Source of the DNA: Bacteroidales bacterium
GTDB lineage: Bacteria > Bacteroidota > Bacteroidia > Bacteroidales > UBA932
Reading direction: 5' to 3'
Assembly: GCA_017630155.1 (NCBI GenBank)
Contig: JAGBVU010000025.1
Span: forward strand, 1 to 64,000
Length of the DNA stretch: 64,000 bases
Position numbers and translations under genes: made by a program
Shown: positions 1 through 64,000 of the stretch, one piece after another
How positions within the stretch are numbered: the first letter of the stretch is position 1
Layout: each line of letters opens with the position of its first letter
The notes under the pieces: model-generated
Told to the model about the DNA's origin: nothing
Database searches by the model: none
Seen by the model: the letters and a program-made list of their open reading frames with translations, nothing else

Positions 1-1
1 A

Positions 2-490
2 ATGGATGCAATAACTACTACTATATGTTTATTGCAGGCACAAAATGATACAGAAAGGATAATGTTAAGTAAACATGCATATACGATAATTTATGAGGCA
101 AGAATAAATGATTTGTCTAAAAAAGTATCAAAAGAAATGAGACTATATCCTAATGAGGTTGTTAATATTCAGGAATTATCAGATTTTTGGAAGAATATAA
201 ATTCTATACTAAAACAGGTCATGGATATTGAATTTGCCAAAGAAATTCGAAACAACATCGATGCCCACAAGAATAATTCTTTCATAAGGCAAATAGCTCT
301 GTATAGAGAATGTCAATGGGGTGAAAGCATAATCTATTTGTCTATATTCACTAAACTTGTTGATCTTATTCAAGATTATATGAATATTATCAATAATAAC
401 ATGAAGAAAGTGTATAATAAATATACAACAGATATTAAAGAATATATTGAGAAATTAGACCAAATTAAGAAAGAGTTGGGAGAGTTGTAA
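2..490 (+). CDS. Hypothetical A+T-rich protein, possibly 5'-truncated
   Basis: I do not recognise this protein. The first ATG is the second base of the window, so the true start may lie upstream and the 162 residues may be only a C-terminal part. It is rich in Lys, Asn and Ile, with long predicted helices, a coiled-coil-like C-terminus (about residues 125-160) and no signal peptide or membrane segment. Base composition is visibly more A+T-rich than the rest of the window, and the next 690 bp hold no credible gene. That suggests the edge of a horizontally acquired region, such as a defence or mobile island, but nothing in the sequence identifies a function. Confidence 0.55.
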   Translation: MDAITTTICLLQAQNDTERIMLSKHAYTIIYEARINDLSKKVSKEMRLYPNEVVNIQELSDFWKNINSILKQVMDIEFAKEIRNNIDAHKNNSFIRQIALYRECQWGESIIYLSIFTKLVDLIQDYMNIINNNMKKVYNKYTTDIKEYIEKLDQIKKELGEL

Positions 491-1110
491 AAAAACTTAT
501 AAGCCATTGTTTGTCTAATTTATATTGAAATAAAAATTAAACAAGCAGGGATTCCGAACTGAGCTGGAGCAATAGCGAGAGATTACGTTTATTGCGATTC
601 TTTAACGTAAAGATATAGAGCCATTTAGGAATGAAACTCGTTTTCCGGTGGCACCACGCGCCCAAAAGCCTCAGAAAATCTCTGAGGCTTTTTCTTTTTA
701 CCCCTCCAATCTCTCTACTGGGGAGGGTAAGTCGATTTGCTTAGGTGGGAGACTAGGTCGCGCTGCTCCGGCGTTTTTTCAGCTGTGCGGTATTTTGACC
801 GTTATTTGTTACAGCTCGGGTCGGAAAGGGGCTTTTGCCTCTTTTTTGGGCACCACTGTGATGTTTTTTAAGAGTTTTCCTTTACAGCTGTCAGCTATAG
901 TGTGTATGTGTATGGTTGTCGTGAAATTCGGGGGCCACGTTACCCCTTCCTGGGGTGCTGTCTGGGCTATCAGGCGTGGCTTCTGCGGTCGATTACCGGG
1001 TAGTGGCCAAGGTACATATCTGTAGAGATCGTTCTGACGGGTGGTGAGGTGGCTTCTGAATTGCAGGGGAAGTTGTTTGATAGATTAAGTGAATGCTACT
1101 CTTTGCTACT
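491..1110. other. Gene-poor region with hairpins
   Basis: No convincing gene. The stretch has an inverted repeat (TTACGTT at 583-589, AACGTAA at 604-610), a terminator-like hairpin at 664-698, and an open frame (648-1025) that begins inside the hairpin region and has unnatural composition. A tandem duplication of TGCTACTCTT lies near 1094-1113. It could hold a structured RNA or the scar of an integrated element; I see no recognisable RNA family. Confidence 0.4.
664..698 (+). terminator. Intrinsic terminator hairpin
   Basis: A 9-bp stem, AGCCTCAGA with TCTGAGGCT, and a 5-nt loop, followed by a T-rich tract with one C. It would end a plus-strand transcript. No gene that ends just upstream was identified, so it may belong to an unrecognised short RNA. 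Confidence 0.6.
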
Positions 1111-1111
1111 C

Positions 1112-1142
1112 TTTGATTTTCATTGTTGTTTTATTAAATTTG
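1112..1142 (+). promoter_or_regulatory. Bacteroidota-type promoter
   Basis: The -33 element TTTG (1112-1115), a 19-nt spacer and the -7 element TAAATTTG (1135-1142) match the Bacteroidota sigma consensus exactly. Transcription should start near 1147 and drive the DUF4234 gene at 1183. Confidence 0.7.
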
Positions 1143-1182
1143 TGGAGCTAATAACTCTTAATTTAATAACTTAATCTTGATT

Positions 1183-1608
1183 ATGGAAATAATTCAAAAC
1201 ACCTCTCCGACATTGCAGTTGCCAACAAATCGTGGTCTTGTCAAGATGATACTTCTGGGTATTGTAACCCTTGGTATCTACCCGTTGGTAGTTTATTCAA
1301 AGATTTCTACAGAGATCAATACCGTAGCTATGAAATATGACGGGCAGCATACTATGCACTATTGTCTGGTCTATTTTATTTTCTCGTGGCTGACTTTGGG
1401 TATTGTCCCTCTGATATGGTATCACAAGATATCGGCCCGTATAGGGAATGAGTTGAAAAGGCGTAGCATTACCTATGACTTTGGTGCATCTGATTTTTGG
1501 CTATGGAATATTCTTGGCTCCTTGATTATCGTGGGTCCCTTTATTTATATTCATAAGTTTATGCACGCTATGAACCATTTGAATGCAGATTACAATCAGA
1601 GAGGCTGA
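1183..1608 (+). CDS. DUF4234-like small membrane protein
   Basis: A 141-residue integral membrane protein resembling the DUF4234 family of small inner-membrane proteins of unknown role. Three hydrophobic stretches are visible, about residues 20-40, 58-82 and 105-125. The first two each carry a repeated pattern, LG(I)..G(I)YP/VPL followed by ..YxKIS, which looks like an internal duplication. I chose the ATG at 1183 over the TTG two codons upstream because it follows the promoter at 1112-1142 by a normal leader. The gene stands alone: the terminator at 1633-1661 follows directly. Function unknown. Confidence 0.75.
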   Translation: MEIIQNTSPTLQLPTNRGLVKMILLGIVTLGIYPLVVYSKISTEINTVAMKYDGQHTMHYCLVYFIFSWLTLGIVPLIWYHKISARIGNELKRRSITYDFGASDFWLWNILGSLIIVGPFIYIHKFMHAMNHLNADYNQRG

Positions 1609-1632
1609 TAGTGACAGCATCAAACATAGGTA

Positions 1633-1661
1633 AAAAAAGGCGGGACCACTCCCGCCTTTTC
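1633..1661. terminator. Bidirectional terminator
   Basis: Stem AAGGCGGGA / TCCCGCCTT with a 4-nt loop, flanked by A-run and T-run. It sits between the convergent DUF4234 gene and the minus-strand DUF2147 gene, so it can serve both. Confidence 0.75.
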
Positions 1662-1682
1662 TGTATGAATATCTGTAGCCGT

Positions 1683-2108
1683 TTACTCCACTCTGAACCA
1701 GTCCATGGTGCGGCCGAGGAGACCTTTTTTGTCGAGTGAACCACGAACTTTAAGGGTGGTTCCTTCCACTTTCATTGAGCAGTTGTAGGTCTTTCCATTG
1801 CCCGGGTCATAAATTTTGCCACCTGAATATTCCCCATCGACTGCTTTTAGGCCATGGAGCATATTCAGACCAATAAGCTGGCGTGAACGGAGTGCTTTGT
1901 CGGGATTCTTGTCATCAACTGCTGGTGAGCCGTCTGCTTCGGTGGGTTTCTCGAGCCATACGATGCGGCCGTTGAATACATCACCATCCTGGTATACCTC
2001 TACGATAGCGCTGCCATCTTCAAGTTTCCATTTGCCAAGTACATCCTGAGCCATAGCTGCCGATACAGACATCGCTGCAAACAGCAGTACACATAAAAGT
2101 CTTTTCAT
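1683..2108 (-). CDS. DUF2147 domain secreted protein
   Basis: A 141-residue exported protein. Residues 1-20 form a signal peptide ending in AMAQ; the mature part opens with the DUF2147 hallmark of a Gly-x-Trp-x-x-x-Asp/Glu-Gly segment (LGKWKLEDG) and continues as a small beta-rich domain that ends with a Trp-Phe-Arg near the C-terminus. DUF2147 proteins are periplasmic or surface proteins of unknown biochemical role. It lies 50 bp after patB on the same strand, and a -7 box TAACTTTG (2148-2141, minus) just upstream suggests its own promoter. Confidence 0.8.
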   Translation of the reverse strand: MKRLLCVLLFAAMSVSAAMAQDVLGKWKLEDGSAIVEVYQDGDVFNGRIVWLEKPTEADGSPAVDDKNPDKALRSRQLIGLNMLHGLKAVDGEYSGGKIYDPGNGKTYNCSMKVEGTTLKVRGSLDKKGLLGRTMDWFRVE

Positions 2109-2158
2109 CTTATGATAGGTTTTAGTTGTTTATTATGTTGCAAAGTTACTATTTGCCG

Positions 2159-3334
2159 TTATTTGCCTATTGCCTGTTTGACTCTTTCTATTGCCTGTTT
2201 GACTACACTGCGGGGTGTGCCGACATTAAATCGCATAAATCCTTCTCCTCCAGGACCAAACATCTTTCCGTCATTGAGGGCAAGTCCCGCCTTGTTTACG
2301 AAAAGATCGACCAGCTCCTGATGACCAAGCCCGAGCCCGCGGCAGTCAAGCCATACAAGAAATGAAGCCTGCGGCTTGAGCGGCTTGATCTGCGGAATCT
2401 CCCTTGAGCAATATTCCGTCAGAAAATCGATATTCCCCTCTATATATTCAAGCATCTGCCTACGCCAATCCTCTCCGTATCGGAATGCTGCGATTGTGGC
2501 AATAGGGGAGAATAGTGGTGCTGAGTTCATTTCATTGGCACTCAACCAACTGTAAAACCTCTCCCTCAGCCCGTCATTGGGCACTACAGCATATGAACTC
2601 ACTATCCCCGCGATGTTGAAGGTCTTGGAGGGAGATGCAAAGGTGATGCTGCATTCAGATGCCTTTTCTGATACAGTGGCAAAGGGGATGTGTTTGTGCC
2701 CATACAGCGCCATATCGCAATGTATTTCGTCAGAGATGACAATAATTCCGCGTGGGTGGCAGAACTCTGCCAGCCGTTGCAGAGTCTCCCTTGGCCATAC
2801 TATCCCTGCCGGGTTATGTGGATTGGAGAGGATGAGCATCCTGCATTTTTCATCACATACCTCTGCGAGATTGTCAAAGTCCATTTCATAGCTTCCATCG
2901 GGGAGCTGGCGCAATGGATTGTTGACCACTTCATATCCGTTTTTCTGGGGCACAAGCCTGAACGGATGATATACAGGTGGCTGGATTATAATTTTGTCCC
3001 CAGGGGACAATAAGGCATTGATCGCCATTCCTATCCCTTTGACGATGCCGGGGATGAATGTGAGCCACTCCTGGTGGACATCCCAGCCGTGGTGGTCAAA
3101 TATCCATTTGCATATGACAGGCCAGAAATCTGCAGGCTCCGATGTGTAGCCAAAAACAGGGTGTTCAAGTCTGCTGCGGAGGGCGTCAACTATGAAATCT
3201 GGAGTTTCAAAGTCCATGTCCGCCACCCACATGGGGATAAGGTCGTCGCGGCCAAAGTATTTGCCGAGTGCATCGCATTTGATGGCACCGGAGCCACGGC
3301 GGTCAACTATTTTGTCAAAATTGTATGTTTGCAT
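2159..3334 (-). CDS. patB: MalY/PatB-type PLP-dependent C-S lyase or aminotransferase
   Basis: A fold-type I pyridoxal-phosphate enzyme of 391 residues, the usual size for MalY/PatB cystathionine beta-lyases. Visible motifs are the N-terminal PMWVADMDF (about 34-42), SNPHNPAG (about 170), the PLP-contacting ISDEIHCD (about 200) and the SPSKTFNIAG segment holding the catalytic lysine (about 234). The family cleaves cystathionine or cysteine to a thiol, pyruvate and ammonia; some members act as aminotransferases. The start lies 3 bp after the potD stop, so it is the last gene of the polyamine transport operon. Why such a lyase is coupled to polyamine uptake is unclear; it may act on sulphur amino acids or their derivatives. 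Substrate not determined by sequence. Confidence 0.85.
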   Translation of the reverse strand: MQTYNFDKIVDRRGSGAIKCDALGKYFGRDDLIPMWVADMDFETPDFIVDALRSRLEHPVFGYTSEPADFWPVICKWIFDHHGWDVHQEWLTFIPGIVKGIGMAINALLSPGDKIIIQPPVYHPFRLVPQKNGYEVVNNPLRQLPDGSYEMDFDNLAEVCDEKCRMLILSNPHNPAGIVWPRETLQRLAEFCHPRGIIVISDEIHCDMALYGHKHIPFATVSEKASECSITFASPSKTFNIAGIVSSYAVVPNDGLRERFYSWLSANEMNSAPLFSPIATIAAFRYGEDWRRQMLEYIEGNIDFLTEYCSREIPQIKPLKPQASFLVWLDCRGLGLGHQELVDLFVNKAGLALNDGKMFGPGGEGFMRFNVGTPRSVVKQAIERVKQAIGK

Positions 3335-3337
3335 ATT

Positions 3338-4666
3338 CTATCTCCTGCGGAAGCGTTGTTGACGGCGGGAGTGACGGACACGTTTGATGATACCCGCTAC
3401 AAACAAGCCGCCGAAAGCAATGAAAATTATAATCAGCATCCAGCTGTTGAATTTGTTCCCTTTTACACGTGACCACATGGTCATAAGGGCTTCTGTCCTG
3501 TCGCCGCTGTCGTGCATCATTCCACATCTGTCGATGGCACTTATGCTTGGGTACATTGTGGGGTTGGCCACCACGTCTGTACCATCCTCCCCGAAGAAGT
3601 AGCTTATATCCATCTTCTCTTCATATCCATAATCAGCAGCAGACTCCTGTGCCCACTCAAGCACCTCAGGTGTGCTGATTACACTTACATATCCGATCTC
3701 CTCCATATTGCGTATGGCATTCTCGGGTTTGCACATGAAGTTGATGAAATATGATGCAGCTTTTACATTTTTGGCATATTTGGGGATTACCCATCCGTCA
3801 AACCATACAATACTCCCCTCTGATGGGATGTGGTAGTCAAGTTCTACCCCTACAGCAGCTGCTTCCTCCATGGCCCAGGCGGCATCACCGCTCCACGAGA
3901 GGTTGACCCAGGCTGCCTCCTTGGTCATAAGCTCTTTGCCGAAATCGGCCTCCCAACCCGCTACATATGGCTTGGCCTGCATTAGAAGTGCCTCCACTAT
4001 CTCTATAGATTCGTCAGATGTGTCATACATAAGTGAATCAAGTGTGATTTCCCCATTTGCCAACCTCTCCAGATTGGCGTGGATAAGAATAGGTGAATAT
4101 ACATCTCTGAAGGCGTCTTTGATGAGCAGTTTCTTGTCGATTTTGGGATTCCATAGGACACTCCAAGTGTCTACCTCCTCCTGTGTGATATATTTTTTGT
4201 TGTAGAGGAATCCGTTTGTACCCCACATATATCCGACAGCGTAGTCATTGGCATTGTTGCCGTGAGCTTCAAGTTTCCCAAACAGATGGTGGATGTATGG
4301 GGATACCAGGTCCAAGTAGTTGGGGGTCTCTCCGAAATCCTTGTTGATGGGGAGGAGGAGATCTTTGCTCAACATCCTCTCTATAATGTAGTCAGAGGGG
4401 CATACCACATCAAAATCCTCTTTGCCACGCTCTATTTTGGCAAGCATAATCTCATTTACGTCGAAAAGCTGGTAGACCACTTTTACCTCTTCTCCCGTCT
4501 GCTCCATATACCACTCCTCAAACTCACCGATAAGATCTTCATCTATGTAGTCGGCCCAGTTGTACACTTTCAGAATGCTCTGACGCTGGTCGTCGGTGGT
4601 GCTGCATCCTCCCAATATGGTGCAGATGACAGTAAGGGCCAATATGTTAAGGAATCTTTTCATCAT
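3338..4666 (-). CDS. potD: Spermidine/putrescine-binding lipoprotein PotD with C-terminal membrane anchor
   Basis: Substrate-binding protein of a polyamine ABC transporter. Residues 1-21 are a lipoprotein signal with lipobox LGGC (Cys21). The PotD fold follows, with the family motifs VYNWADYID (about 34-42), DVVCPSDY (about 85) and SWSGDAAWAM (about 258). At 442 residues it is about 90 longer than E. coli PotD. The extra length includes a C-terminal hydrophobic helix (about 410-427) and an Arg-rich tail, which is unusual for a binding protein and would pin it in the inner membrane. Its ATG overlaps the potC stop as ATGA, implying translational coupling. Substrate class is confident; the exact polyamine is not. 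Confidence 0.88.
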   Translation of the reverse strand: MMKRFLNILALTVICTILGGCSTTDDQRQSILKVYNWADYIDEDLIGEFEEWYMEQTGEEVKVVYQLFDVNEIMLAKIERGKEDFDVVCPSDYIIERMLSKDLLLPINKDFGETPNYLDLVSPYIHHLFGKLEAHGNNANDYAVGYMWGTNGFLYNKKYITQEEVDTWSVLWNPKIDKKLLIKDAFRDVYSPILIHANLERLANGEITLDSLMYDTSDESIEIVEALLMQAKPYVAGWEADFGKELMTKEAAWVNLSWSGDAAWAMEEAAAVGVELDYHIPSEGSIVWFDGWVIPKYAKNVKAASYFINFMCKPENAIRNMEEIGYVSVISTPEVLEWAQESAADYGYEEKMDISYFFGEDGTDVVANPTMYPSISAIDRCGMMHDSGDRTEALMTMWSRVKGNKFNSWMLIIIFIAFGGLFVAGIIKRVRHSRRQQRFRRR

Positions 4667-5469
4667 ATTTTTTCGACTCTCTTTCTGTTACGCTCGGAGC
4701 GTACATTTATAACTATAAGAAGGATAAGTACTGTTACGAATATAATGGTGGAGAGAGGCCTGAGTTCAGGGGTCAAACCACCTTTTCGTGCATCGGCATA
4801 TATGTATGTCGAGAGGGTTTCAAGCCCCTCTGTCCCTTTGGTGAACAGGGTCACGGCGAAATCGTCTATCGACAGTGTGAATGCCATAATGAATCCGCTT
4901 ATCATACCCGATTTAAGCTCTGGGAATATGACTTTTCTCATCGCTTGTGCAGGGGTGGCCCCGAGATCCAGTGCAGCTTCGTATATGTTGGGGTTCATCT
5001 GCAGGAGGCGCGGCATCACGCACAGCACTACGTATGGGGTGCAGAAGGTGATGTGTGCCAATATTACAGTGGTAAACCCTTGGGTAATACCCAGACTCAC
5101 GAAGAGTAGGAACAAGGAGATACCTGTGATGATATCTGGGTTGAGCATCGGGATATTGTTCAGGGAGTTCATTATAGCCTTTTTCCTACCACGTAGATTG
5201 TGTATCCCTATAGCGGCAATTGTCCCCAGGATGGTGGAGAATATTGCTGCAACTATCGCTATGACAAGTGTATTCTGTATGGCGTGCATCAGCGAATGGT
5301 GCGAACCCGAGGTGAATAGCGATGCGTATAGTTTGGTGGAGAAACCGGTCCAGTTGCCAAGCACCTTCGCCTCAGTGAATGAGAATATCGCTATGATAAG
5401 GATAGGTGCGTAGAGCAATATGAGAAGCAGCCACAGATATGACTGGGCAATAAATTTTTTCATTTTCAT
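4663..5469 (-). CDS. potC: Polyamine ABC transporter permease PotC
   Basis: Inner-membrane permease of 268 residues with about six transmembrane helices, the normal PotC size. The cytoplasmic EAA loop that docks on the ATPase is seen as EAALDLGATPAQAMRKVIFP, about residues 163-182. It pairs with PotB to form the channel. Its start overlaps the potB stop by one base (TGATG), and its stop overlaps the potD start. Two in-frame ATGs lie at the start (MKMKK); the first is used because of the overlap. Confidence 0.92.
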   Translation of the reverse strand: MKMKKFIAQSYLWLLLILLYAPILIIAIFSFTEAKVLGNWTGFSTKLYASLFTSGSHHSLMHAIQNTLVIAIVAAIFSTILGTIAAIGIHNLRGRKKAIMNSLNNIPMLNPDIITGISLFLLFVSLGITQGFTTVILAHITFCTPYVVLCVMPRLLQMNPNIYEAALDLGATPAQAMRKVIFPELKSGMISGFIMAFTLSIDDFAVTLFTKGTEGLETLSTYIYADARKGGLTPELRPLSTIIFVTVLILLIVINVRSERNRKRVEKI

Positions 5470-6266
5470 CAGATTAGCCCTCCTTCATTTCCTGCAGCCT
5501 CCTCTTTCTTGTCAGAGAAGACCTCCATGGCCAAGATAAATACAAGCATTATGAGTGACAGTACAGCACCGTAGTTCCACATGCCGTTGTTGATATTCTC
5601 CTGGATAGTGGTACCGAACAGTTTTATTGTGTTCATTGTCAATAGCTCCGCAATGGCGAATGTGGAGATGGTGGGCATGAATACCATCATTATTCCACTC
5701 ATTATTCCAGGCATGGAGAGGGGTATCACCACTTTTCTGAATACTGTGACGGGGTTTGCCCCAAGATCCTGCGCAGCCTCTATATAGCTGTGGTCCATTT
5801 TGGCCATTGTGTTATATATAGGGTAGATCATGAACGGAAGGAAGTTATATACCATTCCGAAGATGAGTGCCCCTTGTCCAAGAGGGACGCGTATGAAGTC
5901 AAAGAGTGCCACTGTGGCGAGTGTACGGACCAGAATGTTAATCCACATAGGGAGGATGAACAGCAATACCATCACCTGCGAGCGGCAGAGCGATTTGTTG
6001 CTCAGGATATATGCTGCCGGGTAGCCGAGCAGAAGGCAGAACAGGGTGGTGATGATGGCTATGCCAATGGAGTATACAAAGGTGTTTGCATCCTCCGGGC
6101 TCGAGAAGAATTTGGTGAAGTTTGTGAAAGAGAACTCACCATCATTGTTCTGGAAGGCATAGATGAATATCAGCACCAATGGAAGTACCACGAATACCAG
6201 CATAAAGACAAAGTATGGTATCGACCAGTTGCTCCTCTTGGTGAATATTTTGGCTAACCATTTCAT
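5469..6266 (-). CDS. potB: Polyamine ABC transporter permease PotB
   Basis: Inner-membrane permease of 265 residues with about six transmembrane segments. The EAA loop is present as [20 protein letters not shown] in the second half. An N-terminal amphipathic Lys/Arg segment precedes the first helix (about 17-37). It heterodimerises with PotC and receives substrate from PotD. The start codon overlaps the potA stop as ATGA, so translation of the two is coupled. Confidence 0.92.
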
Positions 6267-7651
6267 AGCAAGGTGATTTTAAGGTCTTCAGGGAGGATTC
6301 TTACACTAACAAGGTCCCTGTTGTCCCACACGTCATTTGTGTCTACATATATATTCTCTCCGGTCTCGGTGCGGACTGTCAGGTGGTAGTGATTGCCTTT
6401 GTAGAGGATAAAGCGTACATCACCGAGGAGATTGCCATCCTCTTCGTTGTCCATAAGGTCCACTTTGTTGAATGGTACCTCCACTCTCACCTTCTCGCCA
6501 CCTTCTATACCCTCCATCTCTTCGCAGAGGAATGAGGTATCGAGGATCTCCACGTGGGTCTTGTCGAGCATTTTGCCCACAAATGTATTGGTGGTGCGCT
6601 CTTTCTCCATCACGTGTATGTCGACAGGCTTGATGATCATGCCCACTTCATTGCCCACTTCAAATGCGTTGTAGTCCTGGATAAGGATCTCGTATCCGTT
6701 CTCTGTAAGTACCACTATCTCGTAATGGACACCCTTGAATATACAGGACTGTACAGTGCCTGTAAACATAGAAGATGTTGTATTGTTAAGGATATATACA
6801 TCCTCGGGACGTATTACCACATCTACGGGTACATTCTCTCCGAAGCCTGAATCGACGCATTCGAACTCGTGACCCAGGAATGAAACCTGCTTGTCGCAAA
6901 TCATGGTGCCGTTGAGGATATTGCTCTCTCCGATGAAGTCTGCTACGAATGAGTTTTTGGGCTCATTGTAGATGTCCATTGGGGTACCTATCTGCTGGAC
7001 TGTACCTTCGCTCATTACCACGATGGTGTCACTGAGGGTGAGGGCCTCCTCCTGGTCGTGTGTTACATATATGAATGTGATGCCCAGGGTTTTGTGCATC
7101 TCTTTAAGCTCCATTTGCATATCCTTGCGCATCTTGAGGTCAAGGGCGGCAAGGGGCTCGTCAAGCAGAAGCACCTGAGGCCTGTTGACGATAGCTCGAG
7201 CTATGGCCACCCTCTGCTGCTGGCCGCCGGAGAGGGAGTTGATGTCCCTCCACTCGTAGTCAATCATCCCCACCATTTTGAGGGCCTTGCGTACGCGCAT
7301 ATCTATCTCATCCTCCTGGACATCTTTGAGTTTGAGTCCGAAGGCAATGTTGTCATAGACATTCAGATATGGGAATAGGGCATAGCGCTGGAATACTGTA
7401 TTCACAGGGCGTTTGTGGGGTGGGGTATTTGTAATATCCTCCCCATTGATTTTAATTTCACCCTCATCGGCATTGCCGAATCCGGCCAAAAGCCTCAAGA
7501 GTGTCGTCTTTCCGCATCCGGAAGGGCCCAGAATGGTTACAAACTCTCCGCGTTTTACGGAAATGCTCACATCGTCCAATACACACTTGTCTCCGAAGTG
7601 TTTTGAGATGTGGTTAAACTCAATAATGTAATCGTTCTCGTTATTTATCAT
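6263..7651 (-). CDS. potA: Polyamine ABC transporter ATPase PotA
   Basis: ATP-binding subunit energising PotBC. The nucleotide-binding domain shows Walker A GPSGCGKT (42-49), the Q-loop at [10 protein letters not shown], the signature LSGGQQQR (about 143) and Walker B LLLDEP, with the switch His in VTHDQEEA. The region after about residue 240 is a long TOBE-type regulatory extension, giving 462 residues against about 380 in E. coli. Its ATG overlaps the stop of the upstream porin gene, making porin-potA-potB-potC-potD one coupled unit. Confidence 0.92.
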
Positions 7652-8625
7652 TTTCTTAAAGCTTTTGTCAAGTCAATTCTCCAGGTGGCACCGATATTGA
7701 TCTGGTGGCTCTGTGTATATTCAGTATTGTGTGTCCATGTGGCAAACAGCCTCAGCTCCCTATAGTTGCGGATGGGGAAAATTTCGGCACCCACACCGTA
7801 GAAGAGGTTGTCGCCCACGAAATCATATTCAAGAATCTCGGATGCCCTCTCAAATCCCACCTTTAAAAAAGGTCTGCACCACGAGCATCCTTCGTATGAA
7901 GGCATTGCCAGAGCTGTAAAGTCTTCGGTGAAGAGGGTGTTGAGGTCATATGAGCGGGTCATATAGTCAAGGACCAGAGAAAAGTCCCCGATGTGGAATT
8001 TGTTTCCGAGGTTAAGTGCCTTTACAAAAGCACCTTTGTCATATTGCCACAGGTTTACGCTCCAGTACGATTCGTACCAGTCGTGTTCTGACCTCCAAGC
8101 AAGTGCGTAAGCAAAGTGGTTGGGGTCGTATGTCAATGGGGAATTTGCCACTTGTAAGAGTATTGAGTGCCCCTCTGCTGGGTAGAATGCCGCAGATGCT
8201 CCCCATTGCCAGCAGTCGAACGAGTTGTAGAAGAGGGAACTCATGTCGAAATAAGTGTCTATCTCCATGGCGTCATATTCAAATCCGCCGACGTAGATCG
8301 CATCTTTACCTGCTGATAGGGAGAACCACTCCCTCTCGTATGTGAGCAAGAGCCAGCAAATGCTGCTCCCGTACTCGGGAGAGAGGAACTTTATATTGGA
8401 AGTATAAGAAAAATGGGGGGATATGTTACCGTCTATATTTAGATATATACCATCGCTATAGAAGCGACCGCTTTTATCTGTTATTGATTGATTGAACCCG
8501 AATCGGGTATCCAATGAAATTTCAGGAAAATAATCAATTGCTGTTGTATCCTCTGCCTCCTGCGCGAAGATAGCCGAGCTAATTGTCATAAAGACAACCA
8601 AATAAAAGGGAAATAGTTTTTTCAT
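7648..8625 (-). CDS. Outer-membrane porin-like protein, first gene of the pot operon
   Basis: A 325-residue exported protein: signal peptide 1-21 (ending IFAQ), then alternating aromatic and polar strands and a beta-barrel character, resembling the phosphate-selective porin O/P superfamily. The segment around ..[17 protein letters not shown] is typical of such porins (strand, turn and inward loop). The C-terminus ends in Lys rather than an aromatic residue. It is the promoter-proximal gene and overlaps potA by 4 bp, so it is made with the ABC transporter and is a good candidate for the outer-membrane entry channel of the substrate. The family assignment is moderate; transport of polyamines is inference from position. 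Confidence 0.7.
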
Positions 8626-8727
8626 CTAACACTAATAAACAGTAAATACCATAAAAATTTTGTTTTCGTTCTACATTAAAAGCGGTCACAAGTCCTTGCG
8701 GGAACTCATAATCGCTTTAGTCGGGAA

Positions 8728-8747
8728 CAAAGTTAGAATAAACTTTG
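8728..8747. promoter_or_regulatory. Palindrome over the pot operon -7 box
   Basis: CAAAGTT-N6-AACTTTG is a perfect 7-bp inverted repeat. Its left arm contains the minus-strand -7 box TAACTTTG (8735-8728) that should drive the porin-pot operon. A symmetric site across a promoter is the usual form of an operator, but no cognate regulator is visible in the window. Confidence 0.4.
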
Positions 8748-8841
8748 AAATAATAATCCATTTTGATAATTATTTTTCTTGTTGCTTTGATATTTTTGAG
8801 CGATTTTTGCGGCCAATTTTGTGACCATTTATTTATTTGCT

Positions 8842-9999
8842 ATGAGACGGATAACTTCCATTTTTCTTTTATTCGCCACTACGATTCTTTCATCTTGTCA
8901 GGATGGTGAAAAAAATTCCTCAAGTACCGGCGAGACCCTTTATGAGACACTTGAGGTCTCTCTAAGTGACAGAACTCTTACTACAGGCTATTCCGCCACC
9001 ATCAATGGCGTACAGACCGTAGAGGTAAGGCCGCAGGTTAGCGGAATGATTGTAGACATCCTTATTGAAGAGGGAGAGAGTGTTTCAAAGGATCAGGTGC
9101 TTTTCATTATCGACCAGACTCCATATAAGGCGGCATATCAGATTGCGGTAGCCAATGTAAAAAGTGCAGAGGCAGCTTTGTCCACAGCACAGCTCGTCCT
9201 TGAGAGCAACCAGAAACTCTATGAGCAGGATGTGGTGTCGGAGTTTGATCTGATGACAGCACGCAACAACCTTACAGAGGCTCAGGCAAGACTTGCCCTT
9301 TGCCAGGCAGAGGTGGAAAATGCAAGCAATAACCTCTCTTATACTGAGGTGCGCTCCCCTGTAAATGGCGTAGCGAGTATGATCCCATACCGTGTGGGTG
9401 CCCTTGTCAACAGCAATATCTCCCAACCTCTTGTTACAGTTTCTGATGTGAGCAAGGTATATGCATACTTCTCTATGGCGGAGAACCAGATGCTCGATAT
9501 GATAATGCAGTATGGCTCCCTCAATAATGCCATCAGCCAGATGCCTGAGGTCGATCTTATAATGAGCAATGGGGACAAATATATGCACACAGGGAAGATC
9601 AATGCGATAAGCGGTACCATCAGCGAGAGTACCGGTGCAGTGAGCATAAGGGCAGTCTTCAACAACAGGAACAAGCTCCTAAGAAATGGCGGTAGCGGTA
9701 CCATAGTGATACCTACCACTGTTTCCAATTGTATAGTTATTCCACAAACTGCCACTTTTGAGCTTCAGGACAGGATTTTCGTCTATAAGGTGGTGGATGG
9801 CAAGGCTTCATCTGCAGAGATTCACGTGGCACCACAGAACAATGGTGTCGAGTATATCGTGGAGAGCGGTCTGAAGGTGGGTGATGTCATAGTAGCGGCA
9901 GGTGCAGGTCTGTTGAAGGAGGGTACACCTATTAAAAGTAAAGGCCCCTCAAAAGTGGAAGCAAACGATACAATGAAAGTGATGGAGGGGGGCAAATAA
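8842..9999 (+). CDS. RND efflux periplasmic adaptor lipoprotein (membrane fusion protein)
   Basis: The adaptor that links an RND pump to its outer-membrane channel. From the ATG at 8842 the protein has a lipoprotein signal with lipobox LSSC (Cys19), which decides this start over the GTG at 8821. It then shows the paired lipoyl half-motifs (VEVRPQVSGMIVDILIEEG early, and YTEVRSPVNGVASMIPYRVG after the hairpin), an alpha-helical hairpin between them, and a beta-barrel domain. Length (385) is normal for the AcrA/MexA family. The stop overlaps the pump start by one base (TAATG), so adaptor and pump are coupled. Substrate is not predictable. Confidence 0.93.
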   Translation: MRRITSIFLLFATTILSSCQDGEKNSSSTGETLYETLEVSLSDRTLTTGYSATINGVQTVEVRPQVSGMIVDILIEEGESVSKDQVLFIIDQTPYKAAYQIAVANVKSAEAALSTAQLVLESNQKLYEQDVVSEFDLMTARNNLTEAQARLALCQAEVENASNNLSYTEVRSPVNGVASMIPYRVGALVNSNISQPLVTVSDVSKVYAYFSMAENQMLDMIMQYGSLNNAISQMPEVDLIMSNGDKYMHTGKINAISGTISESTGAVSIRAVFNNRNKLLRNGGSGTIVIPTTVSNCIVIPQTATFELQDRIFVYKVVDGKASSAEIHVAPQNNGVEYIVESGLKVGDVIVAAGAGLLKEGTPIKSKGPSKVEANDTMKVMEGGK

Positions 10000-12900
10000 T
10001 GAACGTAAAGACCTTTATTGACCGTCCGATATTTGCAGGTGTGATATCGGTGGTTATCCTCCTCGTGGGATTTATCGGACTCACACAACTCCCTGTGGAG
10101 CAGTTTCCCGAGATAGCCCCTCCGACAGTCAGTGTTTCAGCCTCTTATGCAGGTGCAAATGCTGAGACAGTCCAGAGGAGTGTGCTGGTACCCCTTGAAG
10201 AGGCTGTCAATGGTGTGGAGGATATGATGTATATGGTCTCCTCAGCTACAAACAGCGGTTCGGCCAGTATCCAGATATATTTCCGCCAGGGTACAGACGG
10301 TGATATGGCGATGGTGAATGTGCAGAACAGGATGGCCTCGGCACAGAGTCTTCTCCCCGCCGAAGTGACCAGAAGCGGTGTGACTGTAAGGAAAAGGCAG
10401 ACAAGCCGTATCAAGCAGCTGGCGGTCTATAGCCCAGACAATTCGTTTGACAGAAAATTTATCGTAAACTACCTCAAAATCAATATCGAACCCCGTCTGT
10501 CACGTGTGGCTGGTGTGGGTGAAGTAGATGTCCGTGGTGGAGACTACTCCCTCCGTATATGGCTCGACCCAGGTAAGATGGCCAAATATGGACTCATGCC
10601 TACAGATATATCGGCAGTGTTGTCAGAGCAGAACCTGGAGGCCCCTACAGGTACTTTGGGTACGGAGTCCGACAATACATTCAGGTATGTCCTCAAGTAC
10701 AGGGGACGCTATGAGGAGGTTCAGGATTACGAAAATATGGTGATAAGGGCGGAGAGCGACGGAACAGTACTCTGCCTGAAGGATGTTGCGACCATCGAAC
10801 TTGGAGAGAGGAGCTATGATTATATAGGTATGGTAAACGGCCATCCAGGCACTACCATAAGTATCTCCCAAACCTCAGGCTCCAATGCCAATGAGATCAT
10901 CAAGAATGTGGACAAGGTGGTGGAGGAGATTAGGAAAGATCTCCCTAAAGGTCTTGAGATAGTGGACCTTATGAGTACCAAGGACTTTCTCGATGCATCC
11001 ATTAAAAATGTGGTCAAGACCCTTTTTGAAGCGATACTTTTGGTGGTTCTTGTGGTGTTTGTCTTCCTTCAAAGCGCCCGTTCGACCATTATACCTACAA
11101 TATCCATAGTAGTGTCACTTGTGGGAACTTTTGCATTTCTGTACGGGGCAGGTTTCAGCCTCAATATGATTACCCTTTTTGCCCTGGTGCTGGTTATCGG
11201 TACTGTGGTGGATGACTCTATCGTGGTGGTAGAGGCTGTACAAGCCAAGTTTGATGAGGGGTACAAGTCTGCATACAAGGCGACAGTGGATGCTATGGGT
11301 GGTATATCCACAGCACTTGTTGCCACTACATTTGTATTTATGGCGGTGTTTATCCCTGTGAGTTTTATGGGTGGGACTACAGGTACATTCTATACCCAGT
11401 TCGGCCTCACAATGGCTGTGGCTGTAGGTATCTCACTATTGAACTCACTCACCCTATCTCCGGCTTTGTGTGCCCTGATAATGACACCACACGATGAGGT
11501 GGTAGAGGGGCAGAAGGCGAGCTTCTCCTCGAGGTTCCACAAAGCTTTTGATGCCGGCTTTACCTCTATGGTGGCGAAATACAAGCATATAGTCCTCTTT
11601 ATGTTCAAAAGGAGATGGCTCACACTTATCCTTCTGGTGATCGCATCTGCAGGACTCTACTATATGATGAGTACTACCAAGACAGGTCTTGTCCCCAAGG
11701 AGGATATGGGTTCTATCAATGTCGATGTGAGGACCCCTCCGGGCACCAATATTGTGGAGACAGACAAGGTGCTTGCCGAGATAGACAAAAGGATAAGTAC
11801 CATTCCCCAGATAAAGGCCTATTCCAGAACTACAGGTTTCGGTATGATGTTCGGTCAGGGTTCATCTACAGGTAACTTTGTCATAAGGCTTCACGACTGG
11901 GATCTCCGTAAAGGGGAGGGTGAAGATGTGGAGTCTATAGTGGAGGAGATCTACCGAAGGACAGCAGATATTACCTCTGCAGATATCATGGTCTATACCC
12001 GTGGTATGATCCCCGGTTATGGCGCCAGCAGCGGTTTTGACCTTTATGTACAGGATCAGAAGGGTGGAAAGCTTGAGGATCTGCAGAAGGTAACCAATGA
12101 CCTGATTGTCGAGCTAAACAAAAGGCCGGAGGTGAGCCGTGCCAAGACATCCTTTGATACAAAATACCCTATGTATCTTGTCGAAGTGGATGCTGCACAG
12201 TGTAAAAGGAACGGTATCTCTCCAGGAGACGTGCTCGATGTCCTTGCAGGATATGTGGGTGGCAAGTATGCATCCAATATGAACAGGTTTTCGAAACTCT
12301 ATCGTGTCATGTATCAGGCTGCACCCGAATACCGTCTTGATACAGAGTCCCTTCAGAATATGTTTGTGAGGAACTCACAAGGGGAGATGTCTCCTATCAA
12401 CCAGTACCTCAGACTCACCAGAATATACGGTCCCCAATCGATATCACGCTTCAACCTCTTTACAGCGATCAATGTCAATGGCAATGCCGCTCCGGGTTAC
12501 AGCTCAGGTCAGGCTATCCAGGCTGTAAGGGAGGTGGCAGAGCAGGTTATCCCTGAGGGATATGGCTATGAATTCAGCGGTATGTCGCGTGAAGAGGCCG
12601 CTACCGGCAACTCGGTGGCTATTATCCTGGTGATATGCGTTGTCTTTATCTACCTTATCCTGTGTGCCCTTTATGAGAGCATATTTATCCCTATAGTCAT
12701 CATATTGTCGATACCTTTCGGCTTGGCAGGAAGTTTCCTTTTTGCCAGGATGTTCTCTCTGGAGAACAATATCTACCTGCAGATCGGTCTTCTGATGCTT
12801 ATCGGTCTGTTGGCCAAAACAGCTATCCTTATCACAGAGTTCGCATCCCAGAAGAGGAAAGAGGGGATGTCCATTACCCAGTCTGCGATGTACGCAGCCA

Positions 12901-14462
12901 AGGCGAGACTTAGACCTATACTTATGACCTCTCTGACCATGATCTTTGGTATGTTGCCCCTTATGTTCTCCCGTGGGGTGGGTGCCAACGGCAATATCTC
13001 CATCGGTGTGGGTACAGTAGGTGGTATGCTTGTCGGAACCATTGCTCTGCTGATTATGGTTCCACCACTCTTCATAATCTTCCAGCATATCGAAGAGAGG
13101 GTTATGCCCAACAGGGGGAAAATGGAGAGGGGGCTGATGTTGCTGCTTGTGTTGTTGGCTCTCAATAGCTGCGGTCTTTATAAGGGGTATGACAGGGGAG
13201 AGCTCCCTGTGGTGGATAGCCTTTATACCGCAGGTCCATCAGATTCTGTTTCAGCGGCTACACTCTCATGGAGGGAGGTGTTTGCAGATACATTGCTTCA
13301 GAGCTGGATAAATACAGGTCTCAAGTACAATACTGATCTCAATGTTGCCCGATTGAAAGTTCAGGAAGCTGAGGCGTCACTCTCTGCTGCTCGTGGTGCG
13401 TTGCTTCCAGGTGCCTCATTTGGTGCATCAGGAGGGGTGTATCCAGGTACTTTCAAGGCATCTGTAGATGCAAGTTGGGAGGCAGATATATTCGGTTCTC
13501 TCCGCAATGCCAAGAGGAAGGCCCAGGTGGCGCTCGAGCAGAGTAAGGCTTATGAGCAGGCGGTGCATACGCAGCTGGTAGCCACCATTGCCACAAGTTA
13601 TTATACCCTGGTGATGCTCGATGAGCAGCTCCAGATCAGTTACCGCACCCTAAAGACCTGGGAGGAGAATATAAGGACCCTTGAGGCGATGAAGCGGGCA
13701 GGTAAGACCAATGAGGCAGCTGTCCTTCAGGCCAAAGCAAACAAACTTAGCGTGGAGGCAAATGTCCTCACACTTGAGAAGAATATTGTCTCTACCGAGA
13801 ATACAATGTGTGCTTTGTTGGGGGTCTCACCCAAAGCGATAGGGCGAACCACCATCGATAAGGTGAAAATCCCTTCAACCCTCTCTACCGGTCTTCCTGC
13901 AGAGCTCCTTGAGAGGCGTCCGGACGTGCGTCAGGCTGAACTTGAGCTCGCTAAGGCATATTATGAGATAAATATTGCGAAAGCGGCATTCTACCCCAAA
14001 TTGACCCTTAGCGGTGCGATAGGGTGGACCACAGGTTCGGGGAGCATAGTGCTGGATCCGGGGAGCATCATTGCAAATATGCTAGGCTCACTGACCCAGC
14101 CAATTTTCAACAGGGGGAGACTTAAGGCTAATAAGGTCATTGCGCAGGCGCAATATGAGGAAGCTTCCCTCAAATTTACCCAGTCACTTCTTGATGCCGG
14201 TGTGGAGGTGAACAACTCCCTTGCAAACTGGCAGAGTGCCAAAAAAAGGGTGGAACTTGACAAGAAGCAGATTGTCACCCTTCAGGCGACAGTCTGGAAT
14301 ACACAGCAGTTGATGAGGTACGGAAATGCAAACTATCTGGAGGTTCTCACAGCGCAGAAGAATCTCCTCTCTGCAGAGTTGGCCGAAGTCTCTGACCGAT
14401 TTGAGGAGATACGGAGTGTGATAACACTCTATCATGCCCTCGGCGGAGGATGGGGTGAATAG
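9999..14462 (+). CDS. RND efflux pump fused to outer-membrane factor lipoprotein
   Basis: One 1487-residue frame with two complete modules. Residues 1 to about 1041 are an HAE1-type RND pump: proton-relay Asp405/Asp406 in GTVVDDSIVVVE and Lys940 in GLLAKTAILITEFA match AcrB D407/D408/K940. Residues from about 1042 are a NodT/TolC-type outer-membrane factor beginning with its own signal-like helix and lipobox (LNSC, Cys1058), with the family motifs of two OEP repeats (e.g. ERRPDVRQAE about 1304). The join has no linker. Internal ATGs at 13122 (preceded by AGGGGG) and 13137 could start a separate lipoprotein. A TGA in the +1 frame overlaps the second ATG as TGATG, so a single-base difference in either nearby G5 run would separate the two genes. 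Both modules are confident; whether one polypeptide is made is not. Confidence 0.9.
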   Translation: MNVKTFIDRPIFAGVISVVILLVGFIGLTQLPVEQFPEIAPPTVSVSASYAGANAETVQRSVLVPLEEAVNGVEDMMYMVSSATNSGSASIQIYFRQGTDGDMAMVNVQNRMASAQSLLPAEVTRSGVTVRKRQTSRIKQLAVYSPDNSFDRKFIVNYLKINIEPRLSRVAGVGEVDVRGGDYSLRIWLDPGKMAKYGLMPTDISAVLSEQNLEAPTGTLGTESDNTFRYVLKYRGRYEEVQDYENMVIRAESDGTVLCLKDVATIELGERSYDYIGMVNGHPGTTISISQTSGSNANEIIKNVDKVVEEIRKDLPKGLEIVDLMSTKDFLDASIKNVVKTLFEAILLVVLVVFVFLQSARSTIIPTISIVVSLVGTFAFLYGAGFSLNMITLFALVLVIGTVVDDSIVVVEAVQAKFDEGYKSAYKATVDAMGGISTALVATTFVFMAVFIPVSFMGGTTGTFYTQFGLTMAVAVGISLLNSLTLSPALCALIMTPHDEVVEGQKASFSSRFHKAFDAGFTSMVAKYKHIVLFMFKRRWLTLILLVIASAGLYYMMSTTKTGLVPKEDMGSINVDVRTPPGTNIVETDKVLAEIDKRISTIPQIKAYSRTTGFGMMFGQGSSTGNFVIRLHDWDLRKGEGEDVESIVEEIYRRTADITSADIMVYTRGMIPGYGASSGFDLYVQDQKGGKLEDLQKVTNDLIVELNKRPEVSRAKTSFDTKYPMYLVEVDAAQCKRNGISPGDVLDVLAGYVGGKYASNMNRFSKLYRVMYQAAPEYRLDTESLQNMFVRNSQGEMSPINQYLRLTRIYGPQSISRFNLFTAINVNGNAAPGYSSGQAIQAVREVAEQVIPEGYGYEFSGMSREEAATGNSVAIILVICVVFIYLILCALYESIFIPIVIILSIPFGLAGSFLFARMFSLENNIYLQIGLLMLIGLLAKTAILITEFASQKRKEGMSITQSAMYAAKARLRPILMTSLTMIFGMLPLMFSRGVGANGNISIGVGTVGGMLVGTIALLIMVPPLFIIFQHIEERVMPNRGKMERGLMLLLVLLALNSCGLYKGYDRGELPVVDSLYTAGPSDSVSAATLSWREVFADTLLQSWINTGLKYNTDLNVARLKVQEAEASLSAARGALLPGASFGASGGVYPGTFKASVDASWEADIFGSLRNAKRKAQVALEQSKAYEQAVHTQLVATIATSYYTLVMLDEQLQISYRTLKTWEENIRTLEAMKRAGKTNEAAVLQAKANKLSVEANVLTLEKNIVSTENTMCALLGVSPKAIGRTTIDKVKIPSTLSTGLPAELLERRPDVRQAELELAKAYYEINIAKAAFYPKLTLSGAIGWTTGSGSIVLDPGSIIANMLGSLTQPIFNRGRLKANKVIAQAQYEEASLKFTQSLLDAGVEVNNSLANWQSAKKRVELDKKQIVTLQATVWNTQQLMRYGNANYLEVLTAQKNLLSAELAEVSDRFEEIRSVITLYHALGGGWGE

Positions 14463-14470
14463 ATAGTATA

Positions 14471-14504
14471 AAAAAAGTGCTGCAAATGAATGCAGCACTT
14501 TTTT
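14471..14504. terminator. Terminator of the RND operon
   Basis: Stem AGTGCTGCA / TGCAGCACT, flanked by A6 and T6, between convergent genes; can act in both directions. Confidence 0.8.
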
Positions 14505-14522
14505 AATTTATAGTCGGAGGGT

Positions 14523-15404
14523 TTAGAAGTAGAAAGCCATATAGAGTGAACCTCCAAGGTTTTCGATACCTACGTGGATACCGTCATTACCTGGTGATAC
14601 AAGGTCTGTTCTCACCTCCACCTGCTGTGTTGATGTGTTGAAACCTTCTGAAATCTCATATGCCTGACCACCTATTACATAGTATGCATTGAAGTTGATC
14701 TCGGCTCCGAGTGCCACTTTAGGTGCCACAAAGCACTCAACACCCATTCCTGCAGTAAGACCTGCGAAAATGTTCATCTGGCTATTAGACTCAAGAAGTC
14801 TGTAACCATTGCCGTATGTTGGGGTGGTGTTCCATCCTGCAGATGGTTTCTGGTTGATAGATGTCACTGCATTTGCATATTTGTAAGTTGTCTTGTTGTT
14901 CTGGAACCCTGCAATGACCCCAAAATTGAAGACACCCTGAACCCTGTTTCTCCCTTTGCGGTACTCAGCACCAAACATAAGGCTTGTGCCGGTTCTGCTG
15001 GTGGTGCAGTCATCAATAAGCTTTGTCTCATTGAATGGGTCAAGCATAGCCAACTTGTCATCCTGTACATATTTGTGCAAAAGATTTGTTCTGCTGATAA
15101 GGCCGATATTTGCGCGGAGACCCAAATCTTTGCTGAGCATATATTTGACCATAAGTGAAGCATCAGGTGTGATGGTAGAAATCCCTACCATATCGTGATG
15201 GACAGGTGTTCCTGACAATTCGTCAAGAGAGTTGTCGGTGGAGTTGTTGAACATATTTCCCACATACCTGAACACAGGGCTCAAGTCCACTCCGAAAGCT
15301 ATATCGCCACTCTCAGGGATATAGGTTTTCTTTTTGCCCTCCTGTCCATACATGATGACAGCTGAGCAAAGAAGAAGTGCTATAATTGTTGTAAATCTTT
15401 TCAT
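14523..15404 (-). CDS. Outer-membrane beta-barrel protein of unknown function
   Basis: A 293-residue exported protein with a signal peptide (1-20, ending MYGQ). The mature part has repeated amphipathic strands, e.g. LGLRANIGLISR, GTSLMFGAEYR and GVFNFGVIAGFQN, and ends in Phe-Tyr-Phe, the C-terminal aromatic signature of BAM substrates. I do not recognise a specific family beyond an OmpA-like or porin-like barrel. It lies 12 bp after the lipoprotein gene at 15417-16451 on the same strand, so the two are probably co-expressed and may form a surface complex. Confidence 0.7.
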   Translation of the reverse strand: MKRFTTIIALLLCSAVIMYGQEGKKKTYIPESGDIAFGVDLSPVFRYVGNMFNNSTDNSLDELSGTPVHHDMVGISTITPDASLMVKYMLSKDLGLRANIGLISRTNLLHKYVQDDKLAMLDPFNETKLIDDCTTSRTGTSLMFGAEYRKGRNRVQGVFNFGVIAGFQNNKTTYKYANAVTSINQKPSAGWNTTPTYGNGYRLLESNSQMNIFAGLTAGMGVECFVAPKVALGAEINFNAYYVIGGQAYEISEGFNTSTQQVEVRTDLVSPGNDGIHVGIENLGGSLYMAFYF

Positions 15405-15416
15405 ATGGACTCTGTT

Positions 15417-16451
15417 TTAGAAAGAGATATAATTCCATTCGTATGAACTGTATCCGAAGTCTTCGCTGCTTGCGTATGGCTCAAATACCATTGCTACTTT
15501 CTGATTGGCAACAAACACTTCATCAGATCCATACAATGTGATGGTCCTGTATGAATTTGAACTTGGACTGAACTGCTCGAATGTACCTCCTTCGATGGTG
15601 TACTCATTGACAATATATTTGCCGACTTTGTCGTCATACTCTTCTGCCATGTATGTGAATTCAGATACTCCAAATGTTCTGGCCTCTACACGTACAGATG
15701 CATTCCATACTCTCTCTTTTGAAGGGATGGCGAAGGTGGCATAACCGCTATTGTTGGTAGTAGCCATAAATGTCTTCACTCCAGAGCTGTAGTTTACATC
15801 AATGGTCAAATCTACATTGTTGGCAGCTACATACTCTCTGGTAATAACATATTTTGCATTATCCTTGTCGTATTCTTTAGAGTAGCTGTTCTTGCCAACC
15901 ATTACCTGAAGACGTACATTGTAATCAAATTTTTCAAATGCAGATCTCTCGTTGCAAGTGTAAACACCATCGCATACTGCCAAATCACCAGGGATGATAG
16001 AGATTGTCTTCTCGTTCACTTCATAGTAAACCTCAGTCTCTTTCATTACAGGTGCACCGTTCTGGATGCTCTCCACTTCGTAATATTTGCCTGTGAATGT
16101 TTCAGGTTTTACCTTTACCTCCACTCCGTTTGATGTAGAAGGAACCTCGATCTCATAGATACCGTTGGCGTCGGTGGTGTCAGCATATACAGTGTAGCCC
16201 TGAGCCTGACCTTTTGGATCTAGCTGACTGTTCTCTACCCTTACAGTAACCTTCACGCCGGCAGCAGGGTTGATTTGCTGGATATATTTTCCGTTTGAGT
16301 AACCTTGTCCCATGTCGTAAACAAGACAACCTTTTACAGTAGCCTTGTAAGGGATATCATCAATACTCATAGAACTCTGTACCTTTGTACAGCTTGAGAA
16401 TGCCATTGCCAATGCCAATAGCACAGCAGAAATTTTAAGGATGTTTTTCAT
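15417..16451 (-). CDS. Surface lipoprotein with carboxypeptidase-regulatory-like domains
   Basis: A 344-residue lipoprotein: signal with lipobox FSSC (Cys21), then beta-rich modules. The segment KATVKGCLVYDMG...DTTDANGIYEIEVPS looks like a carboxypeptidase-regulatory/transthyretin-like domain, and a second similar unit (VRLQVMVG ... NNSGYATFAIPS) follows about 110 residues later. Such repeats are used in Bacteroidota for surface adhesion or scaffolding. A -7 box TACCTTTG (16502-16495, minus) lies just upstream, giving the lipoprotein and the following barrel gene their own promoter. Exact function unknown. Confidence 0.7.
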   Translation of the reverse strand: MKNILKISAVLLALAMAFSSCTKVQSSMSIDDIPYKATVKGCLVYDMGQGYSNGKYIQQINPAAGVKVTVRVENSQLDPKGQAQGYTVYADTTDANGIYEIEVPSTSNGVEVKVKPETFTGKYYEVESIQNGAPVMKETEVYYEVNEKTISIIPGDLAVCDGVYTCNERSAFEKFDYNVRLQVMVGKNSYSKEYDKDNAKYVITREYVAANNVDLTIDVNYSSGVKTFMATTNNSGYATFAIPSKERVWNASVRVEARTFGVSEFTYMAEEYDDKVGKYIVNEYTIEGGTFEQFSPSSNSYRTITLYGSDEVFVANQKVAMVFEPYASSEDFGYSSYEWNYISF

Positions 16452-16494
16452 TATTTGGTTAATTTGAATTGATTGTTTTCCTTGAAAGGGGGGA

Positions 16495-16502
16495 CAAAGG
16501 TA
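16495..16502 (-). promoter_or_regulatory. -7 box for the lipoprotein/barrel pair
   Basis: TACCTTTG on the minus strand, matching TAnnTTTG, 43 bp upstream of the ATG at 16451. No good -33 element is visible, so this is weaker than the other promoters. Confidence 0.45.
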
Positions 16503-16505
16503 TCT

Positions 16506-17879
16506 CTATTGTTCGAATAAATGAAAATATTCTTTATATATATCACCGGTATATTCATTGAGGGCCTTCTGGAGCTCTTCCCCTTTCATCTCTCTGATTG
16601 ACTCCTCAAATCCGGCCTGCCCCTTAAAAAGCTTTTTCTGGAATTTTTTGTTTACCCTTTGGACTCCCTCGGATCTGCCGAAGTAGTCCTCCAATATCCA
16701 GTGCCAGCGATCTACAAATTTCCAGGCTATACCGTCAGGGTAGTTCTCTTTCATCTGTTTCGAGTCGCTGAAGTGTTTTTCCAGAGCCTCGTCGGCTGAG
16801 GCAAATCTTTGGAACCCTGCAGGGGACTCTGTCATCCCTGAGTACCAGGGGATGAATGCCTCGACACATGGGCTTGTACCTGTTACCCACATTAGTGCCC
16901 CGATCTCTACAGGGAGGTAGTTGCGGAGTTGGAATATTGTGGCGTTGACAGTCACATCGGTGCAGATGCATACAGGGTGGTCATTGTCGTGTTTGGTGAC
17001 CACTTTCTGCTCCACGTTGTCCCCGTGGCTGCGTAGGATCTCCATCATATCTTCCAATCCCACTTTTCTGTTGGCCTTGACTGCAAAGGGGTAGGTGTCG
17101 GGGTTTGTGGTATAGTCCTTTTTGGTGAGGTAGTTCATAGCAGACATATGTCGGATGTAGTTCCTGTCATAGCTGTATGTGTCGGGACGTGAATATACCT
17201 TCTTGAAGATGAATTTGCCGTCGGTTTCGGGATTGTACCATCCCCTCTCTACAGCATATGTGATGATGTCCGGAGAGCCCATGAAGTTGGCTGTATCCGC
17301 AAGGTTTACCTCATTGATGCAGTAATAGTTGGGGATAGTCATTACCATATCATCAGGGATTCTTTGTGCCACCCAATGACGCCCTTTTACCACTGCGCAT
17401 ACCCACCCTTCATTCGGGTCGGCCACTACGTAGGTCCTCCCACTGCCACGGTAGCCCCTCTCCTGGACAAGGGCACCGATAAGTTCCACAGCGTGGCGGG
17501 CCGAGCGGGCTTTCTGTGCAGCCAGGGTGCGGACTTCATAGAGTACGCCATCATCTGTAAAGTCCTCACGATCCTCGCGGGAGTTGCAGGCATCGGAGAC
17601 TACAGCTACGCCGTATTCGTTGAGATAACCGTCCGAGACGGCCATTCCAGGGAACTCTATCCATAGGTATTTGTTGGTTCCAGCGGTCTCATTGCGGGGG
17701 ACATTGTATATATTGAGCATCTGCTCACCCGAATCATCCTCATTGTGGGCCAGAAGGACAGAGCCGTCCACTGTGGCCTCTCTCCCTGCCAATACTGCAA
17801 AGCAGTTCATGCCATCCTGAGCCGATAGGGTGGCAACAGCCAGAAGCAGCACTATGGCTGCAGAGAAAAATTTTTTCAT
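16506..17879 (-). CDS. C69-family dipeptidase
   Basis: An N-terminal-nucleophile (Ntn) hydrolase of peptidase family C69 (PepD-like). A signal peptide covers 1-20; the nucleophile should be Cys26 in GMNCFAVLAGREAT, exposed by autocleavage. The downstream segment ..SVLLAHNEDD is the conserved substrate and propeptide region. Length is 457, standard for the family. Export to the periplasm and a role in hydrolysing dipeptides fit a peptide-fermenting anaerobe. The stop of the nitroreductase-like gene lies 3 bp upstream, so the two are an operon. Confidence 0.88.
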   Translation of the reverse strand: MKKFFSAAIVLLLAVATLSAQDGMNCFAVLAGREATVDGSVLLAHNEDDSGEQMLNIYNVPRNETAGTNKYLWIEFPGMAVSDGYLNEYGVAVVSDACNSREDREDFTDDGVLYEVRTLAAQKARSARHAVELIGALVQERGYRGSGRTYVVADPNEGWVCAVVKGRHWVAQRIPDDMVMTIPNYYCINEVNLADTANFMGSPDIITYAVERGWYNPETDGKFIFKKVYSRPDTYSYDRNYIRHMSAMNYLTKKDYTTNPDTYPFAVKANRKVGLEDMMEILRSHGDNVEQKVVTKHDNDHPVCICTDVTVNATIFQLRNYLPVEIGALMWVTGTSPCVEAFIPWYSGMTESPAGFQRFASADEALEKHFSDSKQMKENYPDGIAWKFVDRWHWILEDYFGRSEGVQRVNKKFQKKLFKGQAGFEESIREMKGEELQKALNEYTGDIYKEYFHLFEQ

Positions 17880-17882
17880 AGT

Positions 17883-18518
17883 TTATATCTTTTCAAGGAA
17901 TTTTACTTTACCCATATCGCGAGGTCTTGCCTGCGGGGTCTCGTCAGGGTATCCAAGGCCGATACATAGGCAGAATTCATACCCTTCGCTGAATCCCAGC
18001 CCTTCAACTATAGGTTTGCATATGTCGTTGTCGGTGAGGAAACGGACAGGTATACCCAAGCAGATGGAGCCCACTCCGTATGACCATGCAGAGAGCATTA
18101 TGTTCTCAGAGAGAAGGCCGCAATCGTATGGAGAAAACTGGTATCCAGTGTCGCGTGCTATAAACAGCATTACGGGGGCACCGCGGAAGCACCCTTTTAC
18201 CATCTCCGGGTCCATATTTGGGTGCCCGGCTGCCATCGCATCCTTTATTTTGTCCATTACGGCAGGGTCGTCCACTACGCGGACCTCCCAGGACTGTTTG
18301 TTCTGTCCGTTGGGGGCGTTGATGCCGCACTCCATAATTTTATTGATGAGCTCCCTGCTCACAGGTTCTGCTTTGTATTTGCGGATGCTGCGGCGGGTCA
18401 TAATGTTTTCGACCACTGCATTGTCGTATTGTGAATCTGAATTTTGTACTGGGGCTTGATTGCAAGCTGTGGTAGCCAGAAGTGCTAAACCGAAGAAAAT
18501 GGATCTGAATGGTTTCAT
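17883..18518 (-). CDS. Nitroreductase-family lipoprotein
   Basis: A 211-residue FMN-dependent nitroreductase fold. The start chosen is the ATG at 18518, because it gives a lipoprotein signal with lipobox TTAC (Cys19); the longer open frame to 18620 would overlap the divergent methyltransferase gene. The motifs TRRSIRKYKAEPV (about 45-57) and NAPNGQNKQSWEVRVV (about 72-87) are the FMN-binding parts; GVGSICLGIPVR is the second FMN/dimer segment. A lipidated nitroreductase is outside the usual cytoplasmic location, and how it would receive FMN and electrons is unclear. It is co-transcribed with the C69 dipeptidase. Substrate unknown. Confidence 0.85.
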   Translation of the reverse strand: MKPFRSIFFGLALLATTACNQAPVQNSDSQYDNAVVENIMTRRSIRKYKAEPVSRELINKIMECGINAPNGQNKQSWEVRVVDDPAVMDKIKDAMAAGHPNMDPEMVKGCFRGAPVMLFIARDTGYQFSPYDCGLLSENIMLSAWSYGVGSICLGIPVRFLTDNDICKPIVEGLGFSEGYEFCLCIGLGYPDETPQARPRDMGKVKFLEKI

Positions 18519-18544
18519 ATTGCGTTGCGTTTTCGCAAAAATAA

Positions 18545-18552
18545 TAAATTTG
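18545..18552 (+). promoter_or_regulatory. -7 box for the methyltransferase gene
   Basis: TAAATTTG in the 53-bp gap between the divergent nitroreductase and methyltransferase genes; TTG triplets at 18520 and 18525 could serve as -33 elements at slightly off spacing. Confidence 0.5.
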
Positions 18553-18571
18553 CATCTCAAAATGAATAGCA

Positions 18572-19294
18572 ATGGATAAAAAAGGATACCGCTTTCCCAA
18601 GGACCCAATGGGTGCCGCAATCTACGATTTCCATAAAAATGGCAAAGCTGCCAAATTGAGGGTCTTCTCTTCGCAGTTTGATGAGGATGAGATACCTGTG
18701 GAGGAGCTTTTCAGAGATTTCGAGAGTATGCCTTATCTGGAGAAGGTGGCTCTGGAGCTTGCGCAAGGTTCTATTTTGGATGTGGGGGCTGGTGCAGGAT
18801 GTCACTCCATTGCCCTTGGACAAATGGGGAAAAAGGCCCTTGCAATGGATATATCGCCACTCTCGGTGCAGGTGATGCGTGAAAGGGGTGTAGATGCGGT
18901 GCAGGGGGATTTCTGGGACCCGGCTTTCCCCGGGAAATATGATACCATTCTGATGCTTATGAACGGATCCGGGATTATTGGCAGAATCGACAATATGGGG
19001 CGTTTTTTTGAAAGGGTTAGGGGACTTCTCAAACCTGGCGGCTCCCTTCTGATGGATTCGAGTGACCTCCGCTATCTTTACGAAGAGGAGGACGGAAGTT
19101 TTGCGATCGATCTGGCCGGTGATTATTATGGGGAGCTTGATTATCAGATGCAATATAAGAGTGTAAAAGGGGAGTCTTTTGATTGGCTTTACGTTGATTT
19201 TCAGACCCTCTCATATTATGCGGAACAATACGGATTCAATGTGGAGCTGGTGGCAGAGGGGGAACATTACGATTATTTGGCGAAAATTTGGTAA
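18572..19294 (+). CDS. Class I SAM-dependent methyltransferase
   Basis: A 240-residue Rossmann methyltransferase. Motif I is ILDVGAGAGCHSIALG (about 68-83), the acidic motif II is ALAMDISP (about 90), and the post-motif region GKYDTILMLMNGSGIIG carries the catalytic-side loop; LLKPGGSLLMDSSD is the typical motif before the sixth strand. The N-terminal 60 residues are helical and may form a substrate cap. The substrate (small molecule, protein or RNA) cannot be told. It stands alone, 50 bp before the hydrogenase promoter and gene. Confidence 0.82.
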   Translation: MDKKGYRFPKDPMGAAIYDFHKNGKAAKLRVFSSQFDEDEIPVEELFRDFESMPYLEKVALELAQGSILDVGAGAGCHSIALGQMGKKALAMDISPLSVQVMRERGVDAVQGDFWDPAFPGKYDTILMLMNGSGIIGRIDNMGRFFERVRGLLKPGGSLLMDSSDLRYLYEEEDGSFAIDLAGDYYGELDYQMQYKSVKGESFDWLYVDFQTLSYYAEQYGFNVELVAEGEHYDYLAKIW

Positions 19295-19318
19295 ATAATC
19301 GCCCAAAGCATATCTTTG
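19287..19318 (+). promoter_or_regulatory. Promoter of the hydrogenase gene
   Basis: TTTG (19287-19290), a 20-nt spacer and TATCTTTG (19311-19318) match the Bacteroidota consensus. The -33 element lies inside the last codons of the methyltransferase gene. Transcription should begin near 19323, leaving a leader of about 20 nt. Confidence 0.7.
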
Positions 19319-19343
19319 CAGCCGATTTTAAACTTTTATAGCA

Positions 19344-20813
19344 GTGGCATTTACAACTAACACAAACATCGTACGTTATAAGCTTTTGTCAAAGCTTGTA
19401 AGCCTATGGAAAGATGGCAATCTTGTAGAAAAAATTGATTATGTTCCCATTGAGTTGAGCCCAAGGAACTCAAAGATTTTTGGAAGATGCTGTGTGCACA
19501 AGGAGAGAGCAGTGTGGAAATACAAATCATTCCCTCTTCTTGGTTTTGACATGTGGGATGAAGTGGATGAGCTCAAGCCACTCTCTGCGTATGCAAAAGA
19601 GACTATGGAGAGGACCAAGATGAAGGACAATATCATGTGCGTTATTGATGATGCATGTTCATCTTGTGTATCCATCAAATATGAGATCACATCTCTTTGT
19701 AAAGGTTGTGTGGCACGTAACTGCTACATGAACTGTCCTAAGGATGCTGTATATTTCGACTCTCACGGACAGGCGAAGATTGACCACGACAAATGTATCA
19801 GCTGTGGTATCTGTCACAAGACTTGCCCTTATCACGCTATCGTATATATCCCTATACCTTGTGAGGAGGCTTGTCCTGTAGGTGCCATCTCAAAAGATGA
19901 GAACGGATATGAGCATATCGATGAGGACAAATGCATCTACTGTGGTAAATGTATGAAGGCATGTCCTTTCGGCGCTATCTTCGAGATTTCACAGATTTTT
20001 GACATCCTCAACTCTATCCGCAGGGGTGAGAAGGTGGTGATTATCCCTGCTCCAGCAGTCCTTGCACAGTACAAACAGCCTATTGAGAAAGTTTACGGTG
20101 CCATGAAGGCGATAGGTTTCAGCGAGGTTGTGGAGGTTGCCAAAGGTGCCATGGTTACCACTGAACACGAGGCAGAGGAGCTTCTTGAGAAGGTTAAGGA
20201 GGGTCAGTCATTCATGACTACATCTTGCTGCCCTTCGTATGTGGAGCTTGTCAAGAAACATATCCCTGAGATGATGCCATATGTATCACACACCAAATCT
20301 CCTATGTACTACACTGCAGAGATGGTGAAGAAGGCAGATCCAAACGCAAAAGTGGTATTCCTCGGCCCTTGTATTGGTAAGAGAAAAGAGGCTAAGGATG
20401 TGGAGTTTGTAGATTATGTAATGTCTTTTGAGGAGTTCAATGCTACCCTTATCGGTATGGGTATCAATATTGATGAGTGCGAACCTTATACCATCACAGA
20501 TGAGTCGATGAGAGAGGCTCATGGTTTCGCCCGCACCGGCGGTGTTTCAGATGCTGTAGTGGCTTACCTTGGTGAGAGGGCAAACGGTCTTCAAATCGTG
20601 AAGGTGGCAGATATGAACAAAAAGAACATCGGTCTTCTCAAGAGCTACGCCAAGAGAGGTTCTGCAAATGCACACTTTGTAGAGGTGATGACTTGTGAAA
20701 ATGGATGTATTACAGGTCCTGTAGCATTCAATCCAGATTTGGCCCAGAGCCAGCTTGTTTTCAACAAAGCTATGGCTGCTGTGAAGAAATCATACGCTGA
20801 CGAACGTAAATAG
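19344..20813 (+). CDS. Monomeric [FeFe] hydrogenase, group B-like
   Basis: A 489-residue iron-only hydrogenase catalysing H+/H2 interconversion with ferredoxin-type electrons. Cysteines at 119-131, 151-161, 173-177 and 197-207 form ferredoxin-like [4Fe-4S] sites (CISCGICHKTCP, CIYCGKCMKACP). The H-cluster region has C295/C296 in TTSCCPSY, C343 in GPCIGKRKEA and C451/C455 in EVMTCENGCITGP, matching the pattern of group B rather than the classic TSCCPGW/MPCxxK/GGC.xGGG form. The start is GTG at 19344; no in-frame ATG precedes the first conserved segment. The gene is monocistronic between its own promoter and the terminator at 20898-20928. No HydE/F/G maturases occur in the window. Direction in vivo (H2 production or sensing) is inference. 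Confidence 0.88.
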   Translation: MAFTTNTNIVRYKLLSKLVSLWKDGNLVEKIDYVPIELSPRNSKIFGRCCVHKERAVWKYKSFPLLGFDMWDEVDELKPLSAYAKETMERTKMKDNIMCVIDDACSSCVSIKYEITSLCKGCVARNCYMNCPKDAVYFDSHGQAKIDHDKCISCGICHKTCPYHAIVYIPIPCEEACPVGAISKDENGYEHIDEDKCIYCGKCMKACPFGAIFEISQIFDILNSIRRGEKVVIIPAPAVLAQYKQPIEKVYGAMKAIGFSEVVEVAKGAMVTTEHEAEELLEKVKEGQSFMTTSCCPSYVELVKKHIPEMMPYVSHTKSPMYYTAEMVKKADPNAKVVFLGPCIGKRKEAKDVEFVDYVMSFEEFNATLIGMGINIDECEPYTITDESMREAHGFARTGGVSDAVVAYLGERANGLQIVKVADMNKKNIGLLKSYAKRGSANAHFVEVMTCENGCITGPVAFNPDLAQSQLVFNKAMAAVKKSYADERK

Positions 20814-20897
20814 GAGACCGGGGCTGCCCTTATTATCGGGTGGACATTTATGAAAATTGCCCCTTTGCTGCCAGAATGCAGTGGGTAAAATAGAGAT

Positions 20898-20928
20898 AGC
20901 AGGTACTGAAAAGTGCCTGCTTTTTTTG
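20898..20928 (+). terminator. Terminator of the hydrogenase gene
   Basis: A 10-bp stem with one G-U pair closed by a GAAA tetraloop (AGCAGGTACT / AGTGCCTGCT), followed by a T-run. It separates the hydrogenase from the downstream operon. Confidence 0.85.
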
Positions 20929-20951
20929 TTTATGTTGAGGATAATATTTAC

Positions 20952-20959
20952 TACATTTG
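20952..20959 (+). promoter_or_regulatory. -7 box, near-leaderless promoter
   Basis: TACATTTG ends only 4 bases before the ATG at 20964, so the transcript should begin at or next to the start codon. A TTTG at 20925-20928 is spaced too far (23 nt) to be an ideal -33. Confidence 0.55.
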
Positions 20960-20963
20960 TAAG

Positions 20964-21326
20964 ATGAAACTGATTAACTTAAAAATAGCTGTCCCTACAC
21001 GTGACGGAGTGGTGGATGACCACTTTGGCCATTGTGCTTATTATACAGTATTTACTGTTGTGGGACAATCTGTTGCAGGTATTGAGACCCTCCCCTCACC
21101 ACAAGGGTGCGGATGCAAATCAAATATTGCCTCTGTTCTGGAAGCGATGGGTGTGAAGGTTATGCTTGCAGGAAATATGGGCCAGGGGGCCAAAAATGTT
21201 TTGGAGAGCCACAATATCCAGGTAGTAAGGGGATGCTCAGGCCCTGTAGAGGAGCTGGTGAAGAGTTACCTTGCAGGGAAGGTGGAAGATTCAGGGGATA
21301 GTTGTGATCATCACGAATGTCATTGA
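20964..21326 (+). CDS. NifX/NifB-type dinitrogenase cofactor-domain protein
   Basis: A 120-residue protein of the dinitrogenase iron-molybdenum cofactor biosynthesis superfamily (NifX, NifY, NifB C-terminal). Features are IAVPTRDGVVDDHFGHC, a Cys-Gly-Cys-Lys pair near residue 47, and GCSGPVEELV near residue 93. The C-terminus is a metal-binding-like tail of Cys/His (SCDHHECH). Free-standing members occur in non-diazotrophs and may carry Fe-S or metal clusters. The ATG at 20964 is chosen because the promoter abuts it. It is the first gene of an operon with DUF4290, ftsK and lolA and lies just after the hydrogenase, but a terminator separates them. Confidence 0.75.
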   Translation: MKLINLKIAVPTRDGVVDDHFGHCAYYTVFTVVGQSVAGIETLPSPQGCGCKSNIASVLEAMGVKVMLAGNMGQGAKNVLESHNIQVVRGCSGPVEELVKSYLAGKVEDSGDSCDHHECH

Positions 21327-21329
21327 TTT

Positions 21330-21992
21330 ATGGAAGAAAAAGATAAGGATTACAATACTCAGCGTAAGAAACTTCTTATGCCTGAGTATGGACGCAATGT
21401 CCAGAAGATGGTGGAATATGTCAAAAGCATTCCAGACAAAGAGAAGAGAAATGAGCAGATAAAGGCCGTAGTGGGTGTTATGGGTACACTCAATCCCCAG
21501 TTGAGGGATATAGAGGATTTCAAGCACAAACTCTGGGACCATGTGCAGATAATTGCGGACTTCGACATTGATATTGATTCCCCATACGAGATCCCGACAA
21601 GGGATATCATAACATCCAAACCGGAACCTATGGAGGTCTGCCGTACCCCTATCAATGCACGTCACTATGGGAGGAATATCGAAAATATGATTGAGGTTAT
21701 TGCCTCTAAAGAGGATGGCCAGACAAAGGATGCCATGATCAAGGCTCTGGCTGTCTATATGAGGCAGCAATATCTGATATGGAACAAGGATTCTGTCTCA
21801 GAAGAGACAATCTTTAACGATATCAATATACTCTCCAAAGGGAAGTTGACTGTTCCTGGTCACATACATCTCGACTCCATTTCGGATAAGGAGGTATTCA
21901 ACAGACCCGGCATTATGGGACAGAAGGAGGGACAGCCAAGAAACCAACACAATCACAAGAATAAAAACGGAAAGAAACGCTGGAAGAAATAA
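21330..21992 (+). CDS. DUF4290 domain protein
   Basis: A 220-residue soluble protein matching the Bacteroidota-restricted DUF4290 family, whose role is unknown. The N-terminal region carries the conserved MPEYGRNVQKMVEY motif, repeated as RHYGRNIENMIEVI about 100 residues later, an internal duplication. The C-terminal 25 residues are Lys/Asn-rich. It starts 3 bp after the NifX-like stop and its stop overlaps the ftsK start as TAATG. The conserved linkage to ftsK suggests a role in cell division or chromosome segregation, but this is inference. Confidence 0.75.
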   Translation: MEEKDKDYNTQRKKLLMPEYGRNVQKMVEYVKSIPDKEKRNEQIKAVVGVMGTLNPQLRDIEDFKHKLWDHVQIIADFDIDIDSPYEIPTRDIITSKPEPMEVCRTPINARHYGRNIENMIEVIASKEDGQTKDAMIKALAVYMRQQYLIWNKDSVSEETIFNDINILSKGKLTVPGHIHLDSISDKEVFNRPGIMGQKEGQPRNQHNHKNKNGKKRWKK

Positions 21993-24418
21993 TGAAAGAG
22001 GAACAAAAGAAACTGCTGAGACTCGTTTGTGGAGCTGCATTCGCCCTGCTTACTGTTTTTACCCTATACTCGCTTATTACATATTTGTTTACCTGGCATA
22101 ATGACCAGAGTCTTCTGTACCATGCAGATTTTATGAATAATGTAGTCAAGGCTGAAAATGGTGGGGGAAAACTAGGCTTTGTCTGGTCAAACTTCCTGGT
22201 GTCAAAGTTGTTTGGCCTCGGCGCGTTTGTAATCCCGGTATTTTTTGGCGGGGTGGCACTCTTTTGTTTTTCTAAGAAAGGTGTTAATCTTGTAAGGCTT
22301 TTCTGCCTCACTCTGATGGGCAGTATTGTCTTCTCGATGCTGTTTTCGTATATATTTTCACTTGTTGGCAAAATCTCCCTTTTCGGTGAGGGTGCGGGAG
22401 GCTCATATGGTCACTATATAAATGAGTGGCTTTGTTCTATGCTCGGTGTCTTCGGGGCAGGAGGTGTCATCCTCTTCCTCCTTTTGTTGTGGTCTGTATT
22501 GGTGAACAATAAGATAGTGGACAGGATAATCGCCCTTCTGGACCGTGTTGCTCCGAAGGAGGAGCCAAAACCCAAAAAGAAAAAGGAGAAGGCCCCTGTT
22601 GAGCCCGAGACTCCTGCTGGACCTGCAGAGCCGGCAGTGGTCCTCCCAGTGGATATACTCAATGGTGGTGATGATCCTGGGGTGGATGTGGAGATTCTCC
22701 CTGTGGATGAGCCGGGATACAATTCAGATGATGAACCTGTTGGAGGATTTGAGCCAGAGCCTGCGATAGAGCCGGAAGTGGTAACGGAGCCGGTAAGCCA
22801 GCCTGAGCCTGTGCCAGAGGTGGCAACTGATGTGCTTCCCCCTATGGAGGTAATTCCCGGACAGGAGGTCTCATTTGATAATGAAGATGACAAGTGGAAA
22901 GAGAGATATGACCCCCGTCTCTCCCTCTCCAGATATAAATTCCCAACCACTTCTCTTCTTGAGGATTACCAGTCCCAATGGTACGAGGTATCCAAGGAGG
23001 AGCTCGAGAAAAACAAGGAGAAAATTGTAAATACCCTCAAGGACTATAAGATCAGTATTACCAAAATTACAGCCAGGATAGGTCCTACCGTGACCCTTTA
23101 TGAGGTGGTACCTGCACCAGGTGTGAGGGTTTCCCAGATCAAGAGGCTGGAGGAGGATATCGCGCTCTCTTTGGCGGCCAAGGGGGTCCGTGTAGTTACC
23201 CTTGTCGGTACCAATGCCATCGGAATTGAGGTGGCAAACGATAAGCCAAGTGTGGTGTCGATGAAGTCTGTTCTGGAGGATCCCAAGTTCAGAAATACCA
23301 AATATGACCTCCCTGTAGTGATAGGCCGTACCATCTCAAATGAGGTGTTCAGTTTTGACCTGGCCAAGATGCCCCACCTTCTTGTAGCTGGTGCTACAGG
23401 TCAGGGTAAATCTGTGGGTCTTAATGCTATCATTACATCTCTTGTTTACAAGAAACATCCGGCAGAGCTCAAGTTTGTGATGGTGGACCCGAAGAAGGTG
23501 GAGCTCTCTCTGTATTCACCATTGAATGACCACTATCTGGCCAAACTTCCCGATAGTGATGATGCTATCATTACAGAGACAGATAAGGTAGTCTATACCC
23601 TCAAATCACTCTGCAAACTGATGGACAGAAGGTATGACCTCCTCAAGGATGCTTCGGTAAGAAATGTGAAGGAGTACAATGAGAAGTTCCTCTCACGCAA
23701 ACTCAATCCACACAAGGGACACGACTATATGCCCTATATTGTCGTTATAATTGATGAGTTTGCCGATCTCCTTATGACAGCCGGCAGAGATGTCGAGGAG
23801 CCTATTGCCCGTCTGGCACAGCTGGCCCGTGCTATCGGTATCCACCTTGTGATTGCAACTCAGAGACCTACCACAAATATCATTACAGGTTCGATCAAGG
23901 CCAACTTCCCTGCGAGAATCGCTTTCAAGGTTATGGCAAGTGTCGACTCAAAGACCATTCTCGACCAGACAGGTGCAAACAGACTTATCGGAAGGGGTGA
24001 TATGCTTATTATGACAGGAAGCAGTGAGCCTACCCGCGTCCAGTGTGCGTTTATCGATACACCGGAGGTGGAGAGGATTACCGAACATATCAGTTCACAG
24101 GCTGGTTATGGTATGGCATATTTATTGCCCGAATATGTTCCGGTGGAGGATGGCAGTTCTCCGGCGATAAAGATCAACAGTTCCAACGAAAGGGACGAAC
24201 TTTTCAAGGAGGCGGCAAGACTGATAGTCCGCGAGCAGCAGGGTTCAACCTCGTTAATTCAAAGGAAGATGAACCTCGGCTATAATAGAGCCGGCAGAAT
24301 TATGGACCAGCTCGAGGAGGCCGGTATAGTAGGACCATCCGAAGGAAGTAAACCCAGACAAGTGAGGGTTACAAGTCCGGAGGCTCTCGATGCTATATTC
24401 TCTACCCTGGGACTATAG
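21992..24418 (+). CDS. ftsK: DNA translocase FtsK/SpoIIIE
   Basis: Membrane-anchored ATP-driven dsDNA pump that clears DNA from the closing septum. About four transmembrane helices occur in residues 10-170; a Pro/Glu-rich linker spans about 190-300; the motor follows with Walker A GATGQGKS (about 467-474), Walker B VVIIDEFADLL (about 587) and the gamma DNA-binding domain at the C-terminus (RKMNLGYNRAGRIMDQLEEAG). Length 808 is normal for Bacteroidota FtsK. Its start overlaps the DUF4290 stop, and a lolA-like gene follows after 4 bp. Confidence 0.95.
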   Translation: MKEEQKKLLRLVCGAAFALLTVFTLYSLITYLFTWHNDQSLLYHADFMNNVVKAENGGGKLGFVWSNFLVSKLFGLGAFVIPVFFGGVALFCFSKKGVNLVRLFCLTLMGSIVFSMLFSYIFSLVGKISLFGEGAGGSYGHYINEWLCSMLGVFGAGGVILFLLLLWSVLVNNKIVDRIIALLDRVAPKEEPKPKKKKEKAPVEPETPAGPAEPAVVLPVDILNGGDDPGVDVEILPVDEPGYNSDDEPVGGFEPEPAIEPEVVTEPVSQPEPVPEVATDVLPPMEVIPGQEVSFDNEDDKWKERYDPRLSLSRYKFPTTSLLEDYQSQWYEVSKEELEKNKEKIVNTLKDYKISITKITARIGPTVTLYEVVPAPGVRVSQIKRLEEDIALSLAAKGVRVVTLVGTNAIGIEVANDKPSVVSMKSVLEDPKFRNTKYDLPVVIGRTISNEVFSFDLAKMPHLLVAGATGQGKSVGLNAIITSLVYKKHPAELKFVMVDPKKVELSLYSPLNDHYLAKLPDSDDAIITETDKVVYTLKSLCKLMDRRYDLLKDASVRNVKEYNEKFLSRKLNPHKGHDYMPYIVVIIDEFADLLMTAGRDVEEPIARLAQLARAIGIHLVIATQRPTTNIITGSIKANFPARIAFKVMASVDSKTILDQTGANRLIGRGDMLIMTGSSEPTRVQCAFIDTPEVERITEHISSQAGYGMAYLLPEYVPVEDGSSPAIKINSSNERDELFKEAARLIVREQQGSTSLIQRKMNLGYNRAGRIMDQLEEAGIVGPSEGSKPRQVRVTSPEALDAIFSTLGL

Positions 24419-24422
24419 GTTT

Positions 24423-25064
24423 ATGAAGAGATTGTATTACATATTTCTGGCTATTCTCCTCTCTGCCCCTTTGCTAGGGCAGAGTACCCAATATGTAATA
24501 GAGCAATATACAGGCAGGATCTCAGGATTCGAATCCTTGTATGCCACATACTCGTTTGAGGTGAGAGGGGGAGATGGAACTCTCCAGTTCTCCACTGATG
24601 GTGAGTTCTTTTCAGAGGGGGATAATTTCCTGGTCAGGACAGGGTATTCGGATATCTATTGTGATGGTGAGTCCAAATATATCTATGATAAAGGTTCTGA
24701 CGAGGTGATTGTCGTAGGGCATAACACAAATGATGTCAATATGTCTGAGAATCCCTTCTCTATCCTCAGAAGAGGGGTCGCACCCTACGAATATCCGGCC
24801 AGACCAAAAGTGGTGATGTATGAAGGTCAGGAGTGTTACCTTGTAAACCTTGTGCCCAAGGCAAAGCAGGCAGATCACACTTCTGTGGATGTTATTGTCA
24901 CCAAGAGTGGGTTTGAATTGCGCAGCATATCCTACAAATCGCGGAAAGGTGATACCTATACCGCCAAGATCAAGTCAGTGACAGAAGGGAGCTTGAAAGG
25001 GGGCTCTTTCTACCGTCCTGACTATGACTCCCTTGGTGATGTCTACGTTAACGATTTAAGATAA
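24423..25064 (+). CDS. lolA: LolA-family outer-membrane lipoprotein carrier
   Basis: A 213-residue periplasmic protein of the LolA family, which ferries lipoproteins from the inner to the outer membrane. From the ATG at 24423 a signal peptide ends at about residue 19 (LLGQ). The body shows the LolA pattern of alternating beta strands (YATYSFEV.. GGDGTLQFSTDGEFF). The ATG at 24423 is preferred over the longer open frame starting inside ftsK. Its 3' end overlaps the convergent nudix gene by 9 bp. Bacteroidota typically place lolA after ftsK. Confidence 0.8.
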   Translation: MKRLYYIFLAILLSAPLLGQSTQYVIEQYTGRISGFESLYATYSFEVRGGDGTLQFSTDGEFFSEGDNFLVRTGYSDIYCDGESKYIYDKGSDEVIVVGHNTNDVNMSENPFSILRRGVAPYEYPARPKVVMYEGQECYLVNLVPKAKQADHTSVDVIVTKSGFELRSISYKSRKGDTYTAKIKSVTEGSLKGGSFYRPDYDSLGDVYVNDLR

Positions 25065-25670
25065 CTGGAGTTGTCCGATTACAGCCTTTATTGAGGGGTA
25101 TGTATTCTCCATGCACTCTACGATTTTGTCCCTCTTTACCCATACTGCCGATGTTATATCCTCTTCAAACTGTGGCTTGGGATCCTCTTGGGTAGGGTTC
25201 TCCATTTTGTACCAATATGTGTGCTTGAGGTAGAATTTACCATCCCTGTGGTATGTGTGGTATGTGATGCAGAGTAGCTCTCCCAATTTGAGATCCTTTA
25301 TTCCGCACTCTTCCTCCACTTCGCGAAGGGCTGTCAGCGCAATATCTTCCCCATCTTCCTGTTTCCCTTTTGGGAGATCCCATACACCATTTCTGAATAT
25401 GAAAAGGAGCTCTCCATCGGGATTCTCCACTGCTCCCCCTGCAGCGTTTATCTCAGTGAAGTGGGATGCGAGTTTCCTGAATGTCTTTTCAGGGTCATCA
25501 GACGGGATATAGAGTTTGGATATGTGTGTCGAAGTGTCGAACATTTCAGGGATATCGGACAGGTCAGAGTACTCCTCTCCGCTAAGTGTGACAGTGCCGT
25601 GCTCCTGAAAATAATCTTCAGTTTTACTGCAGATTACAATCGATCTTTGGTCAAAAAATATTTGATACAT
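25056..25670 (-). CDS. NUDIX hydrolase
   Basis: A 204-residue nudix-fold pyrophosphohydrolase. The catalytic nudix box is at about residues 101-123: Gly101, six residues later Glu, then REVEEECGI, the exact GX5EX7REUXEEXGU pattern. A leading 80-residue domain precedes it, giving a larger than minimal protein. Substrate (a nucleoside diphosphate derivative) cannot be inferred. It is transcribed divergently from pyrE from within the 25671-25740 gap, where a minus -7 box TACTTTTG (25698-25691) is present. Confidence 0.85.
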   Translation of the reverse strand: MYQIFFDQRSIVICSKTEDYFQEHGTVTLSGEEYSDLSDIPEMFDTSTHISKLYIPSDDPEKTFRKLASHFTEINAAGGAVENPDGELLFIFRNGVWDLPKGKQEDGEDIALTALREVEEECGIKDLKLGELLCITYHTYHRDGKFYLKHTYWYKMENPTQEDPKPQFEEDITSAVWVKRDKIVECMENTYPSIKAVIGQLQLS

Positions 25671-25685
25671 CTCTATGTTTTATCT

Positions 25686-25718
25686 ATTGGCAAAAGTATG
25701 ATTTTTTTATTATATTTG
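25686..25718 (+). promoter_or_regulatory. Promoter of the pyrE operon
   Basis: ATTG (25686-25689), a 21-nt spacer and TATATTTG (25711-25718), overlapping the divergent nudix -7 box region at 25691-25698. Confidence 0.6.
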
Positions 25719-25740
25719 TGTGTTTTAATTAAGACATTAT

Positions 25741-26373
25741 ATGAATACTATAGAGAAAAATGTAGCCAAGCATCTGTTGGAGATTGAGGCTGTGAAATTG
25801 AGCCCTGAGAAACCTTTTACCTGGGCTTCAGGTTGGAAATCACCAATCTACTGTGACAATAGGAAAATCTACTCTTATCCCGCTATCAGACGCGAGATTT
25901 GTGAATATTTCAAAACCATTATAGAGGAGCGTTACTCTGATGTGGATATCATCGCAGGTATTGCTACAGGTGCCATCGGATATGGTGCTATCGTAGCTGA
26001 GATGATGAACAAACCATTTATCTATGTCCGTTCATCTGCCAAAGATCATGGTCTTCAGAACCAGGTGGAGGGTATCCTTCCACAGGGGGCCAAAGTGGTG
26101 GTAATCGAGGATCTTGTATCTACTGGTGGCAGCAGCCTTGCAGCGGTAGACGCATTGCAGAAAAATGGTGCTATCATAGAGGGTACCATCGCTATTTTCT
26201 CTTACAACTTTGATAAAGCAAGAAAGGGCTTTGAGAACGCCAATGTAGAGCTTTACACCCTTTCAAATTATGATGCACTTCTTGATGAAGCTGTTGCTTC
26301 AAAATATATCAGTGGATCAGATTTGGAGATGTTGAGGGAGTGGAGATATTCACCTGATACTTGGGGAAAATAG
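25741..26373 (+). CDS. pyrE: Orotate phosphoribosyltransferase
   Basis: Adds PRPP to orotate, forming OMP in pyrimidine synthesis. The PRPP-binding motif is VVVIEDLVSTGGSSLAA (about 120-136); the flexible-loop and orotate-binding segment YVRSSAKDHGLQNQVEG is upstream (about 93-109). At 210 residues it has the usual length of type I OPRTases. It starts an operon with an SRPBCC protein (7 bp on), an rRNA methyltransferase (20-bp overlap) and a PHP phosphodiesterase. Confidence 0.95.
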   Translation: MNTIEKNVAKHLLEIEAVKLSPEKPFTWASGWKSPIYCDNRKIYSYPAIRREICEYFKTIIEERYSDVDIIAGIATGAIGYGAIVAEMMNKPFIYVRSSAKDHGLQNQVEGILPQGAKVVVIEDLVSTGGSSLAAVDALQKNGAIIEGTIAIFSYNFDKARKGFENANVELYTLSNYDALLDEAVASKYISGSDLEMLREWRYSPDTWGK

Positions 26374-26380
26374 AGACAGT

Positions 26381-26827
26381 ATGGGTGCGACTCACGTGAA
26401 GGGGAGAGACCTGGTGGTCAAGCATCCCCCTGTTGTCTTGTATACCATCTTTTCAGATTTGAGGAGGTTTGCAGAGAATCTCCCTGCCGATTTGAAGGAT
26501 AAGGTGAGGATAGAGGCAGACAGTATTGTAGGATCTGTACAGGGTATGGAGATGGGACTCAGGGTAGATCAGAGGATACCTTATTCGCTTATCTCTTTTG
26601 CAGAGACAGGCAAGTTCCCTTTCCCTTTCAAATTCTACTTCCATTTTTCCCCTGTTGGGCTGGACAGTACCTTATTCAATCTTGAATTGGAGGCGGAGCT
26701 CCCCACTATGGTTAAGATGATGGTGGGAGGAAAGTTGCAGGAGATGGTAGATAAGGTGACTGATCAGTTGGAGCAGGCGTTCAACGGTAAAATTCCACAA
26801 GAGTACAATGGATATCAGAATTCCTGA
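26381..26827 (+). CDS. SRPBCC-fold protein
   Basis: A 148-residue protein that fits the START/SRPBCC ligand-binding fold: an N-terminal HPPVVLYTIFSDLRRF segment, alternating strands in the middle, and a long C-terminal helix (about 108-137). Members bind lipids or small hydrophobic ligands, but this one has no assigned ligand. It begins 7 bp after pyrE and its end overlaps the next gene by 20 bp, so it is translationally linked to both. Role unknown. Confidence 0.65.
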   Translation: MGATHVKGRDLVVKHPPVVLYTIFSDLRRFAENLPADLKDKVRIEADSIVGSVQGMEMGLRVDQRIPYSLISFAETGKFPFPFKFYFHFSPVGLDSTLFNLELEAELPTMVKMMVGGKLQEMVDKVTDQLEQAFNGKIPQEYNGYQNS

Positions 26828-28157
26828 ATCGTTTTTAGAGAATATATGTATAGAGTTCGGAGAGCCCCAAGCAGGGAGACTCTCCGAATTGCTTAATAGT
26901 ACTTCACCTGTCACTGTGAGGGTGAATCCCATGAAAGTGGGTGACAGACAGGATATTTTGGACCTCCCTATTGATCCCTCTGTAAAGATGGAGGGGCGCT
27001 CAGAGTTTGGCCGTGTCCTCAAGAGCAGACCTGTCTTTACCCTTGATCCCCTTTTTCATGCTGGTTGCTATTATGTGCAGGAGGCCTCTTCAATGGCCAT
27101 AGAGAGTTGCAAGGAGGTATATGCCAAATTGCAGGAAGATTCTGTCGATGGAAAGGTCAGGATACTTGATTTGTGTGCAGCACCTGGAGGCAAATCAACC
27201 CATCTCCTCTCTATTTTCAGAGATTGCTCTGGGGCAATGCTGGTCTCAAATGAGGTGATACGGGCACGTGCTACCATTCTTGCAGAGAATATTGCCAAAT
27301 GGGGGGCTGCAAATGTTGTGGTCTCCAATAATGATCCTGCAGATTTTGGGGCATTTGCCGGTTTCTTTGATATGGTTGTGGTAGATGCACCCTGCTCCGG
27401 TGAGGGGATGTTCCGCAAGGATCCGGCCTCCCGTCAGGAGTGGTCGCCCGAGCATGTCGACCAGTGTGCTGCCCGCCAAAGGAGGATTGTGGCAGATATA
27501 TGGCCTGCATTGCGAAGCGGTGGCATAATGCTGTATTCTACCTGTACGTTTAACCATTGGGAAAATGGGGACAATCTCAATTGGATTGCCTCTGAACTTG
27601 GGGGCGAGGTGCTCCATTCACAGCAGTGTTTCCCGGGTGAACAGTATGGGGAGGGCTTCTTCTATGGAATTGTCCGCAAGAGTGGAGATGAGCAGCATGC
27701 ATTGATCAAAGATCCATTGCGCGGAGCGGCAGTCAAGCCTTATAAGGATTCTGTTGATTTTGCAGAGGAGGGTTATGTGTGTTATCGCAAGGGGGATCTT
27801 GTAAAGGGGTATCCGGTCTCGGTGGCAGCAGATATGATATGGGCAGAGAGTCATCTCAGATGTGTATCTGCAGGAGCGGCTCTTGCATCTGTGGTGGAGG
27901 GGGCAAAAGGGCGCACTATGGTCCCTGAGGCAGATATCGCATTGAGCGAAGCTCTCCGTAGAGGGAGTTTCCCAGAAGTGGAGGTGTCGCTTGAGGATGC
28001 ATTGAGATTTTTGAGAAAAGACCCGCTTGCCTTTCCGTCGGCTCCGAAGGGGTATCTCCTGCTTACATACAAAGGGGTGCCGCTCGGATTTGTCAAAAAT
28101 ATTGGGAACAGAACAAACAACCTTTGGCCGCAGGGCTGGAGGATAAGGAATGTGTAA
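26808..28157 (+). CDS. RsmF/Sun-family rRNA cytosine-C5 methyltransferase
   Basis: A 449-residue NOL1/NOP2/Sun-type methyltransferase. The SAM-binding motif I is DLCAAPGGKSTHLL (about 121-134); motif IV is VDAPCSGEGMFRKD with a catalytic Cys (about 198); motif VI with the second Cys is STCTFNHWENGDN (about 246). A C-terminal domain of about 150 residues resembles the RNA-binding extension of RsmF. Target nucleotide cannot be named. The start ATG lies inside the upstream SRPBCC gene, which it overlaps by 20 bp. Confidence 0.85.
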   Translation: MDIRIPESFLENICIEFGEPQAGRLSELLNSTSPVTVRVNPMKVGDRQDILDLPIDPSVKMEGRSEFGRVLKSRPVFTLDPLFHAGCYYVQEASSMAIESCKEVYAKLQEDSVDGKVRILDLCAAPGGKSTHLLSIFRDCSGAMLVSNEVIRARATILAENIAKWGAANVVVSNNDPADFGAFAGFFDMVVVDAPCSGEGMFRKDPASRQEWSPEHVDQCAARQRRIVADIWPALRSGGIMLYSTCTFNHWENGDNLNWIASELGGEVLHSQQCFPGEQYGEGFFYGIVRKSGDEQHALIKDPLRGAAVKPYKDSVDFAEEGYVCYRKGDLVKGYPVSVAADMIWAESHLRCVSAGAALASVVEGAKGRTMVPEADIALSEALRRGSFPEVEVSLEDALRFLRKDPLAFPSAPKGYLLLTYKGVPLGFVKNIGNRTNNLWPQGWRIRNV

Positions 28158-28175
28158 TTTCTAAAATCTATGGAT

Positions 28176-29282
28176 ATGAAAAGAGTTTTATTGTCATTTG
28201 TGATGGCACTTATGTGTTGTACTTGGGCTATGGGCCAGAATGTTAACAAGATCTATATGCCACAAAGCATAGGGGATGTGAGGCAGGAGGTGGTTATCCC
28301 TGATGTGGCAGGTTATAAGGTGTTGAAATGTGACTTCCATATCCATACCGTATTTTCGGATGGGGATGTGTGGCCAACATATAGGGTTACAGAGGCGTGG
28401 AAAGATGGCCTCGATGTTATATCCATTACAGACCATATAGAGTATTTGCCACATAAGAAATATATATCAGGTGATTTCAACACCCCATACGAGATAGCGA
28501 AACCAACAGCTGACAAGTTTGGACTTATGCTTGTTCGTGGTACTGAGATTACACGCAAACAGGGTGTTATAGGTCACTTCAATGCCCTCTTCATAGAGGA
28601 TGCGAACCTTATCCCTGATGATGATCCATTTGTAGCTATTCAGAATGCACGCAAGCAGGATGCTTTCATTTTGTTCAACCACCCTGGTTGGGCAGTGGAT
28701 ACCTGTCTGGTGACAGAGTTCCAACAGAGGCTCTTTGATGCAGACCTGATAGATGGTATTGAAGTGGTAAACCATATGGAGTATTATCCGAGGGTAGTGT
28801 CGTGGTGTATAGACAAAAATCTTCCGATGTTTGCAAATAGTGACGAACACGGGATAATCAGTGAAGATTATGCCACAGTGGGATATGGTACAGAAGGTCT
28901 GGATGGCCGTTTTGTGAGGTTCCGCCCTATGACTCTTGTCCTTGCACAGGAGAAGAGCCAGGAGGCAGTTAAAGAGGCCCTTCTTGAAGGAAGAACCATA
29001 GCCTATACAGACAATAAGTTCATGTCGACTGAAGAGTACCTTGTGGCCCTTTTTGATGCGTGTGTGGAGGTGCAGATGAGTTTGCAGGGGGATAAGAAGA
29101 ATACATATATTTGTACAAACAAGTCATCATTTCCTTTCGTTTTTGAGGTAAATGGTGGCGGTCAGAAGACACTTCCCCCATTTTCCACTATAACCTTCTC
29201 TATCCCCAGCCGTATGGCCCCTGTGCTCACAATTTTAAATATGTGGTGCTACGAGGACAGACATCCGGTGGTAAGGAGATAA
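28176..29282 (+). CDS. Secreted PHP-domain phosphodiesterase (Sb-PDE family)
   Basis: A 368-residue exported metal-dependent phosphodiesterase of the PHP superfamily. A signal peptide covers about 1-21 (ending AMGQ). Metal-binding motifs are CDFHIHTVFSDG (about 50-61), ITDHIEY (about 88), NHPGW (about 171) and the C-terminal SDEHG (about 220). The PHP fold with these motifs hydrolyses phosphodiesters; the substrate is not known. ATG 28176 is preferred over 28170 because it starts at the signal peptide. It closes the pyrE operon, 18 bp after the methyltransferase. Confidence 0.82.
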   Translation: MKRVLLSFVMALMCCTWAMGQNVNKIYMPQSIGDVRQEVVIPDVAGYKVLKCDFHIHTVFSDGDVWPTYRVTEAWKDGLDVISITDHIEYLPHKKYISGDFNTPYEIAKPTADKFGLMLVRGTEITRKQGVIGHFNALFIEDANLIPDDDPFVAIQNARKQDAFILFNHPGWAVDTCLVTEFQQRLFDADLIDGIEVVNHMEYYPRVVSWCIDKNLPMFANSDEHGIISEDYATVGYGTEGLDGRFVRFRPMTLVLAQEKSQEAVKEALLEGRTIAYTDNKFMSTEEYLVALFDACVEVQMSLQGDKKNTYICTNKSSFPFVFEVNGGGQKTLPPFSTITFSIPSRMAPVLTILNMWCYEDRHPVVRR

Positions 29283-29356
29283 CTGCACAGTGCATCCAAT
29301 TTGCCGGATTGGTTTGTAACCTGTGTGTATTTGTGTAAATCAAAACTATATATGTT

Positions 29357-30784
29357 ATGAGCAAGAAACGTTCCTGGTCCATCTTTCTAATTATACCCAT
29401 CCTTTTTTTCTCGGCTCTTATAGGGCTGTGTCTGGTAACCGTATGTCAGCATGTGTTTTATGGTGGCGCACAGGTGCCTGAGTTTGTTGAGGTTACGTTA
29501 GATAAGGATGTTCCATTCTTTACAGATCCTTCAGGCGAAGTGCATAGTGTGCTGAAAAAGGGGACAAAAGTCAATATTACAGCATACCATACAAAAGACA
29601 GGAATATTACACTTCTTGCAGAGACAAAGGATGGTCGTAGAGGTGTCATCCAGACCTATCCTCTCCCGGTAGAGCCCATTTATGGATTTGATCCGCACAA
29701 GGGGACATACAAGATGTCTGCATGGGAGTTTAGAGAAAAGTGTATAGGTAAAACATTTTCAGATTTTGACGGCAAATACCGTCGGACAGTTTTTGTCCCT
29801 AAAAATCCCAGGACGGCAGACAGTGTAGATATTACAATGCCCTTTGCTCTCCGTATGTCATCAGACTGGAAGGTATATCAGCCGGTAGTCACATATAAAA
29901 AAGGTATAGCGAAAGAGGTGAGATATGTCCGTTTGGTAGGAAGAAATTCACTCCCCCTTCGCATCCTTCCAGGTACTGACTGGTTGATAGAGATCCCTTT
30001 TGTTCAGAAATTGATATCCTCACCGCAGTATATGAAGGATGAGCCTCTTCATTCAAGCAAGTGGATGTATTATCTCTCTTTTCCTATAAAGTGGTTGGGG
30101 GATCTTATGTACCTGTTTGTCATAGGGATGATTCCCATCCTGCTGCTTGCCTTTTTGGTGACATATACACCCATATTCAGATTACTCAACAATACCATAA
30201 TGAGGATTCTGATGATTGGGGTAAGTGTCATAGGACCATACCTGTGGATGCTGATAATAATGATGGAGGGGTATTGGTGGGGTATAGCATGGTTCTTGCC
30301 TCTATGCAGTATGATTCTTGGTATTTTACTTACACTGTATCTGATAAAACGTCGTTGTCCTAAGTGTCGCAGAATAGCTGTCATTAGGATCGATTCAAAC
30401 TACAAAGGGAGTGAAATTAAGGAGTTTGAGAGGACAGAAAAGAAATATTTTGTCCATCAGGAGAAGGAGATGGGTGTCAAGAGACATACAGAGTATCGTG
30501 TCAAATATACTTCGAGCGGCACCAGGACAGATGATAAGTCTGATGTTTTCAGACAATGGGATGAAAAGGTCCCTGTTATCAGGGAGTCAGGTGGTGTTTA
30601 CTACGATACATATGATATGAAGTATAGGGAGGACAAGTACCGTAACAAATACAGGTGTAAGAAGTGCGGACATATATTTGAGAAAGATGAGCAGGAACTT
30701 ACCCTCCTTTCCAAAACATTCACAGGTCGCAAGACTGTCGTAAATTACACAGATCACGTGTTCGAAGACAGATCACGAAGGTAA
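29357..30784 (+). CDS. Membrane protein with split zinc ribbon, unknown function
   Basis: A 475-residue protein I do not recognise. It has an N-terminal membrane helix (about 8-30), an extracytoplasmic region of about 210 residues that may include an SH3-like beta module (VEVTLDKDVPFFTDPSGE..), three membrane helices (about 245-330), and a cytoplasmic tail. In that tail two CxxC knuckles, CPKC (about 336) and CKKC (about 438), are separated by about 100 residues of charged sequence. Together they could form one split zinc ribbon or bind another partner. It is monocistronic and followed by the nqr operon terminator region. Function unknown. Confidence 0.6.
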   Translation: MSKKRSWSIFLIIPILFFSALIGLCLVTVCQHVFYGGAQVPEFVEVTLDKDVPFFTDPSGEVHSVLKKGTKVNITAYHTKDRNITLLAETKDGRRGVIQTYPLPVEPIYGFDPHKGTYKMSAWEFREKCIGKTFSDFDGKYRRTVFVPKNPRTADSVDITMPFALRMSSDWKVYQPVVTYKKGIAKEVRYVRLVGRNSLPLRILPGTDWLIEIPFVQKLISSPQYMKDEPLHSSKWMYYLSFPIKWLGDLMYLFVIGMIPILLLAFLVTYTPIFRLLNNTIMRILMIGVSVIGPYLWMLIIMMEGYWWGIAWFLPLCSMILGILLTLYLIKRRCPKCRRIAVIRIDSNYKGSEIKEFERTEKKYFVHQEKEMGVKRHTEYRVKYTSSGTRTDDKSDVFRQWDEKVPVIRESGGVYYDTYDMKYREDKYRNKYRCKKCGHIFEKDEQELTLLSKTFTGRKTVVNYTDHVFEDRSRR

Positions 30785-30833
30785 TATCCTTTCTGTCAGT
30801 AATCCCTACTGGATTTAGCCCGATCATAGTAAC

Positions 30834-30871
30834 TAAAAAAACTCCCGACTTCTGTAGTAGAGGTCGGGAGT
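30834..30871 (-). terminator. Terminator of the nqr operon
   Basis: Stem ACTCCCGAC / GTCGGGAGT with a 13-nt loop. Read on the minus strand it is followed by a T-run (the A7 at 30834-30840 on plus), so it ends nqrABCDEF. Confidence 0.8.
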
Positions 30872-30891
30872 TTGTCGTTATAGCTTTATGG

Positions 30892-32157
30892 TTATGCTCC
30901 GAAGTTATCGTAAAGGATGTTTTCAGGAGCTACTCCAAGACTGTCAAGCAGATTTACTACTGATGAAACCATCATTGGAGGACCGCACATCAAGTATAGT
31001 GCATCTTCTGGAGCCTCGTGTTCTTTCAGATATGTCTCGTACATAACATTGTGAACGAAGCCTGCTACGTAAGGTACACCTGCCTTGTCTGCCTCTGGAT
31101 CTGGTCTGTCAAGAGCCAAGTGGAACTTGAAGTTAGGGAACTCTCTCTCGATAGCATGGTAATCCTCAAGATAGAATGCCTCTTTCAAGCTACGTGCACC
31201 GTAGAAGAAGTTAACTTTACGTGTAGTCTTCTCAGTGTGGAACAAGTGCATGATGTGGCTTCTCATAGGAGCCATACCGGCACCACCACCCACGAAGATA
31301 AGTTCTTGTTCTGCTGGCAGATTGTCTGGCAAGAAGAACTCACCGTAAGGACCTGAGATAGTTACTTTATCACCAGGTTTGAGTGAGTAGATGTATGATG
31401 AACAGATACCAGGGTTGATGTTCATGAACTTGCGGGTCTCCCTGTCGATAGGAGGGGTAGCGATACGGACATTAAGTTTGATAATGTCACCCTCTGCAGG
31501 ATAGCAAGCCATAGAGTAAGCACGAAGGGTTGGGGTAGGGTTAACCATTTGAAGATCAAATACACCCATTTTCTCCCAGTCTTCTCTATATTCAGGATCT
31601 ACATCGATGTCTCTGTAGTTGATGGTACAAGCAGGTACATCCACCTGGATATAACCACCTGAACGGAAGTTAAGGTGTTCTCCCTCAGGAAGCTTAACCA
31701 CAAACTCTTTGATAAATGTAGCCACGTTGTGGTTAGAAACCACTTCGCATTCCCATTTTCTTACGCTAAGTGCAGATTCGGGAACGATAACGCTCATGTT
31801 CTCTTTAACTTTCACCTGGCAACCAAGTCTCCAGTTGTCCATGATCTGTTTTCTGTTGAAGAAACCGACCTCGGTAGGGAGAATAGTGCCACCACCTTCG
31901 GTTACACGGCATTTGCACTGACCGCAGTTACCTTTACCACCACATGCTGATGGAAGGAAGATTTTCTGCTCAGCCAAAGTATTGAGAAGGTTTCCACCAG
32001 GGGTAACCTCGATCTCTTTGGAGCCGTTATTGATGTTGATTTTAACTGTTCCTGAAGGGGTAAGTTTTGCTTTGATAAATAGAAGTAGTGCAACCAATAG
32101 AAGGGTGATAACCAGGAACACTACAACTGATGAAATAATAGTCATTGTCATAATCAC
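30892..32157 (-). CDS. nqrF: Na+-translocating NADH:quinone reductase subunit F
   Basis: Electron-input subunit of Na+-NQR: oxidises NADH and passes electrons through FAD and a [2Fe-2S] cluster to the other subunits. A membrane helix lies at about 7-27, then a ferredoxin domain with cysteines in SACGGKGNCGQCKC (about 70-83), an FAD domain (RAYSMACYP, about 215-223) and an NADH domain (FVGGGAGMAPMRS, about 284-296). Length 421 is normal. It is the last gene of a six-gene operon that ends at the terminator at 30834. Confidence 0.96.
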   Translation of the reverse strand: MIMTMTIISSVVVFLVITLLLVALLLFIKAKLTPSGTVKININNGSKEIEVTPGGNLLNTLAEQKIFLPSACGGKGNCGQCKCRVTEGGGTILPTEVGFFNRKQIMDNWRLGCQVKVKENMSVIVPESALSVRKWECEVVSNHNVATFIKEFVVKLPEGEHLNFRSGGYIQVDVPACTINYRDIDVDPEYREDWEKMGVFDLQMVNPTPTLRAYSMACYPAEGDIIKLNVRIATPPIDRETRKFMNINPGICSSYIYSLKPGDKVTISGPYGEFFLPDNLPAEQELIFVGGGAGMAPMRSHIMHLFHTEKTTRKVNFFYGARSLKEAFYLEDYHAIEREFPNFKFHLALDRPDPEADKAGVPYVAGFVHNVMYETYLKEHEAPEDALYLMCGPPMMVSSVVNLLDSLGVAPENILYDNFGA

Positions 32158-32166
32158 TCCTCCTTA

Positions 32167-32775
32167 TTATAGTTGAATACCCATGAATGTCATAAATGCG
32201 ATACCCATAAGACCTACGGTGATGAAGGTGATACCAAGACCACGTAGAGCTGCAGGGACGTGAGAGTAAGTCATCTTCTCTCTGATAGCAGCCAAGGCTA
32301 CGATAGCTAGGAACCAGCCGATACCTGAACCAAGGGCGTAAACAGTAGCCTCACCCACATTGATGAAGTCTTTCTCCTGCATAAAGAGTGATGCACCAAG
32401 GATAGCGCAGTTCACAGCGATAAGAGGGAGGAAGATACCGAGTTGTGAGTAAAGGGCAGGGGCAAATTTCTCTACCACCATCTCTACGATCTGTACGATA
32501 GCGGCGATTACCGCAATGAAGATGATGAAGCTCAAGAAGCTGAGGTCCACATCAGGCATGCCAGCCCAAGCAAGTGCGCCAGGTTTGAGAACATACTCAT
32601 TAAGAAGGTAGTTGATAGGTAGAGTTACAAGTAGTACGAAGATAACAGCTACACCCAAACCAGTCGCTGTCTTCACATTTTTAGATACCGCCAGGTATGA
32701 ACACATACCCAAGAAATAGGCGAATATCATATTGTCAACGAAAATTGACTTTACGAATAAGCTAATGTATTCCAT
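32167..32775 (-). CDS. nqrE: Na+-translocating NADH:quinone reductase subunit E
   Basis: Membrane subunit of 202 residues with six helices. It pairs with NqrD and coordinates the intramembrane [2Fe-2S] cluster; cysteines conserved in the family are seen in [11 protein letters not shown] (about 25) and NCAILGAS (about 120). It lies 9 bp before nqrF. Confidence 0.95.
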
Positions 32776-32794
32776 ATTAGATTTGAGTTAGTTG

Positions 32795-33412
32795 TTATTT
32801 TTCCTGTAGGTCTTTCTGAATGCTTCTTTGTACCCAGATGATACATCCTAGAAGGATAAGTGCCATAGGAGGGAGAATCATTAGACCGTTGTTCATATAT
32901 CCAAGTTCGTAGAATGACTCAGGGATGATTCTGAATCCAAATAGTGTACCTGAACCGAGAAGCTCACGGAAGAAGGCCACAACGATAAGGATCAGACCAT
33001 AACCTGCACCGTTGCCAAGTCCGTCGATAAGTGATGGAATTGGTTTGTTTCCAAGTGCGTATGCCTCGATACGGCCCATTACGATACAGTTGGTGATGAT
33101 AAGACCGATGTATACGGACAGAGTCTTGCTGATGCTGTAGGCATAAGCTTTAAGGATCTGGTCTACAAGGATTACCATCAACGCTACCACTACAAGCTGT
33201 ACGATGATACGGATACGGTTAGGAATGGTGTTTCTCAAAAGGGATACAACCAAGCTTGACAGACCTGTAACGATGATTACAGAGAGTGCCATTACAAATG
33301 CACCTTTAAGCTGAACTGTTACAGCCAAAGATGAACAGATACCCAATACAAGAACCGAGATAGGGTTACCTTTAAATATAGGGTAAAGGAATGTGTTTTT
33401 CAAATCACTCAT
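32795..33412 (-). CDS. nqrD: Na+-translocating NADH:quinone reductase subunit D
   Basis: Membrane subunit of 205 residues with six helices and the paralogue of NqrE. Cysteines in GICSSLAV (about 26) and TNCIVMG (about 110) contribute to the NqrDE Fe-S site. Spacing to nqrE is 19 bp. Confidence 0.95.
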   Translation of the reverse strand: MSDLKNTFLYPIFKGNPISVLVLGICSSLAVTVQLKGAFVMALSVIIVTGLSSLVVSLLRNTIPNRIRIIVQLVVVALMVILVDQILKAYAYSISKTLSVYIGLIITNCIVMGRIEAYALGNKPIPSLIDGLGNGAGYGLILIVVAFFRELLGSGTLFGFRIIPESFYELGYMNNGLMILPPMALILLGCIIWVQRSIQKDLQEK

Positions 33413-33415
33413 AAT

Positions 33416-34195
33416 CTATTCCTCCACAGCTTTAAGAGTTTCAAAATAAGGTATGTATGCCTCAATCCATGCTTTGATGGCCTTTTCAAGAGCCTGAGAT
33501 GTGATGGTACCGCCGCTGATAGCGTCCACACCATTGATGTCATCTTCAGATGCACCACCTTTCACCACTTTTACAGAGGTGAAGTTGCCTTCTGCGTCAT
33601 AGATTTTCTTTCCTGTAAAGTTGGTACAGAACCAGTCTGTAGCGATCTCAGCGCCAAGACCAGGAGTCTCACCTTTGTGGTCAAATACTGCACCTTCAAT
33701 AGTGTTCATATCACCTTCGAATGCTACATATCCCCAGATAGGACCCCAAAGACCAGCACCGTAGCAAGGTACTACAGGGATGGTTTTTCCGTTAACATTG
33801 AAAATGTATACAGGAAGAGCGATGTTGGCTTTTGCATCTGCATCACCTTCGCTTGCCTTCTTGATAAAGGTAGACTGAAGTTTGAGATCACCTTGCCCTT
33901 TGAGTTCAATGCTTTTTGCATCGGTGCTCATATTGCCGATAACTTTTCCTTCAGCATCTACAAGGATAGCTTCCTGGATGTTTTCACTGTATGTTTTGAT
34001 AATCTCGTCATTTGACATCTCCGATTCTGCATCGTAAAGACCTACAGAAGTAAGAATCTTGCTGATAGTCTCCACTTTTACGTTAGTGTCCTGTGCAGGC
34101 TGGAGGGTAAGTGCAGTAAATGCAAGAACTACGGCAACTACCACAACGAGAATCACAGAGTAAATTACTGTGTATGTATTACTGTTTGTATTCAT
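33416..34195 (-). CDS. nqrC: Na+-translocating NADH:quinone reductase subunit C
   Basis: Periplasm-facing flavoprotein subunit of 259 residues with one N-terminal helix (about 9-29). The covalent FMN attachment motif appears as DAISGGTITSQ at about 224, with the acceptor Thr in GGT, slightly off the common SGAT form. It lies 3 bp before nqrD. Confidence 0.94.
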   Translation of the reverse strand: MNTNSNTYTVIYSVILVVVVAVVLAFTALTLQPAQDTNVKVETISKILTSVGLYDAESEMSNDEIIKTYSENIQEAILVDAEGKVIGNMSTDAKSIELKGQGDLKLQSTFIKKASEGDADAKANIALPVYIFNVNGKTIPVVPCYGAGLWGPIWGYVAFEGDMNTIEGAVFDHKGETPGLGAEIATDWFCTNFTGKKIYDAEGNFTSVKVVKGGASEDDINGVDAISGGTITSQALEKAIKAWIEAYIPYFETLKAVEE

Positions 34196-34205
34196 AATCC
34201 CTCAA

Positions 34206-35351
34206 TTATTTAGTTGCTCTTTTAAGTCTTCTGTTGATGTTTGCATTTACCACGTAGTAGTCAATAAGTGGAGCAAATGTGTTCATAAGTAGGATAGCCA
34301 ACATCATACCCTCTGGATAACCAGGGTTGAAAAGGCGTACGACGATAGCCAAAGCACCTACTAGGAAACCATAGATCCATTTACCGGTTTCAGTCTGAGC
34401 TGAAGTCACAGGGTCGGTAGCCATAAATACGATACCGAATGCGAAACCTCCCATTACCAGGTGATTCCATGCAGGAAGTGCAAGGTATGATCCCTCTGCT
34501 GCAAAAGCGTTGCCCAAGAAACCTACTGCCAAAGCGCCGACAACACCTGAAAGCATGATTTTCCAGCTGGCAACACCAGTCCAGATAAGGATGATGGCAC
34601 CGATGAGGATGGCGATAGTGGAGGTCTCACCTACAGAACCTGGGATAAGACCGATGAACATATCCATAAATGAATATCCCAAATCACCGCTGGTGGCCTG
34701 TGCAAGAGGTGTAGCACCTGTGAATCCGTCTACAAGAGCATCATTTTTACCTACAGATACCCATACTTCATCACCTGACATCTTGCTTGGATAAGAGAAG
34801 AACAAGAATGCACGTGCGATAAGTGCAGGGTTCCAAATGTTCATACCTGTACCACCGAATACCTCTTTGCCGATAATTACAGCAAAAGCAACAGCAAGTG
34901 CAAGTGTCCATAGAGGAACATCTACAGGCATAATGAGAGGAATGATCATACCCGATACAAGGTAACCTTCATTCACTTCGTGTCCATTAATCTGTGCAGA
35001 GATAAATTCGATACCAAGACCCACGATGTAGGAAACAAGGTAAAGAGGGAGAATTTTAAGAAAACCGTACCATACCATCTGCCAGAAGCCCATGTCAGCC
35101 CCTACAGCAAGAGAGTGCTGGTAACCGATATTGTAAACACCGAAGCAGAAAGCTGGAAGAAGAGCTACTACCACTACGATCATAATTCTCTTAAGATCGA
35201 CGCAGTCCCTTACGTGGCTACCTTTTTTGGTTACGGTGTTTGGAACGAATGCAAATGATTCGAATGCATCGAATGTCGAATGCAGGAATCCAAGTTTGCC
35301 ACCTTTCTCGAAGGTTGGCTTAATATTGTCTACTAATTTTCTGATATTCAT
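34206..35351 (-). CDS. nqrB: Na+-translocating NADH:quinone reductase subunit B
   Basis: Main Na+-translocating membrane subunit, 381 residues with about ten helices. The covalent FMN site is DGFTGATPLAQ (about 226-236), with the flavinylated Thr in GAT. It contributes to the quinone and Na+ path. Spacing to nqrC is 10 bp. Confidence 0.96.
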   Translation of the reverse strand: MNIRKLVDNIKPTFEKGGKLGFLHSTFDAFESFAFVPNTVTKKGSHVRDCVDLKRIMIVVVVALLPAFCFGVYNIGYQHSLAVGADMGFWQMVWYGFLKILPLYLVSYIVGLGIEFISAQINGHEVNEGYLVSGMIIPLIMPVDVPLWTLALAVAFAVIIGKEVFGGTGMNIWNPALIARAFLFFSYPSKMSGDEVWVSVGKNDALVDGFTGATPLAQATSGDLGYSFMDMFIGLIPGSVGETSTIAILIGAIILIWTGVASWKIMLSGVVGALAVGFLGNAFAAEGSYLALPAWNHLVMGGFAFGIVFMATDPVTSAQTETGKWIYGFLVGALAIVVRLFNPGYPEGMMLAILLMNTFAPLIDYYVVNANINRRLKRATK

Positions 35352-35364
35352 AATTATACACTTA

Positions 35365-36750
35365 TTAAGCCATTTCTTTTAACATAATGTCGATACCTTT
35401 GGCGATGATGGCCTGGATGTCGATTTTTGAAGGACAGATGTATTCGCAAAGTGCGAAGTCCTCTTCGATTACCTCATAGATACCAAGCTGCTCCATCTTG
35501 TCGATGTCTTCAGCCAGAATGGCTTTCAAAAGGTAAACAGGGTAGATGTCCATTGGAAGTACATCGTTGTATGCTTTGTTCATCACGAAAGCTCTCTCGC
35601 CACCGTTGAAGTTTGAGTCCATATTGTACTCTTTCTTGGGGCATAGCCATGAGAAATATGTTCTCGAGCTGCTGAACTTCTTGGGTCTGAAAATTTTGGC
35701 CCAGCCAAGACCTTCGTAGTAGTTACCCTCAGTGATAAGGGTTACCTGATGGTCAAAGAAACCAAGGAAACCTTCAGCGCCAACATTGGCACCGGTGAGG
35801 ACATTGCCGCTGATGTAGCGAACACCACATCCTGCCTGATATGACTGTTTTGGATCTGCTTCAGCCGATACAAACTCAGCGATATCTTTCATAGACATAC
35901 CTGCTACAGCTTTAACATAGCAAGGCTCTGTAGCGCGAGGACCTGTGATAGCTACTGTCCTGCTCAGGTCATAAATCCCTTTAGAGAAGAATCTTCCGAT
36001 AACTGCAAGAAGCGGAAGATCTACAGTCCATACCACTTCACCTTTGTTGACAGGTGATACGTGATGGATCTGAACACCTACATTGTCTGCAGGATGAGGC
36101 CCGTCAAACACGTGGAACTGTACGTTTTTGAGTTTGTGTAGAGGAGAACTGTTTGCAGTCACTCTGCTCAGACCCATATGTACACCACCTTTGGTGAGTT
36201 TGTTGAGGGCGTTGACCGCTACCTGGATGTTGTCATACTCATCTTTAAGTGCGTAATCATAATCCGGAGCAGCAGGAACAGAACTGAATCCTGATACAAA
36301 GATAGCTTTAGGTGCTACAGTTGGATTAGGGATGATGCCGTAAGGGCGTTGTTTCAGACATGCCCAAAGGCCACTCTTCTTCAAAGCCTCAATAATCTTC
36401 TCACCTGAGAGATCTTCAACTTTTGGAAGGTCATACTTGATGTACTCTGTTTGTGCATCAGCTTTGATACGAATCTCCAAAAGTTTTCTCTTCTCACCTC
36501 TGACGATTTCGCTTACAGTACCACTTACAGGCGAAGCGAAGATGATTTCAGTGTTGAACTTGTCGCAGTAGACAGGTGTACCGGCTTTGACTGCATCACC
36601 CTCCCTTACGAGAAGTTTAGGTGTCAAGTTTTTGAAATCGGTAGGTTTTAAAGCTATAACTTCGGAGATTACACTCTTTTTAACTACGGGCTGAGGTGTT
36701 CCAACCATTGGAACATTCAGACCTTTCTTAATTTTGATATAATCTGCCAT
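35365..36750 (-). CDS. nqrA: Na+-translocating NADH:quinone reductase subunit A
   Basis: Peripheral cytoplasmic subunit of 461 residues and the first gene of nqrABCDEF. It resembles the RnfC-type fold in its N-terminal half (IKIKKGLNVPMVGTP.. and the VREGDAVKAGTPVY barrel-sandwich segment). The complex couples NADH:quinone electron transfer to Na+ export, supplying a sodium gradient. The leader is about 20 nt from a promoter at 36777-36809. Confidence 0.95.
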   Translation of the reverse strand: MADYIKIKKGLNVPMVGTPQPVVKKSVISEVIALKPTDFKNLTPKLLVREGDAVKAGTPVYCDKFNTEIIFASPVSGTVSEIVRGEKRKLLEIRIKADAQTEYIKYDLPKVEDLSGEKIIEALKKSGLWACLKQRPYGIIPNPTVAPKAIFVSGFSSVPAAPDYDYALKDEYDNIQVAVNALNKLTKGGVHMGLSRVTANSSPLHKLKNVQFHVFDGPHPADNVGVQIHHVSPVNKGEVVWTVDLPLLAVIGRFFSKGIYDLSRTVAITGPRATEPCYVKAVAGMSMKDIAEFVSAEADPKQSYQAGCGVRYISGNVLTGANVGAEGFLGFFDHQVTLITEGNYYEGLGWAKIFRPKKFSSSRTYFSWLCPKKEYNMDSNFNGGERAFVMNKAYNDVLPMDIYPVYLLKAILAEDIDKMEQLGIYEVIEEDFALCEYICPSKIDIQAIIAKGIDIMLKEMA

Positions 36751-36776
36751 TTATACCTATGTTTAAAAGTAATCTG

Positions 36777-36809
36777 CAAATGTATCAATTATTGTTGAAT
36801 TATGCTCAA
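36777..36809 (-). promoter_or_regulatory. Promoter of the nqr operon
   Basis: On the minus strand: -33 TTTG (36809-36806), a 21-nt spacer and -7 TACATTTG (36784-36777). It interleaves with the plus-strand promoter of the helicase gene at 36795-36825. Confidence 0.65.
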
Positions 36810-36825
36810 AAATAGAGTAGATTTG
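36795..36825 (+). promoter_or_regulatory. Promoter of the helicase gene
   Basis: TTG (36795-36797), a 20-nt spacer and -7 TAGATTTG (36818-36825), 8 bp before the ATG at 36834. The nqr promoter's -33 element lies inside the spacer, so the two promoters overlap. Confidence 0.65.
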
Positions 36826-36833
36826 CATCAATT

Positions 36834-39239
36834 ATGGGAATAGACAGTAAAATTGACTTTGAAAGTCTCAATAGTGCACAGAGAAGTGCTGTAGAGTGCA
36901 CTGATGGTCCGTCATTGATTATAGCGGGCGCCGGATCGGGTAAGACAAAGGTTCTGACATACAAGATAGCGTATCTTTTGGAGAGGAGTGTTCCCCCATC
37001 AGCCATCCTCGCGCTGACCTTTACCAATAAGGCTTCAAAAGAGATGAAAGAGCGTATTTCTGCACTTGTGGGTAAGGATAAGAGTGTCCGTTTGTGGATG
37101 GGTACTTTCCACTCCATTTTTATAAGGTTTCTAAGACAATATGCAGATAAGATAGGCTATCCATCCTCTTTCACTGTATATGATTCTTCCGATTCGAAAA
37201 GTGCCATCCGTGTATGTATCAAAGAGATGCAGTTGGATGAAAAGGTCTACAAACCATCAGTTGTACAGTCGAGAATCTCCAAGGCAAAGAATAGCCTTGT
37301 CACAGCCAATGCATATATGAACAATGCTGCTGCCATCCAGGTGGACATGCAGTCAAAGATGGGGCAGATATGCGAGATTTACAAGAGATATGAGCAGAAG
37401 TGCAAGGCCTCAGGCGTGATGGATTTTGATGATATCCTCCTCAATATGAATATTTTGCTCAGGGATCATCCCGATGTGTGTGAAGAACTTTCACGCTGTT
37501 TCAGGTATATCCTTGTGGATGAGTATCAGGATACAAACTATGCCCAATATCTCATAGTCAAGAAACTTTCAGCGTCCCACCGCAATATCTCTGTAGTGGG
37601 GGATGACTCCCAAAGTATCTATGGCTTCCGTGGTGCCAGAATTCAGAACATCCTCAATTTTAGAAAGGATTATCCCGATTCGAAGGAGTTCAAACTTGAG
37701 CAGAATTACCGCTCGACAAGGACCATTGTCGATGCTGCAAACTCGGTTATTGAGAAGAACCGCAACAGACTACCCAAGACCTGTTTCTCTCAGGGAGCTG
37801 CAGGTGAAAAGATAGAGGTGCTCAAGGCTTTCACAGAGCAGGAGGAGGGGTCATTGGTGGCAGCATCCATTGCGAAGAGGATATATTCTGATAAGGTTTC
37901 CTATGACAGTTTTGCTATCCTCTACAGGACAAATGCACAGTCGCGTGTCATCGAGGAGATGTTGCGCAAGCGCAATCTGCCATATAAAATATATGCGGGG
38001 CACTCATTTTATGAGAGGGCCGAGGTGAAGGATCTCCTTGCCTACTTCAGACTCCTGGTCAATCCTGGGGATGATGAGGCGTTCCGCCGTGCCATCAACA
38101 CCCCTGCAAGGGGGATAGGTGAGACCTCCCTCAAATATCTTGCAGACACTGCAAAAGGGGAGGGGACATCCCTTTGGGGTGCATTGTTCTCTGACAAATG
38201 TGAACAGTTCGGTCTTAAGGCTGCAGCGCTAAACAAGATGAGGGGCTTTGCAAATATGATACAGGCAATCAGGATCAAAGTCGATACTCAGGATGCATAT
38301 TCGATTGCTGTGGAGATAGTCAATGCCTCGGGCCTTATAGCCTCCTACAAGCAGGAGAATACCATAGAGGCACAGGCAAGGGTGGAGAATATAGAGGAGC
38401 TTATCAACAGTGTGCATGAGTTTGTGGAGGAGCAGAAAGCTGCGGCAGAAGAGATCGGGGAGGAGAATGTTTTGGTGACATTGGGATCCTATCTCGAAAA
38501 TGTGGCATTGATATCGGATCTTGAGATTGCAGAGGACAAAAAAGATGATGGCAACAGGATAAGTCTGATGACTGTTCACTCATCAAAAGGACTTGAGTTC
38601 CCCTATGTATATATAATCGGTATGGAGGAGAATCTCTTCCCATCAGTGGGAGCTGTTTCAGAGGCTGATGTTGAGGAGGAGAGGAGACTTTTCTATGTCG
38701 CTATGACCAGGGCGGAGAAGGGGCTTGCAGTCTCTTATGCCGGGTCCCGTTTCAAGTGGGGACAACACACCTCGAGTCCACCTAGTAGGTTCTTGAAAGA
38801 GATTGATCCCCAATATCTTGATAGAACCATAGATGAGGAGCGTAAAGTGGTAGTAGGGGCTGGTTTTGATGACGATGATGCCTGGGACAATATGTCAGGA
38901 TTGCGAAGTAAGACTTTTATCAGAAGGCCACTCGGCGGCACAAGTTCTTCTTCGGCTTATGGCTCGGCAGGGAGAAAAGAGGAGCCTAAAAGGGCCCCTG
39001 AGAGGGTGATACTTCCCCGTCCTGCCATGAGTAGGCCTGTACGTGAGGCTGATCCCAATTTTGTAGCAGATCCTGTCTCATCATTGAGGGTAGGGCAAAG
39101 AGTGGAGCATGAGAGGTTTGGCTATGGAGTCATATTGTCTATTGAGGGGGCTGCACCCAATACCAAAGCGATAGTGAGATTTGATGTGGGTGGTGAGAAA
39201 ACTTTGCTTTTGAAGTTTGCTAAATTGAAAATATGCTAG
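36834..39239 (+). CDS. UvrD/PcrA-type superfamily I DNA helicase
   Basis: A 3'-5' ATP-dependent helicase of 801 residues. Motif Q/I is LNSAQRSAVE ... AGAGSGKTKVL (about 31-41), Ia LTFTNKASKEM (about 60), II VDEYQDTNYAQ (about 226), III GDDSQSIYGFRGA (about 254), IV QNYRSTRTIV (about 286), V MTVHSSKGLEFP (about 582) and VI VAMTRAEKGL (about 621). Such helicases act in mismatch and nucleotide-excision repair and in clearing RecA. The C-terminal 130 residues carry the low-complexity linker and Tudor-like RNA-polymerase-binding end (RVGQRVEHERFGYGVI). Confidence 0.93.
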   Translation: MGIDSKIDFESLNSAQRSAVECTDGPSLIIAGAGSGKTKVLTYKIAYLLERSVPPSAILALTFTNKASKEMKERISALVGKDKSVRLWMGTFHSIFIRFLRQYADKIGYPSSFTVYDSSDSKSAIRVCIKEMQLDEKVYKPSVVQSRISKAKNSLVTANAYMNNAAAIQVDMQSKMGQICEIYKRYEQKCKASGVMDFDDILLNMNILLRDHPDVCEELSRCFRYILVDEYQDTNYAQYLIVKKLSASHRNISVVGDDSQSIYGFRGARIQNILNFRKDYPDSKEFKLEQNYRSTRTIVDAANSVIEKNRNRLPKTCFSQGAAGEKIEVLKAFTEQEEGSLVAASIAKRIYSDKVSYDSFAILYRTNAQSRVIEEMLRKRNLPYKIYAGHSFYERAEVKDLLAYFRLLVNPGDDEAFRRAINTPARGIGETSLKYLADTAKGEGTSLWGALFSDKCEQFGLKAAALNKMRGFANMIQAIRIKVDTQDAYSIAVEIVNASGLIASYKQENTIEAQARVENIEELINSVHEFVEEQKAAAEEIGEENVLVTLGSYLENVALISDLEIAEDKKDDGNRISLMTVHSSKGLEFPYVYIIGMEENLFPSVGAVSEADVEEERRLFYVAMTRAEKGLAVSYAGSRFKWGQHTSSPPSRFLKEIDPQYLDRTIDEERKVVVGAGFDDDDAWDNMSGLRSKTFIRRPLGGTSSSSAYGSAGRKEEPKRAPERVILPRPAMSRPVREADPNFVADPVSSLRVGQRVEHERFGYGVILSIEGAAPNTKAIVRFDVGGEKTLLLKFAKLKIC

Positions 39240-39303
39240 AAATGGCACAGAAATTGCAATAGAATACTACGAAGTTTTTCATAGTTTAAGTTTAGGTTAA
39301 GTA

Positions 39304-39346
39304 GTGGGCCGATCCCTTTCTGTAGGGGACCGGCCCATGAATTTTA
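39304..39346. terminator. Hairpin after the helicase gene
   Basis: Imperfect stem GGGCCG / CGGCCC plus TCCC / GGGA, loop about 9 nt, followed on plus by a weak T-tract. It lies between the helicase and the small minus-strand ORF, whose stop codon touches it. Confidence 0.5.
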
Positions 39347-39481
39347 TTGCTCTTTGCTGTATTTCTTATCTTTTTGCCAGTTTCTGCTTCTGAAGTATTT
39401 GAGAATTTCAATCTTCTGACAAGATGTTAATAAAGTAACGGCTGCCACTAGGGCCATTACTGCAAGTGTAATCTTTTTTAT
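39344..39481 (-). CDS. Candidate 45-residue lipoprotein with ATA start
   Basis: A short minus-strand frame that reads IKKITLAVMALVAAVTLL then TSCQK: a Lys-rich N-terminus, a 15-residue hydrophobic stretch and lipobox TSC (Cys21), followed by a basic 24-residue tail to the TAA at 39346-39344. The layout is exactly that of Bacteroidota small lipoproteins. The expected start codon is ATA, not ATG; no in-frame ATG, GTG or TTG lies upstream at a suitable place, and the only in-frame ATG (codon 9) would break the signal. It may be translated from AUA, be a gene lost by one ATG-to-ATA change, or be chance. Confidence 0.4.
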   Translation of the reverse strand: MKKITLAVMALVAAVTLLTSCQKIEILKYFRSRNWQKDKKYSKEQ

Positions 39482-39544
39482 CTCCCATTTGTTTTCGCTG
39501 CAAAGCTCTTGTATAATATATTTTTTCGAATTGTGCTTATTGAT

Positions 39545-39552
39545 TATATTTG
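39545..39552 (+). promoter_or_regulatory. -7 box for the DUF4810 gene
   Basis: TATATTTG, 23 bp before the ATG at 39576. No well-spaced -33 element is seen. Confidence 0.5.
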
Positions 39553-39575
39553 CCTAAAGAAATTATGGTAAAGCA

Positions 39576-40049
39576 ATGATGAATTTGAGAAAACTATCTG
39601 TAATATTGTCAGTTTTTCTGTCTGCCATGTTGCTCCCTTCGTGTGGAACCACCTCAGTGTCATATCTGTACTATTGGGGTAATGACGTCAATAGTGAAGC
39701 CAATGCTACTGCATATGAGGTGTTTACTTATGATGTATTGGAGAACAGGACACCAGAAAGCATATGTAATCTTATTGCCCTCTATGAAGATATTGTGACT
39801 AATGCCGGCAAAAATGGGAAGGATGTCCCTCCTGGAATATTAGCTGAATATGGATATGTTCTGCTTCAGTCTGATTCACCCGCGATTTTTGAGGAGCATG
39901 CTACAAAATTGCAGAAGAAAATGTTCAATACTGCAGATTACTCTTCTCTTTTCAGACAAAAGGGTGAGTCAATGCTGAAGAAGGAGATGGAACTGTATCC
40001 GGAATCGGCAAAGTTTATTGCTCCATTGATTGATAAACTCGTAAAATAG
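39576..40049 (+). CDS. DUF4810 lipoprotein
   Basis: A 157-residue lipoprotein with lipobox LPSC (Cys23) that resembles DUF4810, a family usually found with CsgG-like and GNA1162-like (DUF799) lipoproteins. The mature part opens with SYLYYWG and has helical repeats (SICNLIALYEDIV..). It is followed after 12 bp by the GNA1162-like gene. The family's role is not established; the pairing suggests a lipoprotein complex in the outer membrane. No CsgG gene is adjacent. Confidence 0.7.
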   Translation: MMNLRKLSVILSVFLSAMLLPSCGTTSVSYLYYWGNDVNSEANATAYEVFTYDVLENRTPESICNLIALYEDIVTNAGKNGKDVPPGILAEYGYVLLQSDSPAIFEEHATKLQKKMFNTADYSSLFRQKGESMLKKEMELYPESAKFIAPLIDKLVK

Positions 40050-40061
40050 GAGGTTAGTGAG

Positions 40062-40736
40062 ATGAAAAAGATTTTATACTTGGTTTTGTTCTCTATCCTG
40101 GTTTCCTCATGCGGACCTGGCAGATATACCAGAATGGAACAGTACCCAGCTATGTATCAGGAGCATCCCGGTACTATTCTTATAATGTCACCCATCAATA
40201 ATACCCAGCATCCAGATGCGGGTGATATCTTGTATTCGTCATTGGCACATCCACTTGTAGATGCTGGATATTATGTCGTTTCCCCTTTTATTGTCGGGGA
40301 CGCTTTTACAGGTGTGAATGGTTATAAATCCGAAGATTATATTGAAGGGGGGCTGAAGGTGTTCAACCAGAAATATGGTGCAGATGCAGTCCTCTTTACC
40401 GTTATAGAGTATTGGTTCAAGTATGGTGCAGGTATTTCTACCAAGATAAGATATGTATTGAGGTCTGCTCATACAGGGGAGATTTTGTTTGACAGGACCA
40501 ATAGTATGACGCACGATTTGTCGATTACTACTGGTTTTGGATCCAATTTGGGGCTGCTGATAGATGTTGCAGGAACTGTTGTGAATACTTTTGCCACAGA
40601 TTATGTATATGCTGCCAGAGCTTCAAATATGTATGTGTTCAAGGATCTTCCTAGGGGTAAGTATAGCCCTGAATATATGAAGGATCAGGAAGCGCCGGCA
40701 AGAAAGAATAATCAGAATGCCATCCATTTCAGGTAA
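40062..40736 (+). CDS. GNA1162/DUF799-family lipoprotein
   Basis: A 224-residue lipoprotein (lipobox VSSC, Cys17) matching the GNA1162/DUF799 family: early YPAMYQEHPGTILIMSPINNT, then a nucleotide-binding-like alpha/beta domain (DAVLFTVIEYWF) related to the CsgG/TolB-type fold. It follows the DUF4810 gene by 12 bp. Neisserial GNA1162 is a surface-exposed lipoprotein; here the partner set is incomplete. Role unknown. Confidence 0.75.
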   Translation: MKKILYLVLFSILVSSCGPGRYTRMEQYPAMYQEHPGTILIMSPINNTQHPDAGDILYSSLAHPLVDAGYYVVSPFIVGDAFTGVNGYKSEDYIEGGLKVFNQKYGADAVLFTVIEYWFKYGAGISTKIRYVLRSAHTGEILFDRTNSMTHDLSITTGFGSNLGLLIDVAGTVVNTFATDYVYAARASNMYVFKDLPRGKYSPEYMKDQEAPARKNNQNAIHFR

Positions 40737-40759
40737 GAGCACTTCAAATTTCAATAGAG

Positions 40760-40793
40760 CTCCTGCGGCAGTTATGTCGCAGGAGTTTTTTTT
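40760..40793 (+). terminator. Terminator after the DUF4810/GNA1162 pair
   Basis: Stem CTCCTGCG / CGCAGGAG with a 10-nt loop, followed by T8. Confidence 0.8.
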
Positions 40794-40797
40794 GTGC

Positions 40798-40855
40798 AAA
40801 AAAAAGAGCAGCAATGTTGTGCTGTTCTCTTCCGTGATCCGCCTGGGGCTCGAAC
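40798..40855 (-). repeat. Copy 1 of a direct repeat: tRNA-Lys 3' end plus terminator
   Basis: A near-identical copy of 40928-40987, differing by a few substitutions and a 2-bp deletion. It contains the minus-strand T-loop, acceptor 3' strand and discriminator of tRNA-Lys(TTT), then the hairpin terminator, but no 5' half of a tRNA. Confidence 0.85.
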
Positions 40856-40866
40856 TGGCCCTGGGG

Positions 40867-40927
40867 ACAGGGCCTTGGTTTACTCGCTTTGCTCGACTGG
40901 GTTCGAGCTGATGCGGGATGAATATAC
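40867..40927. other. Spacer between tRNA 3'-end repeats
   Basis: About 70 bp separate the two repeats. It includes a 7-bp hairpin, GGCCCTG / CAGGGCC (starting near 40858). No gene. Confidence 0.5.
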
Positions 40928-40987
40928 AAAAAAAAGAGCAGCAATATTGTGCTGCTCTCTCTTCCGTGATCCGCCTGGGGCTCGAAC
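40928..40987 (-). repeat. Copy 2 of the direct repeat, overlapping the tRNA-Lys 3' end
   Basis: The original copy: terminator hairpin GAGCAGCA / TGCTGCTC (minus) with T-run and the 3' half of the T-arm and acceptor stem of tRNA-Lys(TTT). Confidence 0.85.
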
Positions 40988-41039
40988 CCAGGACCCCAAC
41001 ATTAAAAGTGTTGTGCTCTACCTGCTGAGCTAGCGAATC
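40967..41039 (-). tRNA. tRNA-Lys (anticodon TTT)
   Basis: A 73-nt cloverleaf. Acceptor GATTCGC/GCGGATC with one T-G pair, D-stem GCTC/GAGC, anticodon stem CAACA/TGTTG with loop CTTTTAA (anticodon TTT), T-loop TTCGAGC, discriminator A. CCA is not encoded. A consensus promoter lies at 41055-41085. Confidence 0.95.
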
Positions 41040-41054
41040 TCCGTTTTGGGAGTG

Positions 41055-41085
41055 CAAATGTAGTCAGAATTTCTTACTTAGCAAA
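41055..41085 (-). promoter_or_regulatory. Promoter of tRNA-Lys(TTT)
   Basis: Minus strand: TTTG (41085-41082), a 19-nt spacer and TACATTTG (41062-41055); an exact consensus match. Confidence 0.75.
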
Positions 41086-41144
41086 TTTTTCTTTCAATTT
41101 TCTTTCATTTAATCCAAAAATTTATCCTTTCCGCTTAATTTGAC

Positions 41145-41152
41145 TATTTTTG
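41145..41152 (+). promoter_or_regulatory. -7 box, near-leaderless (DJ-1 gene)
   Basis: TATTTTTG ends 4 bases before the ATG at 41157, so the mRNA may start at the start codon. Confidence 0.5.
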
Positions 41153-41156
41153 GTCT

Positions 41157-41702
41157 ATGAAAGTTTACATTTTACTCGCAGATGGTTTTGAGACTATTGA
41201 AGCTCTGACTCCACTTGATATCCTTCGCAGATGCGGAATTGATGTTAAGACAGCCTCCATTACTGATTCATTGGAGGTGATCTCTTCACATGGCTTGAAA
41301 GTTCAGGCAGATACTCTTCTCAGTCTGGAGGTGGCTGATGGAGAAATGGTAATACTACCGGGAGGTTTTCCTGGATATGTCAATCTCCGCGAAAACCAGA
41401 AGGTCCTATCTTTGGTAAGGGAATACTTTGAAGCAGGGAAATATGTTGCCGCCATTTGTGGAGCACCCACAGTTCTTAAAGAGGCAGGTGTTGCAAATGA
41501 TAAAAAAATCACCTGTCACTCAAGCGTATTGGATGAGATGAAAGGTGATTATTGTTGCACTTGTGCTGATGTGGAGTGTGATGGGAAAATTATCACTGGA
41601 AAAGGGGCAGGACTCTCATTGCCATTTGCACTCCGCCTAGCTGAAATTCTGGCGCCAGCCTCTGTCGTAGATAAGGTGAAGCAGGGACTCCAGATCGTGT
41701 AG
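41157..41702 (+). CDS. DJ-1/PfpI-family protein
   Basis: A 181-residue glutaminase-like alpha/beta protein of the DJ-1/YajL branch. The nucleophile-elbow Cys is in VAAICGAPTVL (about 100), the conserved Glu is in ADGFETIEAL (about 15), and GKGAGLSLPFALRLAE closes the domain. Members act as glyoxalase III, deglycase or redox-protective chaperones, and the activity of this one is not determinable. Single gene; convergent with the VanX-like gene. Confidence 0.9.
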   Translation: MKVYILLADGFETIEALTPLDILRRCGIDVKTASITDSLEVISSHGLKVQADTLLSLEVADGEMVILPGGFPGYVNLRENQKVLSLVREYFEAGKYVAAICGAPTVLKEAGVANDKKITCHSSVLDEMKGDYCCTCADVECDGKIITGKGAGLSLPFALRLAEILAPASVVDKVKQGLQIV

Positions 41703-41710
41703 TTTCAGCC

Positions 41711-42427
41711 CTATTCTATAACTTTATAGGTGGCACGGGCCTCTTTGGATGGGAGAAGGTCGAAATGCCACCACTCCTCTTTTATTGGATGAAGGCCTGC
41801 TTCTACCATTACTTCGCGTAGAAGTCTTCTGTTTTCATACTCTCTGATAGTAATTCTCCCCTCTTTAAGAAGCTCCTCTTCAATATTTATCCTTGACTCT
41901 CTTCCGAAGAAATCATATTCAGAACCCATTGGGATAGGATGCCCTGTGCAGTCAAGTAGTGTTACATCGACAGCTGTGCCCAGATTGTGCATTCCAGCTC
42001 CGCGATTGGGATTGGCCACGAAATCTTCCATATCTGTCCCCTCAACAGATGCCCACATCTCACGTTGGATACTGATAGGACGGGCTGCATCGTATATTAC
42101 AAGGTTCAGGTCAAGGCGTTTCTTCTTAAGGATTTTTTGTGCCTCTGCCACCTTTTTTGCCAACTCAGGCTGCATGAATGCCTTGTTTACTCCATGATAT
42201 AGAGTCCTCCCCATAAAATTAAGAGGTTTGGCATAGATGAGATCCACTACAATAGTAGTGTCGAGTTCGTGGATATCCACAAGGCCGGCGGCCCTCATAC
42301 TTGCCTCTTTAGGGGTGTCACCATTTTGGTCAAAATTTTGGTTAGAATTGCAACCGCAGTTGCTGCACGATACTGTCAGGAATATTGCTATTGCAGCAGA
42401 GAATACAAGATTTAATGCTTTTTTCAT
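41711..42427 (-). CDS. VanX-like D-alanyl-D-alanine dipeptidase lipoprotein
   Basis: A 238-residue zinc peptidase of family M15D. Signal with lipobox VSC (Cys21), then the catalytic motifs GMHNLGTAVDVTL (His/Asp zinc ligands, about 144-156) and EEWWHFD (catalytic Glu and third ligand, about 218-224). Family members hydrolyse D-Ala-D-Ala. A single housekeeping copy like this is common in Bacteroidota and does not imply vancomycin resistance; no vanA/vanH genes are nearby. A minus -7 box TAATTTTG lies at 42454-42447. Confidence 0.88.
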   Translation of the reverse strand: MKKALNLVFSAAIAIFLTVSCSNCGCNSNQNFDQNGDTPKEASMRAAGLVDIHELDTTIVVDLIYAKPLNFMGRTLYHGVNKAFMQPELAKKVAEAQKILKKKRLDLNLVIYDAARPISIQREMWASVEGTDMEDFVANPNRGAGMHNLGTAVDVTLLDCTGHPIPMGSEYDFFGRESRINIEEELLKEGRITIREYENRRLLREVMVEAGLHPIKEEWWHFDLLPSKEARATYKVIE

Positions 42428-42531
42428 GATTTTAAAATTTATGAACCAAAATTAGCCAGAAAAGCTGAATTATAAAAAAAAGGGGGTGGAGAAATTTACT
42501 TTTATGCACCTTCGTAGAGGGGATGAGAGGC

Positions 42532-42539
42532 TAATTTTG
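42532..42539 (+). promoter_or_regulatory. -7 box for the DUF4493-like gene
   Basis: TAATTTTG, about 27 bp before the ATG at 42567. The -33 element is not clear. Confidence 0.45.
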
Positions 42540-42566
42540 CATCGGAATTTTTAAAGGATGAGTGCT

Positions 42567-43637
42567 ATGAGAAGAGTTTTGCTTTTTGTATTGCCTTTGC
42601 TCCTGACAGGATGCAGTAAGGGGCTGGACAGTGGAAATTGTCCTTTGTTTCTCTCTTTTGCTGAGGACTTTGCTCTTCAGTGGGCCGATCTGCAGACCAA
42701 AGGTGGTGGGTCTTTGGAGTTGCCAGATACCAACGATTTTATATTGGTGATATCAGAACTTGACGGAGGAAAAGAGCTTTTTAGAGATCAGTACAGGAAC
42801 AAACCTCCTCATATTGCTCTTCAAGAAGGTTCTTATATGTTATCGGTTTATTCCTGTGATTTTGAAAGTCCGGGGTTTGATACACCACAATTCGGAGATG
42901 AGCAGCAGGTTTTACTTACATCGGAGGGTTTGAGTGTAAGGTTTGAGTGCACGCAGCTCAACTCCGGGTTGAGGTGTACTTTTGATGAGAGTTTTCGTAC
43001 TCAGTTTGCATCCTCGGAGATAGAGCTTGTGCAGGGGGAGGAGGATCTGAAGTATCCCTATGATGAGACGCGAATAGCCTATTTTGATAGCGGAAAAGTC
43101 AGCATTGTACTTTCTACAGGTGAGTCGAGGAGGCAGTTGCTTTCCAGGACTCTGGAGCCAAATGAGATATTGACTATAAATTTCTCTGTGGACCTCTCTT
43201 CCAGTGCTGAGGCAGATTACCATATCGCAGTCGATACGGGGAGAGTCTGGATAAAAGAGGAGTATATATATGGTAAGGAGAGGGATGGAAGTGTGAAGTC
43301 AAGGGCATTGATGGTGGATGATCTCCCCGATATGATAGGTTCAGAAGGGGTCTGGGTGTGCGGATATATTGTAGGGGGTGACCTCTCCTCTACATCGGCT
43401 GTTTACAAGCCACCTTTTGAGTCCCAGACACATGTTTTGATCTCAGACAGGCCGAGTGCAGCCAGTCGTGATGGGTGTGCCTCAGTAGAGTTGAAGAGCG
43501 GTTCCATAAGGGGAGATCTGAATCTGGTGGAGCATCCGGAACTCCTGGGCCAGAAGGTCTATTTAAAAGGAAATATTGTAGAGTCTTATTTTGGATTAGT
43601 AGGGATTAAAAGTCTTTCAGAATACAGCTTCAATTAA
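42567..43637 (+). CDS. DUF4493/DUF6359-like lipoprotein
   Basis: A 356-residue lipoprotein: from ATG 42567 the signal has lipobox LTGC (Cys16), chosen over ATG 42558. An N-terminal immunoglobulin-like half (to about residue 215) resembles DUF4493 and FimB/Mfa2-like pilus-anchoring folds. A C-terminal OB-like segment (GVWVCGYIVGGDLSST, then ..LGQKVYLKGNIVESYFGLVGIKS) resembles DUF6359. Such proteins are surface lipoproteins in gut Bacteroidota. No pilin genes are nearby. Role unknown; followed by tRNA-Lys(CTT). Confidence 0.65.
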   Translation: MRRVLLFVLPLLLTGCSKGLDSGNCPLFLSFAEDFALQWADLQTKGGGSLELPDTNDFILVISELDGGKELFRDQYRNKPPHIALQEGSYMLSVYSCDFESPGFDTPQFGDEQQVLLTSEGLSVRFECTQLNSGLRCTFDESFRTQFASSEIELVQGEEDLKYPYDETRIAYFDSGKVSIVLSTGESRRQLLSRTLEPNEILTINFSVDLSSSAEADYHIAVDTGRVWIKEEYIYGKERDGSVKSRALMVDDLPDMIGSEGVWVCGYIVGGDLSSTSAVYKPPFESQTHVLISDRPSAASRDGCASVELKSGSIRGDLNLVEHPELLGQKVYLKGNIVESYFGLVGIKSLSEYSFN

Positions 43638-43663
43638 TCTCTGTCCGTAGATTGCAAATTTAT

Positions 43664-43694
43664 TTTGTTTTTATGTGGAAATGATATACATTTG
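43664..43694 (+). promoter_or_regulatory. Promoter of tRNA-Lys(CTT)
   Basis: TTTG (43664-43667), a 19-nt spacer and TACATTTG (43687-43694): the full consensus, and the same -7 box as the tRNA-Lys(TTT) promoter. Confidence 0.75.
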
Positions 43695-43710
43695 CAATCC
43701 CAAAACGGAC

Positions 43711-43783
43711 GCTTCCCTAGCTCAGTTGGTAGAGCACGACACTCTTAATGTTGGGGTCCAGGGTTCGATCCCCTGGGGGAGCA
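43711..43783 (+). tRNA. tRNA-Lys (anticodon CTT)
   Basis: A 73-nt cloverleaf: acceptor GCTTCCC/GGGGAGC, anticodon stem CGACA/TGTTG with loop CTCTTAA (anticodon CTT), T-stem CAGGG/CCCTG, discriminator A, no encoded CCA. The second Lys isoacceptor in the window. Confidence 0.95.
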
Positions 43784-43785
43784 CA

Positions 43786-43817
43786 AAAAGGCTATCAGAT
43801 TTCTGATAGCCTTTTTT
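43786..43817 (+). terminator. Terminator of tRNA-Lys(CTT)
   Basis: Stem AAGGCTATCAGA / TCTGATAGCCTT with a T-run; lies just before the convergent membrane-protein gene and may act on both strands. Confidence 0.8.
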
Positions 43818-43840
43818 GTGTTTAGATTCAAGGGTGCTCC

Positions 43841-44437
43841 TTACATCCCCCCTTTGCGGTATTCCTGAATTTCGCGGAGGAGCTCTTCAGTGGTATCGAC
43901 CATCTTTTTGTTTATTCTGTTGCCCAACAGGCCACCTATGATGGCCCCCACAGCAATTCCTCCCAAAATCCAAATAGTCTCCTCTCCTTGCTGCCCCTTG
44001 TGTACCTCTATCCCTAACCATATGAGCCACGGGATTATCATGGCGAGTGCTATTTTGTACCACTTCTTATACCTTTTTCTGAGCAGCGCCACTTTCTCAG
44101 CTACCTCCATGAGATTTGCATTGGATATCTGTACTCTCCATAGATCCCGGTGGAACTGCAGTGTCTTCAGAGCACTGAACAGGAGCATAATGAATGTCGC
44201 TCCACAGAGCCAGTAGGATGTGCCGAGCAGTGCAAAATATGATGGCGCCCACATTGCGACAAATAGCCCAAGCACGAACAGTATACGCCCCCTTTTCCCC
44301 AGTCCGTACATTTTTTTCTGCATTGCCTGCATGATGTGTTTTTCGTTTATGATGCTCTGTTCATCAAGTCTCTTTTTCAGCAGCTCCAGCTGTTGTTTCA
44401 TCTCTTCCATATTGTACGTGTCGTTATTGTATCCCAT
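43841..44437 (-). CDS. Membrane protein downstream of an ECF sigma factor
   Basis: A 198-residue protein with a charged coiled-coil N-terminus (about 8-45) and four hydrophobic helices in two pairs (about 52-95 and 130-180; the last is Gly-rich, GGIAVGAIIGGLLG). I recognise no family. It starts 2 bp after the sigma factor stop, so it is translationally linked. The position suggests a membrane-bound regulator or anti-sigma partner, but the usual anti-sigma fold is not evident. The alternative is a stress-response membrane effector. Confidence 0.65.
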   Translation of the reverse strand: MGYNNDTYNMEEMKQQLELLKKRLDEQSIINEKHIMQAMQKKMYGLGKRGRILFVLGLFVAMWAPSYFALLGTSYWLCGATFIMLLFSALKTLQFHRDLWRVQISNANLMEVAEKVALLRKRYKKWYKIALAMIIPWLIWLGIEVHKGQQGEETIWILGGIAVGAIIGGLLGNRINKKMVDTTEELLREIQEYRKGGM

Positions 44438-44439
44438 AG

Positions 44440-44913
44440 TTACATTCTTTTTAATTGTTCTTTAATTCTTACCAGGCGGACTGAGACATTCTTTTCGCTG
44501 ATTCCCACTATCTCGCCGATCTCTGCATAGCTGAGGTTTTCAAGCCATAGGAGGACTATTGCCCTGTCGAATGGGTCGAGTTGGCCAATTCTCTTATGCA
44601 GCATCCTGATCTGTTTGATGTCATCCGTCGTGTCATCAAAGAGGTCAATGTTCATGCTCAGAGGGACAGTCTGTACCCTTCTTGTTTTTTTCCTTTCGTA
44701 TGAGACGCATGTGTTGAAGCTGATTCTCCATATCCATGTTCTGACGGAGCTCTCTTCCCTGAATTTTTCAATCCCGTTCCAGATATTTATCAAAATCTCC
44801 TGGAACAGGTCTGCCACTTCATCCTTGTCCTGTGCAAACATATAGCAGACTGTGTATATGGTCCCCTTATGTTTCTTTACCAAATTTGTGAATTCCTGTT
44901 CTATTCTGTCCAT
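44440..44913 (-). CDS. ECF-type RNA polymerase sigma factor
   Basis: A 157-residue sigma-70 family protein of the extracytoplasmic-function class. Region 2 is seen as DKDEVADLFQEILINIW and TWIWRISFNTCVSYERKK (promoter -10 and core binding). Region 4 is the C-terminal helix-turn-helix LSYAEIGEIVGISEKNVSVRL. Region 3 is absent, as expected for ECF. It drives a transcription unit with the membrane protein at 43841. Target genes are not inferable. Confidence 0.9.
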   Translation of the reverse strand: MDRIEQEFTNLVKKHKGTIYTVCYMFAQDKDEVADLFQEILINIWNGIEKFREESSVRTWIWRISFNTCVSYERKKTRRVQTVPLSMNIDLFDDTTDDIKQIRMLHKRIGQLDPFDRAIVLLWLENLSYAEIGEIVGISEKNVSVRLVRIKEQLKRM

Positions 44914-44991
44914 TTTGTTTTAATTGTTTTGCCCAATTAGACTCCCCAAATCTCCATTCACTATAAAAATAAGTATATTTACGCCCAATTT

Positions 44992-45783
44992 ATGTTCCGG
45001 CAGTCATTTATAGAGTTTTTGCAGACGGGCGGGGTGGAATTCACCCGGCAAGGGGACTGTTTTCTTTTTCCGGAGCACCATCTGGAGATAGTCCTTGTAC
45101 CCCGCGATGCTGCTGTCCAACCGGACATAACCACTGATGCCGCTACCCATTGCGACCGCCTCTATCTTTATGAGGACAGGTGGTTTTCGGGCGGTAAAGA
45201 ACTCCGGAGCAGGATACTCGCCCGTGTAGGATGTTTCCGTAGTGTTTTTGCGCGCAAGTGCAATATCATTAGCGGGAGTACAATTGCCCGGGAGGTGGCA
45301 GAATTTCTGGAGAAGAACCATGCTTACGGCAATGCCCAATGCAAACACCGGTATGCTCTTGAATATCAGGGAGAACTTGTGGCTGTGGCCACTTTTTCAA
45401 AGCCGAGGCCAATGCCACGCGATGATGGCCGCACATATCTCTCGTATGAGTGGGTCCGTTATGCCTCGATTCCCGGGACACGTGTAGTAGGGGGGATGGG
45501 GAGACTTTTGAAAGCATTTCTGAAGGATGCTGCCCTGATGGGGCAAAAGGCGGGGATGCCAGTGGAGGTGATGAGTTACTCTGATAATGAGTGGTCAGTA
45601 GGGGATGCATATGTCAAATTGGGGTTCAGGCAGATAGGGGAGAGGGGACCGGTCAGGTATATGGTCGATCCTGATACCTGTGAGCGTTATTCGATGCGCA
45701 AATTCTCGCTGCTCCCTCCGTCGGACCGCAAGTTCTATGAAATCCACAATCTGGGAAGCAAGAAATTTATCCTTACTCTGTAA
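44992..45783 (+). CDS. GNAT-like protein related to phage-borne proteins
   Basis: A 263-residue protein without signal or membrane helix. The C-terminal half (about 105-235) contains ALEYQGELVAVATFSKPR, EWVRYAS, VVGGMGRLLKAFL and SYSDNEWSVGDAYVKLGF, a pattern I associate with GNAT-fold domains often seen in phage-borne and homing-associated proteins of unknown function. The N-terminal 100 residues are not recognisable, though Cys residues near 80-90 and 117 may bind a metal. It is a single gene between the ECF sigma operon and clpC. Function unknown. Confidence 0.55.
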   Translation: MFRQSFIEFLQTGGVEFTRQGDCFLFPEHHLEIVLVPRDAAVQPDITTDAATHCDRLYLYEDRWFSGGKELRSRILARVGCFRSVFARKCNIISGSTIAREVAEFLEKNHAYGNAQCKHRYALEYQGELVAVATFSKPRPMPRDDGRTYLSYEWVRYASIPGTRVVGGMGRLLKAFLKDAALMGQKAGMPVEVMSYSDNEWSVGDAYVKLGFRQIGERGPVRYMVDPDTCERYSMRKFSLLPPSDRKFYEIHNLGSKKFILTL

Positions 45784-45974
45784 AGTCTCTGTTGCTTACG
45801 GTCTGAATCCATTTTTAGCTTGACCCCGATTTGTCGGCCGGGCTGGAAAAATGGGGTTTTTGATCCCGGAGTGTTCTGGCTGACCGGTCCGGGTTGGAAT
45901 TTCGAAGGGAATGCCGGAGACCAAAAAGTGACGGAATCCAGCCCCGGATGGTGTGTGATGTAACAAGTTGATTC

Positions 45975-48416
45975 CTATGCTGTCACTACATCGTTCTTCG
46001 CCCTGTTGAGGGTGAGTGTAATGGTGCTTCCAGGTGCATATCGGCTCGAAAGGATAGCTTCTGCCACCACATCTTCCACATATCTCTGAATGGCCCTTTT
46101 AAGAGGTCTAGCGCCGTAACGGGGGTCGTAGCCCACATCAGCAATGAATCTCTTGGCGCTCTTTCTGAGAGAGAGCTTGTAGCCGGCCTCTTCCACCCTT
46201 TTGTGCAGGTCGGCGAGCTCGATGTCTATGATTTTTTCGATGTCCTCTTTGGTGAGTTCATTGAAAAAGATCTGCTCATCAAGACGGTTCAAGAACTCAG
46301 GATTGAAGGTTTTATCGATTGCCTTCTCTACAATAGATTTGTTCTTTTTATCCTTCTCTCCGGCGATATTGTTGATATAACCAATCCCGCTACCGAACTC
46401 TTTAAGCTCGCGGCTTCCTACATTTGAGGTGAGGATAAGAACAGTGTTTCTGAAATCTATATGGTGACCGTTTGAATCGGTCATACGCCCTTCGTCAAGC
46501 ACTTGCAAAAGGAGGTTAAAGATGTCGGGATGCGCCTTCTCTATCTCATCCAGAAGTACCACTGAATAAGGTTTTCTCCTTACCCTCTCACTTAGTTGTC
46601 CCCCCTCTTTGTAACCGACATAGCCCGGAGGGGCTCCGATGAGTCTGCTTACAGCAAATTTCTCCATGTACTCAGACATGTCTACCCTTATCAGGCTATC
46701 TTTAGAGTCGAACATGAATTCTGCCAACACCTTGGCCAGCTGTGTTTTACCTACACCTGTGGGGCCAAGGAAAAGGAACGTTCCGATAGGCTTGTTGGGG
46801 TTCTTGAGGCCGGCTCTGTTGCGGCGTATGGCGCGGACGATTTTATCCACGGCCTCGTCCTGTCCTATGATTTGTTTCTTGAGTGTCTTGTCCATTGTGA
46901 GGAGCTTGTTGCTCTCGGACATTGCAATCCTGTTTACCGGGATTCCTGTCATCAAAGAGATCACAGAGGCGATATCATCTGCCCCAATCTCAATAGAGCT
47001 GTTTGCCTCCTGGGCGCTCCATTTTTTCATCTCTGCCAGGTATCTCTTCTCTACCATTTTTTCGGTAAGGTGAATCTCTCCGGCCCTCTGGAAATCCTCC
47101 TCGGAAACGGCTGCCCTTTTATCGATTTTTATCTCATCCAGAGCCTTTTCCAATTCCAGGATTTTCTTTGGTGCACTGAGGTTTCTGACATGCGCCCTGG
47201 CACCTGCCTCGTCGAGTGCATCTATCGCTTTATCTGGGAGACAACGGTCTGTTATATATCTGTTGGACAGCGTTATGCAGGCTTTGATAGCCTCGTCTGT
47301 ATAATGGACCCTGTGGTGTTTTTCGTAGCGTGTTTTGATGTTCTGAAGGATGTCGAGTGTCTCCTCATATGTAGATGGCTCGATCATCACTTTCTGGAAC
47401 CTTCTCTCAAGGGCTCCATCCTTCTCTACCACCTCGCGAAATTCATCCAGAGTGGTGGCCCCGATGCATTGGATCTGGCCTCTGGAGAGGGCGGGTTTAA
47501 GGAGGTTTGCAGCATCAAGTGAGCCCTGGGCGCCACCGGCGCCTACGAGGGTGTGCATCTCGTCAATGAATAGTATTATATTTGGCTTCTCCTTAAGTTC
47601 GTTGATTATTGCCTTGATTCTCTCTTCGAACTGCCCTCTGAATTTGGTACCTGCTACAATTGATCCGAGATCAAGGGATACTATCCTCTTGTTGAGCAAT
47701 GCTCTGGAGATTTTTTTTCTTGCTATTCTTATTGCAAGCCCCTCCACTATTGCAGATTTGCCCGCCCCTGGTTCACCTATAAGTACAGGATTGTTTTTGC
47801 GGCGGCGGCACAGGATTTGGGCCAAACGCTCAATCTCCTTCTCCCTACCGACCACAGGGTCGAGTTTGTCCTCCTCTGCGGCTCGAGTCAAGTCGTAGCT
47901 GTAACTCTCGAGTGCAGAGGCTTTTGTCTTTTTCTTGCCGAGGCTCTCCCCTTCGTCGCTCTTCTCTGGTTCCTGTGGTTTTGGAACAGACTCCAATGAT
48001 ACAGTTATTGCCTCTGCTGTCATCCCGTGATCTTTGAGGATTGCAGCTGCAAGGGAGTTGCTGCATCGGATAATGGCAAGAAGCATCCGAGCTGCGTCGG
48101 GTGAAGATATTTTATTGGTGCGGGCCGATACTATCATCTCTTTAAGAACCTCCTGTACCTGGTCCGAGAATGATATTTTGCTTGACTCCTCAAATGGGAT
48201 TATGTGCTCGTGAGAGAGGTGGTTATTGAGCTGCTCCTTGAGCATCAGAAGATCGATTTTGAACCTCATAAGGAGCTCATATGCAGAGTTGTCCTTGTGA
48301 CGGATGATTCCCAGAACCAGGTGGTCCGGGGTGATGTCGTAGCAGCCGGTCCTCATCGCCTCTTCGCGTGAGATGCCGACGATTTCATTGATCTCTTTCG
48401 GTAGTCTTAGCGTCAT
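45975..48416 (-). CDS. clpC: ClpC/ClpA-family AAA+ protease unfoldase
   Basis: Hsp100 unfoldase that feeds proteins to ClpP. An N-terminal Clp-N double repeat covers about 1-145. D1 has Walker A GEPGAGKS (214-221). A middle domain follows, and D2 has Walker A GPTGVGKT with the C-terminal D2-small domain. Size (813) fits ClpC. No clpP is in the window. It is divergent from gyrA, with 146 bp between them. In Bacteroidota it is part of the stress response. Confidence 0.92.
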   Translation of the reverse strand: MTLRLPKEINEIVGISREEAMRTGCYDITPDHLVLGIIRHKDNSAYELLMRFKIDLLMLKEQLNNHLSHEHIIPFEESSKISFSDQVQEVLKEMIVSARTNKISSPDAARMLLAIIRCSNSLAAAILKDHGMTAEAITVSLESVPKPQEPEKSDEGESLGKKKTKASALESYSYDLTRAAEEDKLDPVVGREKEIERLAQILCRRRKNNPVLIGEPGAGKSAIVEGLAIRIARKKISRALLNKRIVSLDLGSIVAGTKFRGQFEERIKAIINELKEKPNIILFIDEMHTLVGAGGAQGSLDAANLLKPALSRGQIQCIGATTLDEFREVVEKDGALERRFQKVMIEPSTYEETLDILQNIKTRYEKHHRVHYTDEAIKACITLSNRYITDRCLPDKAIDALDEAGARAHVRNLSAPKKILELEKALDEIKIDKRAAVSEEDFQRAGEIHLTEKMVEKRYLAEMKKWSAQEANSSIEIGADDIASVISLMTGIPVNRIAMSESNKLLTMDKTLKKQIIGQDEAVDKIVRAIRRNRAGLKNPNKPIGTFLFLGPTGVGKTQLAKVLAEFMFDSKDSLIRVDMSEYMEKFAVSRLIGAPPGYVGYKEGGQLSERVRRKPYSVVLLDEIEKAHPDIFNLLLQVLDEGRMTDSNGHHIDFRNTVLILTSNVGSRELKEFGSGIGYINNIAGEKDKKNKSIVEKAIDKTFNPEFLNRLDEQIFFNELTKEDIEKIIDIELADLHKRVEEAGYKLSLRKSAKRFIADVGYDPRYGARPLKRAIQRYVEDVVAEAILSSRYAPGSTITLTLNRAKNDVVTA

Positions 48417-48562
48417 ATCTTATCTTCAATCGGGGTGCTAAATTAAGCAAAATCTCCGATATGGTAAATCTAATCGATTTAATTAGTTTTCTTATTTGTA
48501 CAGATTAATTTTTTGTCGTAAATTAGCAGTTTGTAACAGTGATTAAGAAAATAAAATAAATA

Positions 48563-51058
48563 ATGGAAAACCAGGAAGTTAAGGGTAGAATTATTCCGAT
48601 TGATATCGAGAAGGAGATGAAGAGCGCATATATCGACTACTCAATGTCGGTAATCGTCTCACGTGCCCTTCCGGATGTTAGGGATGGACTCAAACCGGTA
48701 CACAGAAGGGTGTTGTACGGAATGTCGGAGTTGGGGTTGAATTCAACCGGTGCATACAAGAAATCGGCACGTATCGTCGGTGAGGTTATGGGTAAGTTCC
48801 ACCCTCACGGTGATGCAAGTATCTACGATACAATGGTAAGGCTTGCCCAGGATTTCAGTATGAGATATATGCTTGTTGAGGGACAGGGTAACTTCGGATC
48901 TATCGACGGTGACCCCCCTGCAGCGATGCGTTATACAGAGGCAAGATTCAGAAAACTTGCAGAAGAGTGTCTGGCAGACTTGGACAAGAATACAGTTGAT
49001 TTCAATCTGAACTTTGATGATACAATCCCTGAGCCTACTGTACTCCCTGCCAAAGCTCCGCTTCTTCTTTTGAACGGTGCCTCCGGTATTGCAGTGGGTA
49101 TGGCTACAAATATGGCGCCTCACAACCTTGGCGAGACAGCTGATGCAATATGTGCTTATATTGATAACAACGAGATCTCTACCGAGGAGCTGATGCAGCA
49201 TGTCAAGGCACCCGATTTCCCTACAGGTGGTATCATTCAGGGTATACAGGGTGTTCGTGAGGCATATGAGACAGGCCGTGGCAGAGTGGTTGTCAGAGCT
49301 AAAACTGATGTGGAGGTATCCAATTCAGGAAGAGAGACCATCGTTGTATCAGAGATTCCTTATATGGTAAACAAACAGGAGCTTATCGAGAAGATAGCGG
49401 CTCTTGTAGAGGATAAGAAGATTGACGGCATAGCCTATGTAAACGATGAGAGTGACCATAAAGGTATGCGTATCGTTATCAAACTGAAGATGGGTGCAGT
49501 GGCAAATGTGGTACTCAATACCCTTTTCAAACTTACTCCGCTCCAGTCAAGTTTCTCTATCAACAATGTGGTACTTGTGGATGGTCGTCCTAAGACCCTC
49601 AATTTGAGAGACCTTATCAAATACTTCGTAAAACACAGACATGAAGTGGTGGTAAGAAGGGCCCAGTACGAACTGGAACAGGCTCAAAAGAGGGCGCATA
49701 TTTTGGAGGGTCTTCTCAAAGCACTTGACTTTATCGATGAAGTTATTGCTATAATCAGAGCCTCATCTACACCACAAGAGGCGAAGGAGTCCCTGATGGC
49801 CAGATTTGATCTCTCTGAGATCCAGTCAAATGCTATTGTGGAGATGAGACTCCGCCAGCTTACCGGACTTGAGAGGGCCAAACTGCAGAATGAGTACTAT
49901 GAACTCATGAAGCAGATCGCAGAGTTGACAGAGTTCCTTGCCAGTGTAGAGCTTCAGATGAATAAGATTAAAGAGGAACTTCAGGAACTAAAATCCAAAT
50001 ATGGAGATCCAAGAAGATCGCAGATTGAACTCTCTGCAGATGACTTCAACCCTGAAGACTTCTATCCAAACGAGGACGTGGTAATCACCATCTCTCACCT
50101 TGGATATATAAAAAGGACACCTCTTGCAGACTACAAACTCCAGAACAGAGGTGGCGTGGGTGCAAAAGGTAGTACTACCAGAGAAGAGGATTTTATCGAG
50201 CATATCTATGTGGCAAACATGCACAGCACTATGCTCTTCTTTACCCAGAATGGCAAATGCTTCTGGCTCAAGGTATATGAGATTCCAGAAGGTGCAAAAG
50301 CATCTAAAGGTAGGGCTATCCAGAATGTCATCAATATCGAACCTGACGACAAGGTTTGTGCATATATCAATGTTCCAAACCTTACAGACGAGGAGTATAT
50401 TAACAATAACTACATAGTACTTGCTACCAAGCGTGGAGTAGTTAAGAAGACTACCCTCGAGGCATATTCGAGACCACGTACAAATGGTGTGAACGCTATA
50501 ACCATCCGTGAAGGGGATATGCTTCTTGAAGCTGCACTTACTGATGGCAATTCTGAAATTCTCATCGCAGCCCGCAATGGTAAGTGCGTAAGGTTCCACG
50601 AAGAGGATGCGAGGGCTATCGGACGTACCGCTACCGGTGTAAGGGGTATCAGTATTGAGGATGATGACGAAGTGGTAGGTATGATCACTGTAGAGGCAAA
50701 CGAAGAGGCCAGAGCACTTAACCACGTACTTGTAGTCAGTGAGAACGGTTTCGGTAAGAGATCGGAAATTGAAGAGTACAGATTGACAAGTAGAGGAGGT
50801 AAAGGTGTCAAGACCATCAATATTACCGAAAAGACTGGCTCACTTGTTGCAGTGAAGAAAGTGACTGATGAAAACGATTTGATGATAATTAACAAATCGG
50901 GTGTCACTATCAGGGTATCTGTATCGGATATCAGACTTGCAGGCAGGGCCACCCAAGGTGTCAAACTTATCAGTTTGAGAGAGGGTGACAGTATTGCAGC
51001 TGTATGCAGCGTAAACAAAAGTGAGGAGAAACTCGCAGAAAACACAGAAGAATTATAA
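48563..51058 (+). CDS. gyrA: DNA gyrase subunit A
   Basis: Type II topoisomerase subunit that introduces negative supercoils with GyrB. The catalytic Tyr is in the segment [12 protein letters not shown] and adjacent AMRYTEARF (about 123-125); the quinolone-determining region is [17 protein letters not shown] (80-96). The residue equivalent to E. coli Ser83 is Ala85, and Asp89 matches Asp87, giving an [10 protein letters not shown] motif as in mycobacteria. The C-terminal beta-pinwheel includes [11 protein letters not shown] (GyrA-box-like). Length 831 is normal. A TPR gene follows after 21 bp. Confidence 0.96.
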
Positions 51059-51079
51059 TCATTATCTAAATAATATTTT

Positions 51080-52396
51080 ATGAAAAAATTATTACTTATC
51101 GTTTCAGCTCTGGTACTGACAGTTTCTGTTGGTGCTCAGACTAAAGAGGTTGTCCTTAAAAATCTTGACAAAGCTAAAGCAACTGTCGAGAATCCTAAGA
51201 AAGCAACCGCTCCTGCATCTTGGTTGAAATTGGCAGAGGCTTATGTTGACGCATACAACCAGCCACAGATTGGTCTTTGGGTAGGCGCCCAGTCTATGGA
51301 GGTAAAACTTCTTTTGAAAGGCCAGCAAGTTCTTTCAACAGAGACAAGAACTGTTAACGGCAATGAGTATACTGTAGAGGTATATGCTGACAAAGAGTTG
51401 TATTACACTCCACAAGGCGTTTTGGATGTAATCAAAGTTACTGCACCTCTAGTGGAAGAGCCACTTGAGTCTGCTTATGAGTCTCTTATGAAAGCTTACG
51501 AAGTGGATGTAAAAGCTTCAAAGAAAGAGGATATCGCTATGCAGCTTTCAAAACTTAGAGATTTGTATATCAACGATGCAATGACCGCTTACACCCTTGG
51601 TGACATCCAGACAGCCAACAAGTATTTCGAGTCTTCACTTAAAGTTCTTGATAACCCTGTTACCGAGAAGATCGACAGCATGATCGTTTACTACACTGCT
51701 GTTACTTTCAATATGTTGGGCGACAAAGAGAATGCTGCCAAATATCTTGAGAAATGTATGGAGATCAAATACTATCAGGATGGTGATGTATTCTCTAACC
51801 TTGCAGAGGTTTACAAAGCACAAGGTGATCTTGACAAAGCTAAAGCAGTTCTTAACGAAGGCTTCATCGCTTATCCTACAAGCCAGGGTATCTTGGTTTC
51901 ATTGATCAACATCTATCTTGAAAGCAACGACGATCCAAACAAAGTTCTTGAGCTTATCAGAACTGCACAGGCAAATGAGCCAAACAACGCTTCTCTTCAC
52001 TATGCAGAGGGTAATGTTTACAAGAACATGAAGGATATGGAGAACGCTATCAAATGCTACTATAAATCATTCGAGATTGACCCTACCTATGTTTATGGTA
52101 TCTATACTGTAGGTTCAACCTATTATGACAGAGCAATTGAGATTCAGGAAGAGATCAACAATCTTGATGTAAACGATTACGAGACCTATGACAAGCTTCT
52201 TGCTGAGTTTGAGCAGGCTTTGATCGATGCTATCGATCCATTTGAGAAAGCATTTGCAGTAACTACTGACAAAGAGTTCCAATTGGCTATCGCTGACGGT
52301 TTGAAACAGATCTACTTCCGTTTCCGTGACAAAGATCCTAAATACCAGGAAGGCTTTGACAAATACAACGCATTCCTTGAGGAAAACGACAAATAA
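51080..52396 (+). CDS. Secreted tetratricopeptide-repeat protein
   Basis: A 438-residue exported protein with a signal peptide (about 1-19, ending SVGAQ) followed by TPR-like helices: units with AYESLMKAYEVD, YINDAMTAYTLGDIQTANKYFESSL and ADFNMLGDKENAAKYLEKCMEI-type arrangement, then NASLHYAEGNVYKNMKDMENAIKCYYKSFEIDP. It probably scaffolds protein complexes in the periplasm. It follows gyrA by 21 bp, a common Bacteroidota arrangement, but its partner is unknown. Confidence 0.75.
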   Translation: MKKLLLIVSALVLTVSVGAQTKEVVLKNLDKAKATVENPKKATAPASWLKLAEAYVDAYNQPQIGLWVGAQSMEVKLLLKGQQVLSTETRTVNGNEYTVEVYADKELYYTPQGVLDVIKVTAPLVEEPLESAYESLMKAYEVDVKASKKEDIAMQLSKLRDLYINDAMTAYTLGDIQTANKYFESSLKVLDNPVTEKIDSMIVYYTAVTFNMLGDKENAAKYLEKCMEIKYYQDGDVFSNLAEVYKAQGDLDKAKAVLNEGFIAYPTSQGILVSLINIYLESNDDPNKVLELIRTAQANEPNNASLHYAEGNVYKNMKDMENAIKCYYKSFEIDPTYVYGIYTVGSTYYDRAIEIQEEINNLDVNDYETYDKLLAEFEQALIDAIDPFEKAFAVTTDKEFQLAIADGLKQIYFRFRDKDPKYQEGFDKYNAFLEENDK

Positions 52397-52416
52397 TCGG
52401 TTAGAGATTATATGAT

Positions 52417-52448
52417 AAAGGTGACTTCCATCGGAGGTCACCTTTTTT
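52417..52448. terminator. Bidirectional terminator
   Basis: Stem AAAGGTGAC with GTCACCTTT (plus inner TTC/GGA pairs) and a T-run. It lies between the TPR gene and the convergent AI-2E-family gene. Confidence 0.8.
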
Positions 52449-52451
52449 ATT

Positions 52452-53561
52452 TTAGTCCTTGTTTATCCCTTTGGTAATCTGCTGTACAAACTTGAGGTTG
52501 GGGAGAAATTCTCCGGCTACAACCCTCAGTACTGTGTATGAAGGAATCGCTATAAGCATTCCCACCATACCACCTATATGCCCACCCATAAGGATTACAA
52601 TGAAGATCTCAAGTGGATGTGCCTTTACTGTGCTGGAATAAATCAGGGGCTGGAACAGGTAGTTGTCCACGAGTTGGGTAAAAAGGAATATTGCCAGAAC
52701 CACACCTGCAAAAAGGATAATGGACCCGCCGAATGAGCTCGCTGTATATACGAGGAAGCTTGACGAAAATGCTATAATATGACCTATTAGTGGACCTACA
52801 TAAGGGACAACATTAAGGACACCTGAAACACAAGCCAGAAGGATGGCAAACGATGGTTCCATCTTGGCTATGAGCAGAAGGCCCAGAAAGTTGATTGTAG
52901 CCACACCGAGAGACTCGAAAAGGATACCTGCAAAGTATCTTGAAAGGAGCCCCGAAATGGATTTGGATGATCGGCGGATATTCTCCTCATATCTGTCGGG
53001 GAGGGCTGCAACTATTATATTTGTGAAGGTCCCCTCTTTGCTGAGAAAGAAGAATGATATGAAGCATATTGAGAAAACAGCCACGAAGGTATCAGCCATC
53101 AAGCCCACTACAGATGATATGACCCCGGATACATTCCCTATAGTGGCAATATCCTTGAGTTTTTCGATGATCACAGTCTCTACCCTGAATTCAGAGGTTA
53201 ATGCAGGGAACATCCTTACCATAAATTCATTCACTTTGTTGAGAACCTCCATGCCGTTGAGTTTTTCAATATTGAGATTGGCCAGCTGATTGCTGATTTG
53301 GGAGATAAACGGCGAAATGAGAAACGATAGTGATAGTACTATGATAACAATAGATGCGAGTGTTATCATCGCGGCAATCCAGGATGGTATCTGGAATTTC
53401 CCCACCTTGAGAGAGGTTATTTTCCTTACAAGTGGGCGTCCTATCATCGCTATCACGGCAGAGACCACTATGTAAACAAGGATTGATCTGAAGTACCACA
53501 AAAGGGCGCATACAACTACCGAAATGGTACCTATTATTATATATCTGGCAAGTTTGTTCAT
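52452..53561 (-). CDS. AI-2E/PerM-family membrane transporter
   Basis: A 369-residue polytopic membrane protein of the AI-2E transporter (DUF20/PerM) family with about eight helices. The conserved C-terminal parts GVLNVVPYVGPLIG and IGGMVGMLIAIPSYTVLRV are visible. I start it at ATG 53561, which gives the family-typical N-terminus MNKLARYIIIGTISVVV; the longer open frame upstream overlaps the DPP11 start. Members have been linked to autoinducer export and Na+/H+ antiport, so substrate is open. It is divergent from DPP11; a minus -7 box TATATTTG lies at 53592-53585. Confidence 0.85.
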   Translation of the reverse strand: MNKLARYIIIGTISVVVCALLWYFRSILVYIVVSAVIAMIGRPLVRKITSLKVGKFQIPSWIAAMITLASIVIIVLSLSFLISPFISQISNQLANLNIEKLNGMEVLNKVNEFMVRMFPALTSEFRVETVIIEKLKDIATIGNVSGVISSVVGLMADTFVAVFSICFISFFFLSKEGTFTNIIVAALPDRYEENIRRSSKSISGLLSRYFAGILFESLGVATINFLGLLLIAKMEPSFAILLACVSGVLNVVPYVGPLIGHIIAFSSSFLVYTASSFGGSIILFAGVVLAIFLFTQLVDNYLFQPLIYSSTVKAHPLEIFIVILMGGHIGGMVGMLIAIPSYTVLRVVAGEFLPNLKFVQQITKGINKD

Positions 53562-53600
53562 ATTCAAAAACTGTTTTAGAGAGTCAAATATAAAAATTAT

Positions 53601-53608
53601 TATATTTG
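53601..53608 (+). promoter_or_regulatory. -7 box for the DPP11 gene
   Basis: TATATTTG, 23 bp before ATG 53632. The divergent AI-2E gene has its own -7 box at 53585-53592, so the two promoters lie back to back. Confidence 0.5.
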
Positions 53609-53631
53609 TAATGAAACACAATATCAATAAT

Positions 53632-55740
53632 ATGAAGCGTATTTTATCATTTCTGACAGTTCTGTTCATCTCTGTCACTATGTGGGCCGATGAGGGTATG
53701 TGGCTCCCGGCACTAATCTCGCAGAGAATAGTCGATATGCAGGCGAAGGGTTTTCGTCTTACAGCAGAAGACATCTATAATGTAAATGAAGCATCACTAA
53801 AGGATGCAGTAGTCCTTTTCAATAGGGGGTGCACAGGTGAACTTATCTCTGATAAGGGGTTGTTGCTTACCAATCACCACTGCGGTTATGGCCAAATCCA
53901 GAGGCACAGTTCAGTGGAGCACGATTATCTTAAGGATGGTTTCTGGGCGATGACCATGGAGGAGGAGCTCCCCAATGACAAGCTTACTGTTGATTTCCTC
54001 GTGAGGATGGATGATGTCACAGCTAAAGCTCTTCGCGGATATAAAGAGGGGATGAGCGAAGCTCAGAGAGATTCTGTAGTGAAGGCCAATTCAAAGCAAC
54101 TTATCGCGGAGGCAACAAAAGAGGGTAAAGGACTTAGAGCACAGGTAGAGGCACTCTACTATGGAAACCAGTACTTTATCTTTGTATTCAGAACATTTAC
54201 AGATGTACGTCTTGTAGGTGCTCCACCATCATCAATAGGTAAATTTGGTGGTGATACCGACAATTGGATGTGGCCACGTCATACCGGAGATTTTTCTCTG
54301 TTCAGAATCTATGCTGATAAGGATAATAACCCAGCTCCATACTCTAAGGACAATGTCCCATACAGACCCAAAAAGTATTTCAAAGTATCTGCTAAAGGGG
54401 TCAAAGAGGGGGATTTTACCTTTGTTTACGGCTTCCCTGGCAGCACCAGAGAATATATAACATCTGATGCAGTCCACTACAATGCTGAGATATCCAATCC
54501 CCATAAGATAAAACTGAGAACCCACAGACTTGATGCTCAGAGAAAATATATGTCGAAAGATCAAGCTGTTAGAATACAGTACTCTGCTAAAAATGCCAGT
54601 GTCTCAAACGCATGGAAGAAATGGCAAGGTGAGATGAAGGGTATCAGGAAGATGAATACTGTAGAGGTGAAGAGGGAGTATGAAAAGAGATTTAGAGAGT
54701 GGGCCAAAGGTACTGAGTACGAAGGTGTTCTGGAGAGACTTGAGGCACTTTATGCAGAACTGGAACCATACTCATTTGCAAATGACTACTATAGGGAATC
54801 TGTACTGGTAATAGAACTTCCGGCCTTTGCCCGCAGGGTGCAGAGGGCCCTTGAGAAGGGTGATGATCCACAATCAACAATTGATAACTTCTATAAGGAT
54901 TATTATCTCCCAATCGACAAGGAGTGCTTTGTCTCATTGGTTAAGGAGTTTGAGGCAAACATACCGGATGAATTCAAACCTGAGTATTTCAAAAACTCTA
55001 TGAAACAATACTCAACAGCAGAGGCCTGGGCAGATGATATGTATGCAAATTCGGCTTTTGTGGATGCCAAGAGTCTTGAAGCCGGTATCGCTTTGGTTAG
55101 TATTGCGGGCGGTAATGTAGCTGAGGCTATGAATGAAGATCCTGCAGTCAGATTTTATGCTGAGTTGGCTGACTTCTATAACAATAAAGTGTTCCCTAAG
55201 TACACCTCTCTTAATAAAGAGATTACCCTCCTGTATAGGGACTATATGAGAGGACAGATGGAGTTTGACAAAGAGAAAGCCTTCTATCCCGATGCTAACC
55301 TTACATTGCGTGTCGCTTATGGAAAGATTGCCGGATATAGCCCATCTGATGCGATTTATTTTACCCCATCATCATCCATTGAGGGTATTATGCAGAAGGA
55401 CAATCCTGAAATCTTTGACTACAATATTCCTCAAGAGCTGAGAGATATCTATGCGTCAAAAGATTATGGCGAGTGGGCAAATGACAAAGGGACCATCCCA
55501 GTCTGCTTTATTGCCACCAACCATACTTCTGGCGGCAATTCGGGCAGCCCTGTGATTGATGCTGACGGTAATCTTATCGGTCTTAATTTTGACCGTGTTT
55601 GGGAAGGTACCATGAGTGATGTGGTGTTTGATCCCGATGTGTGCAGAAATATTTCCCTTGATGTGAGATTTGTCCTGTTTACCATAGATAAACTCGCCAA
55701 GAATCACCGCCTCCTCGAAGAGATGGAGATAATAAGATAA
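53632..55740 (+). CDS. dpp11: S46 dipeptidyl peptidase, DPP11-type (Asp/Glu-specific)
   Basis: A 702-residue periplasmic serine peptidase of family S46 that removes dipeptides with acidic P1 residues. Signal peptide about 1-19; catalytic His in LLTNHHCGYG (82/83), Asp in the DTDNWMWPRHTGDF region, catalytic Ser637 in GGNSGSPVI. Arg655, 18 residues after the Ser in GLNFDRVWEG, corresponds to Arg673 of P. gingivalis DPP11 (same 18-residue gap), the determinant of acidic specificity (DPP7 has Gly). ATG 53632 is chosen because the -7 box at 53601 leaves 23 bp. Supports peptide-based growth. Confidence 0.88.
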   Translation: MKRILSFLTVLFISVTMWADEGMWLPALISQRIVDMQAKGFRLTAEDIYNVNEASLKDAVVLFNRGCTGELISDKGLLLTNHHCGYGQIQRHSSVEHDYLKDGFWAMTMEEELPNDKLTVDFLVRMDDVTAKALRGYKEGMSEAQRDSVVKANSKQLIAEATKEGKGLRAQVEALYYGNQYFIFVFRTFTDVRLVGAPPSSIGKFGGDTDNWMWPRHTGDFSLFRIYADKDNNPAPYSKDNVPYRPKKYFKVSAKGVKEGDFTFVYGFPGSTREYITSDAVHYNAEISNPHKIKLRTHRLDAQRKYMSKDQAVRIQYSAKNASVSNAWKKWQGEMKGIRKMNTVEVKREYEKRFREWAKGTEYEGVLERLEALYAELEPYSFANDYYRESVLVIELPAFARRVQRALEKGDDPQSTIDNFYKDYYLPIDKECFVSLVKEFEANIPDEFKPEYFKNSMKQYSTAEAWADDMYANSAFVDAKSLEAGIALVSIAGGNVAEAMNEDPAVRFYAELADFYNNKVFPKYTSLNKEITLLYRDYMRGQMEFDKEKAFYPDANLTLRVAYGKIAGYSPSDAIYFTPSSSIEGIMQKDNPEIFDYNIPQELRDIYASKDYGEWANDKGTIPVCFIATNHTSGGNSGSPVIDADGNLIGLNFDRVWEGTMSDVVFDPDVCRNISLDVRFVLFTIDKLAKNHRLLEEMEIIR

Positions 55741-55744
55741 GATG

Positions 55745-55776
55745 AAAAAGCCTGATTCAGTCGAATCAGGCTTTTA
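55745..55776. terminator. Bidirectional terminator
   Basis: Stem AAAAGCCTGATTC / GAATCAGGCTTTT, ending convergent DPP11 and the RRM gene. Confidence 0.85.
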
Positions 55777-55800
55777 ATTTTTTAATTAAAGGAAACTCGG

Positions 55801-56067
55801 TTATTGTTCCACTGGTTCAGGGCGGGCAGGACGTTCACTTCCTACTGCTACATTAATAGTGCGACCCATATGTTCTGTGCCGTTGAGTGCTGCTATGGCT
55901 TTGAGACCATCCTCTTCAGACATCTCTACAAAACCGTAACCTCTTGAGCGGCGGGTTTCCTTGTTGACAATGATACGTGCGGAGCTAACTTCTCCGAAAG
56001 GGGAAAATAGATCGATGAGATCCTCTTTTCGAGCTCTGAAATTCAAGCTTGATACGAAAATGTTCAT
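55801..56067 (-). CDS. RRM-domain RNA-binding protein
   Basis: An 88-residue single RNA-recognition motif. RNP2 is IFVSSLNF (3-10) and RNP1 is RGYGFVEM (about 42-49). The C-terminus is a short Pro/Glu tail. Such small RRM proteins are widespread in Bacteroidota and may act as global RNA chaperones. Single gene. Confidence 0.9.
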   Translation of the reverse strand: MNIFVSSLNFRARKEDLIDLFSPFGEVSSARIIVNKETRRSRGYGFVEMSEEDGLKAIAALNGTEHMGRTINVAVGSERPARPEPVEQ

Positions 56068-56148
56068 AATTTGTGCAGATATATAATATAGTTCATATTT
56101 CTACTACAAATTTATAATAAATTTTCGCCAAATGCCAAAATATTTTAA

Positions 56149-57585
56149 CTAGCCACCATAACTTGTTCCATCAAAGCAATGGGTACAAATCCTCTCTTTT
56201 GGGAGGCCGATTGCCTTTACAATGTCATCTACAGTGTTGAACTGGAGTGATGCCAGATTAAGTTCCTTACGGATATACTCTACCATCTCCTTGTACTCCT
56301 CGGTATCATTTTTTACGTACTTGCCTATATTTTTGTCGTGAGCCCCCTCTTTCATAAGGACAAATCTCCTGGCGATAAGTTCAAGTGGAGTTCTTGTGCT
56401 TGAGAAATTGAGATATTCGCAAGGGTAAAGAAGTGGTGGACAGCTGATACGTACGTGTACCTCCTTTGCACCATAATCATACAGGTGTTTTACATTGTCC
56501 CTGAGCTGGGTTCCCCTTACGATGGAGTCATCGCAGAATACTATCCTCTTCTCTCTTAGCAGTGAATTGTTGGGGATGAGTTTCATTTTGGCCACCAGGT
56601 TACGGATGCTCTGGTTGGTAGGGGTGAAACTTCTTGGCCATGTGGGAGTGTATTTTACTACAGCCTTTCTGAAAGGTATCCCTTTTCCGCTAGAGTAGCC
56701 TATGGCCATACAAGTGCCTGAATCGGGGATGGAAGATACCACATCAAGTTCGGTTTTGTCCCTCTCTCCGAGTTGCTGGCCAAGAGAAAATCTCACATCA
56801 TCCACGTTGATGTTTTCGTAATTGCTTACAGGATATCCGTAGTATACCCAAAGGAATGAGCATATCTGCATCTTCTCTTTAGGTTTGACAATGGTCTCTA
56901 TCGAATCAGCCTTAATCTTTACAGCTTCACCAGGACCGATAATATATTGCTGCTCAAAGCCAAGGTTTGAGAAGCTGCAGGTCTCTGATGCTATGGCGTG
57001 GGCCATTACCTGGGTACCTGAGTCATCTGTATATATTTTGTTGCCTATGATTAGAGGTGTCCTTCCGTACAGGTCACGGCTGGCGATGATGCTATCCTCT
57101 GTCAGGATAAGGAATGAGCAGGATCCTTTGATTCTGTTCTGCACAATCTCGATACCCTCCTCAAATGTCTCACCATCGGTGATGAGCTGAGCTATGAGCT
57201 CTGTCTGGTTTGTCTTTCCTGAACTGAGCTCGGTGAAATTTTTATTGCGCGAGAGGAGGTCTTTCTCCAGCTCATCAATGTTGTTGACCTTTCCTACGGT
57301 AACTATTGCAAAGCGACCGAGGTGGGAATTGATGACTATGGGCTGTGGGTCCGTATCGCTTATGACTCCAATGCCGGCGTTGCCTGTATATTTTTCAAGT
57401 TCAGGCTCAAATTTGATTCTGAAGTATGAACTCTCAAGGGAGTGGATATTGCGCGCAAAGTAGCCGTTGCCGTTGTGGACAGCCATGCCGCCCCTTTTGG
57501 TTCCCAAATGCGAATGGTAATCTGTGCCGTAGAAGAGTTCACCGGCACACTTCTGAGTGGAGATAACTCCAAAAATTCCGCCCAT
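56149..57585 (-). CDS. PurF-like amidophosphoribosyltransferase lacking glutaminase residues
   Basis: A 478-residue PurF homologue. The phosphoribosyl domain retains the PRPP loop (VFCDDSIVRGTQ, 349-360). The N-terminal Ntn glutaminase domain has lost its key residues: it starts MGGIFG (Gly in place of the nucleophile Cys), reads TVGK (96-99) where active enzymes have HNGN, and lacks the HxRYxT-type Arg segment near 73-80. Cysteines 242, 389, 467 and 470 are placed like the four [4Fe-4S] ligands of B. subtilis-type PurF. So the Fe-S-type scaffold is kept but the glutamine site is lost. It may use free ammonia, or be regulatory; a conventional PurF elsewhere is likely. I see no sign of a frame error. 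Confidence 0.85.
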   Translation of the reverse strand: MGGIFGVISTQKCAGELFYGTDYHSHLGTKRGGMAVHNGNGYFARNIHSLESSYFRIKFEPELEKYTGNAGIGVISDTDPQPIVINSHLGRFAIVTVGKVNNIDELEKDLLSRNKNFTELSSGKTNQTELIAQLITDGETFEEGIEIVQNRIKGSCSFLILTEDSIIASRDLYGRTPLIIGNKIYTDDSGTQVMAHAIASETCSFSNLGFEQQYIIGPGEAVKIKADSIETIVKPKEKMQICSFLWVYYGYPVSNYENINVDDVRFSLGQQLGERDKTELDVVSSIPDSGTCMAIGYSSGKGIPFRKAVVKYTPTWPRSFTPTNQSIRNLVAKMKLIPNNSLLREKRIVFCDDSIVRGTQLRDNVKHLYDYGAKEVHVRISCPPLLYPCEYLNFSSTRTPLELIARRFVLMKEGAHDKNIGKYVKNDTEEYKEMVEYIRKELNLASLQFNTVDDIVKAIGLPKERICTHCFDGTSYGG

Positions 57586-57649
57586 AGTATGAAAATGATG
57601 TTATATCATACAAAGATAATCTCTGTTTGGGATAAATCCAAACGGAGAT

Positions 57650-58747
57650 CTATACTATTCTGGAGAGTATCTCCATCATAAGATTCAGCAGCTCTATAGT
57701 GTAGGTGAGCAGAACTGATGCCAGAGGCCCGATCCATGGTATCCCGACTGTGACAATGGCAAAGGGGGCAAGGGTCATTACGGTAGTGACAACCGGCATT
57801 GTGATTAAGTTTGTGAGGAGTGAAACCAATGGGAAACTGTCGAAATAAAACAGCGTAAGCGGGAGGGTGGCGAGTTGGCAGGAGATGGATATTCCAATGG
57901 TGTTCCATATTTTCCTGATTCTCTTATTTGAACTGATTTCAGAGATTGCCCTCTCCAGATGGGGCTGGATGAGAAAAATGCCTAGCATTGCGCAATATGA
58001 CAGCTGGAAGCTTATTCCAGCTGGTGCGGATGGGTCTATACAGCATATTGTCAGTGCACTGATTGATAGTGAGTTGAGGCCGTGCTTTTCTCTACCTGTC
58101 AAGGTGCCGGTCTCGTATATGAACGCCATTAGTACAGCTCTGCATATTGATTGGCTTGCCCCCGTAAATATTGCATAGAATCCCAGAAGTGCCATTATTA
58201 TAAGACTCTTTAGTATGCCCCATTTGCCAAATTTCGGAAAGATCCCCAAGGCCAGTTTCAGCCCTCCGTAGATATACCCAACGTGCAGCCCTGAGAGTGC
58301 GAGAAGGTGCATTGCTCCACTGAGACGGTATGATATTTTGATGCTCTGGGGAAGGTCCCCTTTATCACCCATTGCAAGAGCTTTCAAAAGTGAATTTGCT
58401 GTACCCTCTTCCGGGGGGATTACCATTGCGAGGCGGTTGGAAAACATCGAACGAAGCCCCTGTATGAACTCTCCGCCAGATGCCTCTTCCAGAAAAGTAA
58501 ATTTCCCCAGAAGGAGCCCCTGGCTGCTGTTGAGTATACCAAGGAGGAAGAATAGGGGGATAAAGAGGTGCAGATTGCTCTTCTTGTTTGTTATTGTGAT
58601 GATTGACAGCGTGATAATCCCTATCAAGGCAGAGGTGCAGCAGATGGCTGAAAAGAGAGGGGAGGCCCCTTTGGTGAGCCATTGGGTAATAAGATTGCCC
58701 CCGATGAAAATTAATGTCAGATAGAACAGATATTTCTCTCGCCACAT
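57650..58747 (-). CDS. Short ComEC/Rec2-family competence protein
   Basis: A 365-residue polytopic membrane protein with about ten helices carrying the ComEC/Rec2 motif LLALSGLHVGYIYG (about 150). It has neither the N-terminal OB domain (DUF4131) nor the C-terminal metallo-beta-lactamase domain of full ComEC (700-800 residues), so it is the short form. ComEC transports single-stranded DNA during natural transformation; the short form's activity is unproven. The start is taken as ATG 58747 (MWREKYLFYL). Confidence 0.8.
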   Translation of the reverse strand: MWREKYLFYLTLIFIGGNLITQWLTKGASPLFSAICCTSALIGIITLSIITITNKKSNLHLFIPLFFLLGILNSSQGLLLGKFTFLEEASGGEFIQGLRSMFSNRLAMVIPPEEGTANSLLKALAMGDKGDLPQSIKISYRLSGAMHLLALSGLHVGYIYGGLKLALGIFPKFGKWGILKSLIIMALLGFYAIFTGASQSICRAVLMAFIYETGTLTGREKHGLNSLSISALTICCIDPSAPAGISFQLSYCAMLGIFLIQPHLERAISEISSNKRIRKIWNTIGISISCQLATLPLTLFYFDSFPLVSLLTNLITMPVVTTVMTLAPFAIVTVGIPWIGPLASVLLTYTIELLNLMMEILSRIV

Positions 58748-58796
58748 ACCCTTCAAAATTTTAGTGCAAGGTAGCAAATTTTTGGCAGATTTTGAT

Positions 58797-58804
58797 TACA
58801 TTTG
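58797..58804 (+). promoter_or_regulatory. -7 box for the ack-ptb-buk operon
   Basis: TACATTTG, about 28 bp before ATG 58833; a TTTG at 58781-58784 is spaced too close (12 nt) to be an ideal -33. Confidence 0.5.
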
Positions 58805-58832
58805 CTACAATATACTTTTTAATGAGAAAACT

Positions 58833-60035
58833 ATGATAGTACTTGTTTTGAATTGCGGTAGCTCATCACTGAAATATCAGGTTCTTGATATGAAGGATGA
58901 CAATACCAATGTGTTGTTAGCCAAAGGTCTAGTGGAGAGAATTGGCTTGCCTGAAGGTGACATTACCCACAAACCGGGCAGTGAAAAACTTGAGATCCAT
59001 AAACCCATCCCAACCCATACTGAGGGTATCAAATCTGTCCTTGACCTCCTCGTGGACGAGAAATGGGGTGTAGTCAAATCACTTGACCAGATTGATGCAG
59101 TGGGACATAGGGTAGCTCACGGTGGTGAGACATTCCCAGTATCATGTAAAATTGATGCAGAAGTTATAGAAGGGATTGAGAAACTTTGCGCGTTGGCTCC
59201 ACTTCACAACCCTGCAAACCTTCTTGGCATTCGTGCAGTAGAGACATTGATGCCCTCTACTCCACAGGTGGCTGTCTTCGATACTTCATTCCACCAGACA
59301 ATGCCCGATTATGCTTATATGTACGCAATTCCATACGAGTATTATGAAAAATACGGTGCGCGCCGCTATGGCTTCCACGGTACCAGCCATAAATTTGTGG
59401 CTGAGAAGGGGTGCAAGTTGGCCGGCCTTGATATGAACAACTCGAAAGTTGTCACCTGTCACCTTGGAAACGGTGGTTCTGTGACAGCTGTCCTTAACGG
59501 AAAATCTGTAGACACATCTATGGGTTTCACCCCTGTTGAAGGTGTGGTGATGGGTACCCGTTGCGGCAACATCGATGCAGGCCTTGTGACCTTCCTTCAG
59601 GAGAAAGAGGGGCTTGATGCAAATGGTGTAAATACAGTTTTGAACAAGAAGAGCGGCTTCTTGGGTGTGTCAGGTGTCTCATCTGATGGAAGGGATATCA
59701 ATAATGCTGCTGATAATGGAAATTACAGGGCGGCCCTTTCACAGAAGATGTTTGCCCACAGTGTCAAGAAATATATCGGAGCCTATAGTGCTGTGATGGG
59801 CGGTCTTGATATGGTTATCTTTACCGGAGGTATAGGTGAAAATGACAGCGAAGCACGCGAGAGGATTTGCGAGAATCTTGAGTATCTTGGGATTGATTTC
59901 AATAAAGAGCTCAATGCAAAAGTTCGTGGAGAGGATGTTATCCTTACAAATCCAGGATCAAAGGTACTTGTTGCCACTATCGCTACCAACGAGGAGCTTG
60001 TTATCGCTACCGACACAATGAATCTAGTAAAATAA
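58833..60035 (+). CDS. ackA: Acetate kinase
   Basis: Forms ATP from acetyl phosphate, releasing acetate. The 400 residues have the ASKHA motifs VLNCGSSSLKYQ (about 5-16), GHRVAHGG (about 90), CHLGNGGSVTAV (about 205) and FTGGIGEND (about 330). ATG 58833 is chosen for the N-terminal motif. It begins a cluster with ptb (22 bp on) and buk (7 bp on); no pta is adjacent. Confidence 0.96.
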   Translation: MIVLVLNCGSSSLKYQVLDMKDDNTNVLLAKGLVERIGLPEGDITHKPGSEKLEIHKPIPTHTEGIKSVLDLLVDEKWGVVKSLDQIDAVGHRVAHGGETFPVSCKIDAEVIEGIEKLCALAPLHNPANLLGIRAVETLMPSTPQVAVFDTSFHQTMPDYAYMYAIPYEYYEKYGARRYGFHGTSHKFVAEKGCKLAGLDMNNSKVVTCHLGNGGSVTAVLNGKSVDTSMGFTPVEGVVMGTRCGNIDAGLVTFLQEKEGLDANGVNTVLNKKSGFLGVSGVSSDGRDINNAADNGNYRAALSQKMFAHSVKKYIGAYSAVMGGLDMVIFTGGIGENDSEARERICENLEYLGIDFNKELNAKVRGEDVILTNPGSKVLVATIATNEELVIATDTMNLVK

Positions 60036-60057
60036 ACAATTAAAATATCTTAAAGTT

Positions 60058-60963
60058 ATGATTACCAATTTTGAACAAATTTTCGAACAACTCCGTTCCA
60101 AAGCAAAAAAACGTCTTGTAGCTGCGTGGGCAGTGGACGATCACACTGTGTCAGCTGCTTATCAGGCTGTTAAACTTGGTATCGTAGATGCTACCCTTGT
60201 AGGTGATGCAGATATGATTGCCAAAGTTTGTGAAGAGGAGAAACTTGATATGTCAGTATTCCAGGTTGTGGATGTTAAAGAGGAGCTTAAAGCTATCTCT
60301 ACAGCTGTGGATATGATCAACAACAAAGAGGGTGACATCCTTATGAAAGGTCTATGCTCTACTGACAAATATATGAGAGCTATCCTTAAGAAAGAGGGTG
60401 GTCTTCTTCCTCCAAAAGCTGTCCTTTCACACGTGGCAGTTCTTGAGAGCCCTCACTATCACAAACTAATGATCATCAGTGATATGGCTGTTATCCCTGC
60501 ACCAGATTTGAAACAGAAAGAGGCTATTACCAAATATGTGGTTAGCACTGCCAAAGCTCTTCAAATCGAGAAACCAAAAGTGGCTTTCATCGCTGCTACA
60601 GAGCAGATGCTTCCAGGTATGCAGGCTTGTGTAGATGCAGCTATCCTTGCTAAAATGGTGGACAGAGGCCAGATCCCTGGTTGCGTAGCTGACGGTCCAT
60701 TGGCTCTTGACGTAGCTGTTTCTAAAGAGGCTGTTGCTATCAAGAAACTTAAGAGTGAGGTTGCAGGTGATGCAGACTGCTTCGTATTCCCTAACATCGA
60801 ATCTGCAAACGTATTCTATAAAGTGAATTCACAAATGTGTCAGGGTGTAAAACAGTCAGCTATGGTAGCTGGTGCTAAGGCTCCTTGCGTGCTTTCAAGC
60901 CGTGCAGACAGCATCGAGACCAAGTTGAACTCTATCGCACTTGCAGCACTAACAGCAAAATAA
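60058..60963 (+). CDS. ptb: Phosphate butyryltransferase
   Basis: Converts butyryl-CoA (or branched acyl-CoA) and phosphate to acyl phosphate. Length 301 fits Ptb, not the longer Pta. Recognisable segments include NNKEGDILMKGLCSTDKYM (about 82-100) and the closing SRADSIETKLNSIALA. Codon use is strongly biased, suggesting high expression. Between ackA and buk, it probably serves the kinases with acyl phosphate. Confidence 0.92.
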   Translation: MITNFEQIFEQLRSKAKKRLVAAWAVDDHTVSAAYQAVKLGIVDATLVGDADMIAKVCEEEKLDMSVFQVVDVKEELKAISTAVDMINNKEGDILMKGLCSTDKYMRAILKKEGGLLPPKAVLSHVAVLESPHYHKLMIISDMAVIPAPDLKQKEAITKYVVSTAKALQIEKPKVAFIAATEQMLPGMQACVDAAILAKMVDRGQIPGCVADGPLALDVAVSKEAVAIKKLKSEVAGDADCFVFPNIESANVFYKVNSQMCQGVKQSAMVAGAKAPCVLSSRADSIETKLNSIALAALTAK

Positions 60964-60970
60964 TCGGACT

Positions 60971-62038
60971 ATGAGTTACATTTTAGCAATTAATCCCGGT
61001 TCTACCTCTACCAAGATCTCTATCTTCGAAGGTAAAAAAGAGATTTTTACTAAGACCCTAAGACACTCTAACGAGGAGTTGGCACCATATCCAAATGTGA
61101 TCGACCAGTACCAGTTCCGTAAAGACACTATCGCTGCAGCTCTCAAAGAGAACAATATCGATATGAAAGATATCGCTGCAGTAGTGGGCCGTGGTGGTCT
61201 TCTAAGACCTATCGCTTCTGGTGTTTACGAGGTAAATGAGAATATGGTGGCTGACTTGAGCTCTGCAAAATATGGTGAGCACGCAAGTAACCTTGGCGGT
61301 ATCATTGCCAATGCTATGGCAAAAGAGATCCCTGGTTGCCGTGCATTCATTGCAGACCCTGTAGTGGTAGATGAACTTTGTGATGTGGCACGTATCAGCG
61401 GTCACCCCAAATTCCCACGCAAATCGATTTTCCATGCACTTAACCAGAAAGCTATTGCGAAACAATATGCAGCAGAGGTAGGCAAGAAATATTCAGACCT
61501 TAACCTTATCGTAGCCCATATGGGTGGCGGTACATCTATCGGAGCACACAAGAAAGGTCAGATCGTGGACGTTAACGACGCACTTAACGGTGATGGTCCT
61601 TTCAGCCCTGAGCGTTCAGGTAGCCTTACTGCTCTTGATGTAGTAAAAGCATGCTTCTCAGGTGAGTACACTTTTGATGAGATGAAAAAACTCATCAACG
61701 GTAGAGGTGGTCTTATGGCACATCTTGGTACCAACTCATTCTATGAGGTGGAGCAGAATATGGCCAAAGGCGATGCCAAATCTATCCTTATCACAGATGC
61801 ATTCCTCTTCCAGGTAGCAAAATCTATCGGAGCTGAGGCTGCTGCACTTTGTGGTGAGGTTGATGCAATCCTCCTTACCGGTGGTGTGGCTTATGGTAAA
61901 GAGATGATGGCCCAGCTTGCTGATATGGTGAAATTCATCGCACCTGTAAAGGTATATCCTGGAGAGGATGAGATGGGCGCCCTTGCTGGCAACGGCCTTG
62001 CAGTATTGGAAGGTACAGAAGAGGTGAAAGTGTATTAA
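60971..62038 (+). CDS. buk: Butyrate kinase
   Basis: An ASKHA kinase of 355 residues that makes ATP and butyrate (or isobutyrate, isovalerate) from the acyl phosphate. N-terminal motif AINPGSTSTKISIFEG, the phosphate loop HMGGGTSIGAH (about 180) and ILLTGGVAYG (about 302) are present. It starts 7 bp after ptb. Together they are the Ptb-Buk ATP-yielding terminal route. Confidence 0.95.
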   Translation: MSYILAINPGSTSTKISIFEGKKEIFTKTLRHSNEELAPYPNVIDQYQFRKDTIAAALKENNIDMKDIAAVVGRGGLLRPIASGVYEVNENMVADLSSAKYGEHASNLGGIIANAMAKEIPGCRAFIADPVVVDELCDVARISGHPKFPRKSIFHALNQKAIAKQYAAEVGKKYSDLNLIVAHMGGGTSIGAHKKGQIVDVNDALNGDGPFSPERSGSLTALDVVKACFSGEYTFDEMKKLINGRGGLMAHLGTNSFYEVEQNMAKGDAKSILITDAFLFQVAKSIGAEAAALCGEVDAILLTGGVAYGKEMMAQLADMVKFIAPVKVYPGEDEMGALAGNGLAVLEGTEEVKVY

Positions 62039-62061
62039 TAACTGTTTAAAGGATTCATAGA

Positions 62062-63414
62062 TTGAGCAAAGGGATACCTACCGAGTTGGGTACCGAGAAT
62101 GTCGGTACGCTCCTTAGAAAATATGCAGTGCCGGCGATCATCGCGATGACGGCCTCATCACTCTACAATATTGTAGACAGCATTTTCATCGGACAAGGGG
62201 TGGGTCCCTATGCTATATCCGGGTTTGCCATAACATTCCCGTTTATGAATCTGGCTGCGGCATTCGGCTCCCTTATCGGGGTCGGGGCCTCTACACTATC
62301 CTCTGTACTTTTAGGACAGAAAGACTACGACAATGCCAAGCGTGTGCTTGGTAATGTCGTAGTCTTAAATTTAATAATGGGGGGACTATTCTCGCTCATC
62401 TCCCTATTGTTCTTGGACAATATCCTCTATTTCTTCGGAGCGAGTGAAAATACATTGCCATATGCCAAAGAGTATATGGTGATAATTCTGGCGGGCAATA
62501 TAGTAACCCATATGTATCTGGGACTGAATGCCCTCCTCAGGTCTTCCGGACACCCCAAACAGGCTATGGCAGCCACCATCCTTACTGTGGTGCTGAACTG
62601 CATCCTTGACCCACTTTTCATCTTCGTTTTTGATATGGGTATTGCAGGTGCTGCTTGGGCTACAGTGCTATCCCAGTTGGTAGCATTGGTGTGGCTGTTG
62701 AGGACCTTCTCGGATAAGAATGAGCTTATCCATTTTCAGAAAGGTATCTTCCGTTTGAGGAAGAAAATTGTAGTTGATTCATTGGCTATAGGTTTGGCCC
62801 CGTTCCTAATGAATGCTGTCTCCTGCTTTGTGGTGATTTTTATCAATAGGCAGCTTCTCAAATACGGAGGTGACTTGTCTGTAGGTGCATACGGTATCGT
62901 GAACAGGTATGTCTTCCTGTTTATGATGATTGTAATGGGTTTCACTCAGGGTATGCAGCCTATAGCGGGATATAACTATGGTGCACGCCAGTATAAAAGG
63001 GTCAAGGAGGTGCTCTTCAAGACCATTAAATGGGGAATGCTGGTGATGACTACCAGTTTTGTGGTAGGAATGCTTATCCCTAAGACTGTAGTTTCTGCTT
63101 TCACATCAGATCCCGATCTGATAGAGAAAGCGGCAAAAGGTGTGAGAATAATAGTTATAGCCTTCCCTTTGATAGGTATTAACCTTGTTACTTCGAACTT
63201 TTTCCAGAGTATAGGCAAACCGAAAAGATCGATATTCCTCTCACTTTCGAGGCAGTTGATTTTTTTGTCACCATTGCTCTATATACTCCCTCTCATAATG
63301 GGTGAGAGTGGTGTGTGGTGGAGTTTTGCCATCTCTGATCTTATATCTACAGTAGTGGCCTCGCTGCTGTTGTACCAATTCCTTAAAACATTCAACCATG
63401 AACAGACCGCTTAA
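62062..63414 (+). CDS. MATE-family efflux transporter
   Basis: A 450-residue membrane protein with 12 predicted helices in two six-helix halves, e.g. YNIVDSIFIGQGVGPYAISG near the start and the second-half repeat FVVIFINRQLLKYGGDLSVGAYG. It exports drugs or metabolites using Na+ or H+; a Na+ drive would fit the NQR complex here. The start is TTG at 62062; no in-frame ATG occurs nearby. It follows buk by 23 bp and may belong to the same transcript. Its end overlaps the next gene by 17 bp. Confidence 0.9.
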   Translation: MSKGIPTELGTENVGTLLRKYAVPAIIAMTASSLYNIVDSIFIGQGVGPYAISGFAITFPFMNLAAAFGSLIGVGASTLSSVLLGQKDYDNAKRVLGNVVVLNLIMGGLFSLISLLFLDNILYFFGASENTLPYAKEYMVIILAGNIVTHMYLGLNALLRSSGHPKQAMAATILTVVLNCILDPLFIFVFDMGIAGAAWATVLSQLVALVWLLRTFSDKNELIHFQKGIFRLRKKIVVDSLAIGLAPFLMNAVSCFVVIFINRQLLKYGGDLSVGAYGIVNRYVFLFMMIVMGFTQGMQPIAGYNYGARQYKRVKEVLFKTIKWGMLVMTTSFVVGMLIPKTVVSAFTSDPDLIEKAAKGVRIIVIAFPLIGINLVTSNFFQSIGKPKRSIFLSLSRQLIFLSPLLYILPLIMGESGVWWSFAISDLISTVVASLLLYQFLKTFNHEQTA

Positions 63415-64000
63415 ACATTTTTCTCTCTGCATAGGCAGGGAACTCGGTAGTGGTGGAAAGGATGTAGCTGCTACACTTGCTAAAAGACTTGATGCTTCAT
63501 TTTATGACAGGGAGCTGATTTATCACGCATCCAAGGAGAGTGGTATAGCACCGGAACTCTTCGAAAAAGCGGATGAGAAGACCAAAATCAAAATTGCTGG
63601 AGGCTTCTTTGGTCTTGGTTTTTCCATTCATGGCGGCATGTTTCCACAGGGTGGATTTCTATGCAATGAAGAACTCTTCTCCATCCAGAGTGAGGTGATA
63701 AGAAATCTTGCATCACTGCATTCTTCAGTTTTTGTAGGAAGATGTGCTGACTATATACTCAGGGATCAGGAGAATGTGTTTACTGTCTTCATTGCTGCCA
63801 ATATGGAGGACAAGATAGCCCGTATCTCCAAGGTTCATAACCTTACAGAGAGGGAGGCAGAAGCATATATCCAGCAGAGTGAGAAGCGTCGCTCTGAATA
63901 TTACAATTATTACACTTATAAGCAATGGGGAGCAGCCTCATCCTATGATATGTGTCTCAATACATCTGTTCTGGGTGTAGAGAAAACAATTGACATCATC
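63398..64000 (+). CDS. Cytidylate-kinase-like protein, cut by the window end
   Basis: Runs off the window (201 codons seen). The start ATG at 63398 lies in the last codons of the MATE gene. The N-terminal segment FSLCIGRELGSGGKDVAATLAKRL is a P-loop-like element (about residues 8-31), followed by YDRELIYHASKESGI and VFVGRCADYILRD, the pattern of the cytidylate kinase-like (AAA_33/CMP kinase-related) family found widely in Bacteroidota. These proteins probably phosphorylate small molecules but the substrate is unknown. Overlap with MATE indicates translational coupling. Confidence 0.7.
   Translation, partial: MNRPLKHFSLCIGRELGSGGKDVAATLAKRLDASFYDRELIYHASKESGIAPELFEKADEKTKIKIAGGFFGLGFSIHGGMFPQGGFLCNEELFSIQSEVIRNLASLHSSVFVGRCADYILRDQENVFTVFIAANMEDKIARISKVHNLTEREAEAYIQQSEKRRSEYYNYYTYKQWGAASSYDMCLNTSVLGVEKTIDII

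Follow-up and report, generated by a model that had tools for sequence, protein, structure and literature searches.

In the genome of a gut-type Bacteroidales bacterium, a single gene encodes both the pump and the outer-membrane factor (OMF) of an RND efflux system. The gene lies in the window, the whole stretch of 64,000 nucleotides that was analysed. The arrangement raises the question of whether the pump and the OMF are made as one chain and, if so, whether that chain is subsequently cut.

A pump and an outer-membrane factor in one reading frame

Positions 9999-14462 of the plus strand form one uninterrupted, ATG-initiated frame of 1487 codons in the open-reading-frame listing. In profile searches, ACR_tran matches residues 3-1028 of the fused protein with 966 bits. 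The protein scores 978.7 bits with the HAE1 model TIGR00915 (cut-off 940.35), whereas the heavy-metal model TIGR00914 (CusA/CzcA) gives 301.6 bits against a cut-off of 701.45. The pump half carries the proton-relay residues Asp405-Asp406 in TM4 and Lys940 in TM10. The model TIGR01845 (outer_NodT) covers residues 1050-1484 end to end (profile positions 2-460 of 460) with 260.7 bits against a cut-off of 210.05, and OEP also matches this half. By these matches, the gene is a fusion of a complete HAE1-type RND pump and a complete NodT/OprM-type OMF, and its predicted function is drug efflux. The preliminary description of this DNA had proposed one frame with a complete AcrB-like pump followed by a full OMF, and the listing and profile searches bear this out. 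The relay residues and the lipobox cysteine, Cys1058, were found where that description placed them. The parts of the operon are as follows.

8842..9999, plus strand: periplasmic adaptor (MFP/PAP); TIGR01730 RND_mfp, 237 bits against a cut-off of 94.9
9999..13121, plus strand: HAE1-type RND pump half, residues 1-1041; ACR_tran, TIGR00915 and relay residues
13104..13136, plus strand: predicted cytoplasmic tail and signal n-region, MPNRGKMERGL; junction comparison
13137..13169, plus strand: predicted hydrophobic signal/TM13 segment, MLLLVLLALNS, ending in the lipobox; sequence and aligned signal peptides of separate OMFs
13161..13172, plus strand: lipobox LNSC; Cys1058 codon TGC at 13170-13172
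13170..14462, plus strand: mature OMF half (NodT/OprM type), stop codon at 14460-14462; TIGR01845 and OEP

The adaptor is itself a lipoprotein by its lipobox (ILSSCQ), and its TAA stop codon overlaps the pump ATG as TAATG. Because the operon consists of the adaptor followed by the pump-OMF gene, the whole tripartite system is encoded by two genes.

A lipoprotein signal at the join

Inspection and a script both find the elements of a lipoprotein signal at the join (NRGKMER-GLMLLLVLLALNSC), namely a basic n-region, an h-region and the lipobox cysteine. If translation begins at 9999, this signal is internal and follows 12 pump helices, instead of standing at the protein N-terminus. With one frame free of stops and LNSC at the join, the gene belongs among HAE1-OMF fusions that carry a lipobox at this position.

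Such fusions were sought in 399 genomes of the same family and 393 of the order. Some apparent frames of 1500+ amino acids (L008/L054, L011/L055 and L022/L058) were rejected because they held an in-frame stop, and every candidate was therefore re-read in the DNA from stop to stop. The survey yielded 31 genuine fusions: the window gene, a 26-member clade from the same family, termed clade A (L052, L053, L089-L110, L114 and L127), and L111, L131, L132 and L133. Because the survey sampled genomes and listed matches, 31 is a minimum count and should not be read as a frequency. The preliminary description had called an HAE1-type pump with a lipobox at the join less familiar; such a fusion is no lone oddity, since whole clades of them exist. 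Two plasmid matches, H3 and H6, looked like one-piece genes and proved on re-reading to be two genes each. L130 (NZ_OY725762.1) and L129 (OY725982.1) are listed in PLSDB as plasmids of Parabacteroides/Phocaeicola. In L130, lpxA and mdh adjoin the efflux operon, and these two sequences may be chromosomal contigs labelled as plasmids.

Tree neighbours of the fused pumps include separate pump/OMF pairs. On a 79-row pump tree, five changes are required to explain the fused state, and starred branches force four of these; the count by itself cannot separate gains from losses and comes from a tree on which some long branches meet. By its position there, surrounded by separate genes, the window fusion is independent of clade A, and it is probably a recent member of a recurrent architecture.

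A hydrophobic segment with a lipobox-like cysteine motif is kept in all 31 fusions, in forms that include LSSC, GVSC, VSSC, ASSC and LNSC, and a basic stretch precedes the segment in nearly all of them. Within clade A, linker length is strongly variable, and mean pairwise identity is 34% in the h-region, compared with 82% for the preceding pump and 66% for the OMF that follows. Nevertheless, Ser(-1)-Cys-Ser(+1) is identical in 26/26 members, which would not be expected inside so fast-changing a region if the site were unused. This invariance within a variable segment is the pattern that selection for lipidation and cleavage would leave. The cysteine would also be invariant under selection for lipidation alone or for an OMF that is started internally.

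The reading that we favour, and consider reasonably probable, is that the window carries a tripartite HAE1-type multidrug operon whose pump and OMF would be made as one chain, lipidated by Lgt and cut by LspA at Cys1058; we infer translation, topology and cleavage from sequence comparison. The fused gene would be translated as a single chain, the first 12 helices of which would insert as they do in an ordinary pump of the AcrB type. Such pumps have a cytoplasmic C-terminus, so a signal helix that follows it would be correctly oriented to export the OMF half. The basic tail together with the OMF's own lipoprotein signal would thus serve as a 13th helix and send the OMF half to the periplasm. 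Lgt would then lipidate Cys1058, LspA would cut before it, and the released, lipid-anchored OMF would move to the outer membrane and trimerise. The preliminary description had already proposed a self-processing polyprotein cut by LspA. This proposal fits the comparative evidence best, since every fused gene retains the lipobox; the cleavage step itself is still a deduction.

For the order as a whole, the recurrence of a join that always keeps a lipobox suggests that a single chain is synthesised and then cut into two proteins. It seems, on balance, that Bacteroidales have repeatedly made LspA-matured efflux polyproteins, with at least three or four origins, in which the signal would act both as a 13th pump helix and as a selected cleavage point.

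One chain or a separately started OMF

The alternative that survives best, although improbable, is that initiation at the ATG at 13122 (or 13137) also or mainly yields a separate OMF, with read-through as a by-product. In-frame ATGs are present at 13104, 13122 and 13137, the latter two confirming the preliminary description, and many clade A members have an ATG 22-32 codons upstream of the cysteine. Of the two starts proposed earlier, 13122 is the nearer to the homologous start, as its methionine, M1042, aligns near the start of separate orthologous OMFs; a start at 13137 would leave only 11 residues before the cysteine, none of them basic.

The context of these codons is weak. The 20 bases upstream are 55% A+T at 13104, 50% at 13122 and 40% at 13137, compared with 68% (s.d. 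7.5) at 19 separate OMF starts. Predicted local folds at the window candidates are -7.1 to -7.5 kcal/mol (-7.3 at 13122, -7.1 at 13137), compared with a mean of -1.3 kcal/mol at separate OMF starts. The candidate starts sit in unusually G-rich, structured sequence. Initiation at 13122 would give an n-region, MERG, with a net charge of 0, whereas separate orthologous OMFs begin with MK or MNR; if the gene is read as a fusion, the pump tail provides the basic residues before the signal. However, A+T content is low at the start of the pump itself as well (45%), which makes the argument from start sites no more than indicative.

Other fused genes bear on this alternative more directly. In six of them (L052, L092, L108, L110, L111 and L131), the stretch that runs from the end of the final pump helix to the lipobox contains no ATG. 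In L052 and L108 an ATG occurs only inside that helix, and the other four are ATG-free over the 40 codons before the cysteine. Internal ATG initiation therefore cannot supply the OMF in these six genes, and an OMF started on its own would have to use GTG or TTG. For the window gene, the start context favours one chain, possibly accompanied by a minor internal start.

The fused pumps L111 (genome G117) and L131 (genome G665), which come from different families of the order and lack an ATG at the join, are the strongest natural examples of genes for which translation as one chain would be obligatory.

A young fusion or a base error

The closest pump orthologues for which the junction was read (L035-L051) are 55-89% identical to the window pump, most of them 73-89%. 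Their pumps stop shortly past an MPxR motif or its equivalent, with the stop codon inside the stretch equivalent to 13104..13136 (MPxRxxx*). On contigs that include the OMF, its start ranges from 4 nt inside the pump stop (ATGA) to ~40 nt beyond it; L049 has a longer pump tail, and L051 has no adjoining OMF. In an 80-pump tree, the window pump belongs to a starred group of nine; none of the other eight is fused to an OMF. To the question of whether relatives have one gene or two at this locus, the closest orthologues answer two, and 30 further fusions are found elsewhere in Bacteroidales. Because the closest orthologues are all two genes, the fusion at this locus is confined to this genome, and it would be either young or wrong.

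It would be wrong if one base had been miscalled or misassembled in a G5 run and the real genome held two ordinary genes, which we consider unlikely, somewhat more so than internal initiation. G5 runs lie at 13114-13118 and 13129-13133, and a +1-frame TGA at 13135-13137 does overlap the ATG at 13137, as noted in the preliminary description. A second, independent copy of the junction was sought in viral contigs, and none was found. However, the TGATG arrangement that such an error implies, and that the preliminary description put forward as the two-gene alternative, occurs in no orthologue read. In L035, L060 and L061 only 3 nt separate the pump stop from an OMF that already shares the pump's frame (MPKRKRE*DMKTILK), so fusion would take no more than loss of the stop. 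The window junction differs from those of its relatives by a few codons, a difference that a base error explains no better than does loss of the stop or a short deletion that keeps the frame. In addition, start-site features at the join are degraded, the assembly is 95.4% complete with 0.07% contamination, and the 30 other genuine fusions show that the fused state is viable. The possibility of a base error concerns the window only and leaves those 30 fusions untouched.

An uncut chain and the two-membrane problem

Many OMFs of this type are anchored in the outer membrane by a lipid on their N-terminal cysteine (PMC13082787). Because OMF N-termini are in the outer membrane and the cysteine follows the inner-membrane helix directly, without a linker, a chain that stayed uncut would have to bridge both membranes. 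Action of Lgt and then LspA at the internal site would resolve this problem, and genes for both enzymes are present in this genome. That pump and OMF instead persist as one covalent trans-envelope protein is a quite unlikely reading. It accords with the in-frame chain, whose cleavage is predicted, and would fix stoichiometry, but it is at odds with the missing linker, with the invariance of the lipobox in fused genes and with the presence of lspA and lgt.

Probable acquisition of the operon and selection on both halves

The congeners G001 and G002 keep the gene order potC-potB-potA, a 325-aa gene, a nitroreductase-like gene, a methyltransferase and a hydrogenase-like gene. Adaptor, pump and OMF are missing at that place in both, and the operon was therefore probably acquired. 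The nearest orthologues of the window pump belong to another genus of the same family. The simplest reading is that the lineage of the window gained the operon by transfer, with parallel loss also possible.

Several observations concern the surroundings. Set against L176 and L177, where the pot-to-hydrogenase order is conserved and the operon is missing, window positions 8821-16451 have the appearance of an island-like acquisition. Two minus-strand genes beside the operon (14523-16451), encoding a 293-aa exported protein and a 344-aa lipoprotein, are also lacking from the congeners' locus, and a C69 peptidase gene is likewise missing from the G001 locus. Elsewhere in the same genome (G000:C15:29576-34053, L001) there is a second HAE1 pump with a separate OMF that overlaps it by ATGA, and both congeners share it.

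Compared with orthologues, dN is 0.08-0.14 for the pump half and 0.25-0.40 for the OMF half, with dS saturated or very high for both, and the dN/dS pattern is similar in kind to that between unfused orthologues. Both halves of the fused gene are under purifying selection. Decay of the fused gene after horizontal acquisition, with no selected function, would suit an operon that is missing from both congeners and a fusion that its orthologues do not share, but these low dN values, their likeness to unfused comparisons and a frame free of stops make it highly improbable.

Significance and comparison with known systems

If the favoured reading is true, these genes hold a natural, repeatedly evolved lipoprotein signal inside a multi-pass membrane protein, and LspA acts as a polyprotein-processing enzyme. 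Synthesis as one chain would fix the pump:channel ratio at 1:1. Questions would then arise as to whether Lgt and LspA act on an internal signal, whether equal synthesis of pump and channel is selected, and whether the OMF sets out from a position next to its own pump. In that case, too, pump-channel genes of ~1500 aa should be expected in gut Bacteroidales, both by gene finders and in the annotation of drug resistance. A search of the open-licence literature found no description of HAE1-OMF fusions or of polyproteins cut by LspA, although one may exist elsewhere.

The window operon resembles systems of the MexAB-OprM/AcrAB-TolC type in its lipoprotein adaptor, HAE1 Asp-Asp/Lys relay, NodT/OprM-type lipid-anchored OMF and gene order, but in those systems pump and OMF are separate genes. 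The clade A fusions have the same architecture and join lipobox as the window gene. However, their pumps are only ~37% identical to it, belong to another HAE1 subfamily with a separate origin on the tree, and are followed by linkers of varied length.

The RND-OMF fusions of the heavy-metal (CusA/CzcA) type in Bacteroidota also form one frame of ~1440-1480 aa, in which the signal peptide of the OMF itself lies at the join. They differ in RND family and in having an SPI-like site (xxA-Q) instead of a lipobox. In all 12 CusA-type fusion genes read in Bacteroidales, a hydrophobic segment leads into an SPI-like site, mostly of the A/G-Q type that is usual for signal peptidase I, and a lipobox is found in 0/12. 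Thus, in each kind of fusion the OMF has retained its original type of cleavable signal. These CusA-type fusions (L151, L153-L160, L163, L164 and L167) are common across Bacteroidales families.

A further parallel is FbcH, the cytochrome b-c1 polyprotein of Bradyrhizobium, in which a multi-pass membrane protein is joined to an exported protein and the internal signal is cleaved. FbcH differs from the window gene in that its signal is of the signal peptidase I type, its products belong to a respiratory complex, and it has no lipoprotein site.
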